Source: Lacunisphaera limnophila (GTDB taxonomy: Bacteria; Verrucomicrobiota; Verrucomicrobiia; Opitutales; Opitutaceae). From it: 64,000 bases of DNA. Positions 1 through 64,000 of this stretch are shown here, in pieces. Numbering within the stretch: the stretch's first letter is position 1; every line of letters starts with the position of its first letter. The stretch spans positions 1,178,001-1,242,000 of the forward strand of contig NZ_CP016094.1 of the NCBI RefSeq assembly GCF_001746835.1. The letters run 5' to 3'. A program made the position numbers and the translations under genes. The notes below the pieces were generated by a model. The model was not told the origin of the DNA. It searched no databases and saw only the letters and a list, made by a program, of their open reading frames with translations.

Positions 1-294
1 CTCGAGAGCTTCTGCCTGAGCATCCTCGAGGCCATGACCTTCGATTGCCCCAGCGCCGCCTTCGCCGTCGGCGGCATTCCCGAAGTCGTCGAGTCCGGCC
101 TGCACGGCCTGCTCGTCCCGTTCGGTGACACCGCCGCCCTCGCCCGCGCGATCGAGATTCTCATTGCGGATCCCGTCCGCCGCGCCGCCTTGGGCAAGGC
201 CGGCCGCGAGCGCGCCATCGCCCTTTTCTCCGCCGACCGCATTGTCGGCCGCTACGAACAGTATTACCGCGGCCTCTGCGCCGCAAAGGGATAA
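1..294 (+). CDS. Glycosyltransferase, GT4-type, C-terminal fragment
   Basis: The reading frame is open from the left edge, so only the last 97 residues are seen. The fragment begins with ESFCLSILEAM and continues with GGIPEVVE and GLLVPFGD, the order found in the C-terminal nucleotide-sugar-binding lobe of family 4 glycosyltransferases (E-x7-E motif, then G-x-P-E). Such enzymes transfer a sugar from a nucleotide donor to a growing glycan, usually at the inner membrane. The donor and acceptor cannot be told from this fragment. It ends 161 bp before the tmRNA gene. Confidence 0.85.
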   Translation, partial: LESFCLSILEAMTFDCPSAAFAVGGIPEVVESGLHGLLVPFGDTAALARAIEILIADPVRRAALGKAGRERAIALFSADRIVGRYEQYYRGLCAAKG

Positions 295-360
295 GCCTCA
301 TCGCGGGCGGGGAGCTTGCATTCGTGGTCGCCTGTGGCAAGTTGACCGATCCCACCGCTG

Positions 361-382
361 GCCCTGAGCCTGTCGAATGGGC
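361..382. repeat. REP-like palindrome between glycosyltransferase and ssrA
   Basis: A 22-bp imperfect palindrome has arms GCCC and GGGC around the core TGAGCCTGTCGAAT. Its core resembles the CCTGAGCxTGTCGAAGG words that are scattered through many GC-rich bacterial genomes. The rest of the 295-455 gap holds no convincing gene. A TTGACG near 386 is a possible -35, but no matching -10 is evident. Confidence 0.5.
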
Positions 383-455
383 TGTTCTTTGACGGTGCAC
401 CACTGCATCGGTCGTCATGGTCCTTCTCACTTGGAACTTGTTACTTTCTTCCTTT

Positions 456-810
456 GGGGGTGTTCCGGATTCGACCCTTGGTTAGAGTGCGCAGCTGCCT
501 GTCGAGAGCCGAAGGCCTCTCGTAAATCCCCCTTCGAACAAAACAAACGGCAATAACGAAGAAATGCTAATGGCCGCCTAAGTGCGGTCACGTTTTCACT
601 CCGACTCCTGCTAGGGGATGAAAACGTCGACAGCAGGAATAGCGGTTGAGGGCCGTCATGACCTCGCCGCCGTATCTTCAACCATGGCTGGCCAAAGGGG
701 AAGCGCGCGTCCACGCGTCCCTCGAGGCGAGATCCAAACCGACGCTATATAGGTAGATGCTGCGTGCGAAGGCCTGGGGCACAGGGGTTCAACTCCCCTC
801 ACCTCCACCA
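456..810 (+). ncRNA. ssrA: Transfer-messenger RNA (tmRNA)
   Basis: This is a one-piece tmRNA of 355 nt. The 5' end GGGGGUGUUCCGGAUUCGAC is the usual tmRNA start, and its first seven bases pair (one G-U) with CACCUCC just before the encoded ACCA at 807-810. The T-arm GGTTCAACTCCCC lies at 785-797. The mRNA-like part ends at the TAA at 579-581 and reads ...NKTNGNNEEMLMAA, a proteolysis tag ending in the typical small hydrophobic residues. The resume codon is not certain: TCG at 534-536 or AAC at 537-539 is possible. Together with SmpB the RNA rescues stalled ribosomes and tags the unfinished protein for proteases. Confidence 0.95.
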
Positions 811-851
811 ATCAAAAACCCCGCGCCGCAAGCGCGGGGTTTTTGATTGGT
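807..851 (+). terminator. Rho-independent terminator of ssrA
   Basis: A perfect 20-bp inverted repeat (807-826 and 832-851, loop CGCAA) contains a GC-rich core CCCCGCGC flanked by A5 and T5, giving a classic hairpin plus U-tract. The left arm starts inside the tmRNA's ACCA tail, so the 3' end of the precursor would be base-paired until processed. Confidence 0.9.
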
Positions 852-978
852 GCCGCGCCGCTGCCCGGCGGAGGCGGGCCTGCGCCCGCGAAAACCATGC
901 TGGGGCGGGAAGATTCCCCTCTCCTGCCCGTCGCAAAACATCTTGCGCCCGGCTGCGCGCTGCGGCCTGTATTTATCC

Positions 979-3900
979 ATGCCCCTTCCTGGTGTCAGCC
1001 CGTCCGTGCCGGGCGGCCCAACCGAACGGACCCCCGCGTGCCGCCGGCTGAGCCGGATCGTCCGCACCTGGTGCTGGGGCGGCCTGCTCGCGGCGTCCTC
1101 CCTGACCCGCCTGCACGCCCAAGCCGAGGCCGGCGGCGAACTCGGGCTGCCGTTCACCCGCTTCTATTCCTTCGAGGAAATCGGCCACGCCTCGCGCGGC
1201 ATGCGCCTGGGCTTCGACCCGCTCGGCCGGATCGCCATGACCCGCGGCGGCTCCTGCATCGTGCTCAACGACACGGACTGGATCGACATCGCCAACCGCA
1301 CCGGCAACGGCACCGTCATGCAGCGCCTCGTCTTTGCCCCCGATGGCGAGGCCTATTTCGGCGCCTTCGGCCTGTGGGGTGTCGCCCGCATGAACGGCGG
1401 CCGGCTCGAGCCGCTGGCGCTGGTCCCACCCACCGCACCCAAGTGGACGCGCATCACCAATTTCAATGAGGTGGTCGCCGCCCCGGGCAAGGTCTGGTTC
1501 GCCGGGCTCAACGGGGTCGTCCATTGGGACCGCACCACCGGGCGGCACGCGTACTTCGAGATCCCCGGCATCTCGCGCGTTTTCCTCCTCGGCGACCGCC
1601 TTTATTTCTCGTCCTACGCCGCCGGCATCGGCGCGCTGGATCCCGCGCAGGAAACCGTGGAAAAAATCCGCACCCCCCTGGCCGAGGGCGTCGAGATCGA
1701 CCAGGCCACGGCGTTCGACGAGACCCGGGTGCTCACCACCGACATCGACGGACGCCTCCGTTTCTTTGACGGACGGGATTTCACGCCCTTCCCCGGCCCC
1801 CTCGGCGAACGACCGCTGGGCCGGGCCACCGCCCTGACGCGCCTGCCCGACGGCAATGTCGCCCTCGCGATCAACGGCCTGGGCCTTTACCTGGTGTCGC
1901 CGACCGGGCAGATCCTCATCGCCCTGACGACACCGGACTACCACCGCGTGACCGACCTGGCCGCGCGCGAAAACGGTGTGCTCTGGGCGGTCAACGAAAC
2001 CGGCATCGAAAAAATCCTCTATAAGAGCCCGTTGACCGTCTTCGGCCAGCGCCAGGGCCTCCCCCTCAGCTGGCCCCAGTTGGTGCGCTGGAACGGCCGC
2101 ATCGTCGTCGCCTCCGGTGGCCGGCTGTATGAAACCATCGCCGGCCCCCCGGGGGAAACCACCCGCTTCCGCCTGATGGCGGAACAGCCGGCCGCCAGCG
2201 GCGTATGGGGCCTGGCCGCCGCCGGACCGGAATTGCTGATCGGCACCAACCAGGGCGTCCAACGCCGCGGTCCCGACGGCGGCTTTACGCCCGTCATCGC
2301 GGGCATGGACGTCGCCCGTCTCGTCCACGTGAACGGCACCGTCTATGTCCTGGGCACCACGGAAATCGCCGCGCTGCGCCAGGTGGACGGCCGGTGGACG
2401 GAGTGCGCCCCCCGCGTCCGGGGCGTGGGCTACCCGATGATCGTCCACGGCACCAACCACGCCGCCTGGATCGAGCTCGGACCCAACCGCGCCGCCCGGG
2501 TGCACCACCGCGACGGCACGCTCCAGGTCCGGGTGTTCGAGGAATTTCCCTGGAGCTCCGCCCGCTGGATCAACATCGGCTGGGCGGGCTCGACGGTCGC
2601 GCTGAGCGGACTGCCCGACGGACGACTCTTCTTCGACGAGGAGACAGAGTCGCTGATCCCCGCGCCCCCCTTGGGCCGGATCCTCGACCAGGCGCCGTTT
2701 CCGGTCACCCGCTTCCGGCAGGATGCCGACGGCACCCTCTGGGGCACGCACGACGAGGGTCTGCTCACCATCCGGCTCGCCGGTGACCAACCCGTGTTCG
2801 ATGCCGAAACCTTCGGCAAGGTCCCGGATCGCTTCCCCCTCGCCCAGTTGCTGGCCGACGGCGACATCTGGCTGGTCACTGGCCAGTCGCTGTATCACGT
2901 GAACCAGACTTTCCCGGCGCGGCCGAAACCCGCCTTCCAGCCGACGCTCGTGTCGCTGACCAACGGACGGACCGACCGCGAGCTGCTCTCCCAACCCGGC
3001 CGCCCGACCGGCCTGCCGGTCCTCCCGTATCAGGACAACAGCCTCGTGCTGCGTTTTTTCTCCGGCAGCTACGCCTCGCGCCAGCCCCCGGCCTATACGT
3101 TCCGGTTGTACCACGGAAACGACAGCCGGATCGTGCTGGGCAACCGCTCCCTGCTGACGCTCACCAACCTCCGCGAGGGCCAGTATCGCCTCGAAGCCAC
3201 ACTCACCGGCACCCGGGTGCCGGCCGGTCCGCCGCTGGCCTTCGCCTTCGAGATCGCCCCGCCCTGGTACCGCACCGCCTACGCCTATGCGCTTTATGCC
3301 GCCGCCTTGGCCGGTCTCATCGCCGGTCTCATGTGGTGGTCGGCCCACCGCTCCCGCTCGCGCAACGTCGTGCTCGAAAAACTGGTCGCCGACCGCACCA
3401 ACGAGCTCCGCGCGGCCATGCAGCAGCTCAACGAGGAAACCCGCAACACCGCCACCCTCGCCGAGCGCGACCGCCTCGCCGGCGAGATCCACGACAGCCT
3501 GCAGCAGGGCCTCAGCGGGCTCATGCTGCAGCTCGATGCCACCCTGAAACTCGCGGACCTGACCGACGACGTGCGCTCCCGCCTGCTCGTCGCCCGCAAC
3601 ATGGTTTCCTTCACCCGGCACGAGGTGCAGCACGCCGTCTGGGACATGGAGACCCCGCTGCTCGAGGGCACCGAGCTCGGCGACGCCCTCAAGAAGATAA
3701 CAGGCCTGATTGGTCCGGGTGCCGTGAACGTCCAGATCCGCGTCACCGGCGCGGTCCAGGCCCTGCCGTCGGCCACGAAGCACCACCTCCTGCGCATCGC
3801 CCAGGAGGCCATCACCAACGCCGTGCGCCATGCCGCCGCCCACGCCATCACCATCCTGCTCGCCTATGAACCCGCCGGCGTCCGGCTGGAAGTGACCGAC

Positions 3901-4074
3901 GATGGCAACGGTTTCGTGCCCAGCGAGGTCCTCACCAAGGGCCTCGGCCATTTCGGCCTGCGCGGGCTGCGCGGCCGCGCCGGCAAGATCGGCGGAGAAC
4001 TCCAGATCCAAAGCGCCCCGGGGCAGGGCACCACGGTCCGGGTCTGGGTGCCGAGCCTTCAACCTGTCGTATGA
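979..4074 (+). CDS. Propeller-type sensor histidine kinase (HisKA_3)
   Basis: The protein of 1031 residues senses an extracytoplasmic signal and phosphorylates a partner regulator. The chosen ATG gives an N-terminal hydrophobic export segment (about residues 30-45). A long region of two-component-regulator propeller repeats follows, then a Y_Y_Y domain (about 680-757), one membrane helix (about 765-787) and a HisKA_3 domain with the phospho-acceptor in AGEIHDSLQQG (His838). The HATPase_c domain has QEAITNAVRHA (about 940) and DDGNGF (about 973). It overlaps the next gene by ATGA, so the pair is translationally coupled. Kinases of this build in Bacteroidota and Verrucomicrobiota often sit beside glycan-use genes, which fits the beta-galactosidase and receptor downstream. 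Ligand unknown; upstream TTG/GTG starts are possible but would spoil the signal sequence. Confidence 0.88.
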   Translation: MPLPGVSPSVPGGPTERTPACRRLSRIVRTWCWGGLLAASSLTRLHAQAEAGGELGLPFTRFYSFEEIGHASRGMRLGFDPLGRIAMTRGGSCIVLNDTDWIDIANRTGNGTVMQRLVFAPDGEAYFGAFGLWGVARMNGGRLEPLALVPPTAPKWTRITNFNEVVAAPGKVWFAGLNGVVHWDRTTGRHAYFEIPGISRVFLLGDRLYFSSYAAGIGALDPAQETVEKIRTPLAEGVEIDQATAFDETRVLTTDIDGRLRFFDGRDFTPFPGPLGERPLGRATALTRLPDGNVALAINGLGLYLVSPTGQILIALTTPDYHRVTDLAARENGVLWAVNETGIEKILYKSPLTVFGQRQGLPLSWPQLVRWNGRIVVASGGRLYETIAGPPGETTRFRLMAEQPAASGVWGLAAAGPELLIGTNQGVQRRGPDGGFTPVIAGMDVARLVHVNGTVYVLGTTEIAALRQVDGRWTECAPRVRGVGYPMIVHGTNHAAWIELGPNRAARVHHRDGTLQVRVFEEFPWSSARWINIGWAGSTVALSGLPDGRLFFDEETESLIPAPPLGRILDQAPFPVTRFRQDADGTLWGTHDEGLLTIRLAGDQPVFDAETFGKVPDRFPLAQLLADGDIWLVTGQSLYHVNQTFPARPKPAFQPTLVSLTNGRTDRELLSQPGRPTGLPVLPYQDNSLVLRFFSGSYASRQPPAYTFRLYHGNDSRIVLGNRSLLTLTNLREGQYRLEATLTGTRVPAGPPLAFAFEIAPPWYRTAYAYALYAAALAGLIAGLMWWSAHRSRSRNVVLEKLVADRTNELRAAMQQLNEETRNTATLAERDRLAGEIHDSLQQGLSGLMLQLDATLKLADLTDDVRSRLLVARNMVSFTRHEVQHAVWDMETPLLEGTELGDALKKITGLIGPGAVNVQIRVTGAVQALPSATKHHLLRIAQEAITNAVRHAAAHAITILLAYEPAGVRLEVTDDGNGFVPSEVLTKGLGHFGLRGLRGRAGKIGGELQIQSAPGQGTTVRVWVPSLQPVV

Positions 4075-4703
4075 TCACCGCCGTCAAAAAAATCCGGATC
4101 CTCCTCGTCGATGATCACATCGTCATGCGCATGGGTCTTGTTACCGCCACCGGCGGCGAACCCGACATGGAGGTGGTGGCAGAGGCGGACAACGGCACCG
4201 AGGCCATCCAGGCCTACCGCCTGCACTGGCCCGACGTGGTCGTCCTCGACCTGCGCATGCCCGGCCTCAACGGCGTCGAGACCATCCGCCTGCTGCGCGA
4301 GGAATTTCGTGACGCCCGCGTGCTGGTGTTCAGCAATTACGCGGGCGGCGAGGAGGTCTTCCAGACCTTCCGCGCCGGCGCCTGCGGTTTTGTCGTCAAG
4401 GAGATGCCTTTGGAACGCCTGCTGGAGGCCATCCGCAAGGTGCACCAAGGCGAACATTACATTCCCGCGGAGATCTCGGCCCGCCTGAGCGGCCGCGTTC
4501 TTTCGCAACTCTCCTCGCGCGAGGTCGAGGTGCTCACCCTGATTGCCCAAGGCCTCAGCAACAAGGAAATCGCCGCCCGCTTGAACCTCGTGGAAGGGAC
4601 CGTGAAGGTCCACGTGACCAACATCCTCGCCAAGCTGCATGTCTCGGACCGCACCCAGGCGATTCTCGCCGGCGTCAAACAAGGCATCATCCAGCTCGAA
4701 TAG
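4071..4703 (+). CDS. NarL/LuxR-family response regulator
   Basis: This 210-residue protein has an N-terminal receiver domain (IRILLVDDH near the start, phospho-acceptor Asp60 in VVVLDLRMPG, later lysine in FVVKEMP) and a C-terminal LuxR helix-turn-helix (SSREVEVLTLIAQGLSNKEI, about residues 146-200). It is the obvious partner of the upstream histidine kinase because the genes overlap by four bases. NarL-type regulators dimerise when phosphorylated and activate promoters. The targets are likely nearby carbohydrate genes, but this is inference. Confidence 0.93.
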   Translation: MITAVKKIRILLVDDHIVMRMGLVTATGGEPDMEVVAEADNGTEAIQAYRLHWPDVVVLDLRMPGLNGVETIRLLREEFRDARVLVFSNYAGGEEVFQTFRAGACGFVVKEMPLERLLEAIRKVHQGEHYIPAEISARLSGRVLSQLSSREVEVLTLIAQGLSNKEIAARLNLVEGTVKVHVTNILAKLHVSDRTQAILAGVKQGIIQLE

Positions 4704-4835
4704 CGCGAAGGGGCGGCCCGCTCAGTCAACGGTTGATATAACCAAGGGGATAGCGGGGGCATAACCATCGGCCGGTTGCATGCCGTCCTTTCCCCTTGGA
4801 GGTTAGCGGTCCACCCCACCCCGGACCAAGCGACC

Positions 4836-6068
4836 ATGCGTTTACCCCGACGTTCGCCCGCGTCTACAGCACGCCCCCCCCTTGATGTTGCCCAGCAGCC
4901 GGGCCCGGCCTGCGCCCCCGACAGCAGCACCCTGGCATCGGACGGGGCACCGAGAAAAGCCCGCGTCACCCAGACCGATATTGCCCGCGTCGCCCGCGTG
5001 CACAACACGACGGTTTCACTCGCCCTGCGCAACTCTCCCTTGATCCCCGCCGCCACGCGCGACCGGATCCAGGCGCTGGCCCGCCAGCTCGGCTACTGTC
5101 CTGACCCGGCCTTGCAGGCCTTGGTGGCCTACCGCAAGGGCTGCCGTCCGCACGCCACCGGCGAGACCCTCGCCTATGTCACCCGCTGGCACACCCAATG
5201 GGGTTGGAGCCGCCTGCCCGCCGAGGGCACCCATTACCTGGCCGCCAAACAAAAGGCGGAGGAACTCGGGTACCATCTCGAACATTTCTGGCTCGGTGAA
5301 CCCGGCATGAATCCCCGCCGGCTCGACCAGGTGCTGCTGCACCGCGGCATCCGCGGCGTCATTTTCGGCGCCGCCCATGCCGCGTGCGAGGATCTCACCG
5401 AACTGAGCTGGTCCCGGCTCTGCGCGGTCCGAATCAGCGGTCTGCCCCTGACACCGCCCCTGCACCACATCACCCTCGATCCGGTCGCCGTCATCCGGCT
5501 CGCGATGCAGCACGTCCTGTTCGCCGGCTACCGCCGCATCGGCCTCGTGCTCCCCCAGACCTGGGACAAGCTCACCGATCAGGTCTGGTCCGCCGCGTTC
5601 CAAGCCGAGCAATTCCGCTGCCACCTGAAGGACCGCCTGCCGGTGCTCCAGTTGCAGGGTCCCCCCGAGGAGGCCGAGGCGGCCGGCCTGTCCTCGCACG
5701 ACGCGGCCAATGACGCGGCTTCGTTGTTGTTCTGGTACCGCCAATACCGGCCGGAGGTGGTCCTGGGCACCACGCCGACCATGCTCCAGCACATCCGGCA
5801 GAGCGGCTTTCAGGTTCCCCATGATTTTGCCTATGCCAATCTGCTGATGCCGGCCGCGACCCCCGGCCATGCGGGCGTCCGGGTGAACCACGCCCGGGTG
5901 GGCGAACTCGCGGTGGAGATGCTCGCCGGCCAGCTGCAGCAAAATGCCCTCGGCGTGCCGGCGATCGCGACCGTCACGTCGGTTGGCGGCACCTGGTGCG
6001 AGGGTGCTTCCCTGCCCACCCCCGCCTCCGTTCCGGCAATCGCGCCGACCCTGATTTCGTCCAGCTGA
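4836..6068 (+). CDS. LacI-family transcriptional regulator
   Basis: About 40 residues in, the protein has a LacI-type helix-turn-helix and hinge (TQTDIARVARVHNTTVSLAL, then RDRIQALARQLGY). A periplasmic-binding-protein-like sugar-sensing domain follows, for 410 residues in all. A TTG at 4776 would add 20 residues; the ATG at 4836 is preferred, although neither has a Shine-Dalgarno sequence. The N-terminal extension before the HTH is longer than usual and rich in Pro and Arg. It lies between the two-component pair and the beta-galactosidase/receptor genes, so it probably represses local glycan-use promoters until a sugar is bound. A candidate operator is at 14252-14263. The gene is convergent with the next one. 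Confidence 0.87.
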   Translation: MRLPRRSPASTARPPLDVAQQPGPACAPDSSTLASDGAPRKARVTQTDIARVARVHNTTVSLALRNSPLIPAATRDRIQALARQLGYCPDPALQALVAYRKGCRPHATGETLAYVTRWHTQWGWSRLPAEGTHYLAAKQKAEELGYHLEHFWLGEPGMNPRRLDQVLLHRGIRGVIFGAAHAACEDLTELSWSRLCAVRISGLPLTPPLHHITLDPVAVIRLAMQHVLFAGYRRIGLVLPQTWDKLTDQVWSAAFQAEQFRCHLKDRLPVLQLQGPPEEAEAAGLSSHDAANDAASLLFWYRQYRPEVVLGTTPTMLQHIRQSGFQVPHDFAYANLLMPAATPGHAGVRVNHARVGELAVEMLAGQLQQNALGVPAIATVTSVGGTWCEGASLPTPASVPAIAPTLISSS

Positions 6069-6102
6069 TCGCACCCCGGTTTGGGCGATTGGATGAGATG
6101 CG

Positions 6103-7359
6103 TCAGCGCGGCGGTTCCAGCTGCAGCGGCAGCAGCGATTCCACCGGCTTGCCCGCCGCCAGCGCGGGCGCGAACCGCAAGGTCTTCAGCACGGCGACCA
6201 GCCCGGCATCGGACGCCGGTTGCTTCCCCGCGGCATCGGCGAACACCGCCGTCACCCAGCCGTTCCGATCCACCCGGACATGCCAGGTGCGACGCCCTTG
6301 TTCCGCGGGTAGCGTGGCCCACGCCGCTTCCACGAGCACCGGATCCATCGGGCTGGCCGGCAACGTGTGGCCCCGGTGGTTCGCGATGTACTCGAAAATC
6401 CGAAATTCCTGCGCCTCCGCCTCGGTCACCTCGACCCGCTTGCGGGACAGATTGGTCGCCACCTCCTCGCCGCGGTCGTACACGTGGACATCCCAGCTTT
6501 CGAGCACGTAGCCCGGCGGCAGTCCGCCCTGCAGGGCACGCACCTTGCGGGTGCTCCCGGCCGCCATCGGACCCAGCGGCTTGACGTAGGTCCACTTGCG
6601 GGTGTCGCCCGTCCGGCTGCCCGGGTCGCGGATCAGCGCGATGAGCGCGTAATAGGGCCGCTCCAGGTCGCGCTCCGCGCGGATCTCAAACCCAAGGCGA
6701 ATCGCGTCAAACCTTTCCTCCCCCACCGCCCCCTGGCTGCGCTCGAGCAGACTGGAACTGTATCCCGCCCCTTGCACGGCCTGCGTCACGGCCTGTTCGG
6801 CCGCGGCCAGCCGGCCCTGGGCCTGCGCGAGCATCTGACCGGCGGCGGCCCGATCCTCGGGATTGCCGGCGGCGGCCACGGCGGCTCCCGCCCCGGCCAC
6901 CGACTGGTCGGCCCGCATGCGCTCACCCTGCGCGATGTCCGCCACCGCCGACTCGCCGGCCGCCAGCGTGACATTCCGGGCCATGCCGGCAAAGGGATCG
7001 CTGCCTTCCGCGTACGCCCGTTCCGCCTTCAAGCCGTCGATGGCCACCCTCGCGGCGCTTAACTTCAACACGTCCTTGATCCGGATGTCCGTCACCCGGC
7101 GGTGCGGGATCTCGACGGACCTTCCCTCCCGATCGACGATGAGGGCGTGATCCGTGGCCTCCCGCAAAGGATGCAGACTCCGGTCCAGTTCAACGGAGAT
7201 ATCGGCCCCCATGAACAGGACCTGGGTCTTGGCAGTTTCGCCCGAGGCGGGTGCGCCCACCGGATCGGAAGCGAGCAGGGTGACGCTGATCAGCGGGCAC
7301 AACGCCACGAGGAAGCGGACGTTCAGACCGCGGGAGGGGATACGAACGGGAGCATTCAT
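6103..7359 (-). CDS. Secreted protein with TonB C-terminal-like domain
   Basis: The 418-residue protein has an N-terminal signal peptide (FLVALCPLISVTLLAS). The chosen ATG lies 31 codons inside a longer open frame, because the upstream stretch is Pro/Arg-rich and unlike a protein start. The middle is Ala/Gln-rich (about residues 150-200) and probably helical. The last 60 residues (TWHVRVDRNGWVTAVFADAA then LKTLRFAPALAAGKPV) resemble the TonB C-terminal fold with its R-V-D-x-x-G-x-V pattern. There is no N-terminal ExbB/D-interacting anchor, so it is probably not a working TonB. It lies 28 bp downstream of the beta-galactosidase on the same strand, so co-transcription is likely. The function is unproven. 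Confidence 0.65.
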   Translation of the reverse strand: MNAPVRIPSRGLNVRFLVALCPLISVTLLASDPVGAPASGETAKTQVLFMGADISVELDRSLHPLREATDHALIVDREGRSVEIPHRRVTDIRIKDVLKLSAARVAIDGLKAERAYAEGSDPFAGMARNVTLAAGESAVADIAQGERMRADQSVAGAGAAVAAAGNPEDRAAAGQMLAQAQGRLAAAEQAVTQAVQGAGYSSSLLERSQGAVGEERFDAIRLGFEIRAERDLERPYYALIALIRDPGSRTGDTRKWTYVKPLGPMAAGSTRKVRALQGGLPPGYVLESWDVHVYDRGEEVATNLSRKRVEVTEAEAQEFRIFEYIANHRGHTLPASPMDPVLVEAAWATLPAEQGRRTWHVRVDRNGWVTAVFADAAGKQPASDAGLVAVLKTLRFAPALAAGKPVESLLPLQLEPPR

Positions 7360-7387
7360 GTTTTTTGGGGCGGGGGGCAAGGGTCGA

Positions 7388-10123
7388 TCAGGGTCCGACC
7401 CGGCGGGTGGTGATGATCGTGGTCGCGGCCCGCAGGCCCTCACCGGCGGCATGGAGCCGGATCTCGCCGGCTTCGCCGGGCTTGGCGCGCACGATCACCA
7501 GACAGAGGCCGCTGAAGGCCTCGCGTGTCGGTGAGGGAAAGGGCTCGAGGTTGGTCGGGTCGCCGTTGTCCGTCGCCACGATCTCCCCCGGTCCCTCGAT
7601 CGTGAAATGGAGGCGGTGGGTGGCGCGCGGGGTGGTCACGCCATCCGCATCGACCACCCGCACGGTGACGAAGGCCAGATCCCGTCCGTCGGCCCGGATG
7701 GACGTGCGGTCGGGCTGCAGTGCCAAAGCGGACGCCGCCCCGGCGGTGCGCACCGTTTCCCGGGCCCACTCGCGGCCGGCCTGGTAGGCGACGACTTCCA
7801 GCTGCCCGGGCTCATAGACCACGTCGTCCCAGCGCAGGCGGTATTCGTAGGCGCCTTTCTTTTTGCGGCCGAGCGAACGGCCGTTAAGGAACAGCTCGGC
7901 CTCGTCACCCGAGGTGAACACGTGCACGGGCGTAACCTCACCCACCCGCTCCGGCCAGGTCCAATGCGGCAGGAGATGAACCATCGGATGATCCGGCCGC
8001 CAGCGTGACTGGTAGAGAAAGAACCGGTCCTTCTTGAACCCCGCGAGGTCGATCATGCCGCAATAAGAGCTGCGCGCCGAATAGTAGGGCGTCGGTTCGC
8101 CCAGGTAGTCCCATCCGGTCCAGACAAACTCACCGGCCACGTAGGGATGGCGGTCCAGCGAGCCGAACACCTTGTCCGCCGTGGACCCGAAATCCACCGC
8201 GTGCAGCTCATAGGCGCTCACGTGCGCGAGCTTCGAATCGCCGCCGCGGCCGTCGCGCACCGGCGCGCTGACCAACGGCGACACGGGGAAGAAGTAAACG
8301 CCCCGGCTGCTGAACGCCGACGCCGACTCGCTGCTCAGCACGACCTTGTCAGGAAACTTCGCATGAAAGAACGGATATTGCGGCGGCGTCCGGATACGGT
8401 CCGTCCCCTCGAACTCGGGTTCCTGCCGGATACCCTCGCCCTGATAGTTCAGGCTGATCACGTCGACCTCGGCCGGCAGCGGCATGTCGGGTTTGGCCCA
8501 GTTCATGGCGGTGGTCGTGGGCCGCGTGGGATCCTCCTCGCGCGTGATCTGGTGCAGCCGCCGCGCGACCGCCGCGCCGGCCGCGTCGGTGTATTGCTCG
8601 CCGACCTCGTTGCCGATGCTCCACAGGATCACCGACGGGTGGTTGCGGTCGCGCCGCACGAGGGCGCGCATGTCGGGCTCCGACCAATCCGGGAAGATCA
8701 GATGGAAATCGAGTGGGGTCTTCTTCCGCTCCCACACATCGAAGGACTCGTTCACGACCAGGAAACCCAGGCGATCGGTTAGTTCCAGCAACTCAGGCGC
8801 GGGTGGGTTGTGGCTCAGCCGGACCGCGTTGCAGCCCATCTCGGCCAGGATTTCCAGCTGGCGCTCGGCGGCTCGGACGTTGAACGCCGCACCCAGCGCA
8901 CCCAGGTCGTGGTGCTGGTTCACGCCCTGCAAACGGATGGGTTCGCCGTTCAACATCACCCCGCGCACCGGATCGAAGCGCAGGTCGCGGATGCCAAACC
9001 GCGTTTCCTGGGTGTCCACGACCTGGCCGGCGTGCGACACGGTGGTGACCGCGAGATAGCGGTGTGGCGTCTGCGTGGGCGGCGGGCCCCAGCGTTTCGG
9101 ATTCGCGAGCACCACGGAGCCCTGCGTGGTGGCTCGCTCGCCGGCGGCGAACGTGAGTTCGACCGGCGCGATCCGCGCGACCGGCCCGCCCGTGCGCCGA
9201 TCCATGGCGTCGAGCTCGAACAGTTCGCTGGCCACCCGGACGGTGGCCGTCCCGGCGGACGCGTTCGCCAGGGTCACGGCAAGGTTAATCGTGGCGCGGT
9301 CCGCGCTGACCTCGGGGGTCGTCACAAACACGCCCCACTGGTCCACCTGCAAGGGATGCGTCTTCGTCAGCCAGACCTGGCGGTAGAGACCGCCGCCGGG
9401 ATACCAGCGGGACGAGGCCGGCGGATTGTCGAGGCGGATGGCGAGCTGGTTGACGCCGCCGGGCACGACGTGCGACGTGAGATCCACGCGCCACGAGGCA
9501 TAACCGAAGGGCCAGCCGCCCACGAGCCGGCCGTTGAGCCAGACGGTCGCATAGGCCATCGCCCCGTCGACCTCCAGATAGATGCTCTTGCCCGCGTCAC
9601 TCGCGGGGATGTCGAGTTTCCTGCGATACCAACCAATGCCCCAACTCGGCAACCGGCCCATGCCGCCGACATCACCGTCGCGGATGAAGGGGCCGGCAAT
9701 CGCCCAATCGTGCGGGAGCGTGACCGCTTGCCAGGCCTGATCGTCGAAGCCGGCCTGCACATAAGCCACATCTGCACCCGGATCGCCGGCTGGCCGGACA
9801 TGATGCCGGGCGGGATCCTTGATGAAGGGGTTGGCCGTGGGCAGAATCCACGGCTTCAAGACGGTCCGGGCCGCCGCCGCGATCCGCGCGGCTTCTTCCG
9901 GCCGCGCATCGGCCGGGCCGTCATCGCGCCGCGCCGAGACTTCGGGCCGCACATCATAACGCAGATCCACGGTGGTGCCGGGCGGATCATCGTGCTGATA
10001 ACGCCAGCCCTCGTTGAGCGGGAGACGTTCGCGTGGTGATGCGGCGGCGATCACGGCCGGGAGCAGGCACACGATCGGAAACAGGCGGAGTCTCCAGCTG
10101 AGGATACGGGTAAAAGTAATCAT
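7388..10123 (-). CDS. Exported GH2 beta-galactosidase
   Basis: This 911-residue enzyme hydrolyses terminal beta-linked galactose (possibly other beta-glycosides) from glycans. It begins with a signal peptide (LFPIVCLLPAVIAAAS), so it acts in the periplasm or outside. Domain order: sugar-binding jelly roll (WAIAGPFIRDGD... WYRRKLDIP), an immunoglobulin-like domain, a TIM barrel, then C-terminal beta-sandwich domains of the DUF4982/Big type. The acid/base is Glu506 in WSIGNEVGEQ and the likely nucleophile is Glu599 in VVLSSESAS; RLSHNPP is also present. The upstream 29 codons of the open frame were excluded because the internal ATG gives the export signal. It is separated from the receptor gene by a terminator, so it has its own promoter. 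Confidence 0.92.
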   Translation of the reverse strand: MITFTRILSWRLRLFPIVCLLPAVIAAASPRERLPLNEGWRYQHDDPPGTTVDLRYDVRPEVSARRDDGPADARPEEAARIAAAARTVLKPWILPTANPFIKDPARHHVRPAGDPGADVAYVQAGFDDQAWQAVTLPHDWAIAGPFIRDGDVGGMGRLPSWGIGWYRRKLDIPASDAGKSIYLEVDGAMAYATVWLNGRLVGGWPFGYASWRVDLTSHVVPGGVNQLAIRLDNPPASSRWYPGGGLYRQVWLTKTHPLQVDQWGVFVTTPEVSADRATINLAVTLANASAGTATVRVASELFELDAMDRRTGGPVARIAPVELTFAAGERATTQGSVVLANPKRWGPPPTQTPHRYLAVTTVSHAGQVVDTQETRFGIRDLRFDPVRGVMLNGEPIRLQGVNQHHDLGALGAAFNVRAAERQLEILAEMGCNAVRLSHNPPAPELLELTDRLGFLVVNESFDVWERKKTPLDFHLIFPDWSEPDMRALVRRDRNHPSVILWSIGNEVGEQYTDAAGAAVARRLHQITREEDPTRPTTTAMNWAKPDMPLPAEVDVISLNYQGEGIRQEPEFEGTDRIRTPPQYPFFHAKFPDKVVLSSESASAFSSRGVYFFPVSPLVSAPVRDGRGGDSKLAHVSAYELHAVDFGSTADKVFGSLDRHPYVAGEFVWTGWDYLGEPTPYYSARSSYCGMIDLAGFKKDRFFLYQSRWRPDHPMVHLLPHWTWPERVGEVTPVHVFTSGDEAELFLNGRSLGRKKKGAYEYRLRWDDVVYEPGQLEVVAYQAGREWARETVRTAGAASALALQPDRTSIRADGRDLAFVTVRVVDADGVTTPRATHRLHFTIEGPGEIVATDNGDPTNLEPFPSPTREAFSGLCLVIVRAKPGEAGEIRLHAAGEGLRAATTIITTRRVGP

Positions 10124-10220
10124 GGGAGAGAGCGGGACGAGACTGGCTGAATTCCGCGGCAGTCCGAGCCTTCGCGGTTTCAGAGAATGCAGCGTTGGTT
10201 GGGTCGTCACGCGGCGGAAT

Positions 10221-10260
10221 AAAAAAAGATCCCCGGATCCGACTGACGGATCCGGGGACC
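10221..10260 (-). terminator. Rho-independent terminator after the TonB-dependent receptor
   Basis: Read on the minus strand, a hairpin with arms GTCCCCGGATCCG and CGGATCCGGGGAT around a short loop is followed by T7. It lies 27 bp past the receptor stop codon and would end that transcript before the beta-galactosidase. Confidence 0.9.
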
Positions 10261-10286
10261 AGACTACCTCATTAATACACCAAGCA

Positions 10287-13200
10287 TCAGAAGGAGAACG
10301 AATTCGTCACGAACCACTCCTGGGCGGGAGCGATGCGGACCGAGGCCCAGGTGCGGCCGTCGGGTTGGACCGAGATCGGAATGAGCCCGTTGCCCTGGCC
10401 CACGTTGCGGATGTTCAGCTGGATCCGCCAATTGATCTTCTCGTTGATCTTGCGCTCGTAGCCGGTCCAGAGATCCACGGACCCTTCGGAGGGACCGTAG
10501 TAGGGCTGGCTCAGGTCAAAGCTGGCGAGACCGCCCGTGCCCGGGATCACCGGGTAGCCGATCACGACCTTGTCCTGCCAGCGGTAGCTGCCGCCGACGC
10601 TCACGTTCTTGAGGAAGCCCTCGCGGAACGTGTAGTTCGTCACGACATTGTAGCGCCACTTGCGGAGTTCGGAGGCGGCGGTGCTTTCCTGCAGCTTGAG
10701 GAGCGTGTACTGGCCGCGCCACGGGAGCCACGCCTGGCGCAGCTCGTTGCCCGCGGAGTAGTCCGAGTTGAAGCGGACCAGGTCGCCGCCGGGGCCGGCC
10801 ATCAGGGTGTCCATGTAGGCCACCAACTCGTCGAGGACCGGGCCGCCCACGTTGGTGCGGACGGCGGTGGTCTTCGACGCGTTGATCGCGATGCGCCAGT
10901 TCGGCACCGGGTTCGCGGTGAACTCCATCTCATAGCCCTTCGACTGGGTGTCCGCGGTGACCGCGAAACCCGAAAGCAAGGGGGCCGTGCGATAGTCGTA
11001 CACGCTGGCCGGATTCGGCAGGATGGGGCTGGCCTCATACTGGCCGCGGGTCTGCAGCGCCGCCTGGGTGGTCGGACCGGCGCCGTAGTTCCACGCTTGG
11101 AAGAAGCCCTTGTCCGCGAGCCAGACCTGCATGTCGTTGATCGCCTTGATGGAGGCATCACGACGGGTGTTGGCTTCCGTGACGGTTTCCAGCCGGGAGC
11201 CGGCGGGACCGGAGGCGAGCGCGCCCGAGGCCACCGGGCGGCCGGTGGTCGTGTTCACGTAGACGGGATCCCACAGGTAGCGCTGGCCGGTGTACGGATT
11301 GAGATTCGTCTGGCCGGCGGTGGACCAGGCATAGGCCGACATGTAATAGGTCTTGATGTTGCGCCAGTTCAGGGCGTCGCGGATGGTGCCGTAGATGCCG
11401 CTGTTATCCAGCGGGGTGCTGGCGCCGGCGAGGGCCGTCTCGTACTTTCTCACGCTGAGCGAGTACTTGCCGTCCTTCGTGCCGAGCAGCACGCCGTATT
11501 CCTTCGTCTCGCCGGTCGGGTTGGAGATCGAGTTGCCGTAGATGTCGCGGCGCAGGTCGGTCACCTGGAAGTTGTTCGACTTGTTGTACGACAGACTGAC
11601 GTTGAGCGGCAGCGCATCGCGCTCGAAGAGCTTGTTCAGGTGCACCACCACGCCACCGGCGGTCGAGTGATCCTTGAAGATCTGGGTCGCGGGGAAATCG
11701 GCCGGCAGCATGTAGATCGTAGGATCCAGGTTGAGGGCACCGCGATTGGCGGCCCCGCTCAGCGGCTTGGCGGTGACGCTCTTGCTCTTCACCTCGTCGT
11801 AGCGCCAGCCCGCGGTGGCGACGATGGCGTCGTTCCACAGGAAGCCCTGCCACGAACCGGCATAGGACTTGGTCTGCCGCAGGCTCTTCGTCGCCGCGGT
11901 GACCAGCGTCGGGTCCGCGCCGTTGTCGTAGCGCAGCAGATTATTCCGGAAGGTGCTGTTCCAGCCGACATAGTTGGCCGGATTGGACGCCTCCGTGAGC
12001 TGGGGATAGACCGCGCCGGTGGTCGGGTTGATCACCGGGGCGCCGTTGAAGATGCTCTGCAGGTTGGCCGGGACATTCCACGGCGTGCTGGGGTTGACGC
12101 CGTTCGGGTTCAGCCAGGTCGAGGCGAACTGGTAGATGTTGCCGTCCTCCAGCGTCACGTTGGAGCCGATGCCGGGGATATAGGCGCCGGCGGCGGTGCT
12201 CGCGCTGGCGAGCGAGGGCCCGAGGTAAATGACCGCCACCGGGGGCAGGTTGGTGATGCCGTCCGGATTGCCCTGCAGCTTGTAGGCTGCATAGGCCGCG
12301 GAGTTGGCGTACATCTGCCACGAGCGGTTCTCGGTGTTGTACTTCTCGCCACTATAGACGCCGTTGAAGCGGTGCTTGCCCAGGATCTTGGTCAGGAGAC
12401 CGTCGCGATCCAGGAAATCGCCGGCGCGTAGTTCGCCGAAGAGGGAGGCGCGGACGTACTCGCGGTCGCTTTCATAGGAATTGCCACGGCCCGGGCCGCC
12501 GGCGACGAAGGGCCGGCCGAAGTTGCTGTTGGCCACGCCGGGGTTGCTGGTGTTGTTCGGGCCCGTGACGTAATCCTGGAAGTTCTGGAGCACGTCGATG
12601 TTGAGCGTCGGGTTGCCGAGCAGCGCCTCGCCGCCGCGGTCGTACTTCTGGCGGTCGTAGGTCAGTTGCACGCCCAGGCGGTCGTTGAAGGCGGTCTGGC
12701 TCAGGTCGATGTTGTACGCATCCCAGCCTTCCCACTCCTTCTTGTTCGGGCCGTCGATCAGCTGGTTGTAGAAGTCGAAGACCGACGGGTCCTGCAACGA
12801 CATGTTGCGGTACTGGCCGTACTGGTAGTTGGTCAGACGCGCGTTGTTCGCGTACGAGTTGAAGCTGGTGAGATTGGAGAACACGTCCGCATAGCGCTGG
12901 CCCGTGACCGAGGTGGAGGCACCCTGCGGATTGCCGGCGGCGTTGAGCGCCCCGGTGTTCACGTACCCGCCGTAGATGCGATAGAGCTGGCTGCTCGAGC
13001 CATCGATCAACCACAGCGGTTGCTGCTGGTTGACGAGACCACCCAGCCAGGCGCTGTAATTCGCCGCGGCCGAACCAATGGTGTAGCCATTGGGGACCGA
13101 GAGCTTGCCCATGCCGCCTTCCATGTTGTTCGGATCGAGATTAATCGGGCGGAACCAGGGCGTGATGCTGTCCTGCGGCGGGATGTTGCGCGGGCGGTTG

Positions 13201-14036
13201 GCGTCGATGTCACCGTGTTCATACTTCAGCTTGATGCTGGTGTGAAATGACGGCCCGAAGAGCTTCGGGTCGAAACGCAGGGCGCCGTAGATGCGCTCGT
13301 CTTCCTGAAAGGCCGGGTTCTGCTGGTACTTCTCGTGGTTCCAGAGGCCGTCGAGGCGCACGGCGAGCACGTCCTTGATCAGGACCTGGTTCACGTCGAG
13401 GCTGACGCGCTTGGAGCCGTAGGAGCCGAAGCGGAACTCGACGTTGCCGCGATCGCGGAACGCGGCGCCGTTGAGCGAGGCGTTGACGATGCCGGCCGGG
13501 CTGCCCAGGCCGAAGAGGATCGAGTTGGGTCCGCGCTGGATGTCGATGCGATCAACGTTGTAGCCATCCCACGGGATGTCGGTCGTGAAGAAGTCACGGG
13601 TGTTGTCCGCCGCGGCGAGGCCGCGCACGCGCTGGGCGCCACCGGGGGCGCGCAGCGTACCGGTCTCGTCCACGCTGGTGCCGTTGCCCAAGCCGGCATA
13701 GGTGCCGCGGGTGCCGGCCACCTCGGCGTTGGTCGTGTATTGCAGGAGCGTCGAGTTGTCGGTCGCGCCGATGTCCTTCATGAATTCCTTCGTGATGACG
13801 GAAATGGCCGAGCCGACATCCCGCAGGTCCGTGCGGATGCGGGTGCCCGCGAGGGTGGAGGTGGCGACGTAGCCCGAGTCCTCGTCCGCCGTCACTTCAA
13901 ACGGGGAGAGTTGGAGCACCTCCTCGCTTTCCGGGGCGGTGTTGGTCGGGGCAGGCGTGGTAGTCTGGGCAAGCAGGCTCGGTCCGGAGGCCAGCGCTGC
14001 GACAAGGGTGAACACGACGGTTCTGGTAGTCTTCAT
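10287..14036 (-). CDS. TonB-dependent outer-membrane receptor
   Basis: This 1249-residue protein has a signal peptide (MKTTRTVVFTLVAALASG, cleaved near LLAQ), then an LSPFEVTADEDSGY linker typical of Opitutaceae receptors. A plug domain follows (AISVITKEFMKDIGA; later RIDIQRGPNSILFG and PAGIVN), then a long 22-strand barrel ending in the canonical aromatic residue (WFVTNSFSF). Such receptors import oligosaccharides, siderophores or cofactors using TonB energy. Its place beside an exported beta-galactosidase and sugar-type regulators suggests a galactoside or glycan substrate, but this is inference. The length is greater than classic siderophore receptors (about 700-800) and typical for Verrucomicrobiota. 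The open frame extends 62 codons upstream, but the internal ATG is required for the signal peptide. Confidence 0.95.
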   Translation of the reverse strand: MKTTRTVVFTLVAALASGPSLLAQTTTPAPTNTAPESEEVLQLSPFEVTADEDSGYVATSTLAGTRIRTDLRDVGSAISVITKEFMKDIGATDNSTLLQYTTNAEVAGTRGTYAGLGNGTSVDETGTLRAPGGAQRVRGLAAADNTRDFFTTDIPWDGYNVDRIDIQRGPNSILFGLGSPAGIVNASLNGAAFRDRGNVEFRFGSYGSKRVSLDVNQVLIKDVLAVRLDGLWNHEKYQQNPAFQEDERIYGALRFDPKLFGPSFHTSIKLKYEHGDIDANRPRNIPPQDSITPWFRPINLDPNNMEGGMGKLSVPNGYTIGSAAANYSAWLGGLVNQQQPLWLIDGSSSQLYRIYGGYVNTGALNAAGNPQGASTSVTGQRYADVFSNLTSFNSYANNARLTNYQYGQYRNMSLQDPSVFDFYNQLIDGPNKKEWEGWDAYNIDLSQTAFNDRLGVQLTYDRQKYDRGGEALLGNPTLNIDVLQNFQDYVTGPNNTSNPGVANSNFGRPFVAGGPGRGNSYESDREYVRASLFGELRAGDFLDRDGLLTKILGKHRFNGVYSGEKYNTENRSWQMYANSAAYAAYKLQGNPDGITNLPPVAVIYLGPSLASASTAAGAYIPGIGSNVTLEDGNIYQFASTWLNPNGVNPSTPWNVPANLQSIFNGAPVINPTTGAVYPQLTEASNPANYVGWNSTFRNNLLRYDNGADPTLVTAATKSLRQTKSYAGSWQGFLWNDAIVATAGWRYDEVKSKSVTAKPLSGAANRGALNLDPTIYMLPADFPATQIFKDHSTAGGVVVHLNKLFERDALPLNVSLSYNKSNNFQVTDLRRDIYGNSISNPTGETKEYGVLLGTKDGKYSLSVRKYETALAGASTPLDNSGIYGTIRDALNWRNIKTYYMSAYAWSTAGQTNLNPYTGQRYLWDPVYVNTTTGRPVASGALASGPAGSRLETVTEANTRRDASIKAINDMQVWLADKGFFQAWNYGAGPTTQAALQTRGQYEASPILPNPASVYDYRTAPLLSGFAVTADTQSKGYEMEFTANPVPNWRIAINASKTTAVRTNVGGPVLDELVAYMDTLMAGPGGDLVRFNSDYSAGNELRQAWLPWRGQYTLLKLQESTAASELRKWRYNVVTNYTFREGFLKNVSVGGSYRWQDKVVIGYPVIPGTGGLASFDLSQPYYGPSEGSVDLWTGYERKINEKINWRIQLNIRNVGQGNGLIPISVQPDGRTWASVRIAPAQEWFVTNSFSF

Positions 14037-14249
14037 GGGTTGGGGTGATGCTGGGTGCCCACAAGATGCGAGGCCGCGAAGCCACTGGGTAACAAGGGAC
14101 GCAAAACGCCGTATCTTGGGGGTCTCCAACCAGAAGCGATCCGTCAACGGCACCGCAATGGGGGGGGCATTCATACTTCTGAATCCGGGCCGGTGCGTCC
14201 GACCAGAGCCCGCTTTCGGCATTCAGTGAGATGTTGCGCTAGTTTATAT

Positions 14250-14255
14250 ATTATA
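14250..14255 (-). promoter_or_regulatory. Candidate -10 element of the TonB-dependent receptor
   Basis: On the minus strand this is a perfect TATAAT in an otherwise GC-rich genome, 214 bp upstream of the receptor start codon. The -35 region (around GAAATAG, 16-17 bp further upstream) does not match TTGACA, as expected for an activator-dependent promoter. Confidence 0.5.
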
Positions 14256-14263
14256 ACGTTTTA
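14252..14263. promoter_or_regulatory. Candidate LacI-family operator
   Basis: The 12-bp near-perfect palindrome TATAACGTTTTA (one mismatch pair) is centred on CG, the usual centre of LacI/GalR-family operators. It overlaps the candidate -10 of the receptor promoter, a position where bound repressor would block RNA polymerase. The nearby LacI-type regulator (4836-6068) is the natural candidate to bind it. Confidence 0.4.
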
Positions 14264-14424
14264 CGCAGGTCTATTTCAGCATCCCCACCACGTCACTCCC
14301 TCCAGTCTAATGTGCGTACAAGCCCGGCAACCCGGACGACCCCTTGGATGCGTCGGCGGGCGCTTACTTATACCCTATATATATACCCGGACAGCGTCCC
14401 CGGCCCGAGGCGGCCGAGCCGTGC

Positions 14425-15066
14425 TTATCGCGGCGTGAAAAACACCTGCACGGCGTAGATCTGCTCATGCCGGGAACCCACACTGCGGCAGGGCCGGGTG
14501 GCGCAGCCCAGGGACTGCAGCTCGGGATTCACGATGTTCGCCCGATGCGGTGGTGAGTTCATCCAGGACCGCACCACCTCCTCGGCAAAACCGGCATAGG
14601 TGCGCGTCACCACCGGCAACTTCGTGTCGAGGTGGTAATATTCCTGGCGACCCTCGCGCGTCCTGACCCCGACCTGCGTGCGGCCCGGCGGCAGATCGAA
14701 CCCGTTCAGCCGCGCCAGGTTTTCCGCCACCTGCCGGTAATGCAGACCCACGGCCCGCACCCGGTCGGCCGGGGTCGCGGTCAGTGGCAGCGGATTCTCG
14801 TGGATCAGCTCCCCCTGCACCACCCCGATTGCCGCCTTCAGTTCGGCGGCATTGTCCAACTCCGGGACATGCGTGAAGGCCGGCAGACCCAGCTGCAGCC
14901 GGACCCGGTTGGTCTCGTGGAAAATGGCCGCGTTCAGGAGGACCGGGTCGAACGCGGCAAAGTCGATCCGGGCCTGCACCTCGGGCCGCCGGACGAATTC
15001 CTCCGGCGTCAGCTCCGCCGCCATCGGGACCGCCATCGCTAGAAAGATGAGCAACCACCCGGTCAT
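14425..15066 (-). CDS. CAP (SCP/PR1)-domain protein
   Basis: The 213-residue protein has a signal peptide (WLLIFLAMAVPMAAE) and one CAP domain: FHETNRVRLQLG, then HYRQVAENLA, and WMNSPPHRANIVNP near the C-terminus. This order of conserved His, Glu and Asn-Pro elements is diagnostic of the family. Bacterial CAP proteins are secreted or cell-envelope proteins of mostly unknown activity. The start overlaps the stop of the upstream metallo-hydrolase gene by four bases, so the two are one transcript. Confidence 0.9.
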   Translation of the reverse strand: MTGWLLIFLAMAVPMAAELTPEEFVRRPEVQARIDFAAFDPVLLNAAIFHETNRVRLQLGLPAFTHVPELDNAAELKAAIGVVQGELIHENPLPLTATPADRVRAVGLHYRQVAENLARLNGFDLPPGRTQVGVRTREGRQEYYHLDTKLPVVTRTYAGFAEEVVRSWMNSPPHRANIVNPELQSLGCATRPCRSVGSRHEQIYAVQVFFTPR

Positions 15067-16001
15067 GCGTTAGTCAGCTCGTCGTAGGCCACGGCCAGAT
15101 TCCCCGGCAAGCGATTCCCCCGGCCGGGCGGCACATGGAAGTCGGGAAAACCCGGGAGATTCTCCAACTGCATGATCTCGGCCTTCGCCTGGCCGGCGGC
15201 GATCCCCCGCTCCACATGGATCAGCAAGGCCGAGAGGTAATCGCGGAAAACCAACAGGTCCGCCGTCGTGCCGGTCACGCCGAACTTCTCCTGACCGTGA
15301 CCGAACACATAGATCGCATCCCGGGGATACTCCGCCGCGATCTTCTCCAGCACATTGACCCACGCGCGGATGCTGGCGCCACCGGGCCGGTCGATCACCG
15401 GGTACATGCGGTTGAACAGGAGGTCGCCGAGGTGCACCACGTTCGCTTCCACGAACTGCACCACGATGTCACCCCGCGTATGCGCGGGTCCGAGATACCG
15501 GGCGCTGATCGTCTCGTCGCCGAACCCCTGCATGAATCCATCGGTGAAACGCAGGTTCGGCAACAGCGCCGGATCCAGCACCCGCTGGTCAGCGGCGGCC
15601 CGCGCCCGCATCAACTCGGGGACGTGGGCATGGGCGACGATGGATTTCGTCACGGGCCGCAACGTGGGATTGCCCCCCACATGGTCACCGTGGTGGTGGG
15701 TATTGATCACCGTGTCGATCATCCGGCCGTCCCTCCCGGGCAGGTCCCGCAGGAAAATCTCTGCCGTCGCGGGAAACTGCGTGTCCACCACCGCCAGCGC
15801 GTCCGCATTCACCAACCAGCCGATAGTGCCGCCCTGCCCCGTGAAAATTCCAACATTGCGCCGCAAGGTCTTGAACGCCGTGGCCGGTGGCGGCGGGGCG
15901 GTCGGGACGGTCGGAGGGGTCTGGCCCAGGATCGTCCCCGGCCCCAACAGGCTGAGCGAGGCCGCTGCCCCGGAACGAATTAAGAATTCCCGGCGGTTCA
16001 T
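15063..16001 (-). CDS. Exported MBL-fold metallo-hydrolase
   Basis: The 312-residue protein begins with a twin-arginine signal (MNRREFLIRSG...SLSLLGPG), so it is probably exported folded with its metals. The metal-binding motif NTHHHGDHVGG lies at about residues 100-110, and more ligands follow (YLGPAHTRGD, then a late His in FGHGQEK). This is the metallo-beta-lactamase fold of the quinoprotein-relay/cyclase-like group; such enzymes hydrolyse esters, lactams, lactones or thioesters. The substrate is unknown. It is the first gene of a two-gene operon with the CAP-domain protein. Confidence 0.9.
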   Translation of the reverse strand: MNRREFLIRSGAAASLSLLGPGTILGQTPPTVPTAPPPPATAFKTLRRNVGIFTGQGGTIGWLVNADALAVVDTQFPATAEIFLRDLPGRDGRMIDTVINTHHHGDHVGGNPTLRPVTKSIVAHAHVPELMRARAAADQRVLDPALLPNLRFTDGFMQGFGDETISARYLGPAHTRGDIVVQFVEANVVHLGDLLFNRMYPVIDRPGGASIRAWVNVLEKIAAEYPRDAIYVFGHGQEKFGVTGTTADLLVFRDYLSALLIHVERGIAAGQAKAEIMQLENLPGFPDFHVPPGRGNRLPGNLAVAYDELTNA

Positions 16002-16103
16002 GCCCGTAGCCTAGCCAGCCCCGCCCGACCCGCCAGTGATATTTCCTGTAACCCCGGGCCTCACCCCCGGTTATACCCTCCGTCCATCCCATGATCCCTC
16101 GCC

Positions 16104-16736
16104 ATGTTTCTCGCCTCCGTCACCGAATTCCGAGTTTCCTCCGTCGCCTCACCGGTTAGCCTGCCCGTCACCGTGGACGCCGACTCCGACCATGAACTCA
16201 TGATTGCCGTGCGCGCGGGCGAGATCCGCCGCCTGGGCGAACTCTTCGAGCGCTACCACAAGCCGCTCTACGGCTTCTTCGTGCGCCTGACCAATCAGCC
16301 TTCCGCCAGTGAGGATCTCGTCCAGATCGTCTTCTACCGCATCCTGAAATACCGCCACACCTACCGCGACGAGGGCAAATTCTCCGCCTGGATCTACCAC
16401 CTCGCCCGCAAGGTCGCCGCCGACCACTTCCGCAAGCACGCACGCACCCCGACCCCGGCTGATCCGACCGACTTCCACGACCAGCCTGACCAGGATCCCG
16501 CCCCCGACACCCAGGCCGGCACCGCCGACGACCTCGCGCTCATGCGCCGCGCCCTCGCCCGCGTCAGCCACGAACACCGCGAGGTCCTCGTCCTCGCGCG
16601 CCTCCAACACCTCAACCACCAGGAAATCGCCCGCCTCCTCGACTGCTCTGTCGGCGCCGTCAAGGTCCGCGCCCACCGCGCCCTCAAGGAACTCCGCGAG
16701 GTCTATTTCAAGATCCGCAAGGAACAGGCCGCCTGA
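16104..16736 (+). CDS. ECF-type RNA polymerase sigma factor
   Basis: This 210-residue sigma-70-family protein contains region 2 (ELFERYHKPLYGFFVRL, about residues 48-64, then DLVQIVFYRI) and region 4 with the helix-turn-helix (HQEIARLLDCSVGAVKVRAH, about residues 170-190). The linker between them is Pro/Asp-rich. It is followed after 68 bp by a zinc-finger anti-sigma gene, a typical ECF pairing. It probably directs transcription of its own operon in response to an envelope or redox cue sensed by the partner. Confidence 0.93.
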   Translation: MFLASVTEFRVSSVASPVSLPVTVDADSDHELMIAVRAGEIRRLGELFERYHKPLYGFFVRLTNQPSASEDLVQIVFYRILKYRHTYRDEGKFSAWIYHLARKVAADHFRKHARTPTPADPTDFHDQPDQDPAPDTQAGTADDLALMRRALARVSHEHREVLVLARLQHLNHQEIARLLDCSVGAVKVRAHRALKELREVYFKIRKEQAA

Positions 16737-16804
16737 CCGGCGAAACCACCCGCCTCGGCCCGCCCCCCAACTCCGCTCTCCGCTTCCCGAACCTCGATCC
16801 TCCC

Positions 16805-17722
16805 ATGAACTGCCAACGCGTCCAGGACCACTTCATCGACTACCAGGACGGCACCCTCGCGGCCGAAGACTCCGCCGCCCTCCGCGCCCACCTCGCCTCC
16901 TGCCCCACCTGCCAGCGCGAGTGGTCCGCCCTCCAGGAAATCACCCGCAAGCTCGAAGCCCTCCCCGCCGCCGAGGAACCCTCGCCGCGCCTCCGCGAGC
17001 AGTTCTACGCCATGCTGGAGACGCACCAGCGGGAAGCCGACAGCGTCAGCCCCTTCGCCCTCGCCCGAAGCCGGCTCGACCGCTTTTTCGCCGCCCTCCT
17101 TCCGTCCACACCCGCCCTCCAATTCGCCGGCGCCCTCGCCGCGCTCGCGGTCGGGGTGTTCACCGGCGCGCGCTACCTCACCCCGCCGCCCTCGGCTGCC
17201 GCCCCGGTCGCCGTCGTGGACCAGGCCGCCCAGCAGAAGATCGCCGACCTCGAGGCCCAGGTGAAGGACATGGGCAGCCTCGTCGCCGCCTCCCTCCTCC
17301 AGCAGAAATCCACCAGCGAGCGCATCACCACCATGCTCGCCACCATGGACCTCAAGAGCCCCGACCGCCGCGTGCTTACCGATGTGGTCAGCGCCCTCGC
17401 CCTCGACCCGTCGGTCAACGTTCGCCTCGCCGCGGTCGAGGCCCTCACCGACCACGCCGACCAGGCCGTCGTGCGCCAGGGCCTGCTCGCCGCCCTCACC
17501 CGCGAGACCGCCCCGCTGGTCCAGGTCGCCATCATCGAACTGCTCGCTGACGTGCGGGAATTCGACGCCGCCCCCCTCTTCGAGCGCCTCAGTCGCGACG
17601 AGGCCACCGACCAGAACGTCCGCGACTCCGCCCGCCGCGGCCTCGCCGTCCTGCGCACCCCCTCACCCACTGACCCTCTCAAAAATAACAATCCGTCCAA
17701 CCCCGCTCCCGCCGTCTCATGA
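16805..17722 (+). CDS. Anti-sigma factor, zf-HC2 type with HEAT-like C-terminus
   Basis: The 305-residue protein opens with a cytoplasmic zinc-binding anti-sigma domain (MNCQRVQDHFIDYQDG, then HLASCPTCQ, the H-x3-C-x2-C motif, about residues 30-40). One membrane helix follows (about 98-118, ALAALAVGVFTGARYL), then a coiled segment (IADLEAQVKDMGSLVAASL). The C-terminal half has HEAT-like repeats (about 175-285, VNVRLAAVEALTDHADQAVV and similar). It should hold the ECF sigma factor inactive. The HEAT part lies beyond the membrane and may be the sensor. It overlaps the next gene by ATGA. Confidence 0.85.
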   Translation: MNCQRVQDHFIDYQDGTLAAEDSAALRAHLASCPTCQREWSALQEITRKLEALPAAEEPSPRLREQFYAMLETHQREADSVSPFALARSRLDRFFAALLPSTPALQFAGALAALAVGVFTGARYLTPPPSAAAPVAVVDQAAQQKIADLEAQVKDMGSLVAASLLQQKSTSERITTMLATMDLKSPDRRVLTDVVSALALDPSVNVRLAAVEALTDHADQAVVRQGLLAALTRETAPLVQVAIIELLADVREFDAAPLFERLSRDEATDQNVRDSARRGLAVLRTPSPTDPLKNNNPSNPAPAVS

Positions 17723-18759
17723 AAATCTTGTCCCGCTCCACCCTCCGCCTGACCAGCCTGCTCGCCGCCGCGACCCTGCTGCTCGCGCCCGCCGTCCGCG
17801 CCCAGGACGACGAACCTGCCGGCGCCACCGCCCGCGTGAAGTTCTCCGATCCCGCCAAGCCCGGCACCCTCCGCCTCATCCTCCCCTGGGCCGAGGCCCG
17901 CATCACCGGCACCGATGGCTCCGAGGTCGTCGTCACCTCCTCGCTCGACCAGAAGGGCCGCGCCGAGGTGGACAGTGACGGCTTCCGCCGCCTCGACGAG
18001 GACGTGACCTTCGAACTCATCGAAAAGGACAACATCGCCTCCATCTCGATCGCCGGCGACAACCTGTGGGCCACCCACGGCGCCGAGTTCGAGATCCAGG
18101 TCCCGCGCAACACCAATCTCGTCATCCGCACCGAGATCGGCGGCGACCTCGATGTCGAGGGCGTCGAGGGCGACCTCGACATCAGCTGCATGAACGGTGA
18201 GGTCAACCTCACCGACATCGCCAGCTCCGCCGTGGTCAACAGCATGAACGGCGAGATCCGCGCCAGCTTCAAGCACGCCCCCGTCAAGGCCGTGTCCCTC
18301 TCCTCGATGAACGGCGAGATCGACGTCCATCTCCCCGGCGACACGAAGGCCAACCTCCGCATGCGCACCCACAACGGCTCCATCCGCACGAACTTCCCCG
18401 CCGGGGTGCTCGCAACCAAGACCGAGAACGTCTCTGCCCGTACCTCGATTGCGGCCGACAGCCGCGAGGGCCAGCGCGAGCTCCAGCGCGAGCTCGCCAA
18501 ACTCGGGCGGGAACAGGCCCAGCTCGCCAAGGAGGCCGCCCGCGCCGCCGTCGAGGAGGCCCGGCTGGCGATGGAGGTGGCGGTCGAGACCCGGGTCGAG
18601 ACCGAGGTCCGCGCCGGCGCCCCCGTGCCGCCGGTCCCCCCGGTGCCGCCCATGCCCAACTTCGGCGGCAAATCCATCGTCGGCACGCTCAACGGCGGCG
18701 GCGTCGACATCAAGCTGACCTCGATGAACGGCACGATCACGCTGCGCGCCGCCAAATAA
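17719..18759 (+). CDS. Exported DUF4097-family beta-strand repeat protein
   Basis: The protein of 346 residues has a signal peptide (LTSLLAAATLLLAPAVRAQ). The middle carries the repeated beta-helix strands typical of DUF4097, with recurring SMNGEI/SMNGEV motifs (about residues 154-200) and a last copy SMNGTITLRA at the C-terminus. Between them is a charged helical insert (about 235-300) rich in Glu, Arg and Ala, followed by a proline run. Members of the family often accompany anti-sigma factors. Four-base overlap with the anti-sigma gene places it in the sigma/anti-sigma operon. The molecular role is unknown. Confidence 0.85.
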   Translation: MKILSRSTLRLTSLLAAATLLLAPAVRAQDDEPAGATARVKFSDPAKPGTLRLILPWAEARITGTDGSEVVVTSSLDQKGRAEVDSDGFRRLDEDVTFELIEKDNIASISIAGDNLWATHGAEFEIQVPRNTNLVIRTEIGGDLDVEGVEGDLDISCMNGEVNLTDIASSAVVNSMNGEIRASFKHAPVKAVSLSSMNGEIDVHLPGDTKANLRMRTHNGSIRTNFPAGVLATKTENVSARTSIAADSREGQRELQRELAKLGREQAQLAKEAARAAVEEARLAMEVAVETRVETEVRAGAPVPPVPPVPPMPNFGGKSIVGTLNGGGVDIKLTSMNGTITLRAAK

Positions 18760-18784
18760 TCGGTCGCCCAATCACGGCTTATTC

Positions 18785-18815
18785 CGGCCGGCCTGCGGGC
18801 CGGCCGTTTTATTTT
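18785..18815 (+). terminator. Terminator of the sigma/anti-sigma operon
   Basis: A 9-bp perfect stem (CGGCCGGCC/GGCCGGCCG, loop TGCG) is followed by TTTTATTTT, 25 bp past the DUF4097 stop codon. Confidence 0.85.
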
Positions 18816-18894
18816 CAGTTGCGCGGCCCGCGCACGCGACCCAAGGTCCGCGCTCACCGGCGTCCGCCCGACCCGACCCGGTTTCGGTCACCTA

Positions 18895-21465
18895 ATGCCG
18901 GTCAATCACCTTCAGATTATCCTCCTGCTGCATGCCGCGTTTGGCGGCGTTTTTCTTTTCCTGCACTGGCAGCACCCCGCTCGGTTTTCCCGCCTCCTCG
19001 GCCAGGCCTGGCTCCTCGAGGCCTTCCGCACCGCCCTTCTCCTCCCGGAAATCAACGGTCTCGGCGGCTGGTCGCACCACTGGTACACCCTTTCCGACGC
19101 CACCAACCTGCTCGCGACCTGGTGGCTGCTGGCGGGCTGCGCCGATCTCGCCCGGGTGCGGCTGCCCGCCTGGCTCGGACGCGTGGCGCTGGGCGCCGGC
19201 GTGCCGGTCATCCTGCTGTTCCGCTACGTGCTGCCCGACCTCGTCGCGGACCGGATGGGTCTGCCCTACCTGACTGCCTTCCGGTACTGCAATATCACCG
19301 AACTGGTGCTGCTCTTTGTCCCGGTCACAGCCGCCCGCGTCACCGTGCTGGTCTGGTTCTACCGCCTCTGGCGCGAGGAGCGGCTCCCGGGCGCCGGGAT
19401 CGCCATCGTGTTCGGCGTGCCCTACGCGGTGTTCGCCTTGGCGGTCCCGCTCCAGATGTACTTCGAGTATTACCCGGCCTGGATCTCGTTCTTCTGGTTC
19501 GCCCGCGTGCTCGGTTTTTCCCTCGGTCTCGTGATGCTTGTGCTCAGCCAGCAGATGGCCGCCCTGCGCCACAGCGAACACCGGCTGGCCTCCGCCCAGG
19601 CCAGCGCCCGCCTCGGCAGCTGGGACTACGATGTCGCCGGCGGCCAGGCCGCCTGGTCCGTCGCCCTCTTCCGCCTACTCGGCCGCGATCCCGCCGCCGG
19701 CCCGCTGGACTGGTCCGGCCTGACCGCCAGCCTGCATCCCGACGACCGCGCGGAATTCACCCGGCTCGCCGACCTCGCGCGCACCGAGCTGCGGCCCACC
19801 GCGGGTGAACACCGCCTGCTCCAGCCCGAAACCCCCGCAACCTGGGTCGAGTGCCGCCACGATCCCGTCACCGGGCCCGGGGGCCGCCTGCTGCGCCTGA
19901 CCGGCACCATGCAGGATATCACCGCGCGCAAACGGGCCGAAGCCCGGCTCCGCGAACAGGCCTTCATCATCGACCACGCCCCGTTCGCCATCGTCATCAC
20001 CGACCTGGCGCACCGCATCACCTACGCCAACGAGGGCGCGGCCCGGCTCCAGGGCCTGACCCGCGACCAGCTGCTCGGCCGGACCGCCGAACAGGCCTTC
20101 TCCCCCACCGCGATGGCCAAGATCGTCGCGGGCCGCGAGATCACGCTGGCCACCGGCCGCTGGCAGGGCGAGGTGCCGCTCACCACCCCCGACGGCTCGG
20201 CCCGCATCGTGGAATACTACATGAGCCTCATCCGCGACGACCGCGACCGCGTCATCGCCCGTCTCAGCATCGGGGTGGACGTCACCGAGAAGAAACAGAT
20301 CGCCGAGCAGCTGCTCCGCTCGCAACGGATGGAGCATCTCGGGTTGCTCGTCGCGGGCATCGCCCACGACCTGAACAACATTCTCTCCCCCTCCCTCCTC
20401 GTCGCCCCTTTCATGCGCCCGCTCGTCACCAAACCCTCCGAACATGCCTTCCTCGACAGCGTCGAGCGCAGCGCCGAACGCGGTGCCGCGCTCGTCAAGC
20501 AGATCATGCTTTTCGCCCAGGGCCGCGGCGAGGGCCACATCCCGGTGAAGCCCGGCAGCCTCGCCCGCGAGCTGGTCAGCCTCGTCCGTGAGACCTTCCC
20601 CCGTTCCCTCACCTTCGAGGAGCACATCGCCGCCGACCTCTGGCCGGTGAACGCCAACCCCACGCAGCTGCACCAGGTGCTGCTCAATCTCCTGGTCAAC
20701 GCCCGCGACGCGCTCAACGGCCACGGCGTGCTCACCCTGCGCCTGACCAACCGCTCGCTGGACGACGCCGCGGCCGACCGGATCGCGGGCGCCCGCCCCG
20801 GGGCCTACGTGTGCTTCGAGATCGGTGACACCGGACCCGGCATCCCACCCGAGGTGCTCCCGCGCATCTGGGAACCCTTCTTCACCACCAAGGAACCCGG
20901 CAAGGGCACCGGGCTGGGCCTTTCCACCGTGCGTGGCATCGTCAGCAGCCACCTCGGCTTCTGCGAGGTGCAGACCGCGCCCGGCGAAGGCACCGTCTTC
21001 CGCGTCTACCTGCCGGCCGCCACCGCCGCCGATGACCACACACCCCGGAGCGCCCACCCCTTCCTTCCCCGTGCCCACGGCGAGCTCATCCTCGTGGTCG
21101 ACGACGAACCCGGCGTCCGCGAGCTGCTCAACGCCGTCCTGGTCAACCACGGCTACCAGGTCCTCACCGCGCGCGACGGCATCGAGGGCATCAACATCTT
21201 TTCCGCCCAGCAGGCCCAGGTCGCCCTCGTCATCACCGACATGCAGATGCCCCACGGCCGGGGCGATTCCTTCGCCGGCCTGCTCCGCCTCATCCGGCCC
21301 GACATCCGCGTCCTCTACATCAGCGGTCTGAGCGCCGAGGAATCCGGCCGGCCACCCCAGGCCGCCGGCACCGAGGATCCCTTCCTGCTCAAGCCCTTCA
21401 AGCCCGCCGTGCTGCTCGCGGCGGTCCACAAGTTGCTCCACCCCGACGCGCTGGTTAACCCCTGA
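18895..21465 (+). CDS. Membrane hybrid sensor histidine kinase with receiver domain
   Basis: The 856-residue protein has an N-terminal membrane domain of about six or seven helices (residues 1-220), then two PAS-type sensory regions (about 225-345, ending DITARKRAEARLREQA, and about 350-465, ending GVDVTEKKQ). A HisKA-like domain follows with His491 in VAGIAHDLNNIL, then HATPase_c (NLLVNARDALNG, DTGPGIPPEV, GTGLGLSTVRGIV) and a C-terminal receiver (LILVVDDEPGVRELL, Asp782 in VITDMQMP, later KPF). The H-D-x-N-N form is typical of hybrid kinases that act through an internal or separate receiver. No DNA-binding partner lies beside it. Signal unknown. Confidence 0.92.
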   Translation: MPVNHLQIILLLHAAFGGVFLFLHWQHPARFSRLLGQAWLLEAFRTALLLPEINGLGGWSHHWYTLSDATNLLATWWLLAGCADLARVRLPAWLGRVALGAGVPVILLFRYVLPDLVADRMGLPYLTAFRYCNITELVLLFVPVTAARVTVLVWFYRLWREERLPGAGIAIVFGVPYAVFALAVPLQMYFEYYPAWISFFWFARVLGFSLGLVMLVLSQQMAALRHSEHRLASAQASARLGSWDYDVAGGQAAWSVALFRLLGRDPAAGPLDWSGLTASLHPDDRAEFTRLADLARTELRPTAGEHRLLQPETPATWVECRHDPVTGPGGRLLRLTGTMQDITARKRAEARLREQAFIIDHAPFAIVITDLAHRITYANEGAARLQGLTRDQLLGRTAEQAFSPTAMAKIVAGREITLATGRWQGEVPLTTPDGSARIVEYYMSLIRDDRDRVIARLSIGVDVTEKKQIAEQLLRSQRMEHLGLLVAGIAHDLNNILSPSLLVAPFMRPLVTKPSEHAFLDSVERSAERGAALVKQIMLFAQGRGEGHIPVKPGSLARELVSLVRETFPRSLTFEEHIAADLWPVNANPTQLHQVLLNLLVNARDALNGHGVLTLRLTNRSLDDAAADRIAGARPGAYVCFEIGDTGPGIPPEVLPRIWEPFFTTKEPGKGTGLGLSTVRGIVSSHLGFCEVQTAPGEGTVFRVYLPAATAADDHTPRSAHPFLPRAHGELILVVDDEPGVRELLNAVLVNHGYQVLTARDGIEGINIFSAQQAQVALVITDMQMPHGRGDSFAGLLRLIRPDIRVLYISGLSAEESGRPPQAAGTEDPFLLKPFKPAVLLAAVHKLLHPDALVNP

Positions 21466-21470
21466 TCCGC

Positions 21471-22616
21471 ATGTCCCTTGATCCCGAGCCGCCGGATCCG
21501 CCCGAGCTCGCCGTCCCCCCGGTCGACGCCGCTTTCGCCGCGGACCAGGCCGCGGCGCATGCCACCGGGGCGGCCGGCCACCACGGGCCGTTTCACACCC
21601 ATTGCGAGAACTGCGCCACGCCGCTCGCCGGCCCTTACTGCCACCACTGCGGCCAGCACGACTTCGAGTTCCACCGCTCCTTCTGGCATGTCTTCCTCGA
21701 GGGCCTGGAAAGCTTCCTGCACTTCGACTCCAAGCTCTTCCACACCGTCGCCACGCTGTGCTTTCGCCCGGGGCGCCTGACCGCCGCGTTCAACGCCGGC
21801 AAACGCGCCTCCCAGATGCCGCCGCTGCGGCTCTACATCTTCGTCAGCCTCGTCTTCTTCTTCCTCTTTTTCCTCGATAACCACACCCCGGATCAGCTCG
21901 TAGGCGGGACCGGCGACGCCGCCACCCCCACGCGGCCCGCGGATGCGGCCGAGATCAAGCAGGCCTGGCGCGACGTGGGCACCGCCTTGACCGGCGAGTC
22001 CGGGGGCAAACGCACCGTCGATCGGGTACGCGAGGCCGCGGAGAAGACCCGCGTGGCCGCCCAAGTCGAACCCGCGCCCGCCGCCGATTCGACCGGGGCG
22101 CCCGGCGAGCCCAACGGCCTGAAGATCCGGACCGTCCCCATCGAGGACCCGGACTCCCCTTTTCTCCACTGGCTGCAGGCCCAGGGCCAGCGCGCGTCCG
22201 ACCCGGCCCAGCAGCGCCTGATGGTCGACAAATTCCTGCACGCGCTGCCCAAGATGCTGCTCATCTGCCTGCCCATTTTCGCCCTCTTCACGCGCGTGCT
22301 GTTTCGCCGGGCCGGCCTCGTCTATCTCCAGCATCTCGTCCTCGCCCTGCATTTCCACACGCTCATCTTCCTTTGGGCCATGCTGCGGGATGGCTGGGGC
22401 TTTCTCGCCGATCTGGCCAGTCCCTCCCTGGCGGGCCTGCTGCGGGGCGTGTTCAACCTCTGGCTTTTTCTGTACCCCTTCCTGATGTTTCGCCACCTCT
22501 TCGCCGGCTCGTGGGTGAAGACGATCATCAAGACCGGCCTGCTGGCCGGACTGTACGCGTGCACGCTGATGCTGGCCGCGATGGTCAGCGGTTTCATCAT
22601 CTTCGCGCTGCTCTGA
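21471..22616 (+). CDS. DUF3667 membrane protein
   Basis: The 381-residue protein contains a zinc-ribbon-like pair CENC...CHHCGQ (about residues 44-62), then a conserved block (FHTVATLCFRPGRLT, MPPLRLYIFVSLVFFF) that marks the DUF3667 family. About five membrane helices follow, one at about 120-138 and the rest in the C-terminal third. A polar, likely extracytoplasmic segment of about 90 residues sits between them. Function unknown. It begins five bases after the hybrid kinase stop, so the two are probably co-transcribed, and it ends 71 bp before the glucanotransferase start. Confidence 0.85.
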   Translation: MSLDPEPPDPPELAVPPVDAAFAADQAAAHATGAAGHHGPFHTHCENCATPLAGPYCHHCGQHDFEFHRSFWHVFLEGLESFLHFDSKLFHTVATLCFRPGRLTAAFNAGKRASQMPPLRLYIFVSLVFFFLFFLDNHTPDQLVGGTGDAATPTRPADAAEIKQAWRDVGTALTGESGGKRTVDRVREAAEKTRVAAQVEPAPAADSTGAPGEPNGLKIRTVPIEDPDSPFLHWLQAQGQRASDPAQQRLMVDKFLHALPKMLLICLPIFALFTRVLFRRAGLVYLQHLVLALHFHTLIFLWAMLRDGWGFLADLASPSLAGLLRGVFNLWLFLYPFLMFRHLFAGSWVKTIIKTGLLAGLYACTLMLAAMVSGFIIFALL

Positions 22617-22687
22617 ACCCCCGGGCCGGCCGGCGCCGGGGAAATCAGGCTCGCGCCCCGGGCGGCGCGCGTGCTTGTTTCCGTGCC

Positions 22688-24262
22688 GTGCCCGCACCGC
22701 GCAAATCCGCTCCCTCCGCCCTCCCGATCCTGTCCGCCGCGCCCGCGGCCCCGCTGTTCAACTGGCTGCAGGAGCGCAGCGCCGGCGTGCTGCTGCACCC
22801 CACCGCACTCCCCGGTAACCAGGGTTGCGGGGTGCTCGACCAGCACGCGGTCCGCTTCCTCGATTTCCTCCAGGCCGCCGGCTGCCGCTCCTGGCAGGTC
22901 TGCCCCCTCGGCCCCACCGGCTACGGCGACTCACCCTACCAGTGCTACTCCGCCTTCGCCGGCAACCCGAACCTCGTGGACCTGGCGCCGCTCGTGCGCT
23001 TCGGCCTCCTCCCCGCCAGCGAACTCACCGCCTTCGCCGCGCTGCCGGTCGATCACGTGGACTTCGAGGCGATCGCGCGCCTCAAGCCGCGCCTGCTGCA
23101 GACCGCCCACGCCCTCTTCCGGCAGAAACAGCCGGCCCTGCCCTACGGCGACTACGCGGCCTTCTGCCGGCGCGAGGCCCACTGGCTCGACAACTACGCC
23201 TTCTTCCGCGCCCTGAAGGATCACTTCGGCGGCCGCCCCTGGTGGGAATGGCCCGCCGCGGAACGCGATCACCCCCGCGCCCTGAAATCCCCGCTCCGCA
23301 CGAAGCTCGCCGTCGAGACGGATGCCTGGCGCTTCGGCCAGTACCTCTTCTTCGGCCAGTGGACCCAGCTGCGCGCCGCCGCCCGCGACCGCGGCATCAG
23401 CATCATCGGCGACCTGCCGATCTTCGTTGCCGGCGACTCGGCCGATGCCTGGGCCGGTCCGCATCTCTTCGAGCTCGACCCCGCCACGCTGCAGCCGGTC
23501 GCGGTGGCCGGGGTCCCGCCGGATTATTTCTCGGCCGACGGCCAGATGTGGGGCAACCCGCTCTATGCTTGGGCCGCGCACCGCGCCGACGGCTACGCGT
23601 GGTGGTGCGCCCGCCTCCGCGCGTCGCTCGCCCAATGCGACATCGTCCGCATCGACCATTTCCGCGGCTTTGACGCCTACTGGCGCATCCCGCTGCCCGC
23701 CGCGAACGCCCGCGCGGGCGAATGGCGGCCCGGCCCGGGCCTCGAGCTCTTCCGCGCCTTCCAGCGGGCGCTGCCCGGCGCGCGCATCATCGCGGAGGAT
23801 CTCGGCATCCTCACCGACTCCGTCAACACGCTGCGTGACGCCACCGGCCTGCCCGGCATGCTGGTCCTCCAGTTTGCGTTCGGCGGCGACGCGCGGAACT
23901 CCTACCTGCCGCACCAGGCCCCGCGCAACGCCGTCGTTTATTCCGGCACGCACGACAACGACACCACCGTCGGCTGGTATCGCGCCGCGTCCGAACACGA
24001 GCGCGATCACGTGCGCCGTTACCTGCGCGTGTCGGGCGACGACATCGCGTGGGACTTCATCCGCGCGTGCTACGCCAGTCCCGCGCGCCTCGCGGTCGTG
24101 CCGCTGCCGGATCTGTTTTCCCTCGGCAGCGAGGCGCGTTTCAACACGCCCGGCGTCGCGAGTGGCAACTGGCGCTGGCGCGTGCGCGCCGATGCGATCG
24201 AAAAACTTTTCGGCGGCGCCGCGGTTTATCTGCGCGAGCTCGCCGCGTTGTACGGCCGCTGA
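22688..24262 (+). CDS. malQ: 4-alpha-glucanotransferase (amylomaltase)
   Basis: This GH77 enzyme moves alpha-1,4-glucan segments between maltodextrins in the cytoplasm, serving glycogen or maltose metabolism. The 524-residue length fits the family. The three acidic catalytic residues are in place: Asp323 in IVRIDHFRGF, Glu370 in IIAEDLG and Asp423 in SGTHDNDTT; the N-terminal SAGVLLHPTALPG and GPTGYGDSPYQ blocks are also typical. No ATG fits: the frame is open far upstream, and the GTG at 22688 gives a start shortly before the conserved domain. It is followed by a strong palindrome that may end transcription. Confidence 0.93.
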   Translation: MPAPRKSAPSALPILSAAPAAPLFNWLQERSAGVLLHPTALPGNQGCGVLDQHAVRFLDFLQAAGCRSWQVCPLGPTGYGDSPYQCYSAFAGNPNLVDLAPLVRFGLLPASELTAFAALPVDHVDFEAIARLKPRLLQTAHALFRQKQPALPYGDYAAFCRREAHWLDNYAFFRALKDHFGGRPWWEWPAAERDHPRALKSPLRTKLAVETDAWRFGQYLFFGQWTQLRAAARDRGISIIGDLPIFVAGDSADAWAGPHLFELDPATLQPVAVAGVPPDYFSADGQMWGNPLYAWAAHRADGYAWWCARLRASLAQCDIVRIDHFRGFDAYWRIPLPAANARAGEWRPGPGLELFRAFQRALPGARIIAEDLGILTDSVNTLRDATGLPGMLVLQFAFGGDARNSYLPHQAPRNAVVYSGTHDNDTTVGWYRAASEHERDHVRRYLRVSGDDIAWDFIRACYASPARLAVVPLPDLFSLGSEARFNTPGVASGNWRWRVRADAIEKLFGGAAVYLRELAALYGR

Positions 24263-24267
24263 TTTCA

Positions 24268-24287
24268 TTTTTTCGCGCGCGAAAAAA
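24268..24287. terminator. Perfect palindrome, likely bidirectional terminator
   Basis: TTTTTTCGCGCGCGAAAAAA is a perfect 20-bp palindrome six bases after the malQ stop. Its GC core with flanking A and T tracts would form a short hairpin with a U-tract on either strand. The loop would have to open part of the CG core, so termination strength is uncertain. Confidence 0.5.
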
Positions 24288-24346
24288 AATCACCCGACTG
24301 TAAAATTGTGCGTGCATCGCGCACGCGGTTCTTCTAAAAAGTTTTC

Positions 24347-24406
24347 ATGGCCAAGAAAAAACCTGCCAAGAAGAAGGCTAAAAAAGCCGGCAAAAAGAAG
24401 AAGTAA
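24347..24406 (+). CDS. 19-residue lysine-rich basic peptide
   Basis: A short open frame encodes MAKKKPAKKKAKKAGKKKK, with 12 lysines in 19 residues and only Ala, Pro and Gly otherwise. This composition is like the tails of histone H1-like and HU-type nucleoid proteins, so it may bind DNA or RNA. It has no Shine-Dalgarno sequence, like most genes here. It lies alone, flanked by a palindrome upstream and a strong terminator 58 bp downstream, which supports a dedicated transcript. The alternative is that the A-rich sequence is an RNA whose reading frame is accidental. Confidence 0.6.
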   Translation: MAKKKPAKKKAKKAGKKKK

Positions 24407-24463
24407 CTTCGGTTACCCTTCGTTCTTCTCTCGACGCTGGTCACCCCAACTAGCGTTTTTTTT

Positions 24464-24498
24464 AAAAACCCCGCTGCCGTCATTGGCGCGGGGTTTTT
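24464..24498 (+). terminator. Rho-independent terminator after the lysine-rich peptide
   Basis: The stem AAAAACCCCGC/GCGGGGTTTTT has a 13-base loop and ends in a T-rich tract. A preceding T8 run at 24456-24463 makes it usable in the opposite direction too. Confidence 0.85.
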
Positions 24499-24534
24499 AT
24501 TTTTCCCCTCTGAAATCCAGCGAAAATCAGCCGC

Positions 24535-24571
24535 GATGGAACGCGGGCGACCTCGCCCGCGGGTTTCCATC
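24535..24571. repeat. REP-like inverted repeat
   Basis: Outer arms GATGGAA/TTCCATC enclose inner arms CGCGGGCGA/TCGCCCGCG. It lies between the terminator and the end of the yebC gene, where it could also stop leftward transcripts. Confidence 0.6.
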
Positions 24572-24576
24572 CGCGC

Positions 24577-25308
24577 CTACTTCACCGCCGCCCACACGCG
24601 CTGCACGTCGTCGTGCTCCGACAACTCGTGCAGGAATTCGCCCACCTCCGCGCGGCCGGCGTCGTCCAGCTCGGGGAACTGCTTCGGCAGGTAACCCAGT
24701 TCGGCGGTGACCACCGACCAGCCGTGCTCCTTGAGCCAGGTGGCGACGGCGTGCACGCCGGTGCGGTCGGAAATGAAGCGCGCGCCGGTCGCCCCCTCGG
24801 GGATGTCGTCGTTCTCCGCGTGGCTGAGCGGCGAAAAATCATTGGCGCCGGCCTCGATCGCCGCGCCCTCCAGGTCGGTGCCGGGCGCCGCCGTGTGCGC
24901 CTCGACCATGCCCACATGGTCGAAGAGAAACTTGTTGCTGTGCGCGGCCCCCAGCACGCCCTTCTTGAACAACACCCGGATCTCGGGCGCCGTGCGCTGC
25001 TGGTTGTCGGTGTAGACTTCCACGATCACGGGCACCTTGTGCGGCGCGTAGCCCTCGTACACCACGTGGTCGAGGCTGCTCTTGTCCCCGCCCGTGCCCG
25101 CGCCCTTGGCGATGGCCCGCTCGATGACATCCCGGGTGACGCTGGCCTTGCGCGCCTTCTCGAGCGCGGCGAACAGCCGCGCGTTGCCCGCGGGATCACC
25201 GCCGCCGAGTTTCGCGGCCACGGTGATTTCCTTCACCAGCTTGCCGACCACCTGGCCCTTCTTGAGGTTGACGATTGCGCGTTTCGCGTGAAGCCATTGA
25301 CGTCCCAT
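24577..25308 (-). CDS. YebC/PmpR-family regulator or translation factor
   Basis: The 243-residue protein matches the YebC family in length and motifs: KLVKEITVAAKLGGGDPAGN (about residues 23-42), RARKAS-like helix, DVIERAIAKGAG, then YEGYAPHKVPVIVEVYTDN and GVLGAAHSNKF. Members have been described as DNA-binding regulators and, more recently, as ribosome-associated factors that relieve stalling. The N-terminus MGRQWLHAKRA departs from the usual MAGHSKW. It is divergent from the tag gene; the palindrome at 25353-25370 lies between them and might affect both. Confidence 0.9.
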   Translation of the reverse strand: MGRQWLHAKRAIVNLKKGQVVGKLVKEITVAAKLGGGDPAGNARLFAALEKARKASVTRDVIERAIAKGAGTGGDKSSLDHVVYEGYAPHKVPVIVEVYTDNQQRTAPEIRVLFKKGVLGAAHSNKFLFDHVGMVEAHTAAPGTDLEGAAIEAGANDFSPLSHAENDDIPEGATGARFISDRTGVHAVATWLKEHGWSVVTAELGYLPKQFPELDDAGRAEVGEFLHELSEHDDVQRVWAAVK

Positions 25309-25352
25309 AAGGGGTGCAGACTACGACACCTGCCCGGCCGGCCGCAAGTCTG

Positions 25353-25370
25353 CTGACAGACCGCTGTCAG
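25353..25370. promoter_or_regulatory. Palindrome TGACA-N6-TGTCA upstream of tag
   Basis: The perfect arms CTGACA and TGTCAG flank GACCGC, 27 bp upstream of the tag start. The same TGACA-N6-TGTCA with the same spacing occurs upstream of recA (47159-47176). CTGACA may also serve as a -35 box, with TGTTAT or TTATAC (25378-25385) as -10, so a bound repressor would cover the promoter. Confidence 0.55.
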
Positions 25371-25396
25371 GACCGCCTGTTATACCTCTCCCCACT

Positions 25397-25963
25397 ATGA
25401 AACGCTGTCCCTGGGCCGAGGCCGAGCTGCACCACCACTACCACGACACCGAGTGGGGCGTGCCGTCGCATGACGACCGCCATCTCTTCGAGCTGATCCT
25501 CCTTGAGGGCGCGCAGGCCGGCCTGAGCTGGGCCGCGATTCTGCACCGCCGCGAGGGCTACCGCGAAGCCTTGGATGGCTTCGATGCGGCCACCATCGCC
25601 CGCTACGACGAACGGAAACTGGCCCGCCTGCTGGCCGACCCGCGCATCATCCGCAACCGGCTCAAGGTGCAGTCCACGGTCATCAACGCCCGCGCCTTCC
25701 TCGCCATCCAGGCCGAGTTCGGCTCCTTCGACCGCTACCTCTGGGCTTTTGTCGACGGGCGACCCGTCCTGAACCACCGCCAGACCTCGGCGGAGGTACC
25801 AACCCGCACCCCGCTGTCCGACACCCTGAGCCGGGACCTGAAAACCCGCGGCTTCAAATTCGTCGGCACCACGATCTGTTACGCCTATCTGCAAGCCACC
25901 GGCCTGGTGAACGATCACCTCGTGTCCTGCCCGCGCCACGCCGCCTGCGCGCATCTAACTTGA
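25397..25963 (+). CDS. tag: DNA-3-methyladenine glycosylase I
   Basis: The enzyme removes 3-methyladenine from alkylated DNA and starts base-excision repair. It has 188 residues, the family's usual size. N-terminal CPW (Cys4) and HHYHDTEWGVP are present; the C-terminus NDHLVSCPRH supplies the other His and Cys of the expected zinc site. LLEGAQAGLSWAAIL and GFKFVGTTICYAYLQATG are also typical blocks. The start follows a promoter-like region containing a palindrome shared with recA, hinting at control by DNA damage. Confidence 0.96.
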   Translation: MKRCPWAEAELHHHYHDTEWGVPSHDDRHLFELILLEGAQAGLSWAAILHRREGYREALDGFDAATIARYDERKLARLLADPRIIRNRLKVQSTVINARAFLAIQAEFGSFDRYLWAFVDGRPVLNHRQTSAEVPTRTPLSDTLSRDLKTRGFKFVGTTICYAYLQATGLVNDHLVSCPRHAACAHLT

Positions 25964-25967
25964 ATTA

Positions 25968-25990
25968 GTGGGCGAGGTCTCCGCTCGTGC
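25968..25990. repeat. REP-like element (first of a pair)
   Basis: An imperfect hairpin word of the form GGGCGAGGTCTCCGCTCG follows the tag stop codon closely. It resembles the core of the 24535-24571 element. Confidence 0.45.
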
Positions 25991-26010
25991 GCGGCTTAAG
26001 TCTGGAACCT

Positions 26011-26040
26011 GGGTGGGATCTGGAAATCCCGCCCTACAGG
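26011..26040. repeat. REP-like element (second of a pair)
   Basis: The arms GGGATCT... and ...AATCCC form a hairpin inside GGGTGGGATCTGGAAATCCC and the CCTACAGG end. On the minus strand it begins CCTGTAGGGCGGGATTTCC, the same TGTAGG lead as the element at 61810-61832. Confidence 0.5.
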
Positions 26041-26080
26041 TGTTGCATCCCCATGCGCCCGCCGTCACATCTCGCGATCC

Positions 26081-26977
26081 TTGCCCTGGGTCCTCGCCAG
26101 CCTCATCTCCGCCCTCTTTCTCGGGTTCTATGACCTGAGCAAGAAACACGCGCTGCGCGACAATGCCGTCCTGCCCGTGCTCTTTGCCGGCACCCTCTGC
26201 GGCGCGGCCGTGTGGCTGGTGCTGCTCCTCGCCGGTCTGGCCGCCCCCGGCGCCGTGCCCGCGGCCTTCATCCCAGAGCCGCTGACACCCGCCCAACACG
26301 GGCTCGTGTTCCTCAAATCCTTCATCGTCGCCTCCTCCTGGGCGTTCACCTATTTCGGCATCAAGCATCTGCCGCTTTCGCTCGCCGCGCCCATCCGCGC
26401 CACCGGGCCGCTCTGGACGCTGACCGGCGCGCTCCTTGTGCTGGGTGAGCGCCCGGCCTGGCTGGAGACCGCCGGCATCCTGATCACCCTCACCTCCTTC
26501 TACGGCCTGTCCGTCGCCGGCCGGAATGAGGGCGTCCATTTTCACCGCAACAAATGGGTCGGCTGCATGATTGCCGGCACCCTCTGCGGCGCGGTGAGCG
26601 GGCTCTACGACAAATACCTGCTCGGCACCGTCGGCCTGAGCGCCGCCGCCGTGCAGGCCTGGTTCACCCTCTACCTGCCGGTGGTGCTACTGCCGCTCAT
26701 CATCGGCTGGTGGCGCCGCTGGTGGCCGCGCAACGAGTTCCACTGGCGCTGGAGCATCCCGCTGATCGCGCTCACCCTGCTCGTCGCCGACTACGTGTAT
26801 TTCGAGGCCTTGCGCGACCCGGAGGCACTCGTCTCGGTCGTCTCCAGCCTGCGCCGCGGCAGCACGCTCGTGGCCTTCGCCGGCGGGATCTGGCTGTTCC
26901 ACGAGGCCCGCGGCGCCGCCAAGCTTCCCGCCGTGCTCGGAATCGTCGCCGGCATCGTGCTCACCGTGCTCGGGTGA
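26081..26977 (+). CDS. EamA/DMT-superfamily transporter
   Basis: The 298-residue membrane protein has about ten hydrophobic helices in two homologous halves (first half to about residue 150, second from GCMIAGTLCGAVSGLYDKYL). The motif APIRATGPLWTLTGALLVLGERP is typical of EamA drug/metabolite transporters, which export or import small metabolites across the inner membrane. Only a TTG start is available at the right place, since the nearby ATG at 26053 is in another frame. Substrate unknown. It is convergent with the RidA gene, 10 bp away. Confidence 0.87.
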   Translation: MPWVLASLISALFLGFYDLSKKHALRDNAVLPVLFAGTLCGAAVWLVLLLAGLAAPGAVPAAFIPEPLTPAQHGLVFLKSFIVASSWAFTYFGIKHLPLSLAAPIRATGPLWTLTGALLVLGERPAWLETAGILITLTSFYGLSVAGRNEGVHFHRNKWVGCMIAGTLCGAVSGLYDKYLLGTVGLSAAAVQAWFTLYLPVVLLPLIIGWWRRWWPRNEFHWRWSIPLIALTLLVADYVYFEALRDPEALVSVVSSLRRGSTLVAFAGGIWLFHEARGAAKLPAVLGIVAGIVLTVLG

Positions 26978-26987
26978 CCGGTCCGCG

Positions 26988-27476
26988 TCAGGGTTGCGCC
27001 GGGTAGGCCGCAAAGGCCTCGATCTCGATCAACCAGTCCGGGCTCACCAGCGCGGACACCGCCAGCGTCGAGCGCGCGGTCTTCCGCGGATTCTCCGCGT
27101 TGTTGAAATATTCCCCGTAGGCCTTGAACCAGCCCGGGAAGTCCGGCTTGCCGTCCTTCGCCGCATCCGGCGTGAGGTAGACGCGGAGGTACACCACGTC
27201 CTTCAGCGTGAGCCCCTGCTCCGCGAGCACCGCCTCGATGTTCTTCAGGCAGCTGACGCCCTGCGTGTAGGTGTCGCCGTAGCGCTCATACACCGTCTTG
27301 CCGTCCTTGTTGATCTGGGTCGGCACCGTGCCGCTGGTCCAGAACACCGCGCGGCCGGCGGGCAGGGCGACCCCCGAGGCGATGGACCAGTCCGGTCGGC
27401 CGGTGAGGATCACCTCGGTCGGCGCGGCGGCGCGCAACAGGGCGGCGGTGGCAAGCAGGAGGATCAGTTTTTTCAT
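26988..27476 (-). CDS. Exported RidA-family imine deaminase
   Basis: The 162-residue protein has a short signal peptide (KKLILLLATAALLRAAAP) before a RidA/YjgF domain (GVALPAGRAVFWTSGTVPTQ, VVYLRVYLTPDAAK). The C-terminal block ARSTLAVSAL...IEIEAFAAY holds the conserved Arg that binds imine substrates in active RidA. RidA proteins hydrolyse reactive 2-aminoacrylate-type imines to ketones and ammonia. Most are cytoplasmic, so the export signal is unusual. It starts four bases after the amine oxidase stop codon, strongly suggesting a shared transcript and linked chemistry. Confidence 0.88.
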   Translation of the reverse strand: MKKLILLLATAALLRAAAPTEVILTGRPDWSIASGVALPAGRAVFWTSGTVPTQINKDGKTVYERYGDTYTQGVSCLKNIEAVLAEQGLTLKDVVYLRVYLTPDAAKDGKPDFPGWFKAYGEYFNNAENPRKTARSTLAVSALVSPDWLIEIEAFAAYPAQP

Positions 27477-27480
27477 GGGG

Positions 27481-29091
27481 TCAGGTGGTTTGGGAGCGAG
27501 CGTGGAGGAGGGCGCAGGCGCGGTGGGCGGCGACGAAGGCGCCCGCCTGCCAGCCATTGAGGTTCGAGGTCCAGTCCCCCGCAAAATAAAACGGTCCGTC
27601 CGCGACGCGCAGCACCTGTTGCGCCGCCTCGAAGCTCGCGGCGCTCTCCCAGCGCATCCACGGCGCCTCGTTGTAGGCCACGCGGTGCCAGGCCACGGAA
27701 AAGGAATTCTCGAATTCCGCCGGATACTGCGGGTGGATGCGCGCGCCTTGCTCGAGGGCCACCCGTTCGCGCTCCGCCGGGGTCCGGTCGTCCAGCAGCT
27801 CCCGGGCGCCGCCAAAGTGATAATAACCGACCAGCACCCCGGGGCCCGCCGCCCCAAAGCGATCAAAGGGATAATACACCTGACCGATGGGGTCGTCGGT
27901 TTTGGAACTGCCGCTGTAGATGTCGTCGTCTTCCTCCCAGAACCGGCGCTTGAACTGCAGGCCAATCTTGCCGGAGAGGGCGGCCTGCGGCGCGTTCAAC
28001 GCCGCGACGGTCGGGGCGGAAAAATCCGCGGGCAGCCGGCGCAACAGCGTCGGCGGCAGCGTGCAGATGCAGAAATCACCCTCGATTTCCTGCCGGGCGC
28101 CGTCGCGGGCCGCGTCCGTGTAGCCGATGCGCACCCCGCCGTCGGCCGTGCGCCGGATGTCCTTCACCTCGCACTGGTAGCGCACGACGCCATCGAGCCG
28201 CTCGGCAAACCCGTAGGCGATCCGGTCCATGCCGCCCACCGGCGTCAGCATCGTGGGCTGCTGGTGGTAGTCCTTGAGAAAGTCCAGGCTCTGCCCGTAA
28301 CCCGCCTTCACCAACGCCTCGAGCTCCAGCGGCGTGGTCGGCTCGCCCGGCCCGCCCAGCGCCCCGGGTGAATTGGTGTACCCGCGGCTGTGCTCGAGGT
28401 GGGTGGGCGTGTCCGAATTGTCCCCGGACCGGGCGTAGACCAGGTCGGCGTTGAGCCGGCCCTCGCCCCGCAGGTACTCGATGAAGCGCTCGCGATCCTC
28501 GGCCGTCAGCTCCTGGTCCAGTTCACCGCGCCGGACCACCTTGGCCAGCAACTCGGAGGTATGGCCGCTCAGGTCGGCGAGGACCTCGCGGATGCGCAGC
28601 TTCGGGTGCCCGCGCCGGACGATGTAGGCGGCCTCGTTGAAATTGCTGAACATGGTGAGCGGGATGCCGAATTCCCGGCAATAGCCCAGCGTCGTCGTGT
28701 GGTGGTGCGAGATCCGCATCGGCCCGGCGTTGAGAAAATGCCCGTCGGCAAAGGCGCAGACCTGTCGCGGATTCCCGAGCTCGGTCTCCTCGGTCCCGCG
28801 CCGCACCGTCCAGTTCCGCCCGCCCGGCCGGGTCCGGGCCTCCAGCACCGTGCAGTCATAGCCCAGGCGCCCAAGTTCATAGGCCGCGCTGAGCCCGGCC
28901 ATGCCACCGCCGAGGATGATCACGCGCCGGCGGCGCCCCGCCGGTCCCGCCAGCCGCAGGTGAAATCGTTCCTCCCGGGCCAGGAGGTTCAGCCCGAACA
29001 TCGACCCGAGCACGGCACCGCCGCCGTAGCGGGCCATCCGGGAAATAAATTGCCGACGGGTCACTCCGGACAAGCCAGGACGGTGGTGCAT
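27481..29091 (-). CDS. Exported flavin amine oxidase
   Basis: The 536-residue protein carries a twin-arginine-like leader (TRRQFISRMARYGGG), then an FAD-binding Rossmann motif (VIILGGGMAGLSAAYELGRL, about residues 57-76) with LEARTRPGGRNWT. The C-terminal flavin-binding block FYFAGDWTSNLNGWQAGAF (about 507-525) is typical of the monoamine oxidase / L-amino-acid oxidase group. These enzymes oxidise an amine to an imine and make hydrogen peroxide. The ATG at 29091 was chosen over an upstream TTG. The downstream RidA gene would hydrolyse the imine product. Confidence 0.88.
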   Translation of the reverse strand: MHHRPGLSGVTRRQFISRMARYGGGAVLGSMFGLNLLAREERFHLRLAGPAGRRRRVIILGGGMAGLSAAYELGRLGYDCTVLEARTRPGGRNWTVRRGTEETELGNPRQVCAFADGHFLNAGPMRISHHHTTTLGYCREFGIPLTMFSNFNEAAYIVRRGHPKLRIREVLADLSGHTSELLAKVVRRGELDQELTAEDRERFIEYLRGEGRLNADLVYARSGDNSDTPTHLEHSRGYTNSPGALGGPGEPTTPLELEALVKAGYGQSLDFLKDYHQQPTMLTPVGGMDRIAYGFAERLDGVVRYQCEVKDIRRTADGGVRIGYTDAARDGARQEIEGDFCICTLPPTLLRRLPADFSAPTVAALNAPQAALSGKIGLQFKRRFWEEDDDIYSGSSKTDDPIGQVYYPFDRFGAAGPGVLVGYYHFGGARELLDDRTPAERERVALEQGARIHPQYPAEFENSFSVAWHRVAYNEAPWMRWESAASFEAAQQVLRVADGPFYFAGDWTSNLNGWQAGAFVAAHRACALLHARSQTT

Positions 29092-29189
29092 GCCCCACCT
29101 AAGCAGGGCCCGGTCCAACGACCAAGCCAGATTCTCCGCGCTGGGTCCGGCTTTGCATTTGCTCCGCCCCGCGCTAAGGTGGGCGCCGG

Positions 29190-29462
29190 ATGTTCGCCAA
29201 TTTGCTCCAGTTCCTCTCCCCCCGCGACCCCGCTGACTTCGACCGGGCCTTCGTCACCTCAGTGCAGGTCAAGCGGCCCCTGCCCCGCGACCCGCGCGCC
29301 GAGCGGTTCATCCTCCTCTGCTGGGGTCTGATCGCCGTAAAACATGTGGCGGTGATCTGGGCCGTGACTCACTACGCCGTGCCTTTTCACCAGCTCTGGG
29401 TCAACTTCCCCACCTTCCTCCTCGGGCTCGTCGCCACCTGGGCTTATTACGCCGGCGATTAA
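29190..29462 (+). CDS. Small two-helix membrane protein
   Basis: This 90-residue hypothetical protein has a soluble N-terminal half and two hydrophobic helices in the C-terminal half (FILLCWGLIAVKHVAVIWAV, about residues 45-64, and FPTFLLGLVATWAYYAG, about 73-89). I do not recognise a family. It is divergent from the amine oxidase and lies 20 bp before the DUF5069 gene, so the two may be co-transcribed. Confidence 0.6.
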   Translation: MFANLLQFLSPRDPADFDRAFVTSVQVKRPLPRDPRAERFILLCWGLIAVKHVAVIWAVTHYAVPFHQLWVNFPTFLLGLVATWAYYAGD

Positions 29463-29482
29463 GCCCGCTCACCCCACACCTT

Positions 29483-29938
29483 ATGCCTCACGTCCCTGGT
29501 CTCCGCAGCCCCTACGTCAAGGTCGGCCGTCTCGTCTACTTCGGCCGCATGCTCGACAAGATCCGCCTCCAGGCCGCCGGCCAGCTCCCCCTCGGCGACT
29601 ACGGCGCCAACCTCGGCAAGGGCTTCGACGGCCGGGCCTGCAGTTTTCTCCGCGTCGCCTACGACGACCTGAAGGCCCGTATGCTCGCCGGCGATCTCGA
29701 CGACGCCGCGCTGCTCGCCTGGTGCCACGAACGGGGCGGCCCGCGCACCGATGAGGAATGCGAGGTCTGGAACGGTTTCATGATCAAGCGCGGCTGGCGC
29801 GACGCCGCGGCCGAGGTGCTGGCCAAGCGCATCGAGGAAAGCGGCCTCGGCGCCGCCCCGGTCTTCACCATGTTTGACTACCTCGACTACGACGAGGGCC
29901 GGGCCTCCGCCGCCGACCGGCCCTGGGAAAAGAGCTGA
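29483..29938 (+). CDS. DUF5069-family protein (copy 1)
   Basis: The 151-residue protein begins PGLRSPYVKVGRLVYFGRML and ends with TMFDYLDYDEGR, features of the DUF5069 family seen in Verrucomicrobiota and Planctomycetota. It contains no signal peptide or membrane segment and is probably cytoplasmic. Its function is unknown. A second member is at 44566-45027, and the two share the aspartate-rich FDEGR-type C-terminus. It stops seven bases before the acylase start. Confidence 0.8.
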   Translation: MPHVPGLRSPYVKVGRLVYFGRMLDKIRLQAAGQLPLGDYGANLGKGFDGRACSFLRVAYDDLKARMLAGDLDDAALLAWCHERGGPRTDEECEVWNGFMIKRGWRDAAAEVLAKRIEESGLGAAPVFTMFDYLDYDEGRASAADRPWEKS

Positions 29939-29945
29939 TCCGCCC

Positions 29946-32339
29946 GTGACCGACCCGCTCTGGAAACGCCTGCAGCTGCTCGTCTCCGTCCTGAGTGTCG
30001 TGCTCGTCCTCGCCTTGCTGGTCGCCGGGGTGTTCGCCTGGCGCATGCGCGGCAGCCTGGCCGTGCTCGACGGCCAGCTCTCCATTCCCGGTCTCACGGC
30101 CCCGGTTAAGATCGAACGCGACGCGCTGGGCATCCCCACCCTGACCGGCGCCTCCCGCACTGATGTCGCCCGCGCGACGGGTTTCGTCCACGCGCAGGAC
30201 CGCTTCTTCCAGATGGATCTGCTGCGCCGCAGCGGAGCGGGCGAACTCGCGGCCCTGGTCGGCCCCGCCGCCGTACCCCTCGACCAGGCCCACCGGCTCC
30301 ACGGCTTTCGCCGCACCGCGGAAAAGGCCCTCGCCCGGCTTGAGCCCGGTCCGCGCGCCGTCCTCGAGGCCTACACCGTCGGGGTCAATGCCGGGCTCGC
30401 CGTCCTCCCGCAATCCCCGTGGGAATATGCGGTGCTCCGCACGGCGCCCGAGCCGTGGCGCGCCGAGGACAGCCTGCTAGTCATCTACGCCATGTGGTTC
30501 GACCTGCAGGATGCGACCGGCAGCTTCGAACTGAGCCTGGGCACCCTGCGCGAAAGCCTCGGCGGCCTCGGCGCCAATTTCTTCGCCCCGCGCGGCACCT
30601 CGTGGGACTCCGCCCTCGACGGCAGCACGTTCCCCGCCGCCCCGCTGCCGCCCCTCCGTCTCCCATCCGCCACCCCGGACGCCCCGCCCACGGCCCACAC
30701 CGTCTCGGAGCGCCTGCCCGTCGGCTCCAACAGCATGGCCGTGGCCGGCACCCACACCGCCGGCGGTGCCGCCCTGCTCGGGAACGACATGCATCTTGGC
30801 CTGCATACCCCCAACATCTGGTATCGCGCCGTGCTCGCCTGGACGGATCCGGCCGGTACGCCTCGCCGCGTGGTCGGCGTCACCCTGCCTGGCACCCCGG
30901 CCGTCGTCGTCGGCAGCAACGGTCACGTCGCCTGGGGTTACACGGTTTCCTATGCCGACACCTCCGATGTGGTGATCGTCGAGACGGAGACCACGGCCGA
31001 GGCCTTTTACCGCACGCCCACCGGCTACAAGGAAATCGAGCACCGCCGCGAGACGATCGCCGTCAAAGGCGGCGAACCCGTCACCTTCACGGCGCGCTGG
31101 ACCGAGTGGGGGCCCCTCTTTGCCGCGGCGGGCAGCGGGCAATTCCACGCCCTGCGCTGGAACGCCCACGACCCCGAGGCGACCGACCTGACGGTCCTCG
31201 AGCTCGAAACCGCCCCCACCGTGGAAACGGCCCTCGCCATCGGCCGGCGCGCCGGCCTGCCCAACCTTAACCTGCTCGCCGCTGACTCCGCCGGTTCGAT
31301 CGGCTGGACCCTGACTGGACGGATCCCGCGGCGCGTCGGCTACGACGGACGCCTCCCGGTCTCCTGGTCCTTCGGCGACCGCGCCTGGGCCGGCTGGCTC
31401 GCGCCCGATGAGATCCCCGCCATCGTCAATCCGCCCGACGGCTTTCTCTGGACCGCCAACCAACGCCTGGTGGGCGGCGAGGCCTACGCCAAGCTCGGCG
31501 ACGGTGGCTACTTCACCGGCGCCCGCGGCGCCCAGGTCCGCGACGGCCTCCGCCAACTCGTCGCATCCGGCCAGCCCGCGCAACCGGCCGACCTGCTCGC
31601 CATCCAACTCGACGACCGCGCCCTGTTTCTCGCACGCTGGCAGAAAGCCTTGCTCACCGTGCTGACCGACGAAGCCGTCGCCGCCCGCTCAGCCCGCGGG
31701 GACCTGCGCGAGGCGGTGCGCGCGTGGGACGGGCGCGCAAGCGTCGACTCCGCCGCCTACCGCCTGGTGCGCCTGTGGCGGCTCAAACTCGCCGCCCGGG
31801 CCTTCGCCCCGTTCTTCGATCGGGCCGGCGCCACCGAACCCCGTTTTTCCTCGGGCAACTTCCAGTATGAGGACGCCCTCTGGCAGCTCGTGCAGGAACG
31901 GCCCGACCGCCTGCTCAATCCCGCGCACGATTCCTGGGAGGCCTTGCTTCTGGCGGCGGCCGACGACGTCCTGGCCGAGACCGAACGCGCCGGCATCTCC
32001 CCCACCCGTTTCACGCAGGGAGCGGCCAACACCCTGCGCATGCGCCATCCTTTCAGCCGTCTGCTTCCTGATTTTCTGGCCGGCTTCCTCGACATGCCGG
32101 CCCAGCCGCTCCCCGGCGGCAGCGACCTGCCCCGCATGCAACAGGCCTCGTTCGGTGCCAGCCAGCGGATGGTCGTCGCCCCCGGCCGCGAAACCGAGGG
32201 CCTCTTCCACATGCCCGGCGGCCAGAGCGCCCACCCCTTCTCCCCCTTCTACCGCGCCGGCCACGACGCCTGGGTGAAGGGCGAGCCCACGCCACTCCTC
32301 CCCGGCCCGGTACAGCACACGCTGATACTCAATCCGTGA
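29946..32339 (+). CDS. Penicillin-acylase-family amidohydrolase
   Basis: The 797-residue Ntn hydrolase has an N-terminal signal-anchor helix (about residues 8-30), an alpha-chain region (IERDALGIPTLTGASRTDVA, TGFVHAQDRFFQMDLLRR) and the predicted self-cleavage site at GSNSMAV, where Ser261 becomes the N-terminal nucleophile of the beta chain. Later blocks LLGNDMHLGL and GSNGHVAWGYT are typical. Family members cleave amides such as beta-lactam side chains or acyl-homoserine lactones, so natural roles include quorum quenching; the substrate is not predictable here. The GTG at 29946 avoids overlap with the DUF5069 gene and has a valid signal segment. Confidence 0.9.
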   Translation: MTDPLWKRLQLLVSVLSVVLVLALLVAGVFAWRMRGSLAVLDGQLSIPGLTAPVKIERDALGIPTLTGASRTDVARATGFVHAQDRFFQMDLLRRSGAGELAALVGPAAVPLDQAHRLHGFRRTAEKALARLEPGPRAVLEAYTVGVNAGLAVLPQSPWEYAVLRTAPEPWRAEDSLLVIYAMWFDLQDATGSFELSLGTLRESLGGLGANFFAPRGTSWDSALDGSTFPAAPLPPLRLPSATPDAPPTAHTVSERLPVGSNSMAVAGTHTAGGAALLGNDMHLGLHTPNIWYRAVLAWTDPAGTPRRVVGVTLPGTPAVVVGSNGHVAWGYTVSYADTSDVVIVETETTAEAFYRTPTGYKEIEHRRETIAVKGGEPVTFTARWTEWGPLFAAAGSGQFHALRWNAHDPEATDLTVLELETAPTVETALAIGRRAGLPNLNLLAADSAGSIGWTLTGRIPRRVGYDGRLPVSWSFGDRAWAGWLAPDEIPAIVNPPDGFLWTANQRLVGGEAYAKLGDGGYFTGARGAQVRDGLRQLVASGQPAQPADLLAIQLDDRALFLARWQKALLTVLTDEAVAARSARGDLREAVRAWDGRASVDSAAYRLVRLWRLKLAARAFAPFFDRAGATEPRFSSGNFQYEDALWQLVQERPDRLLNPAHDSWEALLLAAADDVLAETERAGISPTRFTQGAANTLRMRHPFSRLLPDFLAGFLDMPAQPLPGGSDLPRMQQASFGASQRMVVAPGRETEGLFHMPGGQSAHPFSPFYRAGHDAWVKGEPTPLLPGPVQHTLILNP

Positions 32340-32377
32340 TTCGTATCTGAACATCAGGCTTGTTGGCTTAGGCTGCC

Positions 32378-32383
32378 GGAGGT
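32378..32383 (+). promoter_or_regulatory. Strong Shine-Dalgarno that sets a GTG start
   Basis: GGAGGT lies seven bases before the GTG at 32391 and 25 bases before the next in-frame ATG. It decides the start of the following gene and is unusual here, where most genes lack such a site. Confidence 0.75.
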
Positions 32384-32390
32384 ACAGGAC

Positions 32391-33044
32391 GTGCGGGCCA
32401 TTAACATCATGAAGTCTTTGCGTCCGGCTCTTGCGTTGATCCTGATCGCCGTCGTCGCCGGGTTTCTCGCCTGGGGCTACCGCCAGTTTGACCGCGGGGC
32501 CACCATCCCCCTGATCGACCGCAATGATCCCGTGTATGCGGACGTGCTCGTGCATCTTGATCGCCGAGCCCTGTTCACGCTGACGGGGCTTCCCAACCGG
32601 TCGCTCGAGGATGTGAGTGCGGAGCGTCTGCAAGTAGTCCAGCAACTATCCCGCGCCCGCCTTTCCCAAGCCGTTTACGAAGCAAGTATTGCGCGCGTGC
32701 AATCCCGCGCGGGCCAGGCCGTGCGCATCGAGGTTGACCCCTATCGCTGGGCCGGAAGGAAACTCGAACGCCAGGTGATGCACGAATGCAGTTCTCGCGA
32801 TGACGCGGAGCAGCAGCGGCGGATCCGGAACTTTTTCATGGATTTTGGCACTCCCCGGCAGGTGCTTACCGTCACCACGCGGACGGAACAGATCGATGGC
32901 AGTCCGCTCGCCGTCTATTCCATCCGGCATGATTTCGGCGGCTGGAACGTGATCCCGATGTCTGTCGGCTCGTTGCTTCCCGCGTCGCATCTCGTGCTCT
33001 ACGCGCCCTTCCAACAGTGGTTCCCGGTGCCTGATCAGCAGTAA
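32391..33044 (+). CDS. Hypothetical signal-anchored protein
   Basis: The 217-residue protein has one N-terminal hydrophobic segment (LALILIAVVAGFLAWGY, about residues 13-30) and then a soluble domain with no motif that I recognise. A central charged helical stretch (RARLSQAVYEASIARVQSR) and a WGxR-type pattern are visible. It has a strong ribosome-binding site and more varied codon use than its neighbours, for example TTG and CGT, which may mean later acquisition. It stands alone between the acylase and upp. Confidence 0.6.
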   Translation: MRAINIMKSLRPALALILIAVVAGFLAWGYRQFDRGATIPLIDRNDPVYADVLVHLDRRALFTLTGLPNRSLEDVSAERLQVVQQLSRARLSQAVYEASIARVQSRAGQAVRIEVDPYRWAGRKLERQVMHECSSRDDAEQQRRIRNFFMDFGTPRQVLTVTTRTEQIDGSPLAVYSIRHDFGGWNVIPMSVGSLLPASHLVLYAPFQQWFPVPDQQ

Positions 33045-33080
33045 TCCAAAGACGCTTCCCCGCACGGGATCAGACCACTT

Positions 33081-33118
33081 ATTGAGCGTTGAATGTTGGA
33101 TGTTGATTGTTGAACGTT
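33081..33118. repeat. Heptamer tandem repeat, GTTGAAT type
   Basis: Five imperfect 7-bp units (ATTGAGC, GTTGAAT, GTTGGAT, GTTGATT, GTTGAAC) run without a gap, ending in GTT, about 20 bp before the upp start codon. It is AT-richer than its surroundings. Confidence 0.75.
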
Positions 33119-33137
33119 CCAGTGGCCTCCGCCGCCC

Positions 33138-33755
33138 ATGCCTCTCCACGTCCTGAACCACCCGCTCGGCACCCATGTGCTGACCCACCTGCGCGACAAG
33201 ACCACCAAGCCCGCGCTGTTCCGCACCCTCAGCTACCAGATCGCCCTGCTCCTCTCCCTCGAGGCCACCCGCGATCTCGCCACGGAGGAAAAGAAGATCG
33301 AGACCCCGATGGAGCCGATGACCGGCCGCGTCCTCGCGCGCCCGCTCGTGATCGTGCCCATCCTGCGCGCGGGCCTCGGCATGGTGCAGCCCTTCCAGGA
33401 TATCTACCCCGATGTCTCCATCGGCTACGTCGGCCTCGAGCGCGACCACACCACCGCCATCGCCCGCAGCTATTACTGCAAGCTCCCCCCGCTCGACGGG
33501 CGGCGCACCATCGTGGTCGACCCGATGCTCGCCACCGGCGGCTCGGCGGCGCAGGCGATTGACGTCGTCAAGGCCGCCGGCGCCCGCGAAATCGTCTTCG
33601 TCTGCATCGTCGCCGCGCCCGAGGGCGTCGCCACCCTGTCCCAGGCCCATCCCGAGGTTCCCATCCACGCCGGCGTCCTCGACCGCCAACTCAACGCGAA
33701 GAAGTACATCATGCCCGGCCTCGGGGACTTCGGCGACCGGCTCTACGGCACCTGA
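33138..33755 (+). CDS. upp: Uracil phosphoribosyltransferase
   Basis: The 205-residue enzyme converts uracil and PRPP into UMP in pyrimidine salvage. Conserved features are HPLGTHVLTHLRDKTT near the start, RAGLGMVQPF (about residues 77-86), the PRPP-binding loop VVDPMLATGGSA (about 126-137) and the uracil-binding C-terminus YIMPGLGDFGDRLYGT. Length and order match the bacterial enzyme exactly. Upstream lies a heptamer tandem repeat; the next gene is convergent. Confidence 0.97.
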   Translation: MPLHVLNHPLGTHVLTHLRDKTTKPALFRTLSYQIALLLSLEATRDLATEEKKIETPMEPMTGRVLARPLVIVPILRAGLGMVQPFQDIYPDVSIGYVGLERDHTTAIARSYYCKLPPLDGRRTIVVDPMLATGGSAAQAIDVVKAAGAREIVFVCIVAAPEGVATLSQAHPEVPIHAGVLDRQLNAKKYIMPGLGDFGDRLYGT

Positions 33756-33839
33756 CCGCCGCCCGCCGCGGTTGCGCGTGCGCTTTTGTGCGGTCGCCCC
33801 GAGCGGCCGTTTTCGGGTCCGAGGTCTTGCCTCCACCCG

Positions 33840-35339
<1,500 letters not shown>

Positions 35340-35443
35340 GCGGACCAAGGGGGTTGGGGTTCAGTCTACGTACAACCGGACCGCCCGCCCCGCAAACGGA
35401 ATTCTTGCCGTGTCTTTTTTCCGATCCGTGACAGACCGGGTCC

Positions 35444-35776
35444 ATGGAATTGTCCCAGCTCTCCACCCGCGCGCTCCAGATCCGGGAACGCTTCGCCGCC
35501 CACGAACAAGCCCGCGCCGGCCGCAGCTGGACCCGCGAGGAAATCATGCAGGGCTTCGTCGGCGATGTCGGCGACCTCATGAAACTCGTCATGGCCAAGG
35601 CCGGCGCCCGCCCGATCGCCGAGGTCGACCGCAAGCTCGCCCATGAACTCAGCGACTGCCTGTGGAGCGTGCTCGTGCTGGCCCAGCTCTATAACGTGGA
35701 CCTCGAGCGGGAATTCCTGGGCACGATGGCTGAGATCGAGGCCAAACTTCAGGCTCCCCCGCCGGCGAAACCCTGA
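35444..35776 (+). CDS. MazG-like nucleotide pyrophosphohydrolase
   Basis: The 110-residue all-helical protein has the MazG-type arrangement: EEIMQGFVGDVGDLMKLV (about residues 30-47) and AHELSDCLWSVLVLA (about 66-80), with spaced Glu and Asp that would bind magnesium. Family members hydrolyse non-canonical or excess nucleoside triphosphates to monophosphates. Single-domain versions of this length are common. It is read divergently from the oxidoreductase gene. Confidence 0.8.
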   Translation: MELSQLSTRALQIRERFAAHEQARAGRSWTREEIMQGFVGDVGDLMKLVMAKAGARPIAEVDRKLAHELSDCLWSVLVLAQLYNVDLEREFLGTMAEIEAKLQAPPPAKP

Positions 35777-35822
35777 AGGACGGCCCCCCATCATCTTCAA
35801 TGCGGCGCAGCCTCCAAGACCT

Positions 35823-35851
35823 GTGGGCGGCCGGCTCAGCTGACCGCCGCC
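35823..35851. repeat. REP-like element
   Basis: GTGGGCGGCCGGCTCAGCTG followed by ACCGCCGCC forms a hairpin with arms GGCGG/CCGCC. It shares the GTGGGCGGCC lead with the element pair at 46591-46660. Confidence 0.55.
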
Positions 35852-35891
35852 GGGTCTACGGCCCGACCGGATTCCCCCCGGCCCCGCCCGT

Positions 35892-35913
35892 GATTTGGCA
35901 TTTGGCGTTTGGC
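35892..35913. repeat. Heptamer tandem repeat, (A/G)TTTGGC type
   Basis: Three consecutive units ATTTGGC, ATTTGGC and GTTTGGC lie 24 bp before the methyltransferase start codon. Related words, TTTGGCGTTTGGC and TTGGCGTTTGACC, occur before trmB. Confidence 0.6.
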
Positions 35914-35936
35914 TTTTTCCCCCTCTACTACGCCGC

Positions 35937-36827
35937 ATGACCATTGCACGCCCAGGCCTGATTGTCGCCGACCGCTGGCAGGATTACCGCCTGCTCGACT
36001 GCGGCGACGGCATGAAGCAGGAGCAGTGGGGCCGCTACAACCTCGTGCGCCCCGATCCCCAGATCATCTGGCCCAAGACCGGCGGCAAGTCCTGGACCAA
36101 CTGGGACGGCTTCTACCACCGCAGCGAGACCGGCGGCGGCAAGTGGGAATACCGCCAGCAATTGCCCGAGCACTGGACCGTCCGCTACGGCGCCCTCACC
36201 TTCAAGATCCATCCCACCAGCTTCAAGCACACCGGCCTCTTTCCGGAACAGGCGGTCAACTGGGACTGGTTCTCCCAGAAGATCCGTGACGCCCGCGCCG
36301 CCGGCCGCGAGATCAGCGTGCTCAACCTCTTCGGCTACACCGGCGCCGCCTCGGTCGCCGCCGCCGCCGCCGGCGCCAGCGTCTGCCACGTGGACGCCGC
36401 CGAGGGCATGGTGAAATGGTGCCGCGAAAACGCGACCCTCTCCGGCCTCGCCGACGCGCCGGTCCGCTACATCACCGACGACTGCATGAAATTCGTCCGC
36501 CGCGAGATCAAGCGCGGCCGCAAGTACGACGCCATCATCATGGATCCGCCGACCTACGGCCGCGGCAGCACCGGGGAGATGTGGAAGCTCGAGGACCACC
36601 TGTGGGGCCTGCTCAGCGAGTGCAAACAGGTACTGAGCGACCGCCCGCTGTTCTTCCTGATCAACGCCTACACCGCCCGCCTCTCCCCTTCCGTGGTGAT
36701 CAACCTCCTCGACGGCCTGATGCACGACGCCGGCGGCCACATCCACGGCGGCGAGGTGGGCCTGCCCATCCAGAAGGATGGCAAGATCCTCCCTTGCGGG
36801 ATCTACGGCCGCTGGGAGTCCGCCTGA
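35937..36827 (+). CDS. RlmI/RlmK-like SAM-dependent methyltransferase
   Basis: The 296-residue class I methyltransferase shows motif I VLNLFGYTGAAS (about residues 124-135) and the catalytic-loop motif IIMDPPTYGRG (about 201-211), the DPP form seen in 23S rRNA methylases such as RlmI, RlmK and RlmL. The N-terminal RWQDYRLLDCGDGMKQEQWG replaces the PUA domain present in RlmI. It most likely methylates rRNA, but the base is unknown. The ATG at 35937 is preferred over an upstream start lying in the repeat region. The stop precedes the next start by two bases. Confidence 0.85.
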   Translation: MTIARPGLIVADRWQDYRLLDCGDGMKQEQWGRYNLVRPDPQIIWPKTGGKSWTNWDGFYHRSETGGGKWEYRQQLPEHWTVRYGALTFKIHPTSFKHTGLFPEQAVNWDWFSQKIRDARAAGREISVLNLFGYTGAASVAAAAAGASVCHVDAAEGMVKWCRENATLSGLADAPVRYITDDCMKFVRREIKRGRKYDAIIMDPPTYGRGSTGEMWKLEDHLWGLLSECKQVLSDRPLFFLINAYTARLSPSVVINLLDGLMHDAGGHIHGGEVGLPIQKDGKILPCGIYGRWESA

Positions 36828-36829
36828 CC

Positions 36830-37840
36830 ATGAAACGCCTTCTCCTTTTGCTGCCCCTCCTCGTGACGGGCGCCGCCGCCGACTTCCTCCCGGCCTTCCG
36901 CTTCCGGCACAGCACCGTCAGCGTGGTCAGCGAGAACGACAAATACTTCGCCGGCACCGACCGCCACTACACCAATGGCTTCAAGCTGACCTGGCTGGGC
37001 GAGACCGACCTCAACCAGTCCAAGGAATTCGTGCAGACGGCCGCGCGCCTCATCCCGTGGATGGATCCCCTGCACCAGGACTGGCACTACAAGGTCGGCT
37101 CCGCCCTCGGCCACAACACCTACACCCCGACCTACACCGACACGCCGGCCCTCCAACCCGACGACCGGCCCTACGCCGGCTGGCTCTACGGCTCGATCCT
37201 CCTGCACGCGCAGGTGGAGAATCAGCTCCGCCTGGTCGAGCTCTCCGTGGGCATCATCGGTCCCTCCGCCCTCGGTGAACAGATTCAAAACACCTGGCAC
37301 GACGTGATCAACGTCCCCCACGCCGAAGGCTGGGCCCACCAGTTGCACGACGAACCCGGCCTTCAGCTGTCCTGGGAGCGCCGCTACCGCACCAAGCAGT
37401 GGAACGAGTCGACCGGCTCGCGGCTCGGCATCGATCTGATGTTCCGCCATCGCGTCACCCTGGGCAATGTCGCCACCCACCTCGCCGGCGGCGCAGTTGT
37501 GCGCGTGGGCTGGCGCCTGCCGGCGGATTTCGGCGCCGACCTGATCCGCCCCGGCGGCGGCAACATGGCGAACGACGGCTCGCCCGACCGTTTCTCCGCG
37601 TACACCTACGCCAGCGGCGAGGTGCGCGCCGTGGCCCGCGACCTCTTCCTCGACGGCAACACGTGGCGCGACAGCCCCTCGGTCCGCAAGCGCCCGGTCG
37701 TCGCCGACCTCAGCCTCGGTTTCGTTCTCCACTGGCCCGAATTCCAGATCGCTTACACCCAGAACTACCGCACCAAAGATTTTTACGGCCAACGCCGCCG
37801 CGATGTGTTTGGGTCCGTGGGCCTCTCCTACTCCCGCTGA
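36830..37840 (+). CDS. LpxR-like lipid A deacylase (DUF2219)
   Basis: The 336-residue outer-membrane protein has a signal peptide (KRLLLLLPLLVTGAAA) followed at once by the family signature ENDKYFAGTDRHYTNGFKL, containing the conserved Asn-Asp pair and YTNG. Downstream are DDRPYAGWLYGS and WAHQLHDEPGLQLSWERRY, whose His matches the expected catalytic region, and a C-terminal aromatic-ended strand (FGSVGLSYSR). LpxR removes the 3'-acyloxyacyl group of lipid A in a calcium-dependent way. It is translationally close to the methyltransferase and the SIS gene (5-bp gap), though their roles are not obviously linked. Confidence 0.88.
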   Translation: MKRLLLLLPLLVTGAAADFLPAFRFRHSTVSVVSENDKYFAGTDRHYTNGFKLTWLGETDLNQSKEFVQTAARLIPWMDPLHQDWHYKVGSALGHNTYTPTYTDTPALQPDDRPYAGWLYGSILLHAQVENQLRLVELSVGIIGPSALGEQIQNTWHDVINVPHAEGWAHQLHDEPGLQLSWERRYRTKQWNESTGSRLGIDLMFRHRVTLGNVATHLAGGAVVRVGWRLPADFGADLIRPGGGNMANDGSPDRFSAYTYASGEVRAVARDLFLDGNTWRDSPSVRKRPVVADLSLGFVLHWPEFQIAYTQNYRTKDFYGQRRRDVFGSVGLSYSR

Positions 37841-37845
37841 AACCC

Positions 37846-38574
37846 ATGGCCTCGATCGCCGACACCTACTACGCCACCGCCACCGCCCTGCTGGCCCGCG
37901 CCCGTGAACAGAACGCCCCGCGCCTCAAGCAACTCGGCGCGATCCTCGGGGCCTCCGTCGCCGGCGGCGGCGTGATCCACACCTTCGGCAGCGGCCACAG
38001 CGAGGTCATCGGCCGCGAGATCATCGGCCGCGCCGGCGGCCTCGTCTGCGTCAGCGGCCTCTTCGACCCCACCGGCGGCTTCATCGAGAACATGGTCGGC
38101 TACGGCACCAAGCTCGCCGAGCGCTACGACCGCCAGTACGGCCTCCTCGCCGGCGAGACCATCATCGTCATCTCCAACTCCGGCAAGAATTCTTCCCCCA
38201 TCGAGGTCGCCCTCTACGCGAAGCAAAAGGGGATGACCGTCATCGGCCTGACTTCTGTCGCGATGTCCTCGACCGCCGCCACCGTCCACCCCGGCGGCAA
38301 AAAACTTCACGAGGTCTGCGACCATGTGTTGGACAACCTCGGCCTCCCCGGCGACGCCATCGCCCCCGTGACCGACGGCGTGATGGCCGGACCGACGTCC
38401 ACCCTCATCGGCGCCACGCTCCTGAACCTGCTCATGCTCGAGACCATCGACTGGCTCAAGGCCGGCGGCCATGCCCTCCCGATCCTCCGCAGCCAGAACA
38501 TGCCCGACGCCATCGCCTACAACCGCACCCTCGGCGCGAAATACAAGGGCCGCCTCAGCCGCCAGCTGGCGTAG
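37846..38574 (+). CDS. SIS-domain sugar-phosphate-binding protein
   Basis: The 242-residue protein has the SIS core GGVIHTFGSGHSEVIGREI (about residues 39-57) and a second element GETIIVISNSGKNSSPIEVA (about 103-122), the two phosphosugar-binding loops. The family (UPF0309-like) includes isomerases and etherases for amino-sugar phosphates. The next gene is a BadF/NagK-type kinase, so the pair may process an amino sugar such as GlcNAc or MurNAc, perhaps from cell-wall recycling. It is not MurQ itself, because the typical MurQ signature is absent. Confidence 0.82.
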   Translation: MASIADTYYATATALLARAREQNAPRLKQLGAILGASVAGGGVIHTFGSGHSEVIGREIIGRAGGLVCVSGLFDPTGGFIENMVGYGTKLAERYDRQYGLLAGETIIVISNSGKNSSPIEVALYAKQKGMTVIGLTSVAMSSTAATVHPGGKKLHEVCDHVLDNLGLPGDAIAPVTDGVMAGPTSTLIGATLLNLLMLETIDWLKAGGHALPILRSQNMPDAIAYNRTLGAKYKGRLSRQLA

Positions 38575-38657
38575 GCTTGGGTCACAGAGATCACCGAATC
38601 CAAACCTGAGACCACCGAGCCAGTTCTCCGTGCCCTGCTCCTAACTCTGCGCTCTCT

Positions 38658-39617
38658 GTGTCTCACTCTGCTTTCAAGATCGGCGTCGACGGCGGCGGCA
38701 CCAAGACGGAGCTCATCCTCGTCGATGCCACCAGCACCGTCGTCGCGCGACACCTCGCGCCCGGTTGCAACCCCAGCCAGACCGGCCCGGACCAAGCCCG
38801 GGAGATTCTCCGCGCCGGCCTCCAAGCCCTGCTCGCCGCCTATCCCGTCTCCGGCCTCCCCCCTTCGGTCTCCGCCCTGCATCTCTATATGGCCGGCTCC
38901 CCCCTGTTCTGGCGCGAGGTGGCGGACTCCCTCACCGGCTATGGCCCCGTGGTGACCGGTCCCGATTCGCTGCCCGTGCTCGAACTCGCCACCGCCGGCG
39001 CCCCCGGCCTGGTGCTCCACGCCGGCACTGGTTCGTTCGTGGCCGCGCGCGCGCCCGGCGGCTCCGTCCACTACGCCGGTGGCCTCGGCTGGAAACTGGG
39101 CGACGCCGGCAGCGGCTTCGACCTCGGCCGCCGCGCAATCGCGTACGCCCTGCTGGAACTGCAGGCCCGCTCCGCCACCGAGACCAGGCCCCTCTCGCCG
39201 CTCACCGCGGCGCTCCAGGCTCACACCGGCCTGCCCGACTACGCCACGCACTCCCGCTTCTTCTACAACGACCCGGCGGCCAACGCCACGATCTCCGCGT
39301 TTGCCCCCCGCGTGCTCGAACTCGCCGAACACGACTGCGGCCCCGCCCAGCAGGTCGTCGCCGACTCGGTGACCGATCTCGCCCGCCTCGCCGACCAGGT
39401 CATCCACCGCCTGTTCCCGGCGGATCCTCAACCAAGTCGAGCGGGCATCTCTTATCCTCCCCCGCTGCCCTGCGGCGTGAGCGGCCGCATCCTCAATTCC
39501 GTCCCCGCCGGCTTCGCCCTCCGCTCGCTGGTCGCCAAGCTGCGCTGGCCGGTGACCCTCACCTTTATCACCGCCGCCCCGTCCGAGGGCGTGCGGCGCC
39601 TGCTCGGCAAGCTGTAG
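38658..39617 (+). CDS. BadF/BadG/NagK-family sugar kinase
   Basis: The 319-residue protein begins with the ATPase phosphate-1 motif IGVDGGGTKTELILVD (residues 7-22) and continues with VLHAGTGSFVAAR (phosphate-2) and GGLGWKLGDAGSGFDLGRRA (sugar/adenosine region), the order of N-acetylglucosamine kinases. It would phosphorylate an amino sugar in the cytoplasm. The GTG start lies in a CTCTGTG-rich repeat-like stretch (38640-38665) and lacks a Shine-Dalgarno sequence. The conserved motif begins only seven residues later, so no real alternative exists. It is probably co-expressed with the SIS gene 83 bp upstream. Confidence 0.88.
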   Translation: MSHSAFKIGVDGGGTKTELILVDATSTVVARHLAPGCNPSQTGPDQAREILRAGLQALLAAYPVSGLPPSVSALHLYMAGSPLFWREVADSLTGYGPVVTGPDSLPVLELATAGAPGLVLHAGTGSFVAARAPGGSVHYAGGLGWKLGDAGSGFDLGRRAIAYALLELQARSATETRPLSPLTAALQAHTGLPDYATHSRFFYNDPAANATISAFAPRVLELAEHDCGPAQQVVADSVTDLARLADQVIHRLFPADPQPSRAGISYPPPLPCGVSGRILNSVPAGFALRSLVAKLRWPVTLTFITAAPSEGVRRLLGKL

Positions 39618-39647
39618 GAGTCTGTTTACCCCCGTCCGGCTCCCCAA

Positions 39648-39674
39648 CCTCGCTTGCAAGCAAGCCCCCACAGT
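39648..39674. repeat. REP-like element overlapping a gene start
   Basis: On the minus strand it begins CTGTGGGGGCTTGCTTGCAA and continues GCGAGG, like the REP elements at 46591-46660 and 61810-61832. It overlaps the only TTG start of the following gene. Confidence 0.55.
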
Positions 39675-40547
39675 GCCGCGCTCACCCTGCTGGCCGAGCC
39701 CGACTGGCGTGCCCGCCAGTCCGCGCACGAGGCGCGCGTACGCGCGTGGACCGATCCGCACCAGGCCCGCCAAGCGCGCGGCGAGAAGCACCCGGTGGAG
39801 GACTTCCTGTTCGAATACTACCGCTTCCGCCCGAGCTGGCTGCGCCGCTGGCATCCCGGACCGGATGTCGTGCTGCTGGGCGAGAGCGCCCGCGAGTTCC
39901 TGCGCTGGCCGGAGTATCACGAGTCCGATGGCGGCATCGCCCTCAACGTGGCCGCCTTCGAGGCGAAGCGGCGCGACTCCCTCGTCTGGCTGCTCGGTCT
40001 GCTCCGCGCCACCGCGGAGCGTCCGCCGATGTTCGCCTGCTTCGGCCTGCACGAGTGGGCGATGGTTTACCGCCAGACGCCCGACGAGGTGCGGCACAAC
40101 GCCTGGCCGCTGCGCTTCCCGCCCGACGAGCTCGCCCGCATCGTCGAGGCCCAGCCGGTCCGCTGCTCCCACTTCGACGCATTCCGATTCTTCACTCCGC
40201 CGGCCCGGCCGCTCAACCGTCTCCAGCCCGAGCGATCCACCGTCACGCAGCTTGAACAGCGCGGCTGCCTCCACGCCAACATGGACCTCTACAAGTGGGC
40301 GTTCAAACTCGCCCCCTTCACCCCCGCGGAACTCACCGCCGACTGCTTCGCCCTCGCGCGCGACATCCGCGAGGTCGACATGCGCGCGAGCCCCTACGAC
40401 CTCGCCCGGCTCGGCTATCCGCCCATTGGGATCGAAACCCCTGAGGGGCGCGCCACCTACGAAACCCACCAGCGCGCCTTCGCCGACCGCAGCCAGCCCC
40501 TCCGCGCCCGCCTGATCGCGCTCTGCGCGCGCCTCCTCGCCCCCTGA
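39654..40547 (+). CDS. Conserved protein, 3-methyladenine-glycosylase-like annotation
   Basis: The 297-residue protein carries conserved blocks KHPVEDFLFEYYRFRPSWLR (about residues 43-62), RRWHPGPD, FGLHEWAMVYR and HANMDLYKWAFKLAPF. Proteins with these blocks in actinobacteria and Verrucomicrobiota are often labelled 3-methyladenine DNA glycosylase, but I see no helix-hairpin-helix or known glycosylase active site, so that label is doubtful. The start is uncertain: the TTG lies inside a REP-like element, and CTG codons at 39687 or 39690, just before LAEPDWRAR, could be used. No membrane segment is seen. Confidence 0.7.
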   Translation: MQASPHSAALTLLAEPDWRARQSAHEARVRAWTDPHQARQARGEKHPVEDFLFEYYRFRPSWLRRWHPGPDVVLLGESAREFLRWPEYHESDGGIALNVAAFEAKRRDSLVWLLGLLRATAERPPMFACFGLHEWAMVYRQTPDEVRHNAWPLRFPPDELARIVEAQPVRCSHFDAFRFFTPPARPLNRLQPERSTVTQLEQRGCLHANMDLYKWAFKLAPFTPAELTADCFALARDIREVDMRASPYDLARLGYPPIGIETPEGRATYETHQRAFADRSQPLRARLIALCARLLAP

Positions 40548-40646
40548 ACCCCTGATGCGTTGAAACCTACCCCCTTCTGCGCGCTATCCCCTTCCCTTGT
40601 TTTGCCCCACTTGAATTCCGACGCTCCCACCCCATCCATCCTCCCC

Positions 40647-41105
40647 ATGTCCACCCCCGCCCCCGGTTCCCTGCTCATTGACGAGGTCGAACGCCTCTTT
40701 CCTTCCTACTTGGAGGATCCGGTCGATCGCGACATGTCGCGCGGCAATGCCGCCGTCGCCGTAATCGAGCCGGATGGACGGATCCACGGACGCATCTTCG
40801 GGACCGAGGCCGCCCGCGGCCAGTGGTGCCTCGGCATCGCGCACCGGAAGCTCGCGCAGGTCTGGCGCACCGGCTACGCGACCGGCCATTTCGAGACCCT
40901 GGTCTTTGCGGGAAAACTCGACGAGGGGAAATTCGGCGTGAACCGCCCCGACTTCATCGGCTGGGAGGGCGGCGTGCCGCTCGAGGATGCCTCGGGTCGT
41001 CTGTACGCCGCCGCCTTCTCCGGCTTCCGCGGGGTGAAGGACATCGAGATCCTCGCCCGTGCCGCGGTCGCGGCCGGCCTGCGCGTGCGCCAGAATCCCA
41101 GCTGA
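40647..41105 (+). CDS. Heme-binding GlcG/HbpS-like protein
   Basis: This 152-residue protein has no signal peptide. Its pattern (AAVAVIEPDGRIHGRIFGTE, CLGIAHRKLAQVWRTGYATG, GGVPLEDASGRLYAAAFSGF) follows the GlcG/HbpS fold, in which a beta-sheet with AVVDxxG is followed by a helix and by GGxPI. Members bind heme or degradation products, or are associated with glycolate use; the exact role varies. It stands alone, convergent with the membrane protein gene. Family assignment is moderate because the sequence is divergent. Confidence 0.6.
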   Translation: MSTPAPGSLLIDEVERLFPSYLEDPVDRDMSRGNAAVAVIEPDGRIHGRIFGTEAARGQWCLGIAHRKLAQVWRTGYATGHFETLVFAGKLDEGKFGVNRPDFIGWEGGVPLEDASGRLYAAAFSGFRGVKDIEILARAAVAAGLRVRQNPS

Positions 41106-41124
41106 GCTCCGGGTGGACCCGCCT

Positions 41125-42717
41125 TCAAGGCGAGGTCGCGCGCCCCGGCACCAGCCGCGCGCCGAAGCAGGCGAAGCTGATGCCCCGGGCCGTGTTGGCC
41201 GCGCCCTCCTGCGCCGGCGGCGCCGGGCTGCGGAGTTCCAGCGCCAGGCCGCCCCTTGCCGCCGGCAAGGACGGCAACGTGATCCACTCCGGCCGGTCTC
41301 CGATGCGCCCCTGCCAGACGCGGACGCCGGCATGCCAAACCTCCAGCGCACGAGGCGTCACCCCGCGCACCTGCAGCTCGACCTGCACGTGCGACTGATG
41401 CGGCCAAACGCGGAACGACAGGCCGCCCTCGCCTTCACACCACGACCAGCGCCACCGGTTGTTCCATTCGGCCACCGACCAGCGGGCATCGGTCTCCAGC
41501 ACATAGCTCGTCCGTCCCGCCGCCGCGCTGGTCAGCAGGTGCGGCGCGCCCGGTGCGGCGTGAAACGACCAGAGTCCGCTCACCACTGAAAGGTTGCCCA
41601 GCAGCAGCCACCCCAGCGCCGCCCGCCGCCGCGCCGCGAGCACATTGAAAACCAGGGCCACCGGCAGCAGCACGCGCGAATACGCCCCGGGCAACCCCTC
41701 CCAGACCGCCGGGCCGAGCACGGCGCCAAGCAGCACGAAGAGCAGGCCCACCCGCCACCACGGGCTGCGGGTTTCGCGAAAACACAGCAGGTAGGCGGCC
41801 TGCCCGGTGAGCGCCACCAGATCAAGCCAGCCACACAGCAACAAGCCGCGGTTCGCCTCCACCCCGGTCGACCGCCACAGCTCGCGCCACTCTCCCAGCC
41901 AGCCGACCAGCGGCAGCGTGACGTTTTCACTCCCCGCGCTGGAGGGACCCACCGACCGCTGCACATAACTCCACCACACCACCAAGGGCAGTCCGGCCAG
42001 CAACGCCAGCAGGCCGCGTCGCACCCAGAGGCCGCGGGGCGTTTTCCCCTCGGGCCACCACGCGCCGGCGCCCAGCAAGGCCGTCTCGCGCGCCAGTCCG
42101 GCCAGTCCCAGACAGAGCGCGGCGGTCTTCTCCCGCCCCCGCTCGATCAAAAGCAGGCCGCCGGCCAGCAATGTGGTCGCGGCCAGGTCCGTCAACGCCA
42201 GTCGCACGCTGGCCAGCGTGCCGCTGGCGAGCAGCACCGCCGCCCAGGCCGCGGTGTTCCGCCAGCCCCCGGCCGCCGGCAACACGCGCCAGAGGATTCC
42301 GGCCAGCCCAAACCAGACGATGACATTGAGCCAGGCATACGCGTGGACGGCGGCCACCGGCGCCCCGCCGCCCGCCACCCACGCCACCGCGCTGAGCAAA
42401 ATCCGGCGCGCGCGGTACCCGAGATCGTCCACCGCCGTGGCGAGCTCCGGGTCCCGCAGGGCGGGACTGGTCGCGATCTGCGCATAATAGGCGCCGTCGT
42501 AGCGTCCCGCCTCGCGATGGATGAAGACCGGCGCATCGCGCAGGCTCGCGGGCAGCAGCGCCTCCGTGACCGGGTCGGCCTGGAGCAACGAGGTGAACCC
42601 GTAATACGGCGACCAGAAGCGCGCGATGAGCAGCGCAAACGCCACCAGCAGGGCCCCGCGCGCCACGCGGTTCCCGGTCGCCGCGGAGGGCAGGTGTGCG
42701 CGCAAACGATCGAACAT
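41125..42717 (-). CDS. Polytopic membrane protein, glycosyltransferase-like
   Basis: The 530-residue protein has about ten hydrophobic helices in the first three-quarters and a soluble C-terminal beta-rich tail (about residues 430-530). The first external loop holds GRYDGAYYAQIA (about 73-84), like the acidic loop of GT-C-type membrane glycosyltransferases that use lipid-linked sugars, but the catalytic motif is not certain. The ATG at 42717 was chosen because the 48 upstream codons are Pro/Arg-rich and overlap the divergent gene's promoter. Activity unknown. Confidence 0.65.
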   Translation of the reverse strand: MFDRLRAHLPSAATGNRVARGALLVAFALLIARFWSPYYGFTSLLQADPVTEALLPASLRDAPVFIHREAGRYDGAYYAQIATSPALRDPELATAVDDLGYRARRILLSAVAWVAGGGAPVAAVHAYAWLNVIVWFGLAGILWRVLPAAGGWRNTAAWAAVLLASGTLASVRLALTDLAATTLLAGGLLLIERGREKTAALCLGLAGLARETALLGAGAWWPEGKTPRGLWVRRGLLALLAGLPLVVWWSYVQRSVGPSSAGSENVTLPLVGWLGEWRELWRSTGVEANRGLLLCGWLDLVALTGQAAYLLCFRETRSPWWRVGLLFVLLGAVLGPAVWEGLPGAYSRVLLPVALVFNVLAARRRAALGWLLLGNLSVVSGLWSFHAAPGAPHLLTSAAAGRTSYVLETDARWSVAEWNNRWRWSWCEGEGGLSFRVWPHQSHVQVELQVRGVTPRALEVWHAGVRVWQGRIGDRPEWITLPSLPAARGGLALELRSPAPPAQEGAANTARGISFACFGARLVPGRATSP

Positions 42718-42817
42718 CCCGCGCACCACAAGGCGGGACCGGCCCCGACGCAACCCCGGAGCAGCCGGCCCCGCGGGTGTTGCCACGGGCTCGGCACCGG
42801 TCCAAGGTGGCGGGCCG

Positions 42818-43924
42818 ATGGAAGACACGCCCGCCCAGACCCCCGCGTTGCGCACGCGCAAAAAACCGAGCTACCCCATCGGCGAGGGCCTGCGCGCCTA
42901 CCTGAAAAAATTCCGGCGCGAGCGCGACCTGCCGGTCACCTACGAGCGGCTCCGCCACTTCCACGAGGCCGTCCCCATCATGGACGGCACCGGCCGGCCC
43001 ACGCTGTGGGACTCGGTCGCCTACCGCGCCGAGGACATCCCCGCGCTCAACGAGGATCTCAAGCGCATCTACGCGTTGCTGCGCGTCGACGGCGATTTCT
43101 CGGTCATGCAGCACCTCTACATCGACCGGGTGGACTTCTGCACCTTCGGCAACTCGATGCCGTTCCGCATCCGGATCGTTAACGCGTTCAACGACAATCC
43201 CGACTACTTCTACATCAAGAAGGCCGACGCCTCGCGCATCTACGGCCTCGAGCTCGAGCACCTGCTCTCGCCCAACCGCCTCAACTTCCTCACCCACGGC
43301 AACACCCTGATCGAGGAGCACATCGCGGGCGTGCCGGGCGACATTTTCAGCGTCCGCTGGCTCAACAGTCCGGAGATCAAACCCATCCGCATCGCCAAGG
43401 AGCTGGTGAAGTTCAACGAGCGCTGCTTCGTGCGCCTGCTCGGCGACATGCGCAGCTACAACTACGTCGTCGTGCTCACGCCCGACTTCGAGGGCTGGCA
43501 GGTGCGCATCCGCGCCATGGACTTCGACCAGCAGTCCTACCACGGCCGCAAAAACTTCTACCTGCCGCAGTTCTTCAAGGAAAACTCCGCCCTCGCCCAG
43601 TTCTGCGTCAAGCACCTCCACCCCCAGACCGCGCTGCAATACCAGCGCGAGGAACAGTCGCTCATGCTGGCCCGCGCCGAGGTCGCGTCGGTCCGGCTCC
43701 ACTCGCTGCTCGATGTCATGGAGCGCGACCCCATCGCGCCCGATGAAAACGTGCAGACACTGCGCACGGGGCTGGCGGAGCACTTCAAGTCCGACCGCTA
43801 CCACCGTTGCACCAGCATGGGGGCGCTGGTGCGCGAGAACCTCGAGATGCTCCGCCGCTACCACGGCATGGGCCTGGGCTCGCTCGGCGCCGACCTGATG
43901 ATGCAGCCGCCGGCGGCTCCCTGA
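42818..43924 (+). CDS. Conserved hypothetical protein, 368 residues
   Basis: No family is recognised with confidence. The protein is soluble and mixed alpha/beta, with notable blocks LRHFHEAVPIMDGTGRPTLW (about residues 42-61), RIYGLELEHLLSPNRLNFLT (about 142-161) and VRIRAMDFDQQSYHGRKNFY (about 228-247). The last has an Asp-rich turn like a nucleotide- or metal-binding site, loosely recalling a kinase-like fold; this is speculative. An AAGGTGG sequence sits about 10 bases before the ATG. It is divergent from the membrane protein gene. It keeps the same strong GC codon use as its neighbours, so it is probably native. Confidence 0.7.
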   Translation: MEDTPAQTPALRTRKKPSYPIGEGLRAYLKKFRRERDLPVTYERLRHFHEAVPIMDGTGRPTLWDSVAYRAEDIPALNEDLKRIYALLRVDGDFSVMQHLYIDRVDFCTFGNSMPFRIRIVNAFNDNPDYFYIKKADASRIYGLELEHLLSPNRLNFLTHGNTLIEEHIAGVPGDIFSVRWLNSPEIKPIRIAKELVKFNERCFVRLLGDMRSYNYVVVLTPDFEGWQVRIRAMDFDQQSYHGRKNFYLPQFFKENSALAQFCVKHLHPQTALQYQREEQSLMLARAEVASVRLHSLLDVMERDPIAPDENVQTLRTGLAEHFKSDRYHRCTSMGALVRENLEMLRRYHGMGLGSLGADLMMQPPAAP

Positions 43925-44020
43925 TCCCGCGGGAAATCCGCCCGGCGCCCGGCGCGAGACATATCGCGTTACGGGGTTGATCCCGTCGGGACGCGCCGTC
44001 AATTTCCCGCCGGGCCACGC

Positions 44021-44548
44021 ATGAAACCCTTCTGGCTGCTGCTCAAGAACCTCCTGTACCTGCTCGTCGTGCCCGGCGTAATCGCCGGCTGGCTGCCCCT
44101 GCGGGTGTTTGAGCGGCGCCCCCGCTGGCCCGCCACGTGGGGCTGGGCGGAGTGGACCGGCATCGGCCTCGCGCTGGCCGGGGCCGCGGTGTTTCTACAC
44201 AGTGTCTGGGTGCTCGCGCGGCGCGGCCAGGGCACGCCGGCGTTTTTCGATCCGCCGCGGAAATTCACGAAGCGCGGGCCTTACCGGTGGGTCCGCAACC
44301 CGATGTATTGTGCGTTGTTCGCCCTCGTCGCGGGCGAGGCGCTCTTTTTCCGCTCGTGGCACATCGCCGTGTATTGGGTGTGCCTCGTCTGCGTCCTGCA
44401 CCTGCTGGTCGTGCTGCACGAGGAACGCGAACTGCGTTTCCGCCACGGGGCCGTCTACGAGGATTACAAGCGCGAGGTGCCCCGCTGGCTGCCGCGCAAG
44501 CCCCGGCCCGTGCTCCAGACCGTGCCCCCGTTCGGCCCGCGCGGTTAA
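44021..44548 (+). CDS. Isoprenylcysteine/phospholipid methyltransferase-like membrane protein
   Basis: The 175-residue protein has four or five hydrophobic helices and the C-terminal signature of the ICMT/PEMT-like group: KFTKRGPYRWVRNPMYCALF (about residues 83-102), where R-N-P-M-Y lines the cofactor pocket, and EERELRFRHGAVYEDYKREV (about 139-158). Such enzymes transfer methyl groups from S-adenosylmethionine to membrane-embedded lipids or prenyl groups. Bacterial substrates are mostly unknown. It is convergent with the DUF5069 gene. Confidence 0.85.
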   Translation: MKPFWLLLKNLLYLLVVPGVIAGWLPLRVFERRPRWPATWGWAEWTGIGLALAGAAVFLHSVWVLARRGQGTPAFFDPPRKFTKRGPYRWVRNPMYCALFALVAGEALFFRSWHIAVYWVCLVCVLHLLVVLHEERELRFRHGAVYEDYKREVPRWLPRKPRPVLQTVPPFGPRG

Positions 44549-44565
44549 GGCGCCGCGGATCTGCC

Positions 44566-45027
44566 CTACTCGATCCGCCCCTCGTCAAAGTCCATCAGGT
44601 CCACGATGCTGATGATGTCGGCGGTGCGGTCGGGACAGCCCATGGCCGTGAGCGCCTCCTTGAGGAAATCCCGCCCGGCGGGCGTCATGCCCTTCTGCAC
44701 ATACTCGCGGTTCCATTTCGCCGCGCGGACGTCCGCCGGGAAGAGGGCCCGCAGCTTCGCGTCGATCTCGGCCTCGCCGGCGGACTCGTGCACGATTTTT
44801 TCCACCGCGGCGGGATCCACCCCCAGATGCAGGCAGAGGAACCGGTCCATGCCGCGCTTGTAGTTCTTGGCGTAACTGGCCGGCAGCGCCCCGTGCGCCT
44901 TGACGTATTGGCACTTGGCGATGAACCGAGGCAGGTGCAGCAGGCCGGTGGCCGCATGCGGCAGGTAGGCTGAGGGCAGATCGCGCAGGACTTCGCCGGA
45001 GGATCCGGGGATGGGTTTCGAGGGCAT
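44566..45027 (-). CDS. DUF5069-family protein (copy 2)
   Basis: The 153-residue protein shows the DUF5069 pattern: LPSAYLPHAATGLLHLPRFI (about residues 18-37), YAKNYKRGMDRFLC, and the terminal DLMDFDEGR that matches copy 1 at 29483-29938 (DYLDYDEGR). Apart from that end the two copies are quite different, so they are old paralogs. Soluble, no signal peptide; function unknown. It lies downstream of the glutaredoxin gene on the same strand, but a terminator separates them. Confidence 0.8.
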   Translation of the reverse strand: MPSKPIPGSSGEVLRDLPSAYLPHAATGLLHLPRFIAKCQYVKAHGALPASYAKNYKRGMDRFLCLHLGVDPAAVEKIVHESAGEAEIDAKLRALFPADVRAAKWNREYVQKGMTPAGRDFLKEALTAMGCPDRTADIISIVDLMDFDEGRIE

Positions 45028-45074
45028 GGGGACGGGTTCAGTGCTAGGGGCGAAGCGCCCGGAGCCAAGCCCGC

Positions 45075-45103
45075 AAAAAGGCCGGACTCACGGGAGTCCG
45101 GCC
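45075..45103 (-). terminator. Rho-independent terminator of the glutaredoxin-like gene
   Basis: On the minus strand, a 10-bp perfect stem GGCCGGACTC/GAGTCCGGCC with loop CCGT is followed by TTTTT. It lies 36 bp past the gene's stop codon. Confidence 0.9.
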
Positions 45104-45138
45104 GGAAAGCGGGGGCGCTGTGTTTTTCGGACCGGGGC

Positions 45139-45474
45139 TCAGAAGAACCGCACCGGCTTCGCCTGCATCGCGGCATGCTCGGCGTCGGAGCAGCCGGCGT
45201 TGGTGGCGACATCCACCGCCGCGTCGTTCGCCTTGATCAGGTTGTTGGCGAGCATGTAGTTCTCAACTTCCTCGCCGGAAATGTCGGCCAGCATCACGCC
45301 GTCGATCTCCACGCAGGGGGAGAGCGGCTGCCCGGACTTGCGCACCATCTCCTCATAGTTGGCGCGGTTGTTGATGATGTCGATGTCCTCGAAGGCGAGA
45401 CCGTGCTTGCGCATGATGGCGCGCACCCCGTTGGACCAGCCGCAGGACGGCTTGAGATAGGCTTTGATGTTCAT
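45139..45474 (-). CDS. Glutaredoxin-like protein with CGWS active site
   Basis: This 111-residue protein has a thioredoxin/glutaredoxin fold: MNIKAYLKPSCGWSNGVRAI with active site C-G-W-S, helix 2 FEDIDIINNRANYEEM, the cis-proline SPCVEIDGVMLADISG and a C-terminal extension. Only the first active-site cysteine is kept, so it is monothiol-like and would work through glutathione-type mixed disulfides or in iron-sulfur transfer. Two further cysteines (SPCVE and GCSDAE) may matter. The ATG at 45474 is preferred over an upstream start 11 codons earlier. Confidence 0.85.
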   Translation of the reverse strand: MNIKAYLKPSCGWSNGVRAIMRKHGLAFEDIDIINNRANYEEMVRKSGQPLSPCVEIDGVMLADISGEEVENYMLANNLIKANDAAVDVATNAGCSDAEHAAMQAKPVRFF

Positions 45475-45568
45475 GGATGAAAATTCGTGGAAATTTACAG
45501 ACGGCACAACTTATGCGGTGTTATTTCTACTTCAACTTATTCTTTCACTCCGCCTAGTCTGATCGTCC

Positions 45569-46585
45569 GTGTCCTCCTCCTTTCCCGTTCTCTCCCCCCA
45601 GCAGGCCTCCGAATTCGCCCGCCTGGGTCTGGCCAACGTCAGCCGCGAATACCCGCACCTGCTGCAGCACGCCCTCAACGCGCCCGAGGACGCCCGGACG
45701 CCCCGCCAGTTGCACCCGGCCTTTTACGGCAGCTACGACTGGCACTCCTGCGTCCACCAGCACTGCATGCTGGCCCGGCTGGCGCGGCTGTTCCCCGACC
45801 TGCCCGAGCGGGCCGAGATCGACCGCGTGCTGGCCGCCCACCTTTCGGCCGAAAACATCGCCGCCGAGACCGCCTACTTCACCGCCCCCGGCCGCAGCTT
45901 CTTCGAGCGCCCTTACGGCTGGGCCTGGCTGCTCAAGCTGGCCGAGGAACTCCAGCGGCACGACGCCACGCTCGCCCGGAACCTGGCCCCGCTGGTCGCG
46001 GTGGTGCGCGCCGGCCTGCTCGCCTACCTGCCCGCCCTCACCCACCCCGTCCGCCACGGCGTGCACAACAACACGGCCTTTGCCGTCAAGCTCGCCCTCG
46101 ACTACGCCCGCGCGGCCGACGACCAGGAGCTGAAGCTTTTCTGCACCAGCCGCATGGCCTACTGGTTCGGCCATGACACCGACTACGGCGCCCGGTGGGA
46201 ACCCTCCGGCGAGGACTTCCTCTCCCCCGCCCTCACCGAGGCCGAGGTGATGGCCGCCGTGCTGCCGCCCGACAACTTCAGCCGCTGGCTCAGCCGCTTC
46301 CTGCCCAACCTGCACACGGGCGAGCCGGTCAAGCTCTTCACGCCCGTGCGCGTCAGCAACCCCTCCGACCCGAAGATCGCCCACCTCATCGGCCTCAACC
46401 TCAACCGCGCCTGGTGCTGGCGCCGCATCAGCCTCGCCCTCGCCGAGTCCGACCCGCGGCAGACCCGGGCCCGCGAGGCCGCCGTCCGCCACCTCGAGGC
46501 CGCCCTGCCGATGATCGACGTCAGCGACTTTAACCGCGCCCACTGGCTGGCCTCGTTCGCGGTCTACGCCCTGACCGAATCCTGA
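45569..46585 (+). CDS. DUF2891-family protein
   Basis: The 338-residue soluble protein shows DUF2891 blocks: HPAFYGSYDWHSCVHQHCML (about residues 49-68), FFERPYGWAWLLKLAEEL (about 111-128) and HPVRHGVHNNTAFAVKLALD (about 159-178), rich in His, Trp and Tyr and probably arranged as an alpha/alpha toroid. The enzymatic activity is unknown. It starts at GTG 45569 in an AT-rich leader (45480-45545) shared divergently with the glutaredoxin gene, which probably holds both promoters. Confidence 0.85.
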   Translation: MSSSFPVLSPQQASEFARLGLANVSREYPHLLQHALNAPEDARTPRQLHPAFYGSYDWHSCVHQHCMLARLARLFPDLPERAEIDRVLAAHLSAENIAAETAYFTAPGRSFFERPYGWAWLLKLAEELQRHDATLARNLAPLVAVVRAGLLAYLPALTHPVRHGVHNNTAFAVKLALDYARAADDQELKLFCTSRMAYWFGHDTDYGARWEPSGEDFLSPALTEAEVMAAVLPPDNFSRWLSRFLPNLHTGEPVKLFTPVRVSNPSDPKIAHLIGLNLNRAWCWRRISLALAESDPRQTRAREAAVRHLEAALPMIDVSDFNRAHWLASFAVYALTES

Positions 46586-46590
46586 CCCCC

Positions 46591-46660
46591 GTGGGCGGCC
46601 AGCTTGCTGGCGCCACACCGTCGGCATCGAATCCGTGGCGCGAGCAAGCTCGCCGCCCAC
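46591..46660. repeat. Paired REP-like elements in opposite orientation
   Basis: Two related 26-bp words face each other: GTGGGCGGCCAGCTTGCTGG at 46591 and its partner ending GCAAGCTCGCCGCCCAC at 46660. Each contains its own hairpin (CAGCTTGCTG; CGAGCAAGCTCG), and the outer ends pair as GTGGGCGGC/GCCGCCCAC. This is the organisation of BIME-type REP doublets. Confidence 0.7.
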
Positions 46661-46744
46661 CCCTGGTCTCCGTCCATGGCGCCCCCGGATTCGTGATTGG
46701 CCCTGGCCGAGGAACCCCTAACGACTAACCCCGAACCCAATCCC

Positions 46745-47098
46745 ATGAGCACCATCCTGCTACTGACCCTGTCCAATATCTTCATGACCTTCGCGTGGTA
46801 CGGTCACCTGAAGTTTTTCCACGACAAGCCGCTCTGGGCCACGATCCTCCTCTCCTGGGGCATCGCCTTCTTCGAATACTGCCTGATGGTGCCGGCCAAC
46901 CGCTACGGCTTCGGCAAGTTCACCGGCTACGAACTCAAGATCATGCAGGAGGTCATCACCCTCGTCGTCTTCGTCGCCTTCGCCTGGCTCGTGCTCGGGG
47001 AAAAACTCAAGTGGAACTACGCCGTCAGCCTCGCCTGCCTCGCGCTGGCCGCCTGGTTCGCCTTCGGCGTGAACCGCCCGCCTGCCCCCGCCGCCTGA
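46745..47098 (+). CDS. DUF486/DMT-family membrane protein
   Basis: The 117-residue protein has four hydrophobic helices and the DUF486 pattern: LTLSNIFMTFAWYGHLKF (about residues 8-25), FFEYCLMVPANRYGFGKFTG (about 42-61) and LKIMQEVITLVVFVAFAWL. It resembles half of a drug/metabolite transporter and may dimerise to form a channel or carrier. Substrate unknown. The recA gene follows after 120 bp. Confidence 0.85.
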   Translation: MSTILLLTLSNIFMTFAWYGHLKFFHDKPLWATILLSWGIAFFEYCLMVPANRYGFGKFTGYELKIMQEVITLVVFVAFAWLVLGEKLKWNYAVSLACLALAAWFAFGVNRPPAPAA

Positions 47099-47158
47099 GT
47101 TTAGGCGGTTTTTTTGCACTCCGTCCTTGCCCGGCCGGGACCCGGGGCAAATGTCTCC

Positions 47159-47176
47159 TGACATACGGCTGTCATC
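47159..47176. promoter_or_regulatory. Palindrome TGACA-N6-TGTCA upstream of recA
   Basis: The perfect arms TGACA (47160-47164) and TGTCA (47171-47175) flank TACGGC, 43 bp before the recA start. It equals the site upstream of tag in arms and spacing. The CTGACA part could be the -35 box of the recA promoter, so a bound protein would repress. No TGTTC-N4-GAACA box was seen in the recA upstream region. Confidence 0.6.
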
Positions 47177-47218
47177 CCTCTCTGCTAAGCTGTCCCTTTA
47201 ACCCTTCACCCGCTTCCC

Positions 47219-48301
47219 ATGTCCAAAGCTGATAAGTCCAAGTCCGACTCGCGCGTCGCCACCGCCGAGAAATCCGCCAACCCCGCCCGCGAGAAAAACA
47301 TCGAGCTCGCTGTCTCCTCCATCACGAAGCAATTCGGCGACGGCTCGATCATGCGGCTGGGCAGCAACAGCAAGATGAAGGTCGAGACCCTCTCGACCGG
47401 CTCCCTGGCCATCGACCTCATGCTCGGCGTCGGCGGCCTGCCCAAGGGCCGCATCGTCGAGATCTACGGCCCGGAATCCTCCGGCAAAACCACCTTCTGT
47501 CTCAGCGTCATCGCCGAGGCCCAGCGCCAAGGCGGCCTCGCCGCCTTCATCGACGTCGAACACGCCCTCGACCCGAAATACGCCAAGGTCGTCGGCGTCA
47601 GCCTCGACGACCTCCTCGTCTCCCAGCCCGACTCCGGTGAGGACGCGCTCAACATCATGGAGACCCTCATCCGCTCCAATTCCATCGACGTCATCATCCT
47701 CGACTCCGTCGCCGCCCTCATCACCAAGGCCGAGCTCGACGGCCAGATGGGCGACATGACCATGGGCAGCCAGGCCCGCCTGATGTCGCAGGCCATGCGC
47801 CGCCTCACCTCCGTCGTCAGCAAGACGAACTGCGTGTGTATTTTCACCAACCAGATCCGCGAAAAGATCGGCGTGATGTTCGGCAACCCCGAGACCACCT
47901 CCGGCGGCCGCGCGCTGAAATTCTTCTCCTCCATCCGCCTCGACATCCGCCGCAAGGACCAGCTCAAGACCCCCGACGGCAAGGTCATCGGCAACCGCAC
48001 CAAGATCAAGGCGGTCAAGAACAAGGTCGCCCCGCCGTTCACCGAGTGCGAGTTCGACATCATGTACGACGAGGGCATCTCCGCCACCGGCTCGCTCCTC
48101 GACCTCGGCCTCGACCACAAGGTCCTGGAAAAGAAGGGCGCGTGGATCGCCTTCAACGGCGAGCTCGTCGGCCAGGGCCGCGAAGCCGCCAAGGAGGCCT
48201 TCAAGACGAACCCCGACCTCGCCGCCAAGGTGAAGGCCGGCATCCTCGAGAAGGTCAGCGTCAAGGGCGGCGACTCCGTCACCGGCGACAAGGAAGACTG
48301 A
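47219..48301 (+). CDS. recA: Recombinase RecA
   Basis: The 360-residue protein has all hallmarks: Walker [11 protein letters not shown] (about residues 83-92), [12 protein letters not shown], Walker [12 protein letters not shown], the DNA-binding loop 1 region [20 protein letters not shown] and [20 protein letters not shown], and a C-terminal acidic tail (TGDKED). RecA forms filaments on single-stranded DNA, pairs homologous DNA and drives self-cleavage of LexA. Upstream is a perfect palindrome shared with tag, so damage control is likely. Confidence 0.99.
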
Positions 48302-48332
48302 GTCCGCCGCGCCGCCGCTCGTTTTGATTTTC

Positions 48333-48360
48333 AACCCGCGCCCGACCGGCGCGGGTTTTT
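48333..48360 (+). terminator. Rho-independent terminator of recA
   Basis: The stem AACCCGCGCC/GGCGCGGGTT with loop CGACC is followed by a T-run, 31 bp past the recA stop codon and between the convergent recA and pdxH. Confidence 0.9.
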
Positions 48361-48380
48361 CATTTTAGGGAAAAATCAGC

Positions 48381-48962
48381 TTACGGAAACAGCCACTCGT
48401 GATGCCACGCCGACCCGATCAGCGTGAAACGCTGCCGGTCGTGGTGCCGGAAGGGCCGCTGGTGCCAGAACTCGATCTGCGTCGGCACGACGCGGAAACC
48501 AGACCAGAAGGGCGGCCGCGGCACGGTGCCGACCCCGAAGCGCATCGCCTCCTTCGTCACCGCCTGCTCCAGCTCGTAACGCCCGTTCATCGGGCGCGAC
48601 TGGTGCGAGGCCCAGGCCCCGAGCTGGCTCAACCGCGGCCGCGTCGCGAAATACGCATCCGCCTCGGCCTCGGTCGTCGCCTCCGCCTTGCCACTCACGC
48701 GCACCTGCCGCTCCAGCGCGGGCCAGTGCAGGCACAGCTCGGCCCGCGGATTCGCCCGCAGGTCGTCGGCCTTGGGGCTGTCGAGGTTCGTGTAGAACAC
48801 GAAGCCGCGCGCGTCCGCGTGCTTGAGCAACACCATGCGCACCGCCGGCCGGCCCGTCGCATCGGCCGTGGCCAGCGCCATCGCGGTCGGGTCGCCTTTC
48901 TCCCGGTCGCGGGCCTCGGCAAACCATTCCTGAAAAAGCCGGTGGGGGTCGGGCAGTTGCAT
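48381..48962 (-). CDS. pdxH: Pyridoxamine 5'-phosphate oxidase
   Basis: The 193-residue FMN enzyme makes pyridoxal 5'-phosphate from pyridoxamine or pyridoxine phosphate. It contains FMN-binding [20 protein letters not shown] (about residues 42-61), [29 protein letters not shown] (about 106-120), and the C-terminal [20 protein letters not shown] with [16 protein letters not shown]. The chosen ATG immediately precedes the conserved [10 protein letters not shown] block; longer frames add an unlikely Ala/Arg-rich leader. Confidence 0.96.
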
Positions 48963-49086
48963 GGCGCCATTTTCGCAGAGACCGGCGGCGGGCTCTGCGC
49001 CCGGCTTGGCGGACCATGCGCATGCCTTGCGCGCCCGATCGCGGCACCCGGCGCGACCCGCCACCCGTAAGTATAACCATCCGCCC

Positions 49087-49542
49087 ATGCCTCGCCTGCT
49101 CTACACCCAGTTCATCCCCGCCGATCCGGCCGCGGTCTGGGAATTCTTCGCCACGCCCCGCAACCTCGACGAACTCACCCCGCCCGAGGTGAAGTTCCAG
49201 ATCCTGAGCGAACTGCCCGCCCGGATGTACGCCGGCCAGCTGATCGCTTACCGCATCTCCCCCGCCGCCGGGATCTGGCTCAACTGGCTGACCGAGATCC
49301 GTCACGTGCGCGAGGGGGCCTACTTCGTCGATGAACAACGCGCCGGCCCCTACCGCTTCTGGTATCACGAGCATCATTTCGCGCCCGCCCCCGGCGGCGT
49401 GACCATGACCGACCGCGTCCACTACGAGGTCGGCTGGGGCCCCTTCGGCTGGCTCGCCGACCGACTCTGGGTCCGCGCCCAGCTGGAACGCATCTTTGCC
49501 TACCGCCGCCAGCGGGTCGCCGCGCTCTTCGGCGGCGCCTGA
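49087..49542 (+). CDS. SRPBCC-family ligand-binding protein
   Basis: The 151-residue protein fits the START/polyketide-cyclase-like SRPBCC fold: [20 protein letters not shown] (about residues 15-34), then [20 protein letters not shown] and a late [20 protein letters not shown] helix. Such proteins bind hydrophobic ligands in a deep pocket; this group is often seen in envelope or pigment gene neighbourhoods. Ligand unknown. It is divergent from pdxH. Confidence 0.85.
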
Positions 49543-49550
49543 TGCGCGGT

Positions 49551-49594
49551 CGCGGGGATAATCCCCGCGGCCCGCCTTGCCAAATCCAGCGGGC
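49551..49594. repeat. Two adjacent REP-like hairpins
   Basis: CGCGGGGATAATCCCCGCG (49551-49569) is a perfect hairpin with a three-base loop. It is followed by a second imperfect hairpin with arms GCCCGC and GCGGGC (49570-49594). Confidence 0.6.
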
Positions 49595-49634
49595 GGACCA
49601 AGGTGCTGCCGTCTGGTTCACCCCTCCCCGTCCC

Positions 49635-50420
49635 ATGCGCCGATTCGCTTTCCTTGGTCTGCTGCTGCTCGCGCTCGGCGCCACCACCGGCCTTGCCGCC
49701 AAGGCAGACGCCGCGGCGAAGATCACCCCGCCCGAATTGATTTCCAAGGGCGCCGCCGCCCCCGCGTGGAAAAATCTCCAGCAACTCCGGGCCCTCGCCG
49801 CGCAAGGCGACCCGGCGGCGTGCTTCGCCCTCGGCACGCGCCTGCTCGAGGGGGATGACGAACTCGCGCGCGATCCCGCGCAGGCCCGCACCCTGCTCGA
49901 AACGGCCGCCGCGGGCGGCGTGGCCGACGCCCACTTCCGGCTCGGGAAAATCTATCACGACGGCCAGGATGTCCCGCGTGACTACGCGCGGACGCTGGAA
50001 CATTATATCGCCGCCGCGCGCCTCGGCATCCCCGAGGCCCAACACAACCTCGGCGCCATGTTCGTCAGCGCCCGCGGCGTGAAACGCGATCTGGTCGAGG
50101 GCCTCGCCTGGCTCCTGGTGGCCGAGCAATCCGGCGCCGGTTCCCCGGCCGCCCAACAGGTGCGGGAACGCCTCGCCCAACGTCCCGCTGATCTCCGGGC
50201 GGCCGAAACCCGCGCGCAGGAAATCGCCGCCGACCTGCCCAACGCCACGGTGCGCTTTGGTCCCGCCCCGCTCGCCGCCCCGCCACCGGTGTCAGCCGCG
50301 GCCCCCGTGATCACCTCTCCCGCGGCTCCGCTCCCCGCCTTGGTCAGGCCCAAAATGGATCCGATCGGGCCCATCAAGCTCGACGTGCCCACCTCGGCGC
50401 CCCCGCCGGCGCCGCGGTGA
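49635..50420 (+). CDS. Exported Sel1-repeat protein
   Basis: The 261-residue protein has a signal peptide (RRFAFLGLLLLALGATTG), about three Sel1/TPR-like repeats (ACFALGTRLLEGDDELARDP, AHFRLGKIYHDGQDVPRDYA, AQHNLGAMFVSARGVKRDLV, about residues 62-155) and a disordered Pro/Ala-rich tail. Sel1 repeats mediate protein-protein contacts, often in envelope stress or signalling. Partner unknown. The stop codon is 44 bp before the mnmE start. Confidence 0.85.
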   Translation: MRRFAFLGLLLLALGATTGLAAKADAAAKITPPELISKGAAAPAWKNLQQLRALAAQGDPAACFALGTRLLEGDDELARDPAQARTLLETAAAGGVADAHFRLGKIYHDGQDVPRDYARTLEHYIAAARLGIPEAQHNLGAMFVSARGVKRDLVEGLAWLLVAEQSGAGSPAAQQVRERLAQRPADLRAAETRAQEIAADLPNATVRFGPAPLAAPPPVSAAAPVITSPAAPLPALVRPKMDPIGPIKLDVPTSAPPPAPR

Positions 50421-50464
50421 TTTTCCCTTTTGCGTTCACCCGGCCGTTCGCTTGGGTGGGGCGA

Positions 50465-51817
50465 ATGTCGTTCCCCTCTGATGCCATCGCCGCTCTCGCC
50501 ACGCCCGTGGGCACCTCGGCGATCGCGGTCGTGCGGGCCAGCGGCGCGCAGGTCCCGGCGCTCGTGACCGCGATTTTCGGCGAGACTCCCCCGCCCCGTC
50601 TGGCCCGGCATGCGGACTACAAGGATATCGCCGGCCGGCTCGTGGACGACGTACTGTTCACCTTTTTCGCCGCGCCAAACTCGTTTACCGGCGAAGACAC
50701 CGTCGAGATCTCCTGTCACGGCAACCCGTTCATCGCACAACGGATCCTCGAGGACCTCTTCGCCCGCGGTTGCCGGCCGGCTGAGCCGGGCGAATTCAGC
50801 AAGCGTGCCTTCCTGCACGGCCGCCTGGATCTCACGCAGGCTGAAGCCGTGATGGACCTGATCCATGCCCGCAGCGAACGCGCCCTGACCGCGGCCAACC
50901 AGCAGCTGCGCGGCTCCCTCGGCCGGCAGATGGACTCCCTTATCTCGCAGCTGATCAATGTATTGGCGATGGTTGAGGCCTATATCGATTTCCCCGAAGA
51001 AGATCTGCCGGCGGAAGACCGCGCCGCCGTCCTGCGCTCCTTGGCCCAGCTGAAAACGGACACCAATCGCCTGCTCGCCACCAGCCACTACGGCGCGATG
51101 TTGCGCGATGGCATCAAGACGGTGATCCTCGGCGAACCCAACGCCGGCAAAAGCAGCCTGCTCAACCGTCTCGTGGGCCGTGAACGCGCCCTGGTCAGCC
51201 CCGAGCCCGGCACCACGCGTGATTACCTCGAGGAACGCGTGCTGGTGGGTGCGCATGCCCTGCGCCTGATCGACACCGCGGGCCTCAACCCCAGCCCCAC
51301 GTCCCTCGAGCAGCGGGGGATTGAAAAAACCCTCGAGCAGGCCGCGGAGGCGGATCTGTTTCTCTGGGTCATCGATGGCACCCGCCCCTTGCCCGTGCTG
51401 CCCCCGGCGACCGCCCAACGACTCACCCCGGAAAACACCCTCGCCGTCTTCAACAAGGCCGATCTCGGCGGCGGCCAAGTGTCCGTTCCCACCCTGCCCT
51501 TTCCCACGCTCCGCGTGTCCGCACTCACCGGGCTCGGTTTCGACCAACTGCCACCCGCCATCGCCCAACTGGCCGACGCCTTTCAAAATCAGGTCGGCTC
51601 GGAAATCATCGCGATCAACGCCCGCCATGCTCATGCGCTCGAACAGGCGCGGGCCTGTCTGGATTCAGCCGCCACCAAGCTGGCGGACGGAGTCGATACA
51701 GCGCTCGTGGCCAGTGACTTGCGCGGGACGATGGACGCCTACGGCCAGATTTCCGGCAAAATCGACCACGAACGCGTGTTGGACCAGCTCTTCGCCACCT
51801 TCTGCATCGGAAAATAG
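50465..51817 (+). CDS. mnmE: tRNA-modifying GTPase MnmE
   Basis: The 450-residue protein works with MnmG to add carboxymethylaminomethyl or aminomethyl groups at U34 of certain tRNAs. It has the N-terminal folate-binding domain (TSAIAVVRASG, GEDTVEISCHGNP), a G domain with P-loop GEPNAGKSSL (residues 223-232), TRDYLEE switch and DTAG motif, and the C-terminal catalytic C-x-G-K as FCIGK. The ATG at 50465 is preferred to an upstream GTG that overlaps the previous gene. mnmG follows after 42 bp. Confidence 0.97.
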   Translation: MSFPSDAIAALATPVGTSAIAVVRASGAQVPALVTAIFGETPPPRLARHADYKDIAGRLVDDVLFTFFAAPNSFTGEDTVEISCHGNPFIAQRILEDLFARGCRPAEPGEFSKRAFLHGRLDLTQAEAVMDLIHARSERALTAANQQLRGSLGRQMDSLISQLINVLAMVEAYIDFPEEDLPAEDRAAVLRSLAQLKTDTNRLLATSHYGAMLRDGIKTVILGEPNAGKSSLLNRLVGRERALVSPEPGTTRDYLEERVLVGAHALRLIDTAGLNPSPTSLEQRGIEKTLEQAAEADLFLWVIDGTRPLPVLPPATAQRLTPENTLAVFNKADLGGGQVSVPTLPFPTLRVSALTGLGFDQLPPAIAQLADAFQNQVGSEIIAINARHAHALEQARACLDSAATKLADGVDTALVASDLRGTMDAYGQISGKIDHERVLDQLFATFCIGK

Positions 51818-51819
51818 TA

Positions 51820-51835
51820 CTATATCAAAATATAG
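51820..51835. other. AT-rich hairpin between mnmE and mnmG
   Basis: CTATAT and ATATAG flank the loop CAAA in an AT-rich 30-bp gap, followed by ATTTTT. It is weak as a terminator, and could be an RNA processing site or part of a promoter for mnmG. Confidence 0.4.
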
Positions 51836-51859
51836 CATTTTTCACCCCAGCTCTTTCCC

Positions 51860-53740
51860 GTGATTTTCAACCAAACCCCGTTCGACGTGATCGTCTGTGG
51901 CGCCGGCCACGCCGGCGTCGAGGCGTGTCTGGCCGCGGCGCGAACCGGGGCCTCCACCCTGTTGTTGACGGGTAATATCGATACGATCGCCCAGATGAGT
52001 TGCAACCCGGCCATCGGCGGCCAGGCCAAGGGTCAGATCGTCCGGGAAATCGACGCGCTGGGCGGCGAGATGGCCATCAACACCGATGTGACCGGCATCC
52101 AGTTCCGGTTGCTCAATGAATCGAAGGGACCCGCCGTCCAGTCCCCCCGGGCCCAATGCGATAAGAAGGCCTATCAATTCCGGCTGAAGCACACGCTGGA
52201 GCTGCAAGCGAACCTGCAGGTCTTCCAAGCCACCGTCACCGGCCTGATCTTCAAGGATGGTAAGGTCGTCGGCTGCCGGACCAACCTGGATATCGAATTC
52301 CTGGCCCGGACTGTCGTGATTACCACCGGCACCTTCTTGCGCGGCCTGATGCATGTCGGCCAAAATAAGAACGAAGGGGGCCGGTTGGGCGACTTCAGCG
52401 CCAAGACGCTTTCAAGCAGCCTACTGGAAGCCGGCATCGAGCTCCAACGCCTCAAGACCGGCACGCCGCCCCGGATTCTGGGCCGGAGCATCGCCTTCGG
52501 CGGACTCCAGGAACAGAAGGGGGATGCCGAACCCACACTGTTTGCCTTCCACGATACCCGGGACCCCGAGGACTTGTTCCACGTGGAACGGACCGGGGAG
52601 CAACGCTTGGGTTGGAAGCCAGGCAGTGAGCAGGTATCCTGTTGGATGACCCATACCACACCGGAATCCGAGCGCATTGTCCGGGAGAACCTGCATAAGT
52701 CCGCGATGTACTCCGGGGAGATTGCCGGGGTGGGGCCCCGGTACTGTCCGAGTATCGAGGACAAGTTCGTCCGCTTCGCCGACAAGCCCCGGCATTTGCT
52801 TTTTCTGGAGCCCGAAGGCCGGAATACCAATGAGTATTACATCAACGGCCTCTCCACGAGCTTGCCGTTTGATGTCCAGGTGGCGTTGGTCCACAGCATC
52901 CCGGGTCTGGAACAGGCCCAGATCCTGCGTCCCGCCTACGCGGTCGAGTACGACTTCGCCCCGCCCACCCAGATGTTTCCGTCGCTCGAGTCCCGGAAGG
53001 TCGAAAACCTCTTTCTGGCCGGCCAGATCAACGGCACGTCCGGTTATGAAGAGGCCGCGGCCCAAGGCCTGGTCGCCGGCGTCAACGCGGCGCGGAAGGC
53101 GAGGGGAGAAGCCCCGCTCATCATTCAACGCCATGAAGCCTACATCGGCGTCCTGATTGATGATCTGGTGACGAAGGGCACGAGCGAGCCCTACCGCATG
53201 TTTACCAGCCGGGCTGAGCATCGGCTGCTCTTCAATCACGCGAGTGCGGAATTGAGGTTAAACCACCACGCTAAAGAGTGTAATCTGCTTTCTAGCAGTC
53301 GTTTAGGCAGAATCGAGGCGAAGATTCGCGCCGTGCTCCACTGGCAGCACACCCTCGAACACACCAAAACCCACGGCGGCACCTGGGCCGACACCATTCG
53401 GCGCTTATCCGCCGCTGAACTCCCCCCGGAATTTTTAGCCCAACCCAAGGAAGTCCGCGACGAAACCCTCTATCGGGTTACCTACCGTGGCTACCTGGAA
53501 CGGGAAAATCGGCAGATCGAGAAGCTCAAGGGGGTCGAGCGCATCCGCCTGCCCGATGCCATCGACTACCTGAAAATTCCCGGACTCCGTCGCGAGAGCG
53601 CCCTGAAGCTCCAGCAATTCCGCCCCACGAACCTCGGCCAAGCCGGTCGCATCAGCGGCGTGAACCCTGCGGACCTGAGCATTCTCATGGTCCTGCTCGC
53701 CGCCGACAAGACCACCCCCCCGCCCCCGGCGGAAACCTAG
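51860..53740 (+). CDS. mnmG: tRNA uridine 5-carboxymethylaminomethyl modification enzyme MnmG
   Basis: The 626-residue FAD protein is the partner of MnmE. The N-terminal FAD motif is CGAGHAGVEAC (about residues 11-21) and continues with SCNPAIGGQAKGQIVREIDA, the family's signature. A second signature, GYEEAAAQGLVAGVNAA, lies at about 395-411, and the C-terminal tRNA-binding domain ends with RITSGV-like RISGVNPADLSILM. It uses a GTG start. The two partner genes adjoin, an arrangement present in some phyla only. Confidence 0.97.
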   Translation: MIFNQTPFDVIVCGAGHAGVEACLAAARTGASTLLLTGNIDTIAQMSCNPAIGGQAKGQIVREIDALGGEMAINTDVTGIQFRLLNESKGPAVQSPRAQCDKKAYQFRLKHTLELQANLQVFQATVTGLIFKDGKVVGCRTNLDIEFLARTVVITTGTFLRGLMHVGQNKNEGGRLGDFSAKTLSSSLLEAGIELQRLKTGTPPRILGRSIAFGGLQEQKGDAEPTLFAFHDTRDPEDLFHVERTGEQRLGWKPGSEQVSCWMTHTTPESERIVRENLHKSAMYSGEIAGVGPRYCPSIEDKFVRFADKPRHLLFLEPEGRNTNEYYINGLSTSLPFDVQVALVHSIPGLEQAQILRPAYAVEYDFAPPTQMFPSLESRKVENLFLAGQINGTSGYEEAAAQGLVAGVNAARKARGEAPLIIQRHEAYIGVLIDDLVTKGTSEPYRMFTSRAEHRLLFNHASAELRLNHHAKECNLLSSSRLGRIEAKIRAVLHWQHTLEHTKTHGGTWADTIRRLSAAELPPEFLAQPKEVRDETLYRVTYRGYLERENRQIEKLKGVERIRLPDAIDYLKIPGLRRESALKLQQFRPTNLGQAGRISGVNPADLSILMVLLAADKTTPPPPAET

Positions 53741-53775
53741 CCCGGTTTCAAAGCGGGCCGGGCCCGGTCTTTTTA
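53741..53775 (+). terminator. Likely terminator of mnmG
   Basis: GCCCGG at 53741-53746 can pair with CCGGGC at 53759-53764, followed by CCGGTC and a T5 run. A shorter stem CCGGG/CCCGG just before the T-run is also possible. Confidence 0.55.
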
Positions 53776-53912
53776 TCCGGGCGATTCGGGCCAGGACGCG
53801 CCACGCCCACTCCGGACCAGCAGAACCCGGCCCAACTCCACCCGCATGGCTGCCATAAGCCTTGCGCCTCGACCCTGCCATTTGGAATTTCTCACCGGAC
53901 CCGCCCGGTGCG

Positions 53913-53939
53913 TGATATCGGTGTGACATTCAGGTGACG
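53913..53939 (+). promoter_or_regulatory. Pho-box-like array before phoB
   Basis: Three direct repeats with an 11-bp period start at 53913 (TGATA), 53924 (TGACA) and 53935 (TGACG). This matches, in reverse orientation, the PhoB box layout of CTGTCA-type repeats 11 bp apart. A possible -10, CTAATT (53945-53950), follows closely. Positive autoregulation of the PhoB-like gene is the natural reading. Confidence 0.6.
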
Positions 53940-53988
53940 CCGGGCTAATTCACTGGAACGCGCCCTGCGGGCCGCTACTTCACTCCTC

Positions 53989-54690
53989 ATGGATAAGAAA
54001 AAGATCCTCGTGGTCGACGACGAGCCGGATGTCACGGACTTGGTCGCATATCATTTGAAGGCAAAGGCGTTCCACGTGGAAACGCTCAACGACGCCACGG
54101 CCAGCATCGCCAAGGCCCGGAGCTATCAGCCCGATCTGATTATATTGGACATAATGATGCCGGATCTCAGCGGCATCCAAGTCTGCCGCATCCTGCGCGC
54201 CGACCCCAAGCTCGCCAAGGTTCCGATCATCTTCCTGACCGCCAAGGCCGAGGCCCACGACCGCATCGAAGGCCTGGAATCCGGGGCCGATGACTACCTG
54301 AGCAAGCCCTTCAGTCCGAAGGAACTCGTCCTCCGCGTCGAATCCATCCTCCGCCGCGTCGCCGCCCCGCTCGAACCCGTTAGCACCAAGCTCCGCGTGG
54401 GGGACATCCAGCTCGACAGCGACACCCATCGCGTGACCGTCAAGGGCGCCGTCCTTGATCTTACCGCCACCGAGTTCAAGCTCCTGCGCATCATGATGGA
54501 ACGCCAGGGCCGGGTGCAGACCCGCGAACACCTTCTGCTCAACGTGTGGAATTACTCGACCGAGATCGAGACCCGCACCGTCGATACCCACGTCCGCCGC
54601 CTGCGCGAGAAGCTCGGCACCGAGGCCGGCTGGATTGAAACCATCCGCGGCGTGGGCTACCGGATCGCGGACAAGAAACTGCCCGCATGA
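53989..54690 (+). CDS. phoB: PhoB-like response regulator
   Basis: The 233-residue OmpR-family regulator has a receiver domain (KKILVVDDEPDVTDLVAYHL, phospho-acceptor Asp54 in LIILDIMMPD, LTAKAEAHDRIEGLESGADD, KPFSPKEL) and a winged-helix domain (LTATEFKLLRIMMERQGRV, then RTVDTHVRRLREKLG). The closest recognisable type is PhoB, regulator of phosphate starvation genes. This fits the Pho-box-like array upstream and the adjoining PhoR-like kinase, which it overlaps by four bases. The name is by similarity only. Confidence 0.85.
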   Translation: MDKKKILVVDDEPDVTDLVAYHLKAKAFHVETLNDATASIAKARSYQPDLIILDIMMPDLSGIQVCRILRADPKLAKVPIIFLTAKAEAHDRIEGLESGADDYLSKPFSPKELVLRVESILRRVAAPLEPVSTKLRVGDIQLDSDTHRVTVKGAVLDLTATEFKLLRIMMERQGRVQTREHLLLNVWNYSTEIETRTVDTHVRRLREKLGTEAGWIETIRGVGYRIADKKLPA

Positions 54691-55958
54691 TGGTCCTGCT
54701 GCTCGTCGTCCTGGCCCTCGCGCTCGGCTTCGCGCTGCGCGCGCTGCTGAAGCAGAAACGCGCGCACACGGAACTGGAAAACGCCGTGCGCCGCGGCCAG
54801 CCGCTCCTCCACGAGGACGGCCCCGCCAGCCAGCTCCCGGGCTGGCACGCCCTCACGGAGGAGGTGAACCGGCTCATCACCGAGAACGCCTCCCTCCGCC
54901 AGCAGCACACCGACCAGCTCGCTCAGCTCGAGGCCACGCTCGGCAATCTCCGCGAGGCCGTCCTCATCGTCGACGGCGCCAACTACATCCACCTCGCGAA
55001 TCGTGCGCTGCGCGAGATCTTCCCCGGCGCCCGCGACCTCATCAACCTGCGTCTCGAGCTGATCGTGCGCAGCGGACCCTTCCTCGAGTACGTCCGCGCC
55101 ACCCGCGACGGTGCCCCGCTCGCCCGCCAGGAATTCGAGATCATCGAGGGCGACAACACCCTCTGGATCGAGGCCTCCGGCGCGCCGATCCCGTCGCCGG
55201 ACGGCAAGTCGCAGTGGGCCCTCTTCGTCATCCACGACATGACCAACCAGCGGAAGCTCGAGCGCATGCGCCGCGACTTCGTGGCCAACGCCTCGCACGA
55301 GCTGCGCACACCCCTGAGCATCATCAAGGGCTACGTCGAGACCCTCGTCGACGGGCACCAGACGATGGAGGTCGCCGACCGCGACAAGTTCCTGCGCACC
55401 ATCCAGCGCCACAGCGACCGCCTCAAGTCCATCATCGACGACCTGCTCACGCTCTCGCGCCTTGAGTCCGCCACCCTCGGCGTGAAGTTCGCGTCCCTCG
55501 ACATCGCCCAGTACCTCGAGGACCTCGCCGAGGAATACCGCCGCCGCCCGCAGGCCACGGACCATGAGATCGTGGTCAACTTCCCGGGCAAACTCGGCCC
55601 GTTCGAGGGTGACGACGAGAAGCTGGTTCACGTCTTTGGCAACCTCGTGGAGAATGCCCTCAAATACACCCCGAAGGGTTCGCGCATCGAGCTCGGCGCC
55701 ACGGCCGCCGGCGCCGACGAGGTGGAGTTCTTCGTGCGCGACAACGGTCCCGGCATCCCCGCGGCCGACCTGCCGCACATCTTCGAGCGCTTCTACCGCG
55801 TGGAAAAGGGCCGCTCGCGCGAAACCGGCGGCACGGGCCTCGGCCTCAGCATCGTGAAACACATCGTGCAGCTCCACGGCGGCCGCGTGTGGGCCGAAAA
55901 TCGCGCCGAGGGCGGCCTGGTGATTTTCGTGCGCCTGCCGCGCCAGCGGAAGGAGTAG
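54687..55958 (+). CDS. phoR: PhoR-like sensor histidine kinase
   Basis: The 423-residue kinase has one N-terminal membrane helix (about residues 2-20), a coiled linker, a PAS domain (about 85-190), HisKA with His204 in ANASHELRTPLSII, and HATPase_c with NLVENALKYTPKGS, DNGPGIPAADLPHIFERFYR and GTGLGLSIVKHIVQLH. This is the PhoR layout, with no periplasmic sensor, so the signal would come through the transport system. No PhoU or Pst genes are in the window. It is coupled to phoB. Confidence 0.88.
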   Translation: MMVLLLVVLALALGFALRALLKQKRAHTELENAVRRGQPLLHEDGPASQLPGWHALTEEVNRLITENASLRQQHTDQLAQLEATLGNLREAVLIVDGANYIHLANRALREIFPGARDLINLRLELIVRSGPFLEYVRATRDGAPLARQEFEIIEGDNTLWIEASGAPIPSPDGKSQWALFVIHDMTNQRKLERMRRDFVANASHELRTPLSIIKGYVETLVDGHQTMEVADRDKFLRTIQRHSDRLKSIIDDLLTLSRLESATLGVKFASLDIAQYLEDLAEEYRRRPQATDHEIVVNFPGKLGPFEGDDEKLVHVFGNLVENALKYTPKGSRIELGATAAGADEVEFFVRDNGPGIPAADLPHIFERFYRVEKGRSRETGGTGLGLSIVKHIVQLHGGRVWAENRAEGGLVIFVRLPRQRKE

Positions 55959-55989
55959 GCCGTGAAAGCTCCCCAGCTCCGTCAGGCTT

Positions 55990-56066
55990 GAACCTCGGTT
56001 TTCGCGCGTCGGATTTCTTTGGCGTTTGGCCGCGTCCCCCGATGCGGTCCGGTGCTTTGCTCTTGG
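55990..56066. repeat. TTTGGC-word cluster before trmB
   Basis: The words TTTGGCGTTTGGC and TTGGCGTTTGACC lie in the 142-bp gap before trmB. They relate to the heptamer tandem at 35892-35913 but here are interrupted. Nothing else was recognised in this gap. Confidence 0.4.
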
Positions 56067-56100
56067 CGTTTGACCACTTTCCCGGCCAATAGGCGGCCGC

Positions 56101-56727
56101 ATGGGTTTTAAACCGGAATTCGTCGAGCACGTCACCCAGCGCCGCACCGCGCTGCGCACGGAGCTGGCCGCCTTGCTCCCGCCCACCGCCGCCCTCGTGC
56201 TCGAGCTCGGCTGCGGCCACGGCCACTTCCTCGCCCGCTACGCCGCCGAGCACCCCGGCAAACTCTGCGTGGGCGTGGACATGATCAACGACCGCATCGC
56301 CCGCGCCCGGCGCAAGGCCCAGCGTGCCCGGCTGCCCAACTGCCATTTCGTTCGTGCCGAGGCCCGCGAATTCATCGAATCCCTGCCTCCGGGCGTCACC
56401 TTCGCCGAGATCTGGGTCCTGTTTCCCGATCCCTGGCCCAAGAAACGCCACCACAAGCACCGCCTGCTCCAGCCCGAGTTCTTCGAGTTCCTGTCCAACC
56501 GGGCCGGGGAGGGCGCCCGCCTCTATTTCCGCACCGACTTTGCCGGGTATTTCGAGGCCGTGGCGGCCTTCATCCCCGGCCTGAAAACTTGGCAACCCGA
56601 CCCGGCCGCCCCCTGGGCCCTGGAACACGAAACCGTCTTCCAAGCTCGGGCCCCGAGCTACCAGTCCCTCGTCGCGGTCCGGACTGCCCAGCCCGCCACC
56701 CCGGTCGCCTCCACCGCTCCCGCCTGA
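56101..56727 (+). CDS. trmB: tRNA (guanine-N7-)-methyltransferase
   Basis: The 208-residue enzyme methylates G46 of tRNAs at N7. It shows motif I VLELGCGHGHFLARYA (about residues 36-51), VGVDMINDRIARARR, then the hallmark WVLFPDPWPKKRHHKHRLL (about 107-125), EFFEFL and FRTDFAGYFEAV. Length fits the family. It ends 12 bp before the stop of the opposing small membrane protein gene. Confidence 0.96.
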   Translation: MGFKPEFVEHVTQRRTALRTELAALLPPTAALVLELGCGHGHFLARYAAEHPGKLCVGVDMINDRIARARRKAQRARLPNCHFVRAEAREFIESLPPGVTFAEIWVLFPDPWPKKRHHKHRLLQPEFFEFLSNRAGEGARLYFRTDFAGYFEAVAAFIPGLKTWQPDPAAPWALEHETVFQARAPSYQSLVAVRTAQPATPVASTAPA

Positions 56728-56739
56728 GGCCCGGCTCCC

Positions 56740-56904
56740 TTAGAGGACGTCCAACCACACCAGCAGGAACAGCTGCGCCACCGCCGTCAGGGCCAGCAGG
56801 GCCCAGGTCGTCTGCATGAAGCCGTTCCGGGCCAGTTTCCGCTCCCCATTGGCGTACCGGGGCTGGGCCGTCCGGGATAATAGGGTAGGGGTGGGGGATT
56901 CCAT
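56740..56904 (-). CDS. 54-residue membrane protein divergent from the ATP synthase operon
   Basis: An open frame of 54 codons begins MESPTPTLLSRTAQPRYANG and ends with one clear membrane helix (TTWALLALTAVAQLFLLVWL, about residues 31-50), with positive residues (ERKLARN) just before it, so the N-terminus would stay in the cytoplasm. It reads away from atpB. The operon lacks the usual atpI, but this protein is too short to be an ordinary AtpI. Coding is supported by the sharp hydrophobic pattern and clean start and stop. No family is recognised. Confidence 0.6.
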   Translation of the reverse strand: MESPTPTLLSRTAQPRYANGERKLARNGFMQTTWALLALTAVAQLFLLVWLDVL

Positions 56905-57101
56905 GTTTTACAAGTGGCCGCCTCGGGCCTGCGTGGCAAGCACGCCCTCTACTTCCCCGCATAAGCACCCCTCAGCCGCGTTCCCGTCACCCCTAATTTA
57001 CCGTTTTGCCGATGAATATCTCATTTCCAAGGTTGACGCATCGCCGGCCCAAAACCTACCTAATTACCCCTTTATCCCCCGACACACCTCCTGCCGGAAC
57101 C

Positions 57102-57968
57102 ATGCTGCGCCCCACTAAACTCCTTTGCCTCGCCGTGCTCGCGACCGCGACCCTGGCTCACGCCAGCGACAGTGGAGTCGCTCCGGCTGCCTCGAACCTG
57201 ATCGAGGGCCTGCCGATCACCAACAGCATGGCCACCGGCTGGGCGGTTTCCGCCTTCATCATCGGTCTCATCCTCTTCGCCGTCCGCAAGCCGCAGATCC
57301 TCCCCACCAAGAGCCAGGCCGTGTTCGAGTCCATGCTGGAGGCCCTGCGCGATCTCTTCGAACCCATCGTCGGCAAAAAGGCTTTCCCCGCCGCCTTCCC
57401 GCTGCTCGTCACCTTTTTCATCTTCATCCTGATTCAAAACTGGATGGGCCTGATGCCCGGCGTCGGCACCATCGGCACCGAGCGCGGCTTCAGCGACGGC
57501 AGTCATACGTTTACGCCTTGGGTTCGTCCGTTCACCGCCGACTTCAACGGCACCATCGCTCTCGCCCTCGTCTCCTTCGGCGCCTGGCTCATCATTGTCT
57601 TCAAGTACGCCGGCCCGAAGCTCATCCTCTGGGACCTCTTCGGCAACAAGGCCGAGAAATCCGAGACGCCCGGCTGGCTCTACCCGATCCTCTCGCTCGT
57701 CTTCCTGATCGTCGGCTTCATCGAGGTCTTCTCCATCATCATCCGTCCGTTCACCCTCTCCGTGCGTCTCTTCGGCAACGTGTTCGGCGGCGAGAATCTC
57801 CTGCACGGCACCAGCTTCCTGTTCATCTTCTACTTCATGGAGCTCCTCGTCGGCCTCATCCAGGCCATCGTCTTCACCCTCCTCTCCTCCGTCTACATCG
57901 GCCTCATCTGCAACCATGGCGATGACCACGACCACGCGGAGGGGCACGGCGCCGGGGCGCACCACTAG
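57102..57968 (+). CDS. atpB: ATP synthase F0 subunit a
   Basis: The 288-residue membrane protein forms the proton half-channels beside the c-ring. It has a signal-like N-terminal helix (KLLCLAVLATATLAHA), several membrane helices, and the conserved PFTLSVRLFGNVFGGENLL (about residues 215-233), whose Arg is essential for proton flow. The last helix LLVGLIQAIVFTLLSSVYIG is also typical. The ATG at 57102 was chosen over an in-frame start 32 codons upstream that lacks family similarity. First gene of the atpBEFHAGDC operon; no atpI precedes it. Confidence 0.96.
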   Translation: MLRPTKLLCLAVLATATLAHASDSGVAPAASNLIEGLPITNSMATGWAVSAFIIGLILFAVRKPQILPTKSQAVFESMLEALRDLFEPIVGKKAFPAAFPLLVTFFIFILIQNWMGLMPGVGTIGTERGFSDGSHTFTPWVRPFTADFNGTIALALVSFGAWLIIVFKYAGPKLILWDLFGNKAEKSETPGWLYPILSLVFLIVGFIEVFSIIIRPFTLSVRLFGNVFGGENLLHGTSFLFIFYFMELLVGLIQAIVFTLLSSVYIGLICNHGDDHDHAEGHGAGAHH

Positions 57969-58035
57969 ACTTTACCGCCGGGAGCGTGCCTCGCGTGCGC
58001 ACGGCGGCAACCGCAACCACAACTCCATCCACCAT

Positions 58036-58245
58036 ATGTATCCCATCCTCGCTGAAATCACTGGCAACATCGCCAGCGCGTTCGGTCTCCTCGGCGCCGC
58101 CCTCGGCGTCGGTCTCATCGGCCAGAAGGCCGCCGAAGCCGTCGGCCGCAACCCCGGCGCTTCCGGCAAGATCCTCGTCCAGGCCATCATCGGCATGGCG
58201 CTCGCCGAAGGTCTCGGCATCCTGGCCCTGTTCCTCGCGAAGTAA
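58036..58245 (+). CDS. atpE: ATP synthase F0 subunit c
   Basis: The 69-residue hairpin of two membrane helices builds the rotor ring. Helix 1 is rich in Gly/Ala (GLLGAALGVGLIGQKAAEAV), the polar loop is GRNPGA and helix 2 carries the ion-binding glutamate in MALAEGLGIL (Glu58). The Gln and Ser/Thr ligands that mark sodium-binding rings are missing at the aligned sites (Val and Gly-Leu instead), so the enzyme should use protons. Short N-terminus MYPILAEITGN. Follows atpB by 67 bp. Confidence 0.96.
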   Translation: MYPILAEITGNIASAFGLLGAALGVGLIGQKAAEAVGRNPGASGKILVQAIIGMALAEGLGILALFLAK

Positions 58246-58306
58246 TTCCCCCGTTTAACCGGCGGCGCGCCGGCCTCACCGCCCGCGCCGCCAACCCTTT
58301 TCCGCC

Positions 58307-58882
58307 ATGCTGACCCTCCTGCTCGCCACGGTCGAAACCACCGCCCACTCCGCCGAAGCCGCCGGCCCCATCGAGGGCCTGCGCCAGACCTTCGTGCACT
58401 TTGGCGTCGAGCCGAAGTACCTCGTGATGCAGGTGATCAGCTTCCTGATCCTCTTCGGCGTCCTCTACAAGTTCGGCATCAAGCCGACCATCGCCACGAT
58501 GGAGGAGCGCAATAACAAGATCGCCGCCGGCCTCAAGCACGCCGAGGAAACCCAGGCCCGCCTCGCCGCCGCCCAGCAGGAAAGCGCCGCCCTCATCCGC
58601 GCCGCCCAGGTCGAGGCCAACAAGGCCATCGAGGAGGCCCGCAAGGCCGCCAAGGAATTTGGCGACAAGCAGCAGGCCGACGCCATCGCGCGCGCCGCCG
58701 ACCTCCTCGCCAAGGCCCAGCAGTCCATCGAGCTCGAGCACAAGAAAATGCTCGACCAGGCCCGCACCGAGATCGCCCGCCTCGTCGTCAAGACCACCGA
58801 GCAGGTCCTCGCCAAGAAACTCTCCGACGCCGACCGCGCCGCCTACAACGAGGCCGCGACGAAAGAACTCTCCGTCCTCTGA
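58307..58882 (+). CDS. atpF: ATP synthase F0 subunit b
   Basis: This 191-residue protein has one membrane helix ([20 protein letters not shown], about residues 44-63) and then a long Ala/Lys/Glu-rich coiled coil that forms the stator stalk linking subunit a to F1. The periplasmic N-terminus of about 40 residues is longer than in most bacteria. Only one b-type gene is present, so the stalk is a homodimer. Operon position between atpE and atpH is standard. Confidence 0.95.
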
Positions 58883-58923
58883 GTCACCTTTGCGCTTAGC
58901 CCTAGCTTTTTTAGCTCCCCTCC

Positions 58924-59310
58924 ATGGCCGCCGACAAACAAACCAAGCTCCTCGCCAAGCAGCTCTTCAAGCTGAGTGTCGTCAACGGCGTCGTCTCGCC
59001 CGAGCAGGTCGCCGGCGTCCTCGGCTGGGTCGAGAAGCACTCACCCCGCCGCCCCGTCGCCCTCCTCAAGGCCTACCACCACCGCATCGCCATTGAGCTC
59101 GCCAAGTCGCGCGCCGAGATCGAGCACGCCGGCCCGGTCAGCGACGCCACCCTCAAGCAAATCGAGGCCGCCATGACCAAGCGCTACGCGCGCACCGTCA
59201 CCGCCTCGGCCAAGCCGAACCCCTCGCTGCTCGCCGGCCTCCGCGTTCGCGTCGGTTCCGATGTCTACGAGTCCTCCGTCGCCAGCCAGCTCGCCAAACT
59301 TTCCGTCTAA
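58924..59310 (+). CDS. atpH: ATP synthase F1 subunit delta, short form
   Basis: Only 128 residues long against the usual 175-180. The C-terminal half is well conserved (TVTASAKPNPSLLAGLRVRV then GSDVYESSVASQLAKL), the part that contacts subunit b. The N-terminal helical domain, which binds the top of alpha, is shortened to about 90 residues with no sign of a frameshift in this gap. It links the stator stalk to F1. Identity is secure from operon position and the terminal block; the length is unusual. Confidence 0.88.
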   Translation: MAADKQTKLLAKQLFKLSVVNGVVSPEQVAGVLGWVEKHSPRRPVALLKAYHHRIAIELAKSRAEIEHAGPVSDATLKQIEAAMTKRYARTVTASAKPNPSLLAGLRVRVGSDVYESSVASQLAKLSV

Positions 59311-59341
59311 CCCTGCTTCCCGCTAACTTTTCCCCCGCGCC

Positions 59342-60871
<1,530 letters not shown>

Positions 60872-60880
60872 TTCTGCTCA

Positions 60881-60905
60881 GATCTGAAATCTCAAATCTG
60901 AAATC
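60881..60905. repeat. Direct repeat between atpA and atpG
   Basis: The word AATCTGAAATC (first copy GATCTGAAATC) occurs twice across CTCA within a 25-bp AT-rich stretch just before atpG. It has no evident hairpin and sits inside the operon. Confidence 0.5.
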
Positions 60906-60912
60906 CTAGCCC

Positions 60913-61785
60913 ATGGCTTCCCTCCGCGACATCCGCCGACGCATCAAGTCGGTCAAGAACACCCGCCAGATCACCAAGGCGATGGAGCTCGTGGCCGCGT
61001 CGAAGATGAAGAAGGCGCAGCAGGCCGCCCTCGCGGGCCGCGCCTACGCCGGCCTCATGGCCGAGATGCTCGCCGCCGTCGCCGGCCGCGTCGAGGAAAG
61101 CCAGCACCCGTTCCTCGCCCGCCGCGAGGTCAAGGTCCGCGGCATCATCCTCGTCACCTCCGACAAGGGCCTCTGCGGCCCGCTCAACGCCAACCTCTTC
61201 AAGCTCGTCACCGAGGTGAAGGGCCCCGCCAAGTACGCCGTCATCGGCCGCAAGGGCGCCCAGTTCATCGCCCGCACCAAGCGCACGCTCCTCGCCGACT
61301 TCACCGTCACCGACCGCGTGGGCTTCACCGAGGTCCGCACCGTCGCCGAGTTCATGGTCAAGCAGTACCTCGAGGGCGTCGTCGACACCGTCGAGCTGAT
61401 CTACCCGCACTTCCGCAACACCCTCGTCCAGACGCCGACCAACCTCCCGCTGCTCCCACTCGAGAGCCTCGCGGCCGTCGTCGCCGACCTGCACTCCGAT
61501 TCCGGCCAGACCGCCAAGGCCGACGAGCGTGAGATCCTCTTCGAACCCGACGCCGAGACCGTCCTCGAGTCCCTGCTCCCGCTCTACGTCAACCGCGAGA
61601 TCTACCAGCACGTCCTCGACGCCAAGGCCTCCGAGCACTCCTCGCGCATGGTCGCGATGAAGACCGCCAAGGACAACGCCACGAAGCTCATCGGCGACCT
61701 CACCCTCGAGTACAACAAGGCCCGCCAGGCCGGCATCACCCAGGAAATCCTCGAGATCGCCGCCGCCTCGTTCTCCGCCAACTGA
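60913..61785 (+). CDS. atpG: ATP synthase F1 subunit gamma
   Basis: The 290-residue central shaft starts with the conserved N-terminal helix (RRIKSVKNTRQITKAMELVA, residues 8-27) and ends with the matching C-terminal helix (NKARQAGITQEILEIAAAS), which together form the rotating coiled coil. The middle SDKGLCGPLNANLF block is also typical. Its rotation drives the catalytic changes in beta. Confidence 0.97.
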   Translation: MASLRDIRRRIKSVKNTRQITKAMELVAASKMKKAQQAALAGRAYAGLMAEMLAAVAGRVEESQHPFLARREVKVRGIILVTSDKGLCGPLNANLFKLVTEVKGPAKYAVIGRKGAQFIARTKRTLLADFTVTDRVGFTEVRTVAEFMVKQYLEGVVDTVELIYPHFRNTLVQTPTNLPLLPLESLAAVVADLHSDSGQTAKADEREILFEPDAETVLESLLPLYVNREIYQHVLDAKASEHSSRMVAMKTAKDNATKLIGDLTLEYNKARQAGITQEILEIAAASFSAN

Positions 61786-63279
<1,494 letters not shown>

Positions 63280-63285
63280 CCCGCC

Positions 63286-63693
63286 ATGCCCCTCACACTC
63301 GAAATCGTCACGCCTGAGGCGAAGGTGTATTCCGACACCATCGACTCCGTCGTCATCCCGACGGTCGAGGGCGAGATCGGCGTCCTCCCGGGCCACATCC
63401 CCCTGCTCACCCAGGTCGAGGATGGCGAGCTCCGCGTCACCAAGGGTGCGGCCACGCAGCTCCTCGTCGTCAGCGGCGGCTTCGCCCAGATCGACGGCGA
63501 CCGCGTCCGCATCCTCGCCGAGAACGCCATCAACGAGGAGAAGATCGACGAGCATGCCGTCGAGGCCGCCCTCAAGCGCGCCGAGGAACAGCTCCGCGAG
63601 GCCAAGGACATGGATCCCCAGCAGTACGAACAGCTCCAGAGCATGGTCCGCTACTCCGGCGTCCAGCTCGCGGTGAAACGTAAAAAGCGCTAA
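63286..63693 (+). CDS. atpC: ATP synthase F1 subunit epsilon
   Basis: The 135-residue protein has an N-terminal beta-sandwich (LEIVTPEAKVYSDTIDSVVI, then EGEIGVLPGHIPLL) and a C-terminal helical hairpin (about residues 85-130). Epsilon couples gamma to the c-ring and can inhibit ATP hydrolysis. Last gene of the operon; starts six bases after atpD. Confidence 0.96.
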   Translation: MPLTLEIVTPEAKVYSDTIDSVVIPTVEGEIGVLPGHIPLLTQVEDGELRVTKGAATQLLVVSGGFAQIDGDRVRILAENAINEEKIDEHAVEAALKRAEEQLREAKDMDPQQYEQLQSMVRYSGVQLAVKRKKR

Positions 63694-63701
63694 GTCTCTC
63701 G

Positions 63702-63737
63702 GCCCCGGTCAACCCTTGTTTGACCCGGGGCTTTTTT
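63702..63737 (+). terminator. Rho-independent terminator of the ATP synthase operon
   Basis: An 11-bp perfect stem GCCCCGGTCAA/TTGACCCGGGGC (one-base slip) with a short loop is followed by T6, directly after atpC. Confidence 0.9.
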
Positions 63738-63749
63738 ATGCTTCTGTCC

Positions 63750-63764
63750 TGATACTCAGTCTCA
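63750..63764. promoter_or_regulatory. 7-1-7 palindrome before feoA (candidate iron box)
   Basis: TGATACT and AGTCTCA flank a single C, forming a 7-1-7 inverted repeat with one mismatch. Its geometry equals that of Fur boxes (TGATAAT-n-ATTATCA), and the left arm is close. It lies seven bases before the feoA start. Confidence 0.45.
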
Positions 63765-63771
63765 GCTTCAA

Positions 63772-64000
63772 ATGTCCGCATCCCTCAGAAACTTATCCCC
63801 CCTTTGCCAGCTTCTGCCCGGCACCACGGGCCGGGTCTGTCAGCTGACGGGCGACGACAGTTTCTGCCAGCGCGTCCGCGAGATGGGTTTCGGCGAGGCC
63901 GCCCTCGTCACCAAGATTTCCGGCACCAGCACCACCCTTTGCCTCGTCAACGGCACCCGCATCGCCCTGAACCACCGGGCCGCGATGAGCATCCTGGTCG
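63772..64000 (+). CDS. FeoA-family protein (partial, runs off the right edge)
   Basis: At least 76 residues are visible. The sequence shows the SH3-like FeoA pattern: LSPLCQLLPGTTGRVCQLTG at the start, RVREMGFGEAALVTKIS in the middle and RIALNHRAAMSILV at the end. FeoA assists the FeoB ferrous iron transporter at the inner membrane. A feoB gene is expected just beyond the edge. An iron-box-like palindrome precedes the start. Confidence 0.88.
   Translation, partial: MSASLRNLSPLCQLLPGTTGRVCQLTGDDSFCQRVREMGFGEAALVTKISGTSTTLCLVNGTRIALNHRAAMSILV

Follow-up and report, generated by a model that had tools for sequence, protein, structure and literature searches.

The window analysed here, a stretch of 64,000 nucleotides covering positions 1,178,001-1,242,000 of the single 4,199,284-bp contig of Lacunisphaera limnophila (genome G000), contains two genes, tag and recA, each preceded by a perfect copy of the palindrome TGACA-N6-TGTCA, which we call the WYL box (Table 1). 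At recA the palindrome, TGACATACGGCTGTCA, occupies 47159-47174 and is separated by 44 bases from the ATG at 47219. The initial annotation had recognized this palindrome and placed its start correctly, but it carried the end two bases too far, to 47176, and gave the distance to recA as 43 bp. Its proposal that recA and tag, as repair genes, share an operator distinct from the LexA box of Verrucomicrobium, TGTTC-N4-GAACA, is borne out in that both boxes are there, and it was right that the LexA word is lacking upstream of recA: the 64-kb window contains no match to it with up to one mismatch. The recA gene is a TIGR02012 match (G000:C1:1225288-1226244), and the tag product matches its profile with E=3.3e-66 and 222.4 bits, slightly below the cut-off of 232.5.

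Table 1. Features of the recA and tag promoter regions (positions in the window)
Feature	Position	Strand	Description
WYL box TGACA-N6-TGTCA, recA promoter	47159..47174	+	perfect palindrome, 16 bp
Predicted extended -10 of recA, TGC-TAAGCT	47183..47191	+	TAAGCT starts 11 bp after TGTCA
recA, 360 aa	47219..48301	+	ORF
Second WYL box in the window, tag promoter	25354..25369	+	perfect palindrome match
Predicted extended -10 of tag, TGT-TATACC	25378..25386	+	one mismatch to TAnnnT
tag, DNA-3-methyladenine glycosylase I	25397..25963 (L002:1544-2110)	+	TIGR00624

Genes preceded by the box

Dinucleotide shuffles of the window give 0.02 matches on average, against the two observed. The whole genome contains nine copies of TGACA-N6-TGTCA, with no occurrence of the pattern reversed as a control, and eight of the nine lie just upstream of genes, as the scan suggested in the initial annotation was meant to reveal; neither a random placement over coding sequence nor a canonical LexA box at the repair genes of this genome was found. 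Five of the eight genes are repair or repair-like, the full set being recA, uvrA, uvrB, tag, an MmcB-like gene and genes assigned by Pfam to the glyoxalase superfamily (VOC), SnoaL_2 and DUF3224. The ninth box (L007) is located inside a 278-codon ORF that was not accepted as coding by a simple gene caller. Downstream genes were taken from ORFs and partly checked with profiles: the uvrB match exceeds its cut-off, and that of uvrA falls short because only the first 479 aa are covered. The boxed gene in L009 has no Pfam match of its own (it was tested with a longer start), and its product shares 67% identity, across 190 aa, with a congener protein that barely passes the MmcB-like Pfam cut-off (22.5 versus 22 bits). 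The recA palindrome is thus real, does not occur there by chance and is part of a regulon.

In the genus the box was found in 17 of 21 genomes at 96 places, against five for the reversed control, although in one genome (G015) its two boxes are matched by two control hits. Among the sites read, recA, uvrA, uvrB and tag are each boxed in at least two species; other boxed genes encode a Y-family polymerase, a MATE transporter, RmuC and an exonuclease of the ligase-associated type, the family match of the latter being below the curated cut-off. Another boxed gene, seen at L124:1541-1825 and in L306, encodes a Cdd1/helix-hairpin-helix protein.

Promoter architecture

Among 59 oriented site-gene pairs, which come from related species and so are non-independent, TAnnnT stands exactly 11 bp after TGTCA in 34, and any other offset occurs at most five times. 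This set excludes 14 of 68 distinct sites, which have no called gene within 75 bp, as well as loci L010-L027, and includes one pair (L095) from another genus. The 34 promoters with the fixed spacing have a consensus of approximately CTCC-TGACATAGGGY-TGTCAG-N7-TGnTAnnnT, with the TG of an extended -10 present in 27 of them. In 32 of the 34, no hexamer placed with a spacer of 16-18 agrees with TTGACA at more than two of its six positions. If TAnnnT is taken as -12 to -7, simple arithmetic makes the box span -39 to -24 and puts the position of the -35 hexamer between its two halves. Such geometry points to an activator that would straddle the -35 position and not to a repressor. The suggestion that CTGACA serves as the -35 of recA is untenable: it would lie 22 nt from TAAGCT (47186-47191), a -10 that is conserved across species, and this is outside the normal role of a -35. 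When the whole promoter pattern was sought in the L. limnophila genome with up to two mismatches, 12 matches were obtained against five controls, and therefore only the strict sites are informative.

The fixed -10 is present at recA (8/9), uvrB (2/2), tag (5/7) and other genes (19/23). It is absent from all pairs that involve uvrA (8/8), the exonuclease (3/3), the Y-family polymerase (2/2) or divergent yebC-like genes (5/5), which together with tag (2/7), recA (1/9) and others (4/23) make up the 25 pairs of 59 that have no TAnnnT at offset 11. The uvrA, exonuclease and Y-polymerase boxes (L006, L050, L054, L057, L053, L048 and others) may represent a second promoter architecture or mode. A separate observation concerns the start codon, which follows TGTCA by 22-24 bases in 16 of the 34 promoters with a fixed -10; the transcripts would therefore begin at or beside the start codon, and leaderless mRNAs are predicted, for instance at window positions 25370-25399.

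The candidate regulator

The LexA-independent (RecA-NDp/PafBC) promoters of mycobacteria carry the motif tTGTCRgtg-8nt-TannnT (PMC5656591). This is a motif with the same half-site at the same distance, and therefore attention turned to WYL proteins. The only PF13280 (WYL) match of the L. limnophila genome is located outside the window, on the minus strand at G000:C1:457077-458027. Pfam assigns HTH_11, HTH_PafC, WYL and WCX domains to the protein, and these, together with the order of secondary-structure elements in a model, give the architecture wHTH - three-helix bundle - WYL - WCX. The best relatives in a PDB sequence search are PafBC (6sj9, 1.6e-20) and DriD (8tp8, 7.8e-8). An AlphaFold model, made for the orthologue in L335, has a pLDDT of 83.9 and a pTM of 0.56, and the placement of domains in it is uncertain; Foldseek searches with this model also ranked PafBC and DriD first, at low TM-scores (0.27-0.49 in the top 11) and with a large rmsd. 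An alignment of the L335 orthologue and 16 further proteins, from loci of the scan described below, went into this model, and in it R34, R38, R201 and R204, which belong to the recognition helix and the WYL domain, are invariant in all 17 diverse sequences.

Three described WYL systems resemble the one proposed here. PafBC is a WYL-WCX-wHTH protein that controls recA and repair genes independently of LexA, and its P1 promoters share with L. limnophila the TGTCR half-site and the 11 bp to TAnnnT (PMC5656591, PMC11804915, PMC6789036). Compared with the PafBC motif, TGTCA and the spacing are present, a G follows TGTCA in 30 of 34 promoters and the next tg is not conserved; unlike that motif, the L. 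limnophila box has an additional inverted half, TGACA, 6 bp upstream. PafB and PafC form a heterodimer and the PafBC motif is non-palindromic, two features that its authors tie to each other (PMC6789036), whereas L. limnophila has a single WYL gene, which makes a homodimer likely; a palindrome for the product of a single WYL gene fits the same logic by analogy.

DriD of Caulobacter, described in a preprint (PMC12340889), is a WYL activator that works as a homodimer. Its pseudo-palindromic site, like the L. limnophila box, is centred on the -35: DriD sites straddle it at a fixed distance from the -10, and the -35 itself matches at one or two positions of six. The DriD site is ATACGAC-N7-GTCGTAT and the DNA used to test it contains GACA-N5-TGTC, to be compared with GACA-N6-TGTC in L. 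limnophila; the promoters differ, being those of didA, bapE, recJ, dnaG and driD in one case and of recA, uvrA, uvrB and tag in the other. SiwR of Mycobacterium smegmatis is a homodimer that activates transcription under genotoxic stress, recognizes an imperfect palindrome of 19 bp lying between the -10 and the -35, and depends on R38/R42 and R204/R207 (PMC10693628). The pairs R34/R38 and R201/R204 have the same spacing as these, in a comparison made by residue positions and outside an alignment with SiwR. As a difference, SiwR is reported to control its adjacent operon (PMC10693628).

With a probability of roughly 0.78, we consider the palindrome to be the operator of a homodimeric WYL-domain activator, for which the only PF13280 protein of the genome is the candidate. 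By analogy, the most economical arrangement would be a WYL homodimer with a symmetric operator, similar to DriD, which uses a downstream half and a -10 spacing of the PafBC type. Autoregulation through the box was rejected for the L. limnophila WYL gene, which has no box upstream within two mismatches.

Some WYL proteins, such as BrxR and CapW, are repressors. The L. limnophila protein, to which these two are structurally related, might likewise cover the -35 region and be released by single-stranded DNA or another ligand, as defence-linked WYL repressors are. The box does overlap the promoter core, and the uvrA-type boxes are not accompanied by a fixed -10. We nevertheless regard repression as unlikely: promoters that have no good -35 would need help, not blocking, the extended -10 follows at a constant distance, which is also the case in the PafBC and DriD promoters, and both of these nearest PDB sequence relatives are activators. 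The proposal in the initial annotation of a repressor other than LexA loses ground for the same reason, the geometry favouring an activator that straddles the -35.

Co-occurrence of the box and the WYL gene

The presumed pairing of the box with a WYL activator was followed through 100 Opitutaceae genomes that are at least 90% complete. Orthologues of the WYL protein are present in 43 of them, at a cut of 285 bits set after the gap below it had been seen (the next scores are 145 bits, for the second piece of the G112 copy, and 133), and the full promoter pattern is present in 38, the reversed control occurring once in total. Both are found in 36 genomes, the pattern alone in two and neither in 55, and seven of the 43 orthologue-bearing genomes have no strict pattern; the association in this cross-table has p=9e-18. 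Thirteen genera are mixed in WYL status, and none of 20,000 within-genus permutations (mean 27.5, maximum 34) reached the observed 36. The exceptions inside mixed genera are G018, G118 and G077, of which G118 has one box and no full WYL orthologue. In the genus itself, the four box-less genomes (G002, G005, G007 and G013, of which G007 is 80% and G013 69% complete) contain no PF13280 match.

This co-occurrence is partly trivial because the box usually adjoins the WYL gene: in many congeners a boxed VOC, SRPBCC-like or SnoaL-like gene follows it (most of these families were assigned by eye), and in G023, a member of another genus, the box beside the WYL gene precedes tag. Since recA lies away from the WYL gene, it provides the better test, and the only one that avoids the effect of adjacency. 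With zero or one mismatch, a box stands at recA in 14 of 42 genomes with the WYL gene, L. limnophila among them, and in one of 55 without it (p=1.9e-5, uncorrected for phylogeny). Three genomes without a recA match (G074, G103, G123) were left out of this count, one piece was used where recA was in several (G055, G102), and among shuffled upstream regions 0.8% come within one mismatch of the WYL box and 0.3% within one mismatch of the LexA box. The remaining 28 of the 42 genomes have no box at recA, and therefore recA has been captured in part of the family only.

The association at recA, far from the WYL gene, speaks against the idea that some other regulator recognizes the box and that boxed genes simply happen to be neighbours of the WYL gene. 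Their frequent adjacency could reflect a shared cassette, and G018 has boxes without a WYL gene. We find this very improbable, given that the box is generally found after the WYL gene and not before it in the loci that were read, that the L. limnophila WYL gene is itself unboxed and that half-site and spacing match known WYL promoters. As for G018, its genome is 99% complete and has boxes at uvrA and recA (L061, L062) with no detectable WYL orthologue; these boxes may be relics left after gene loss, or the WYL gene may be missing through an assembly gap. Another observation is a different WYL protein of G021, encoded directly before a gene that by eye resembles a Y-family polymerase (L101:1051-2926).

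LexA in L. limnophila and its relatives

A profile search of the L. limnophila genome with TIGR00498 (LexA) gave no match. The sole S24 match, at 20.5 bits, is below the cut-off, and the same protein scores higher as signal peptidase I (46.9 bits, also below the cut-off). TGTTC-N4-GAACA occurs in one perfect copy in the genome, at no repair gene, its position being by eye between lpxD-like and skp-like genes; the best match at recA has three mismatches. TIGR00498 matches are present in 3 of the 21 genus genomes (G011, G015 and G017) and, counting any match with E<=0.001, weak ones included, in 65 of the 100 family genomes. The lexA gene of G011 (L016:1498-3592) is near an ImuB-like gene (by eye), which suggests a mutagenesis cassette. 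Among 43 lexA loci of relatives, from which the partial loci L023, L024 and L027 were left out, 11 have a perfect TGTTC-N4-GAACA and none has a WYL box.

At recA, the WYL box is found in 10 of 20 genomes with WYL and without LexA, 4 of 22 with both, none of 41 with LexA only and 1 of 14 with neither (G018). The LexA box, with up to one mismatch, is found in 1 of 20, 4 of 22, 7 of 41 and 0 of 14 genomes of the same classes, and thus occurs at recA in some relatives of L. limnophila. Across the family, the WYL box follows the presence of the WYL gene and not that of LexA. The link between the capture of recA and the absence of LexA is weak (10/20 versus 4/22, p=0.049, uncorrected for phylogeny), and the presence of WYL against the absence of LexA gives p=0.056, a value not counted as evidence. 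No recA gene of 97 carries both boxes at zero or one mismatch; with only about two expected, this is not significant and mutual exclusion was rejected. A perfect LexA box lies at recA of G077 (L264), though TIGR00498 found no LexA there.

Genes such as recA, uvrA, uvrB and that of the Y-family polymerase are typical targets of LexA, which most of the family sampled has, but a divergent LexA or other S24 repressor that uses TGACA-N6-TGTCA as an alternative SOS box, one possibility raised in the initial annotation as a different LexA motif, is the least credible explanation of all and was rejected, since LexA was not found, the sole S24 match is weak and signal-peptidase-like, the lexA loci of relatives lack the box and the box tracks WYL. 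The SOS response known in Verrucomicrobia, which is run by LexA, has common targets such as recA; L. limnophila differs from it in having a different box and no detectable LexA.

The box beyond the family

A scan of a genome collection for CTGACATAGGGYTGTCA-N11-TAnnnT returned at least 119 stretches, with about one expected by chance at uniform base composition, and 80 of them were read. Among these 80 matches listed, most are Bacteroidota by name, and others belong to Verrucomicrobiota, Chloroflexota, a Spirochaetaceae MAG and more. An ORF scoring above 50 bits against the WYL profile is present in 38 of the 80 loci, and 30 of the 82 sites read begin -8 to +83 bp from the stop codon of a same-strand WYL gene, both counts again among the matches listed; a few of these loci belong to Opitutaceae itself. 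By eye, the downstream genes resemble VOC, DinB/DfsB, GyrI-like and SRPBCC genes, and similar ones surround siwR, whose neighbours include DinB/YfiT and, in some species, glyoxalase-like genes (PMC10693628). Judging by these arrangements, the pairing of regulator and box seems to be old and for the most part local, and control of recA and excision repair would be a feature of this family, as far as the matches listed for the one box variant searched can tell.

Proposed mechanism and significance

The box, its spacing, the weak -35, the co-occurrence of box and WYL gene and the lack of a detectable LexA are read directly in the genomes. From these sequences we infer that the WYL protein binds the box and forms a homodimer; activation, sensing of single-stranded DNA and induction by damage would carry over from DriD, PafBC and SiwR. 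The best reading is that of a WYL activator, probably one that senses single-stranded DNA, which is apparently local elsewhere and here has captured recA and excision-repair genes. Single-stranded DNA accumulating on damage would bind the WYL domains. Each half-site of TGACA-N6-TGTCA would then be occupied by one wHTH of the activated dimer, so that the two flank the -35 position, and the dimer would recruit the housekeeping RNA polymerase where a promoter offers an extended -10 (TGnTAnnnT, 11 bp after TGTCA) and no good -35. In this way recA, uvrB and tag would be switched on along with genes of stress or detoxification type. The mode of action may differ at uvrA, the MBL-fold exonuclease and the Y-family polymerase, where the -10 is off the fixed spacing.

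A broader proposal, for which we see even chances, is that TGACA-N6-TGTCA-N11-TAnnnT is a widespread, symmetric code of WYL activators shared by several phyla, that the non-palindromic motif of PafBC is the form of this code used by a heterodimer, and that in Opitutaceae-like bacteria a WYL homodimer took over the core of the damage response from LexA, with RecA being an output and not the sensor.

LexA is missing from some bacterial lineages (PMC13148647), and UmuDAb has been suggested as a LexA analogue in Acinetobacter (PMC3978071). Proposed here is a different replacement of LexA, a WYL activator, which can be tested at single promoters. Among the matches listed in a literature search that covered titles and the openings of abstracts, with subscription papers mostly outside it, neither the box nor a WYL-run damage response of Verrucomicrobia is named. 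The symmetric box suggests a way in which the PafBC promoter, itself asymmetric, is related to the DriD site, and as a DNA code it can be used to search for WYL activators outside Opitutaceae. A family that has a LexA box at some recA promoters and a WYL box at others makes such rewiring traceable among close relatives. For L. limnophila, its promoters suggest that a different type of switch runs the DNA-damage response in this bacterium, in which no LexA was detected.
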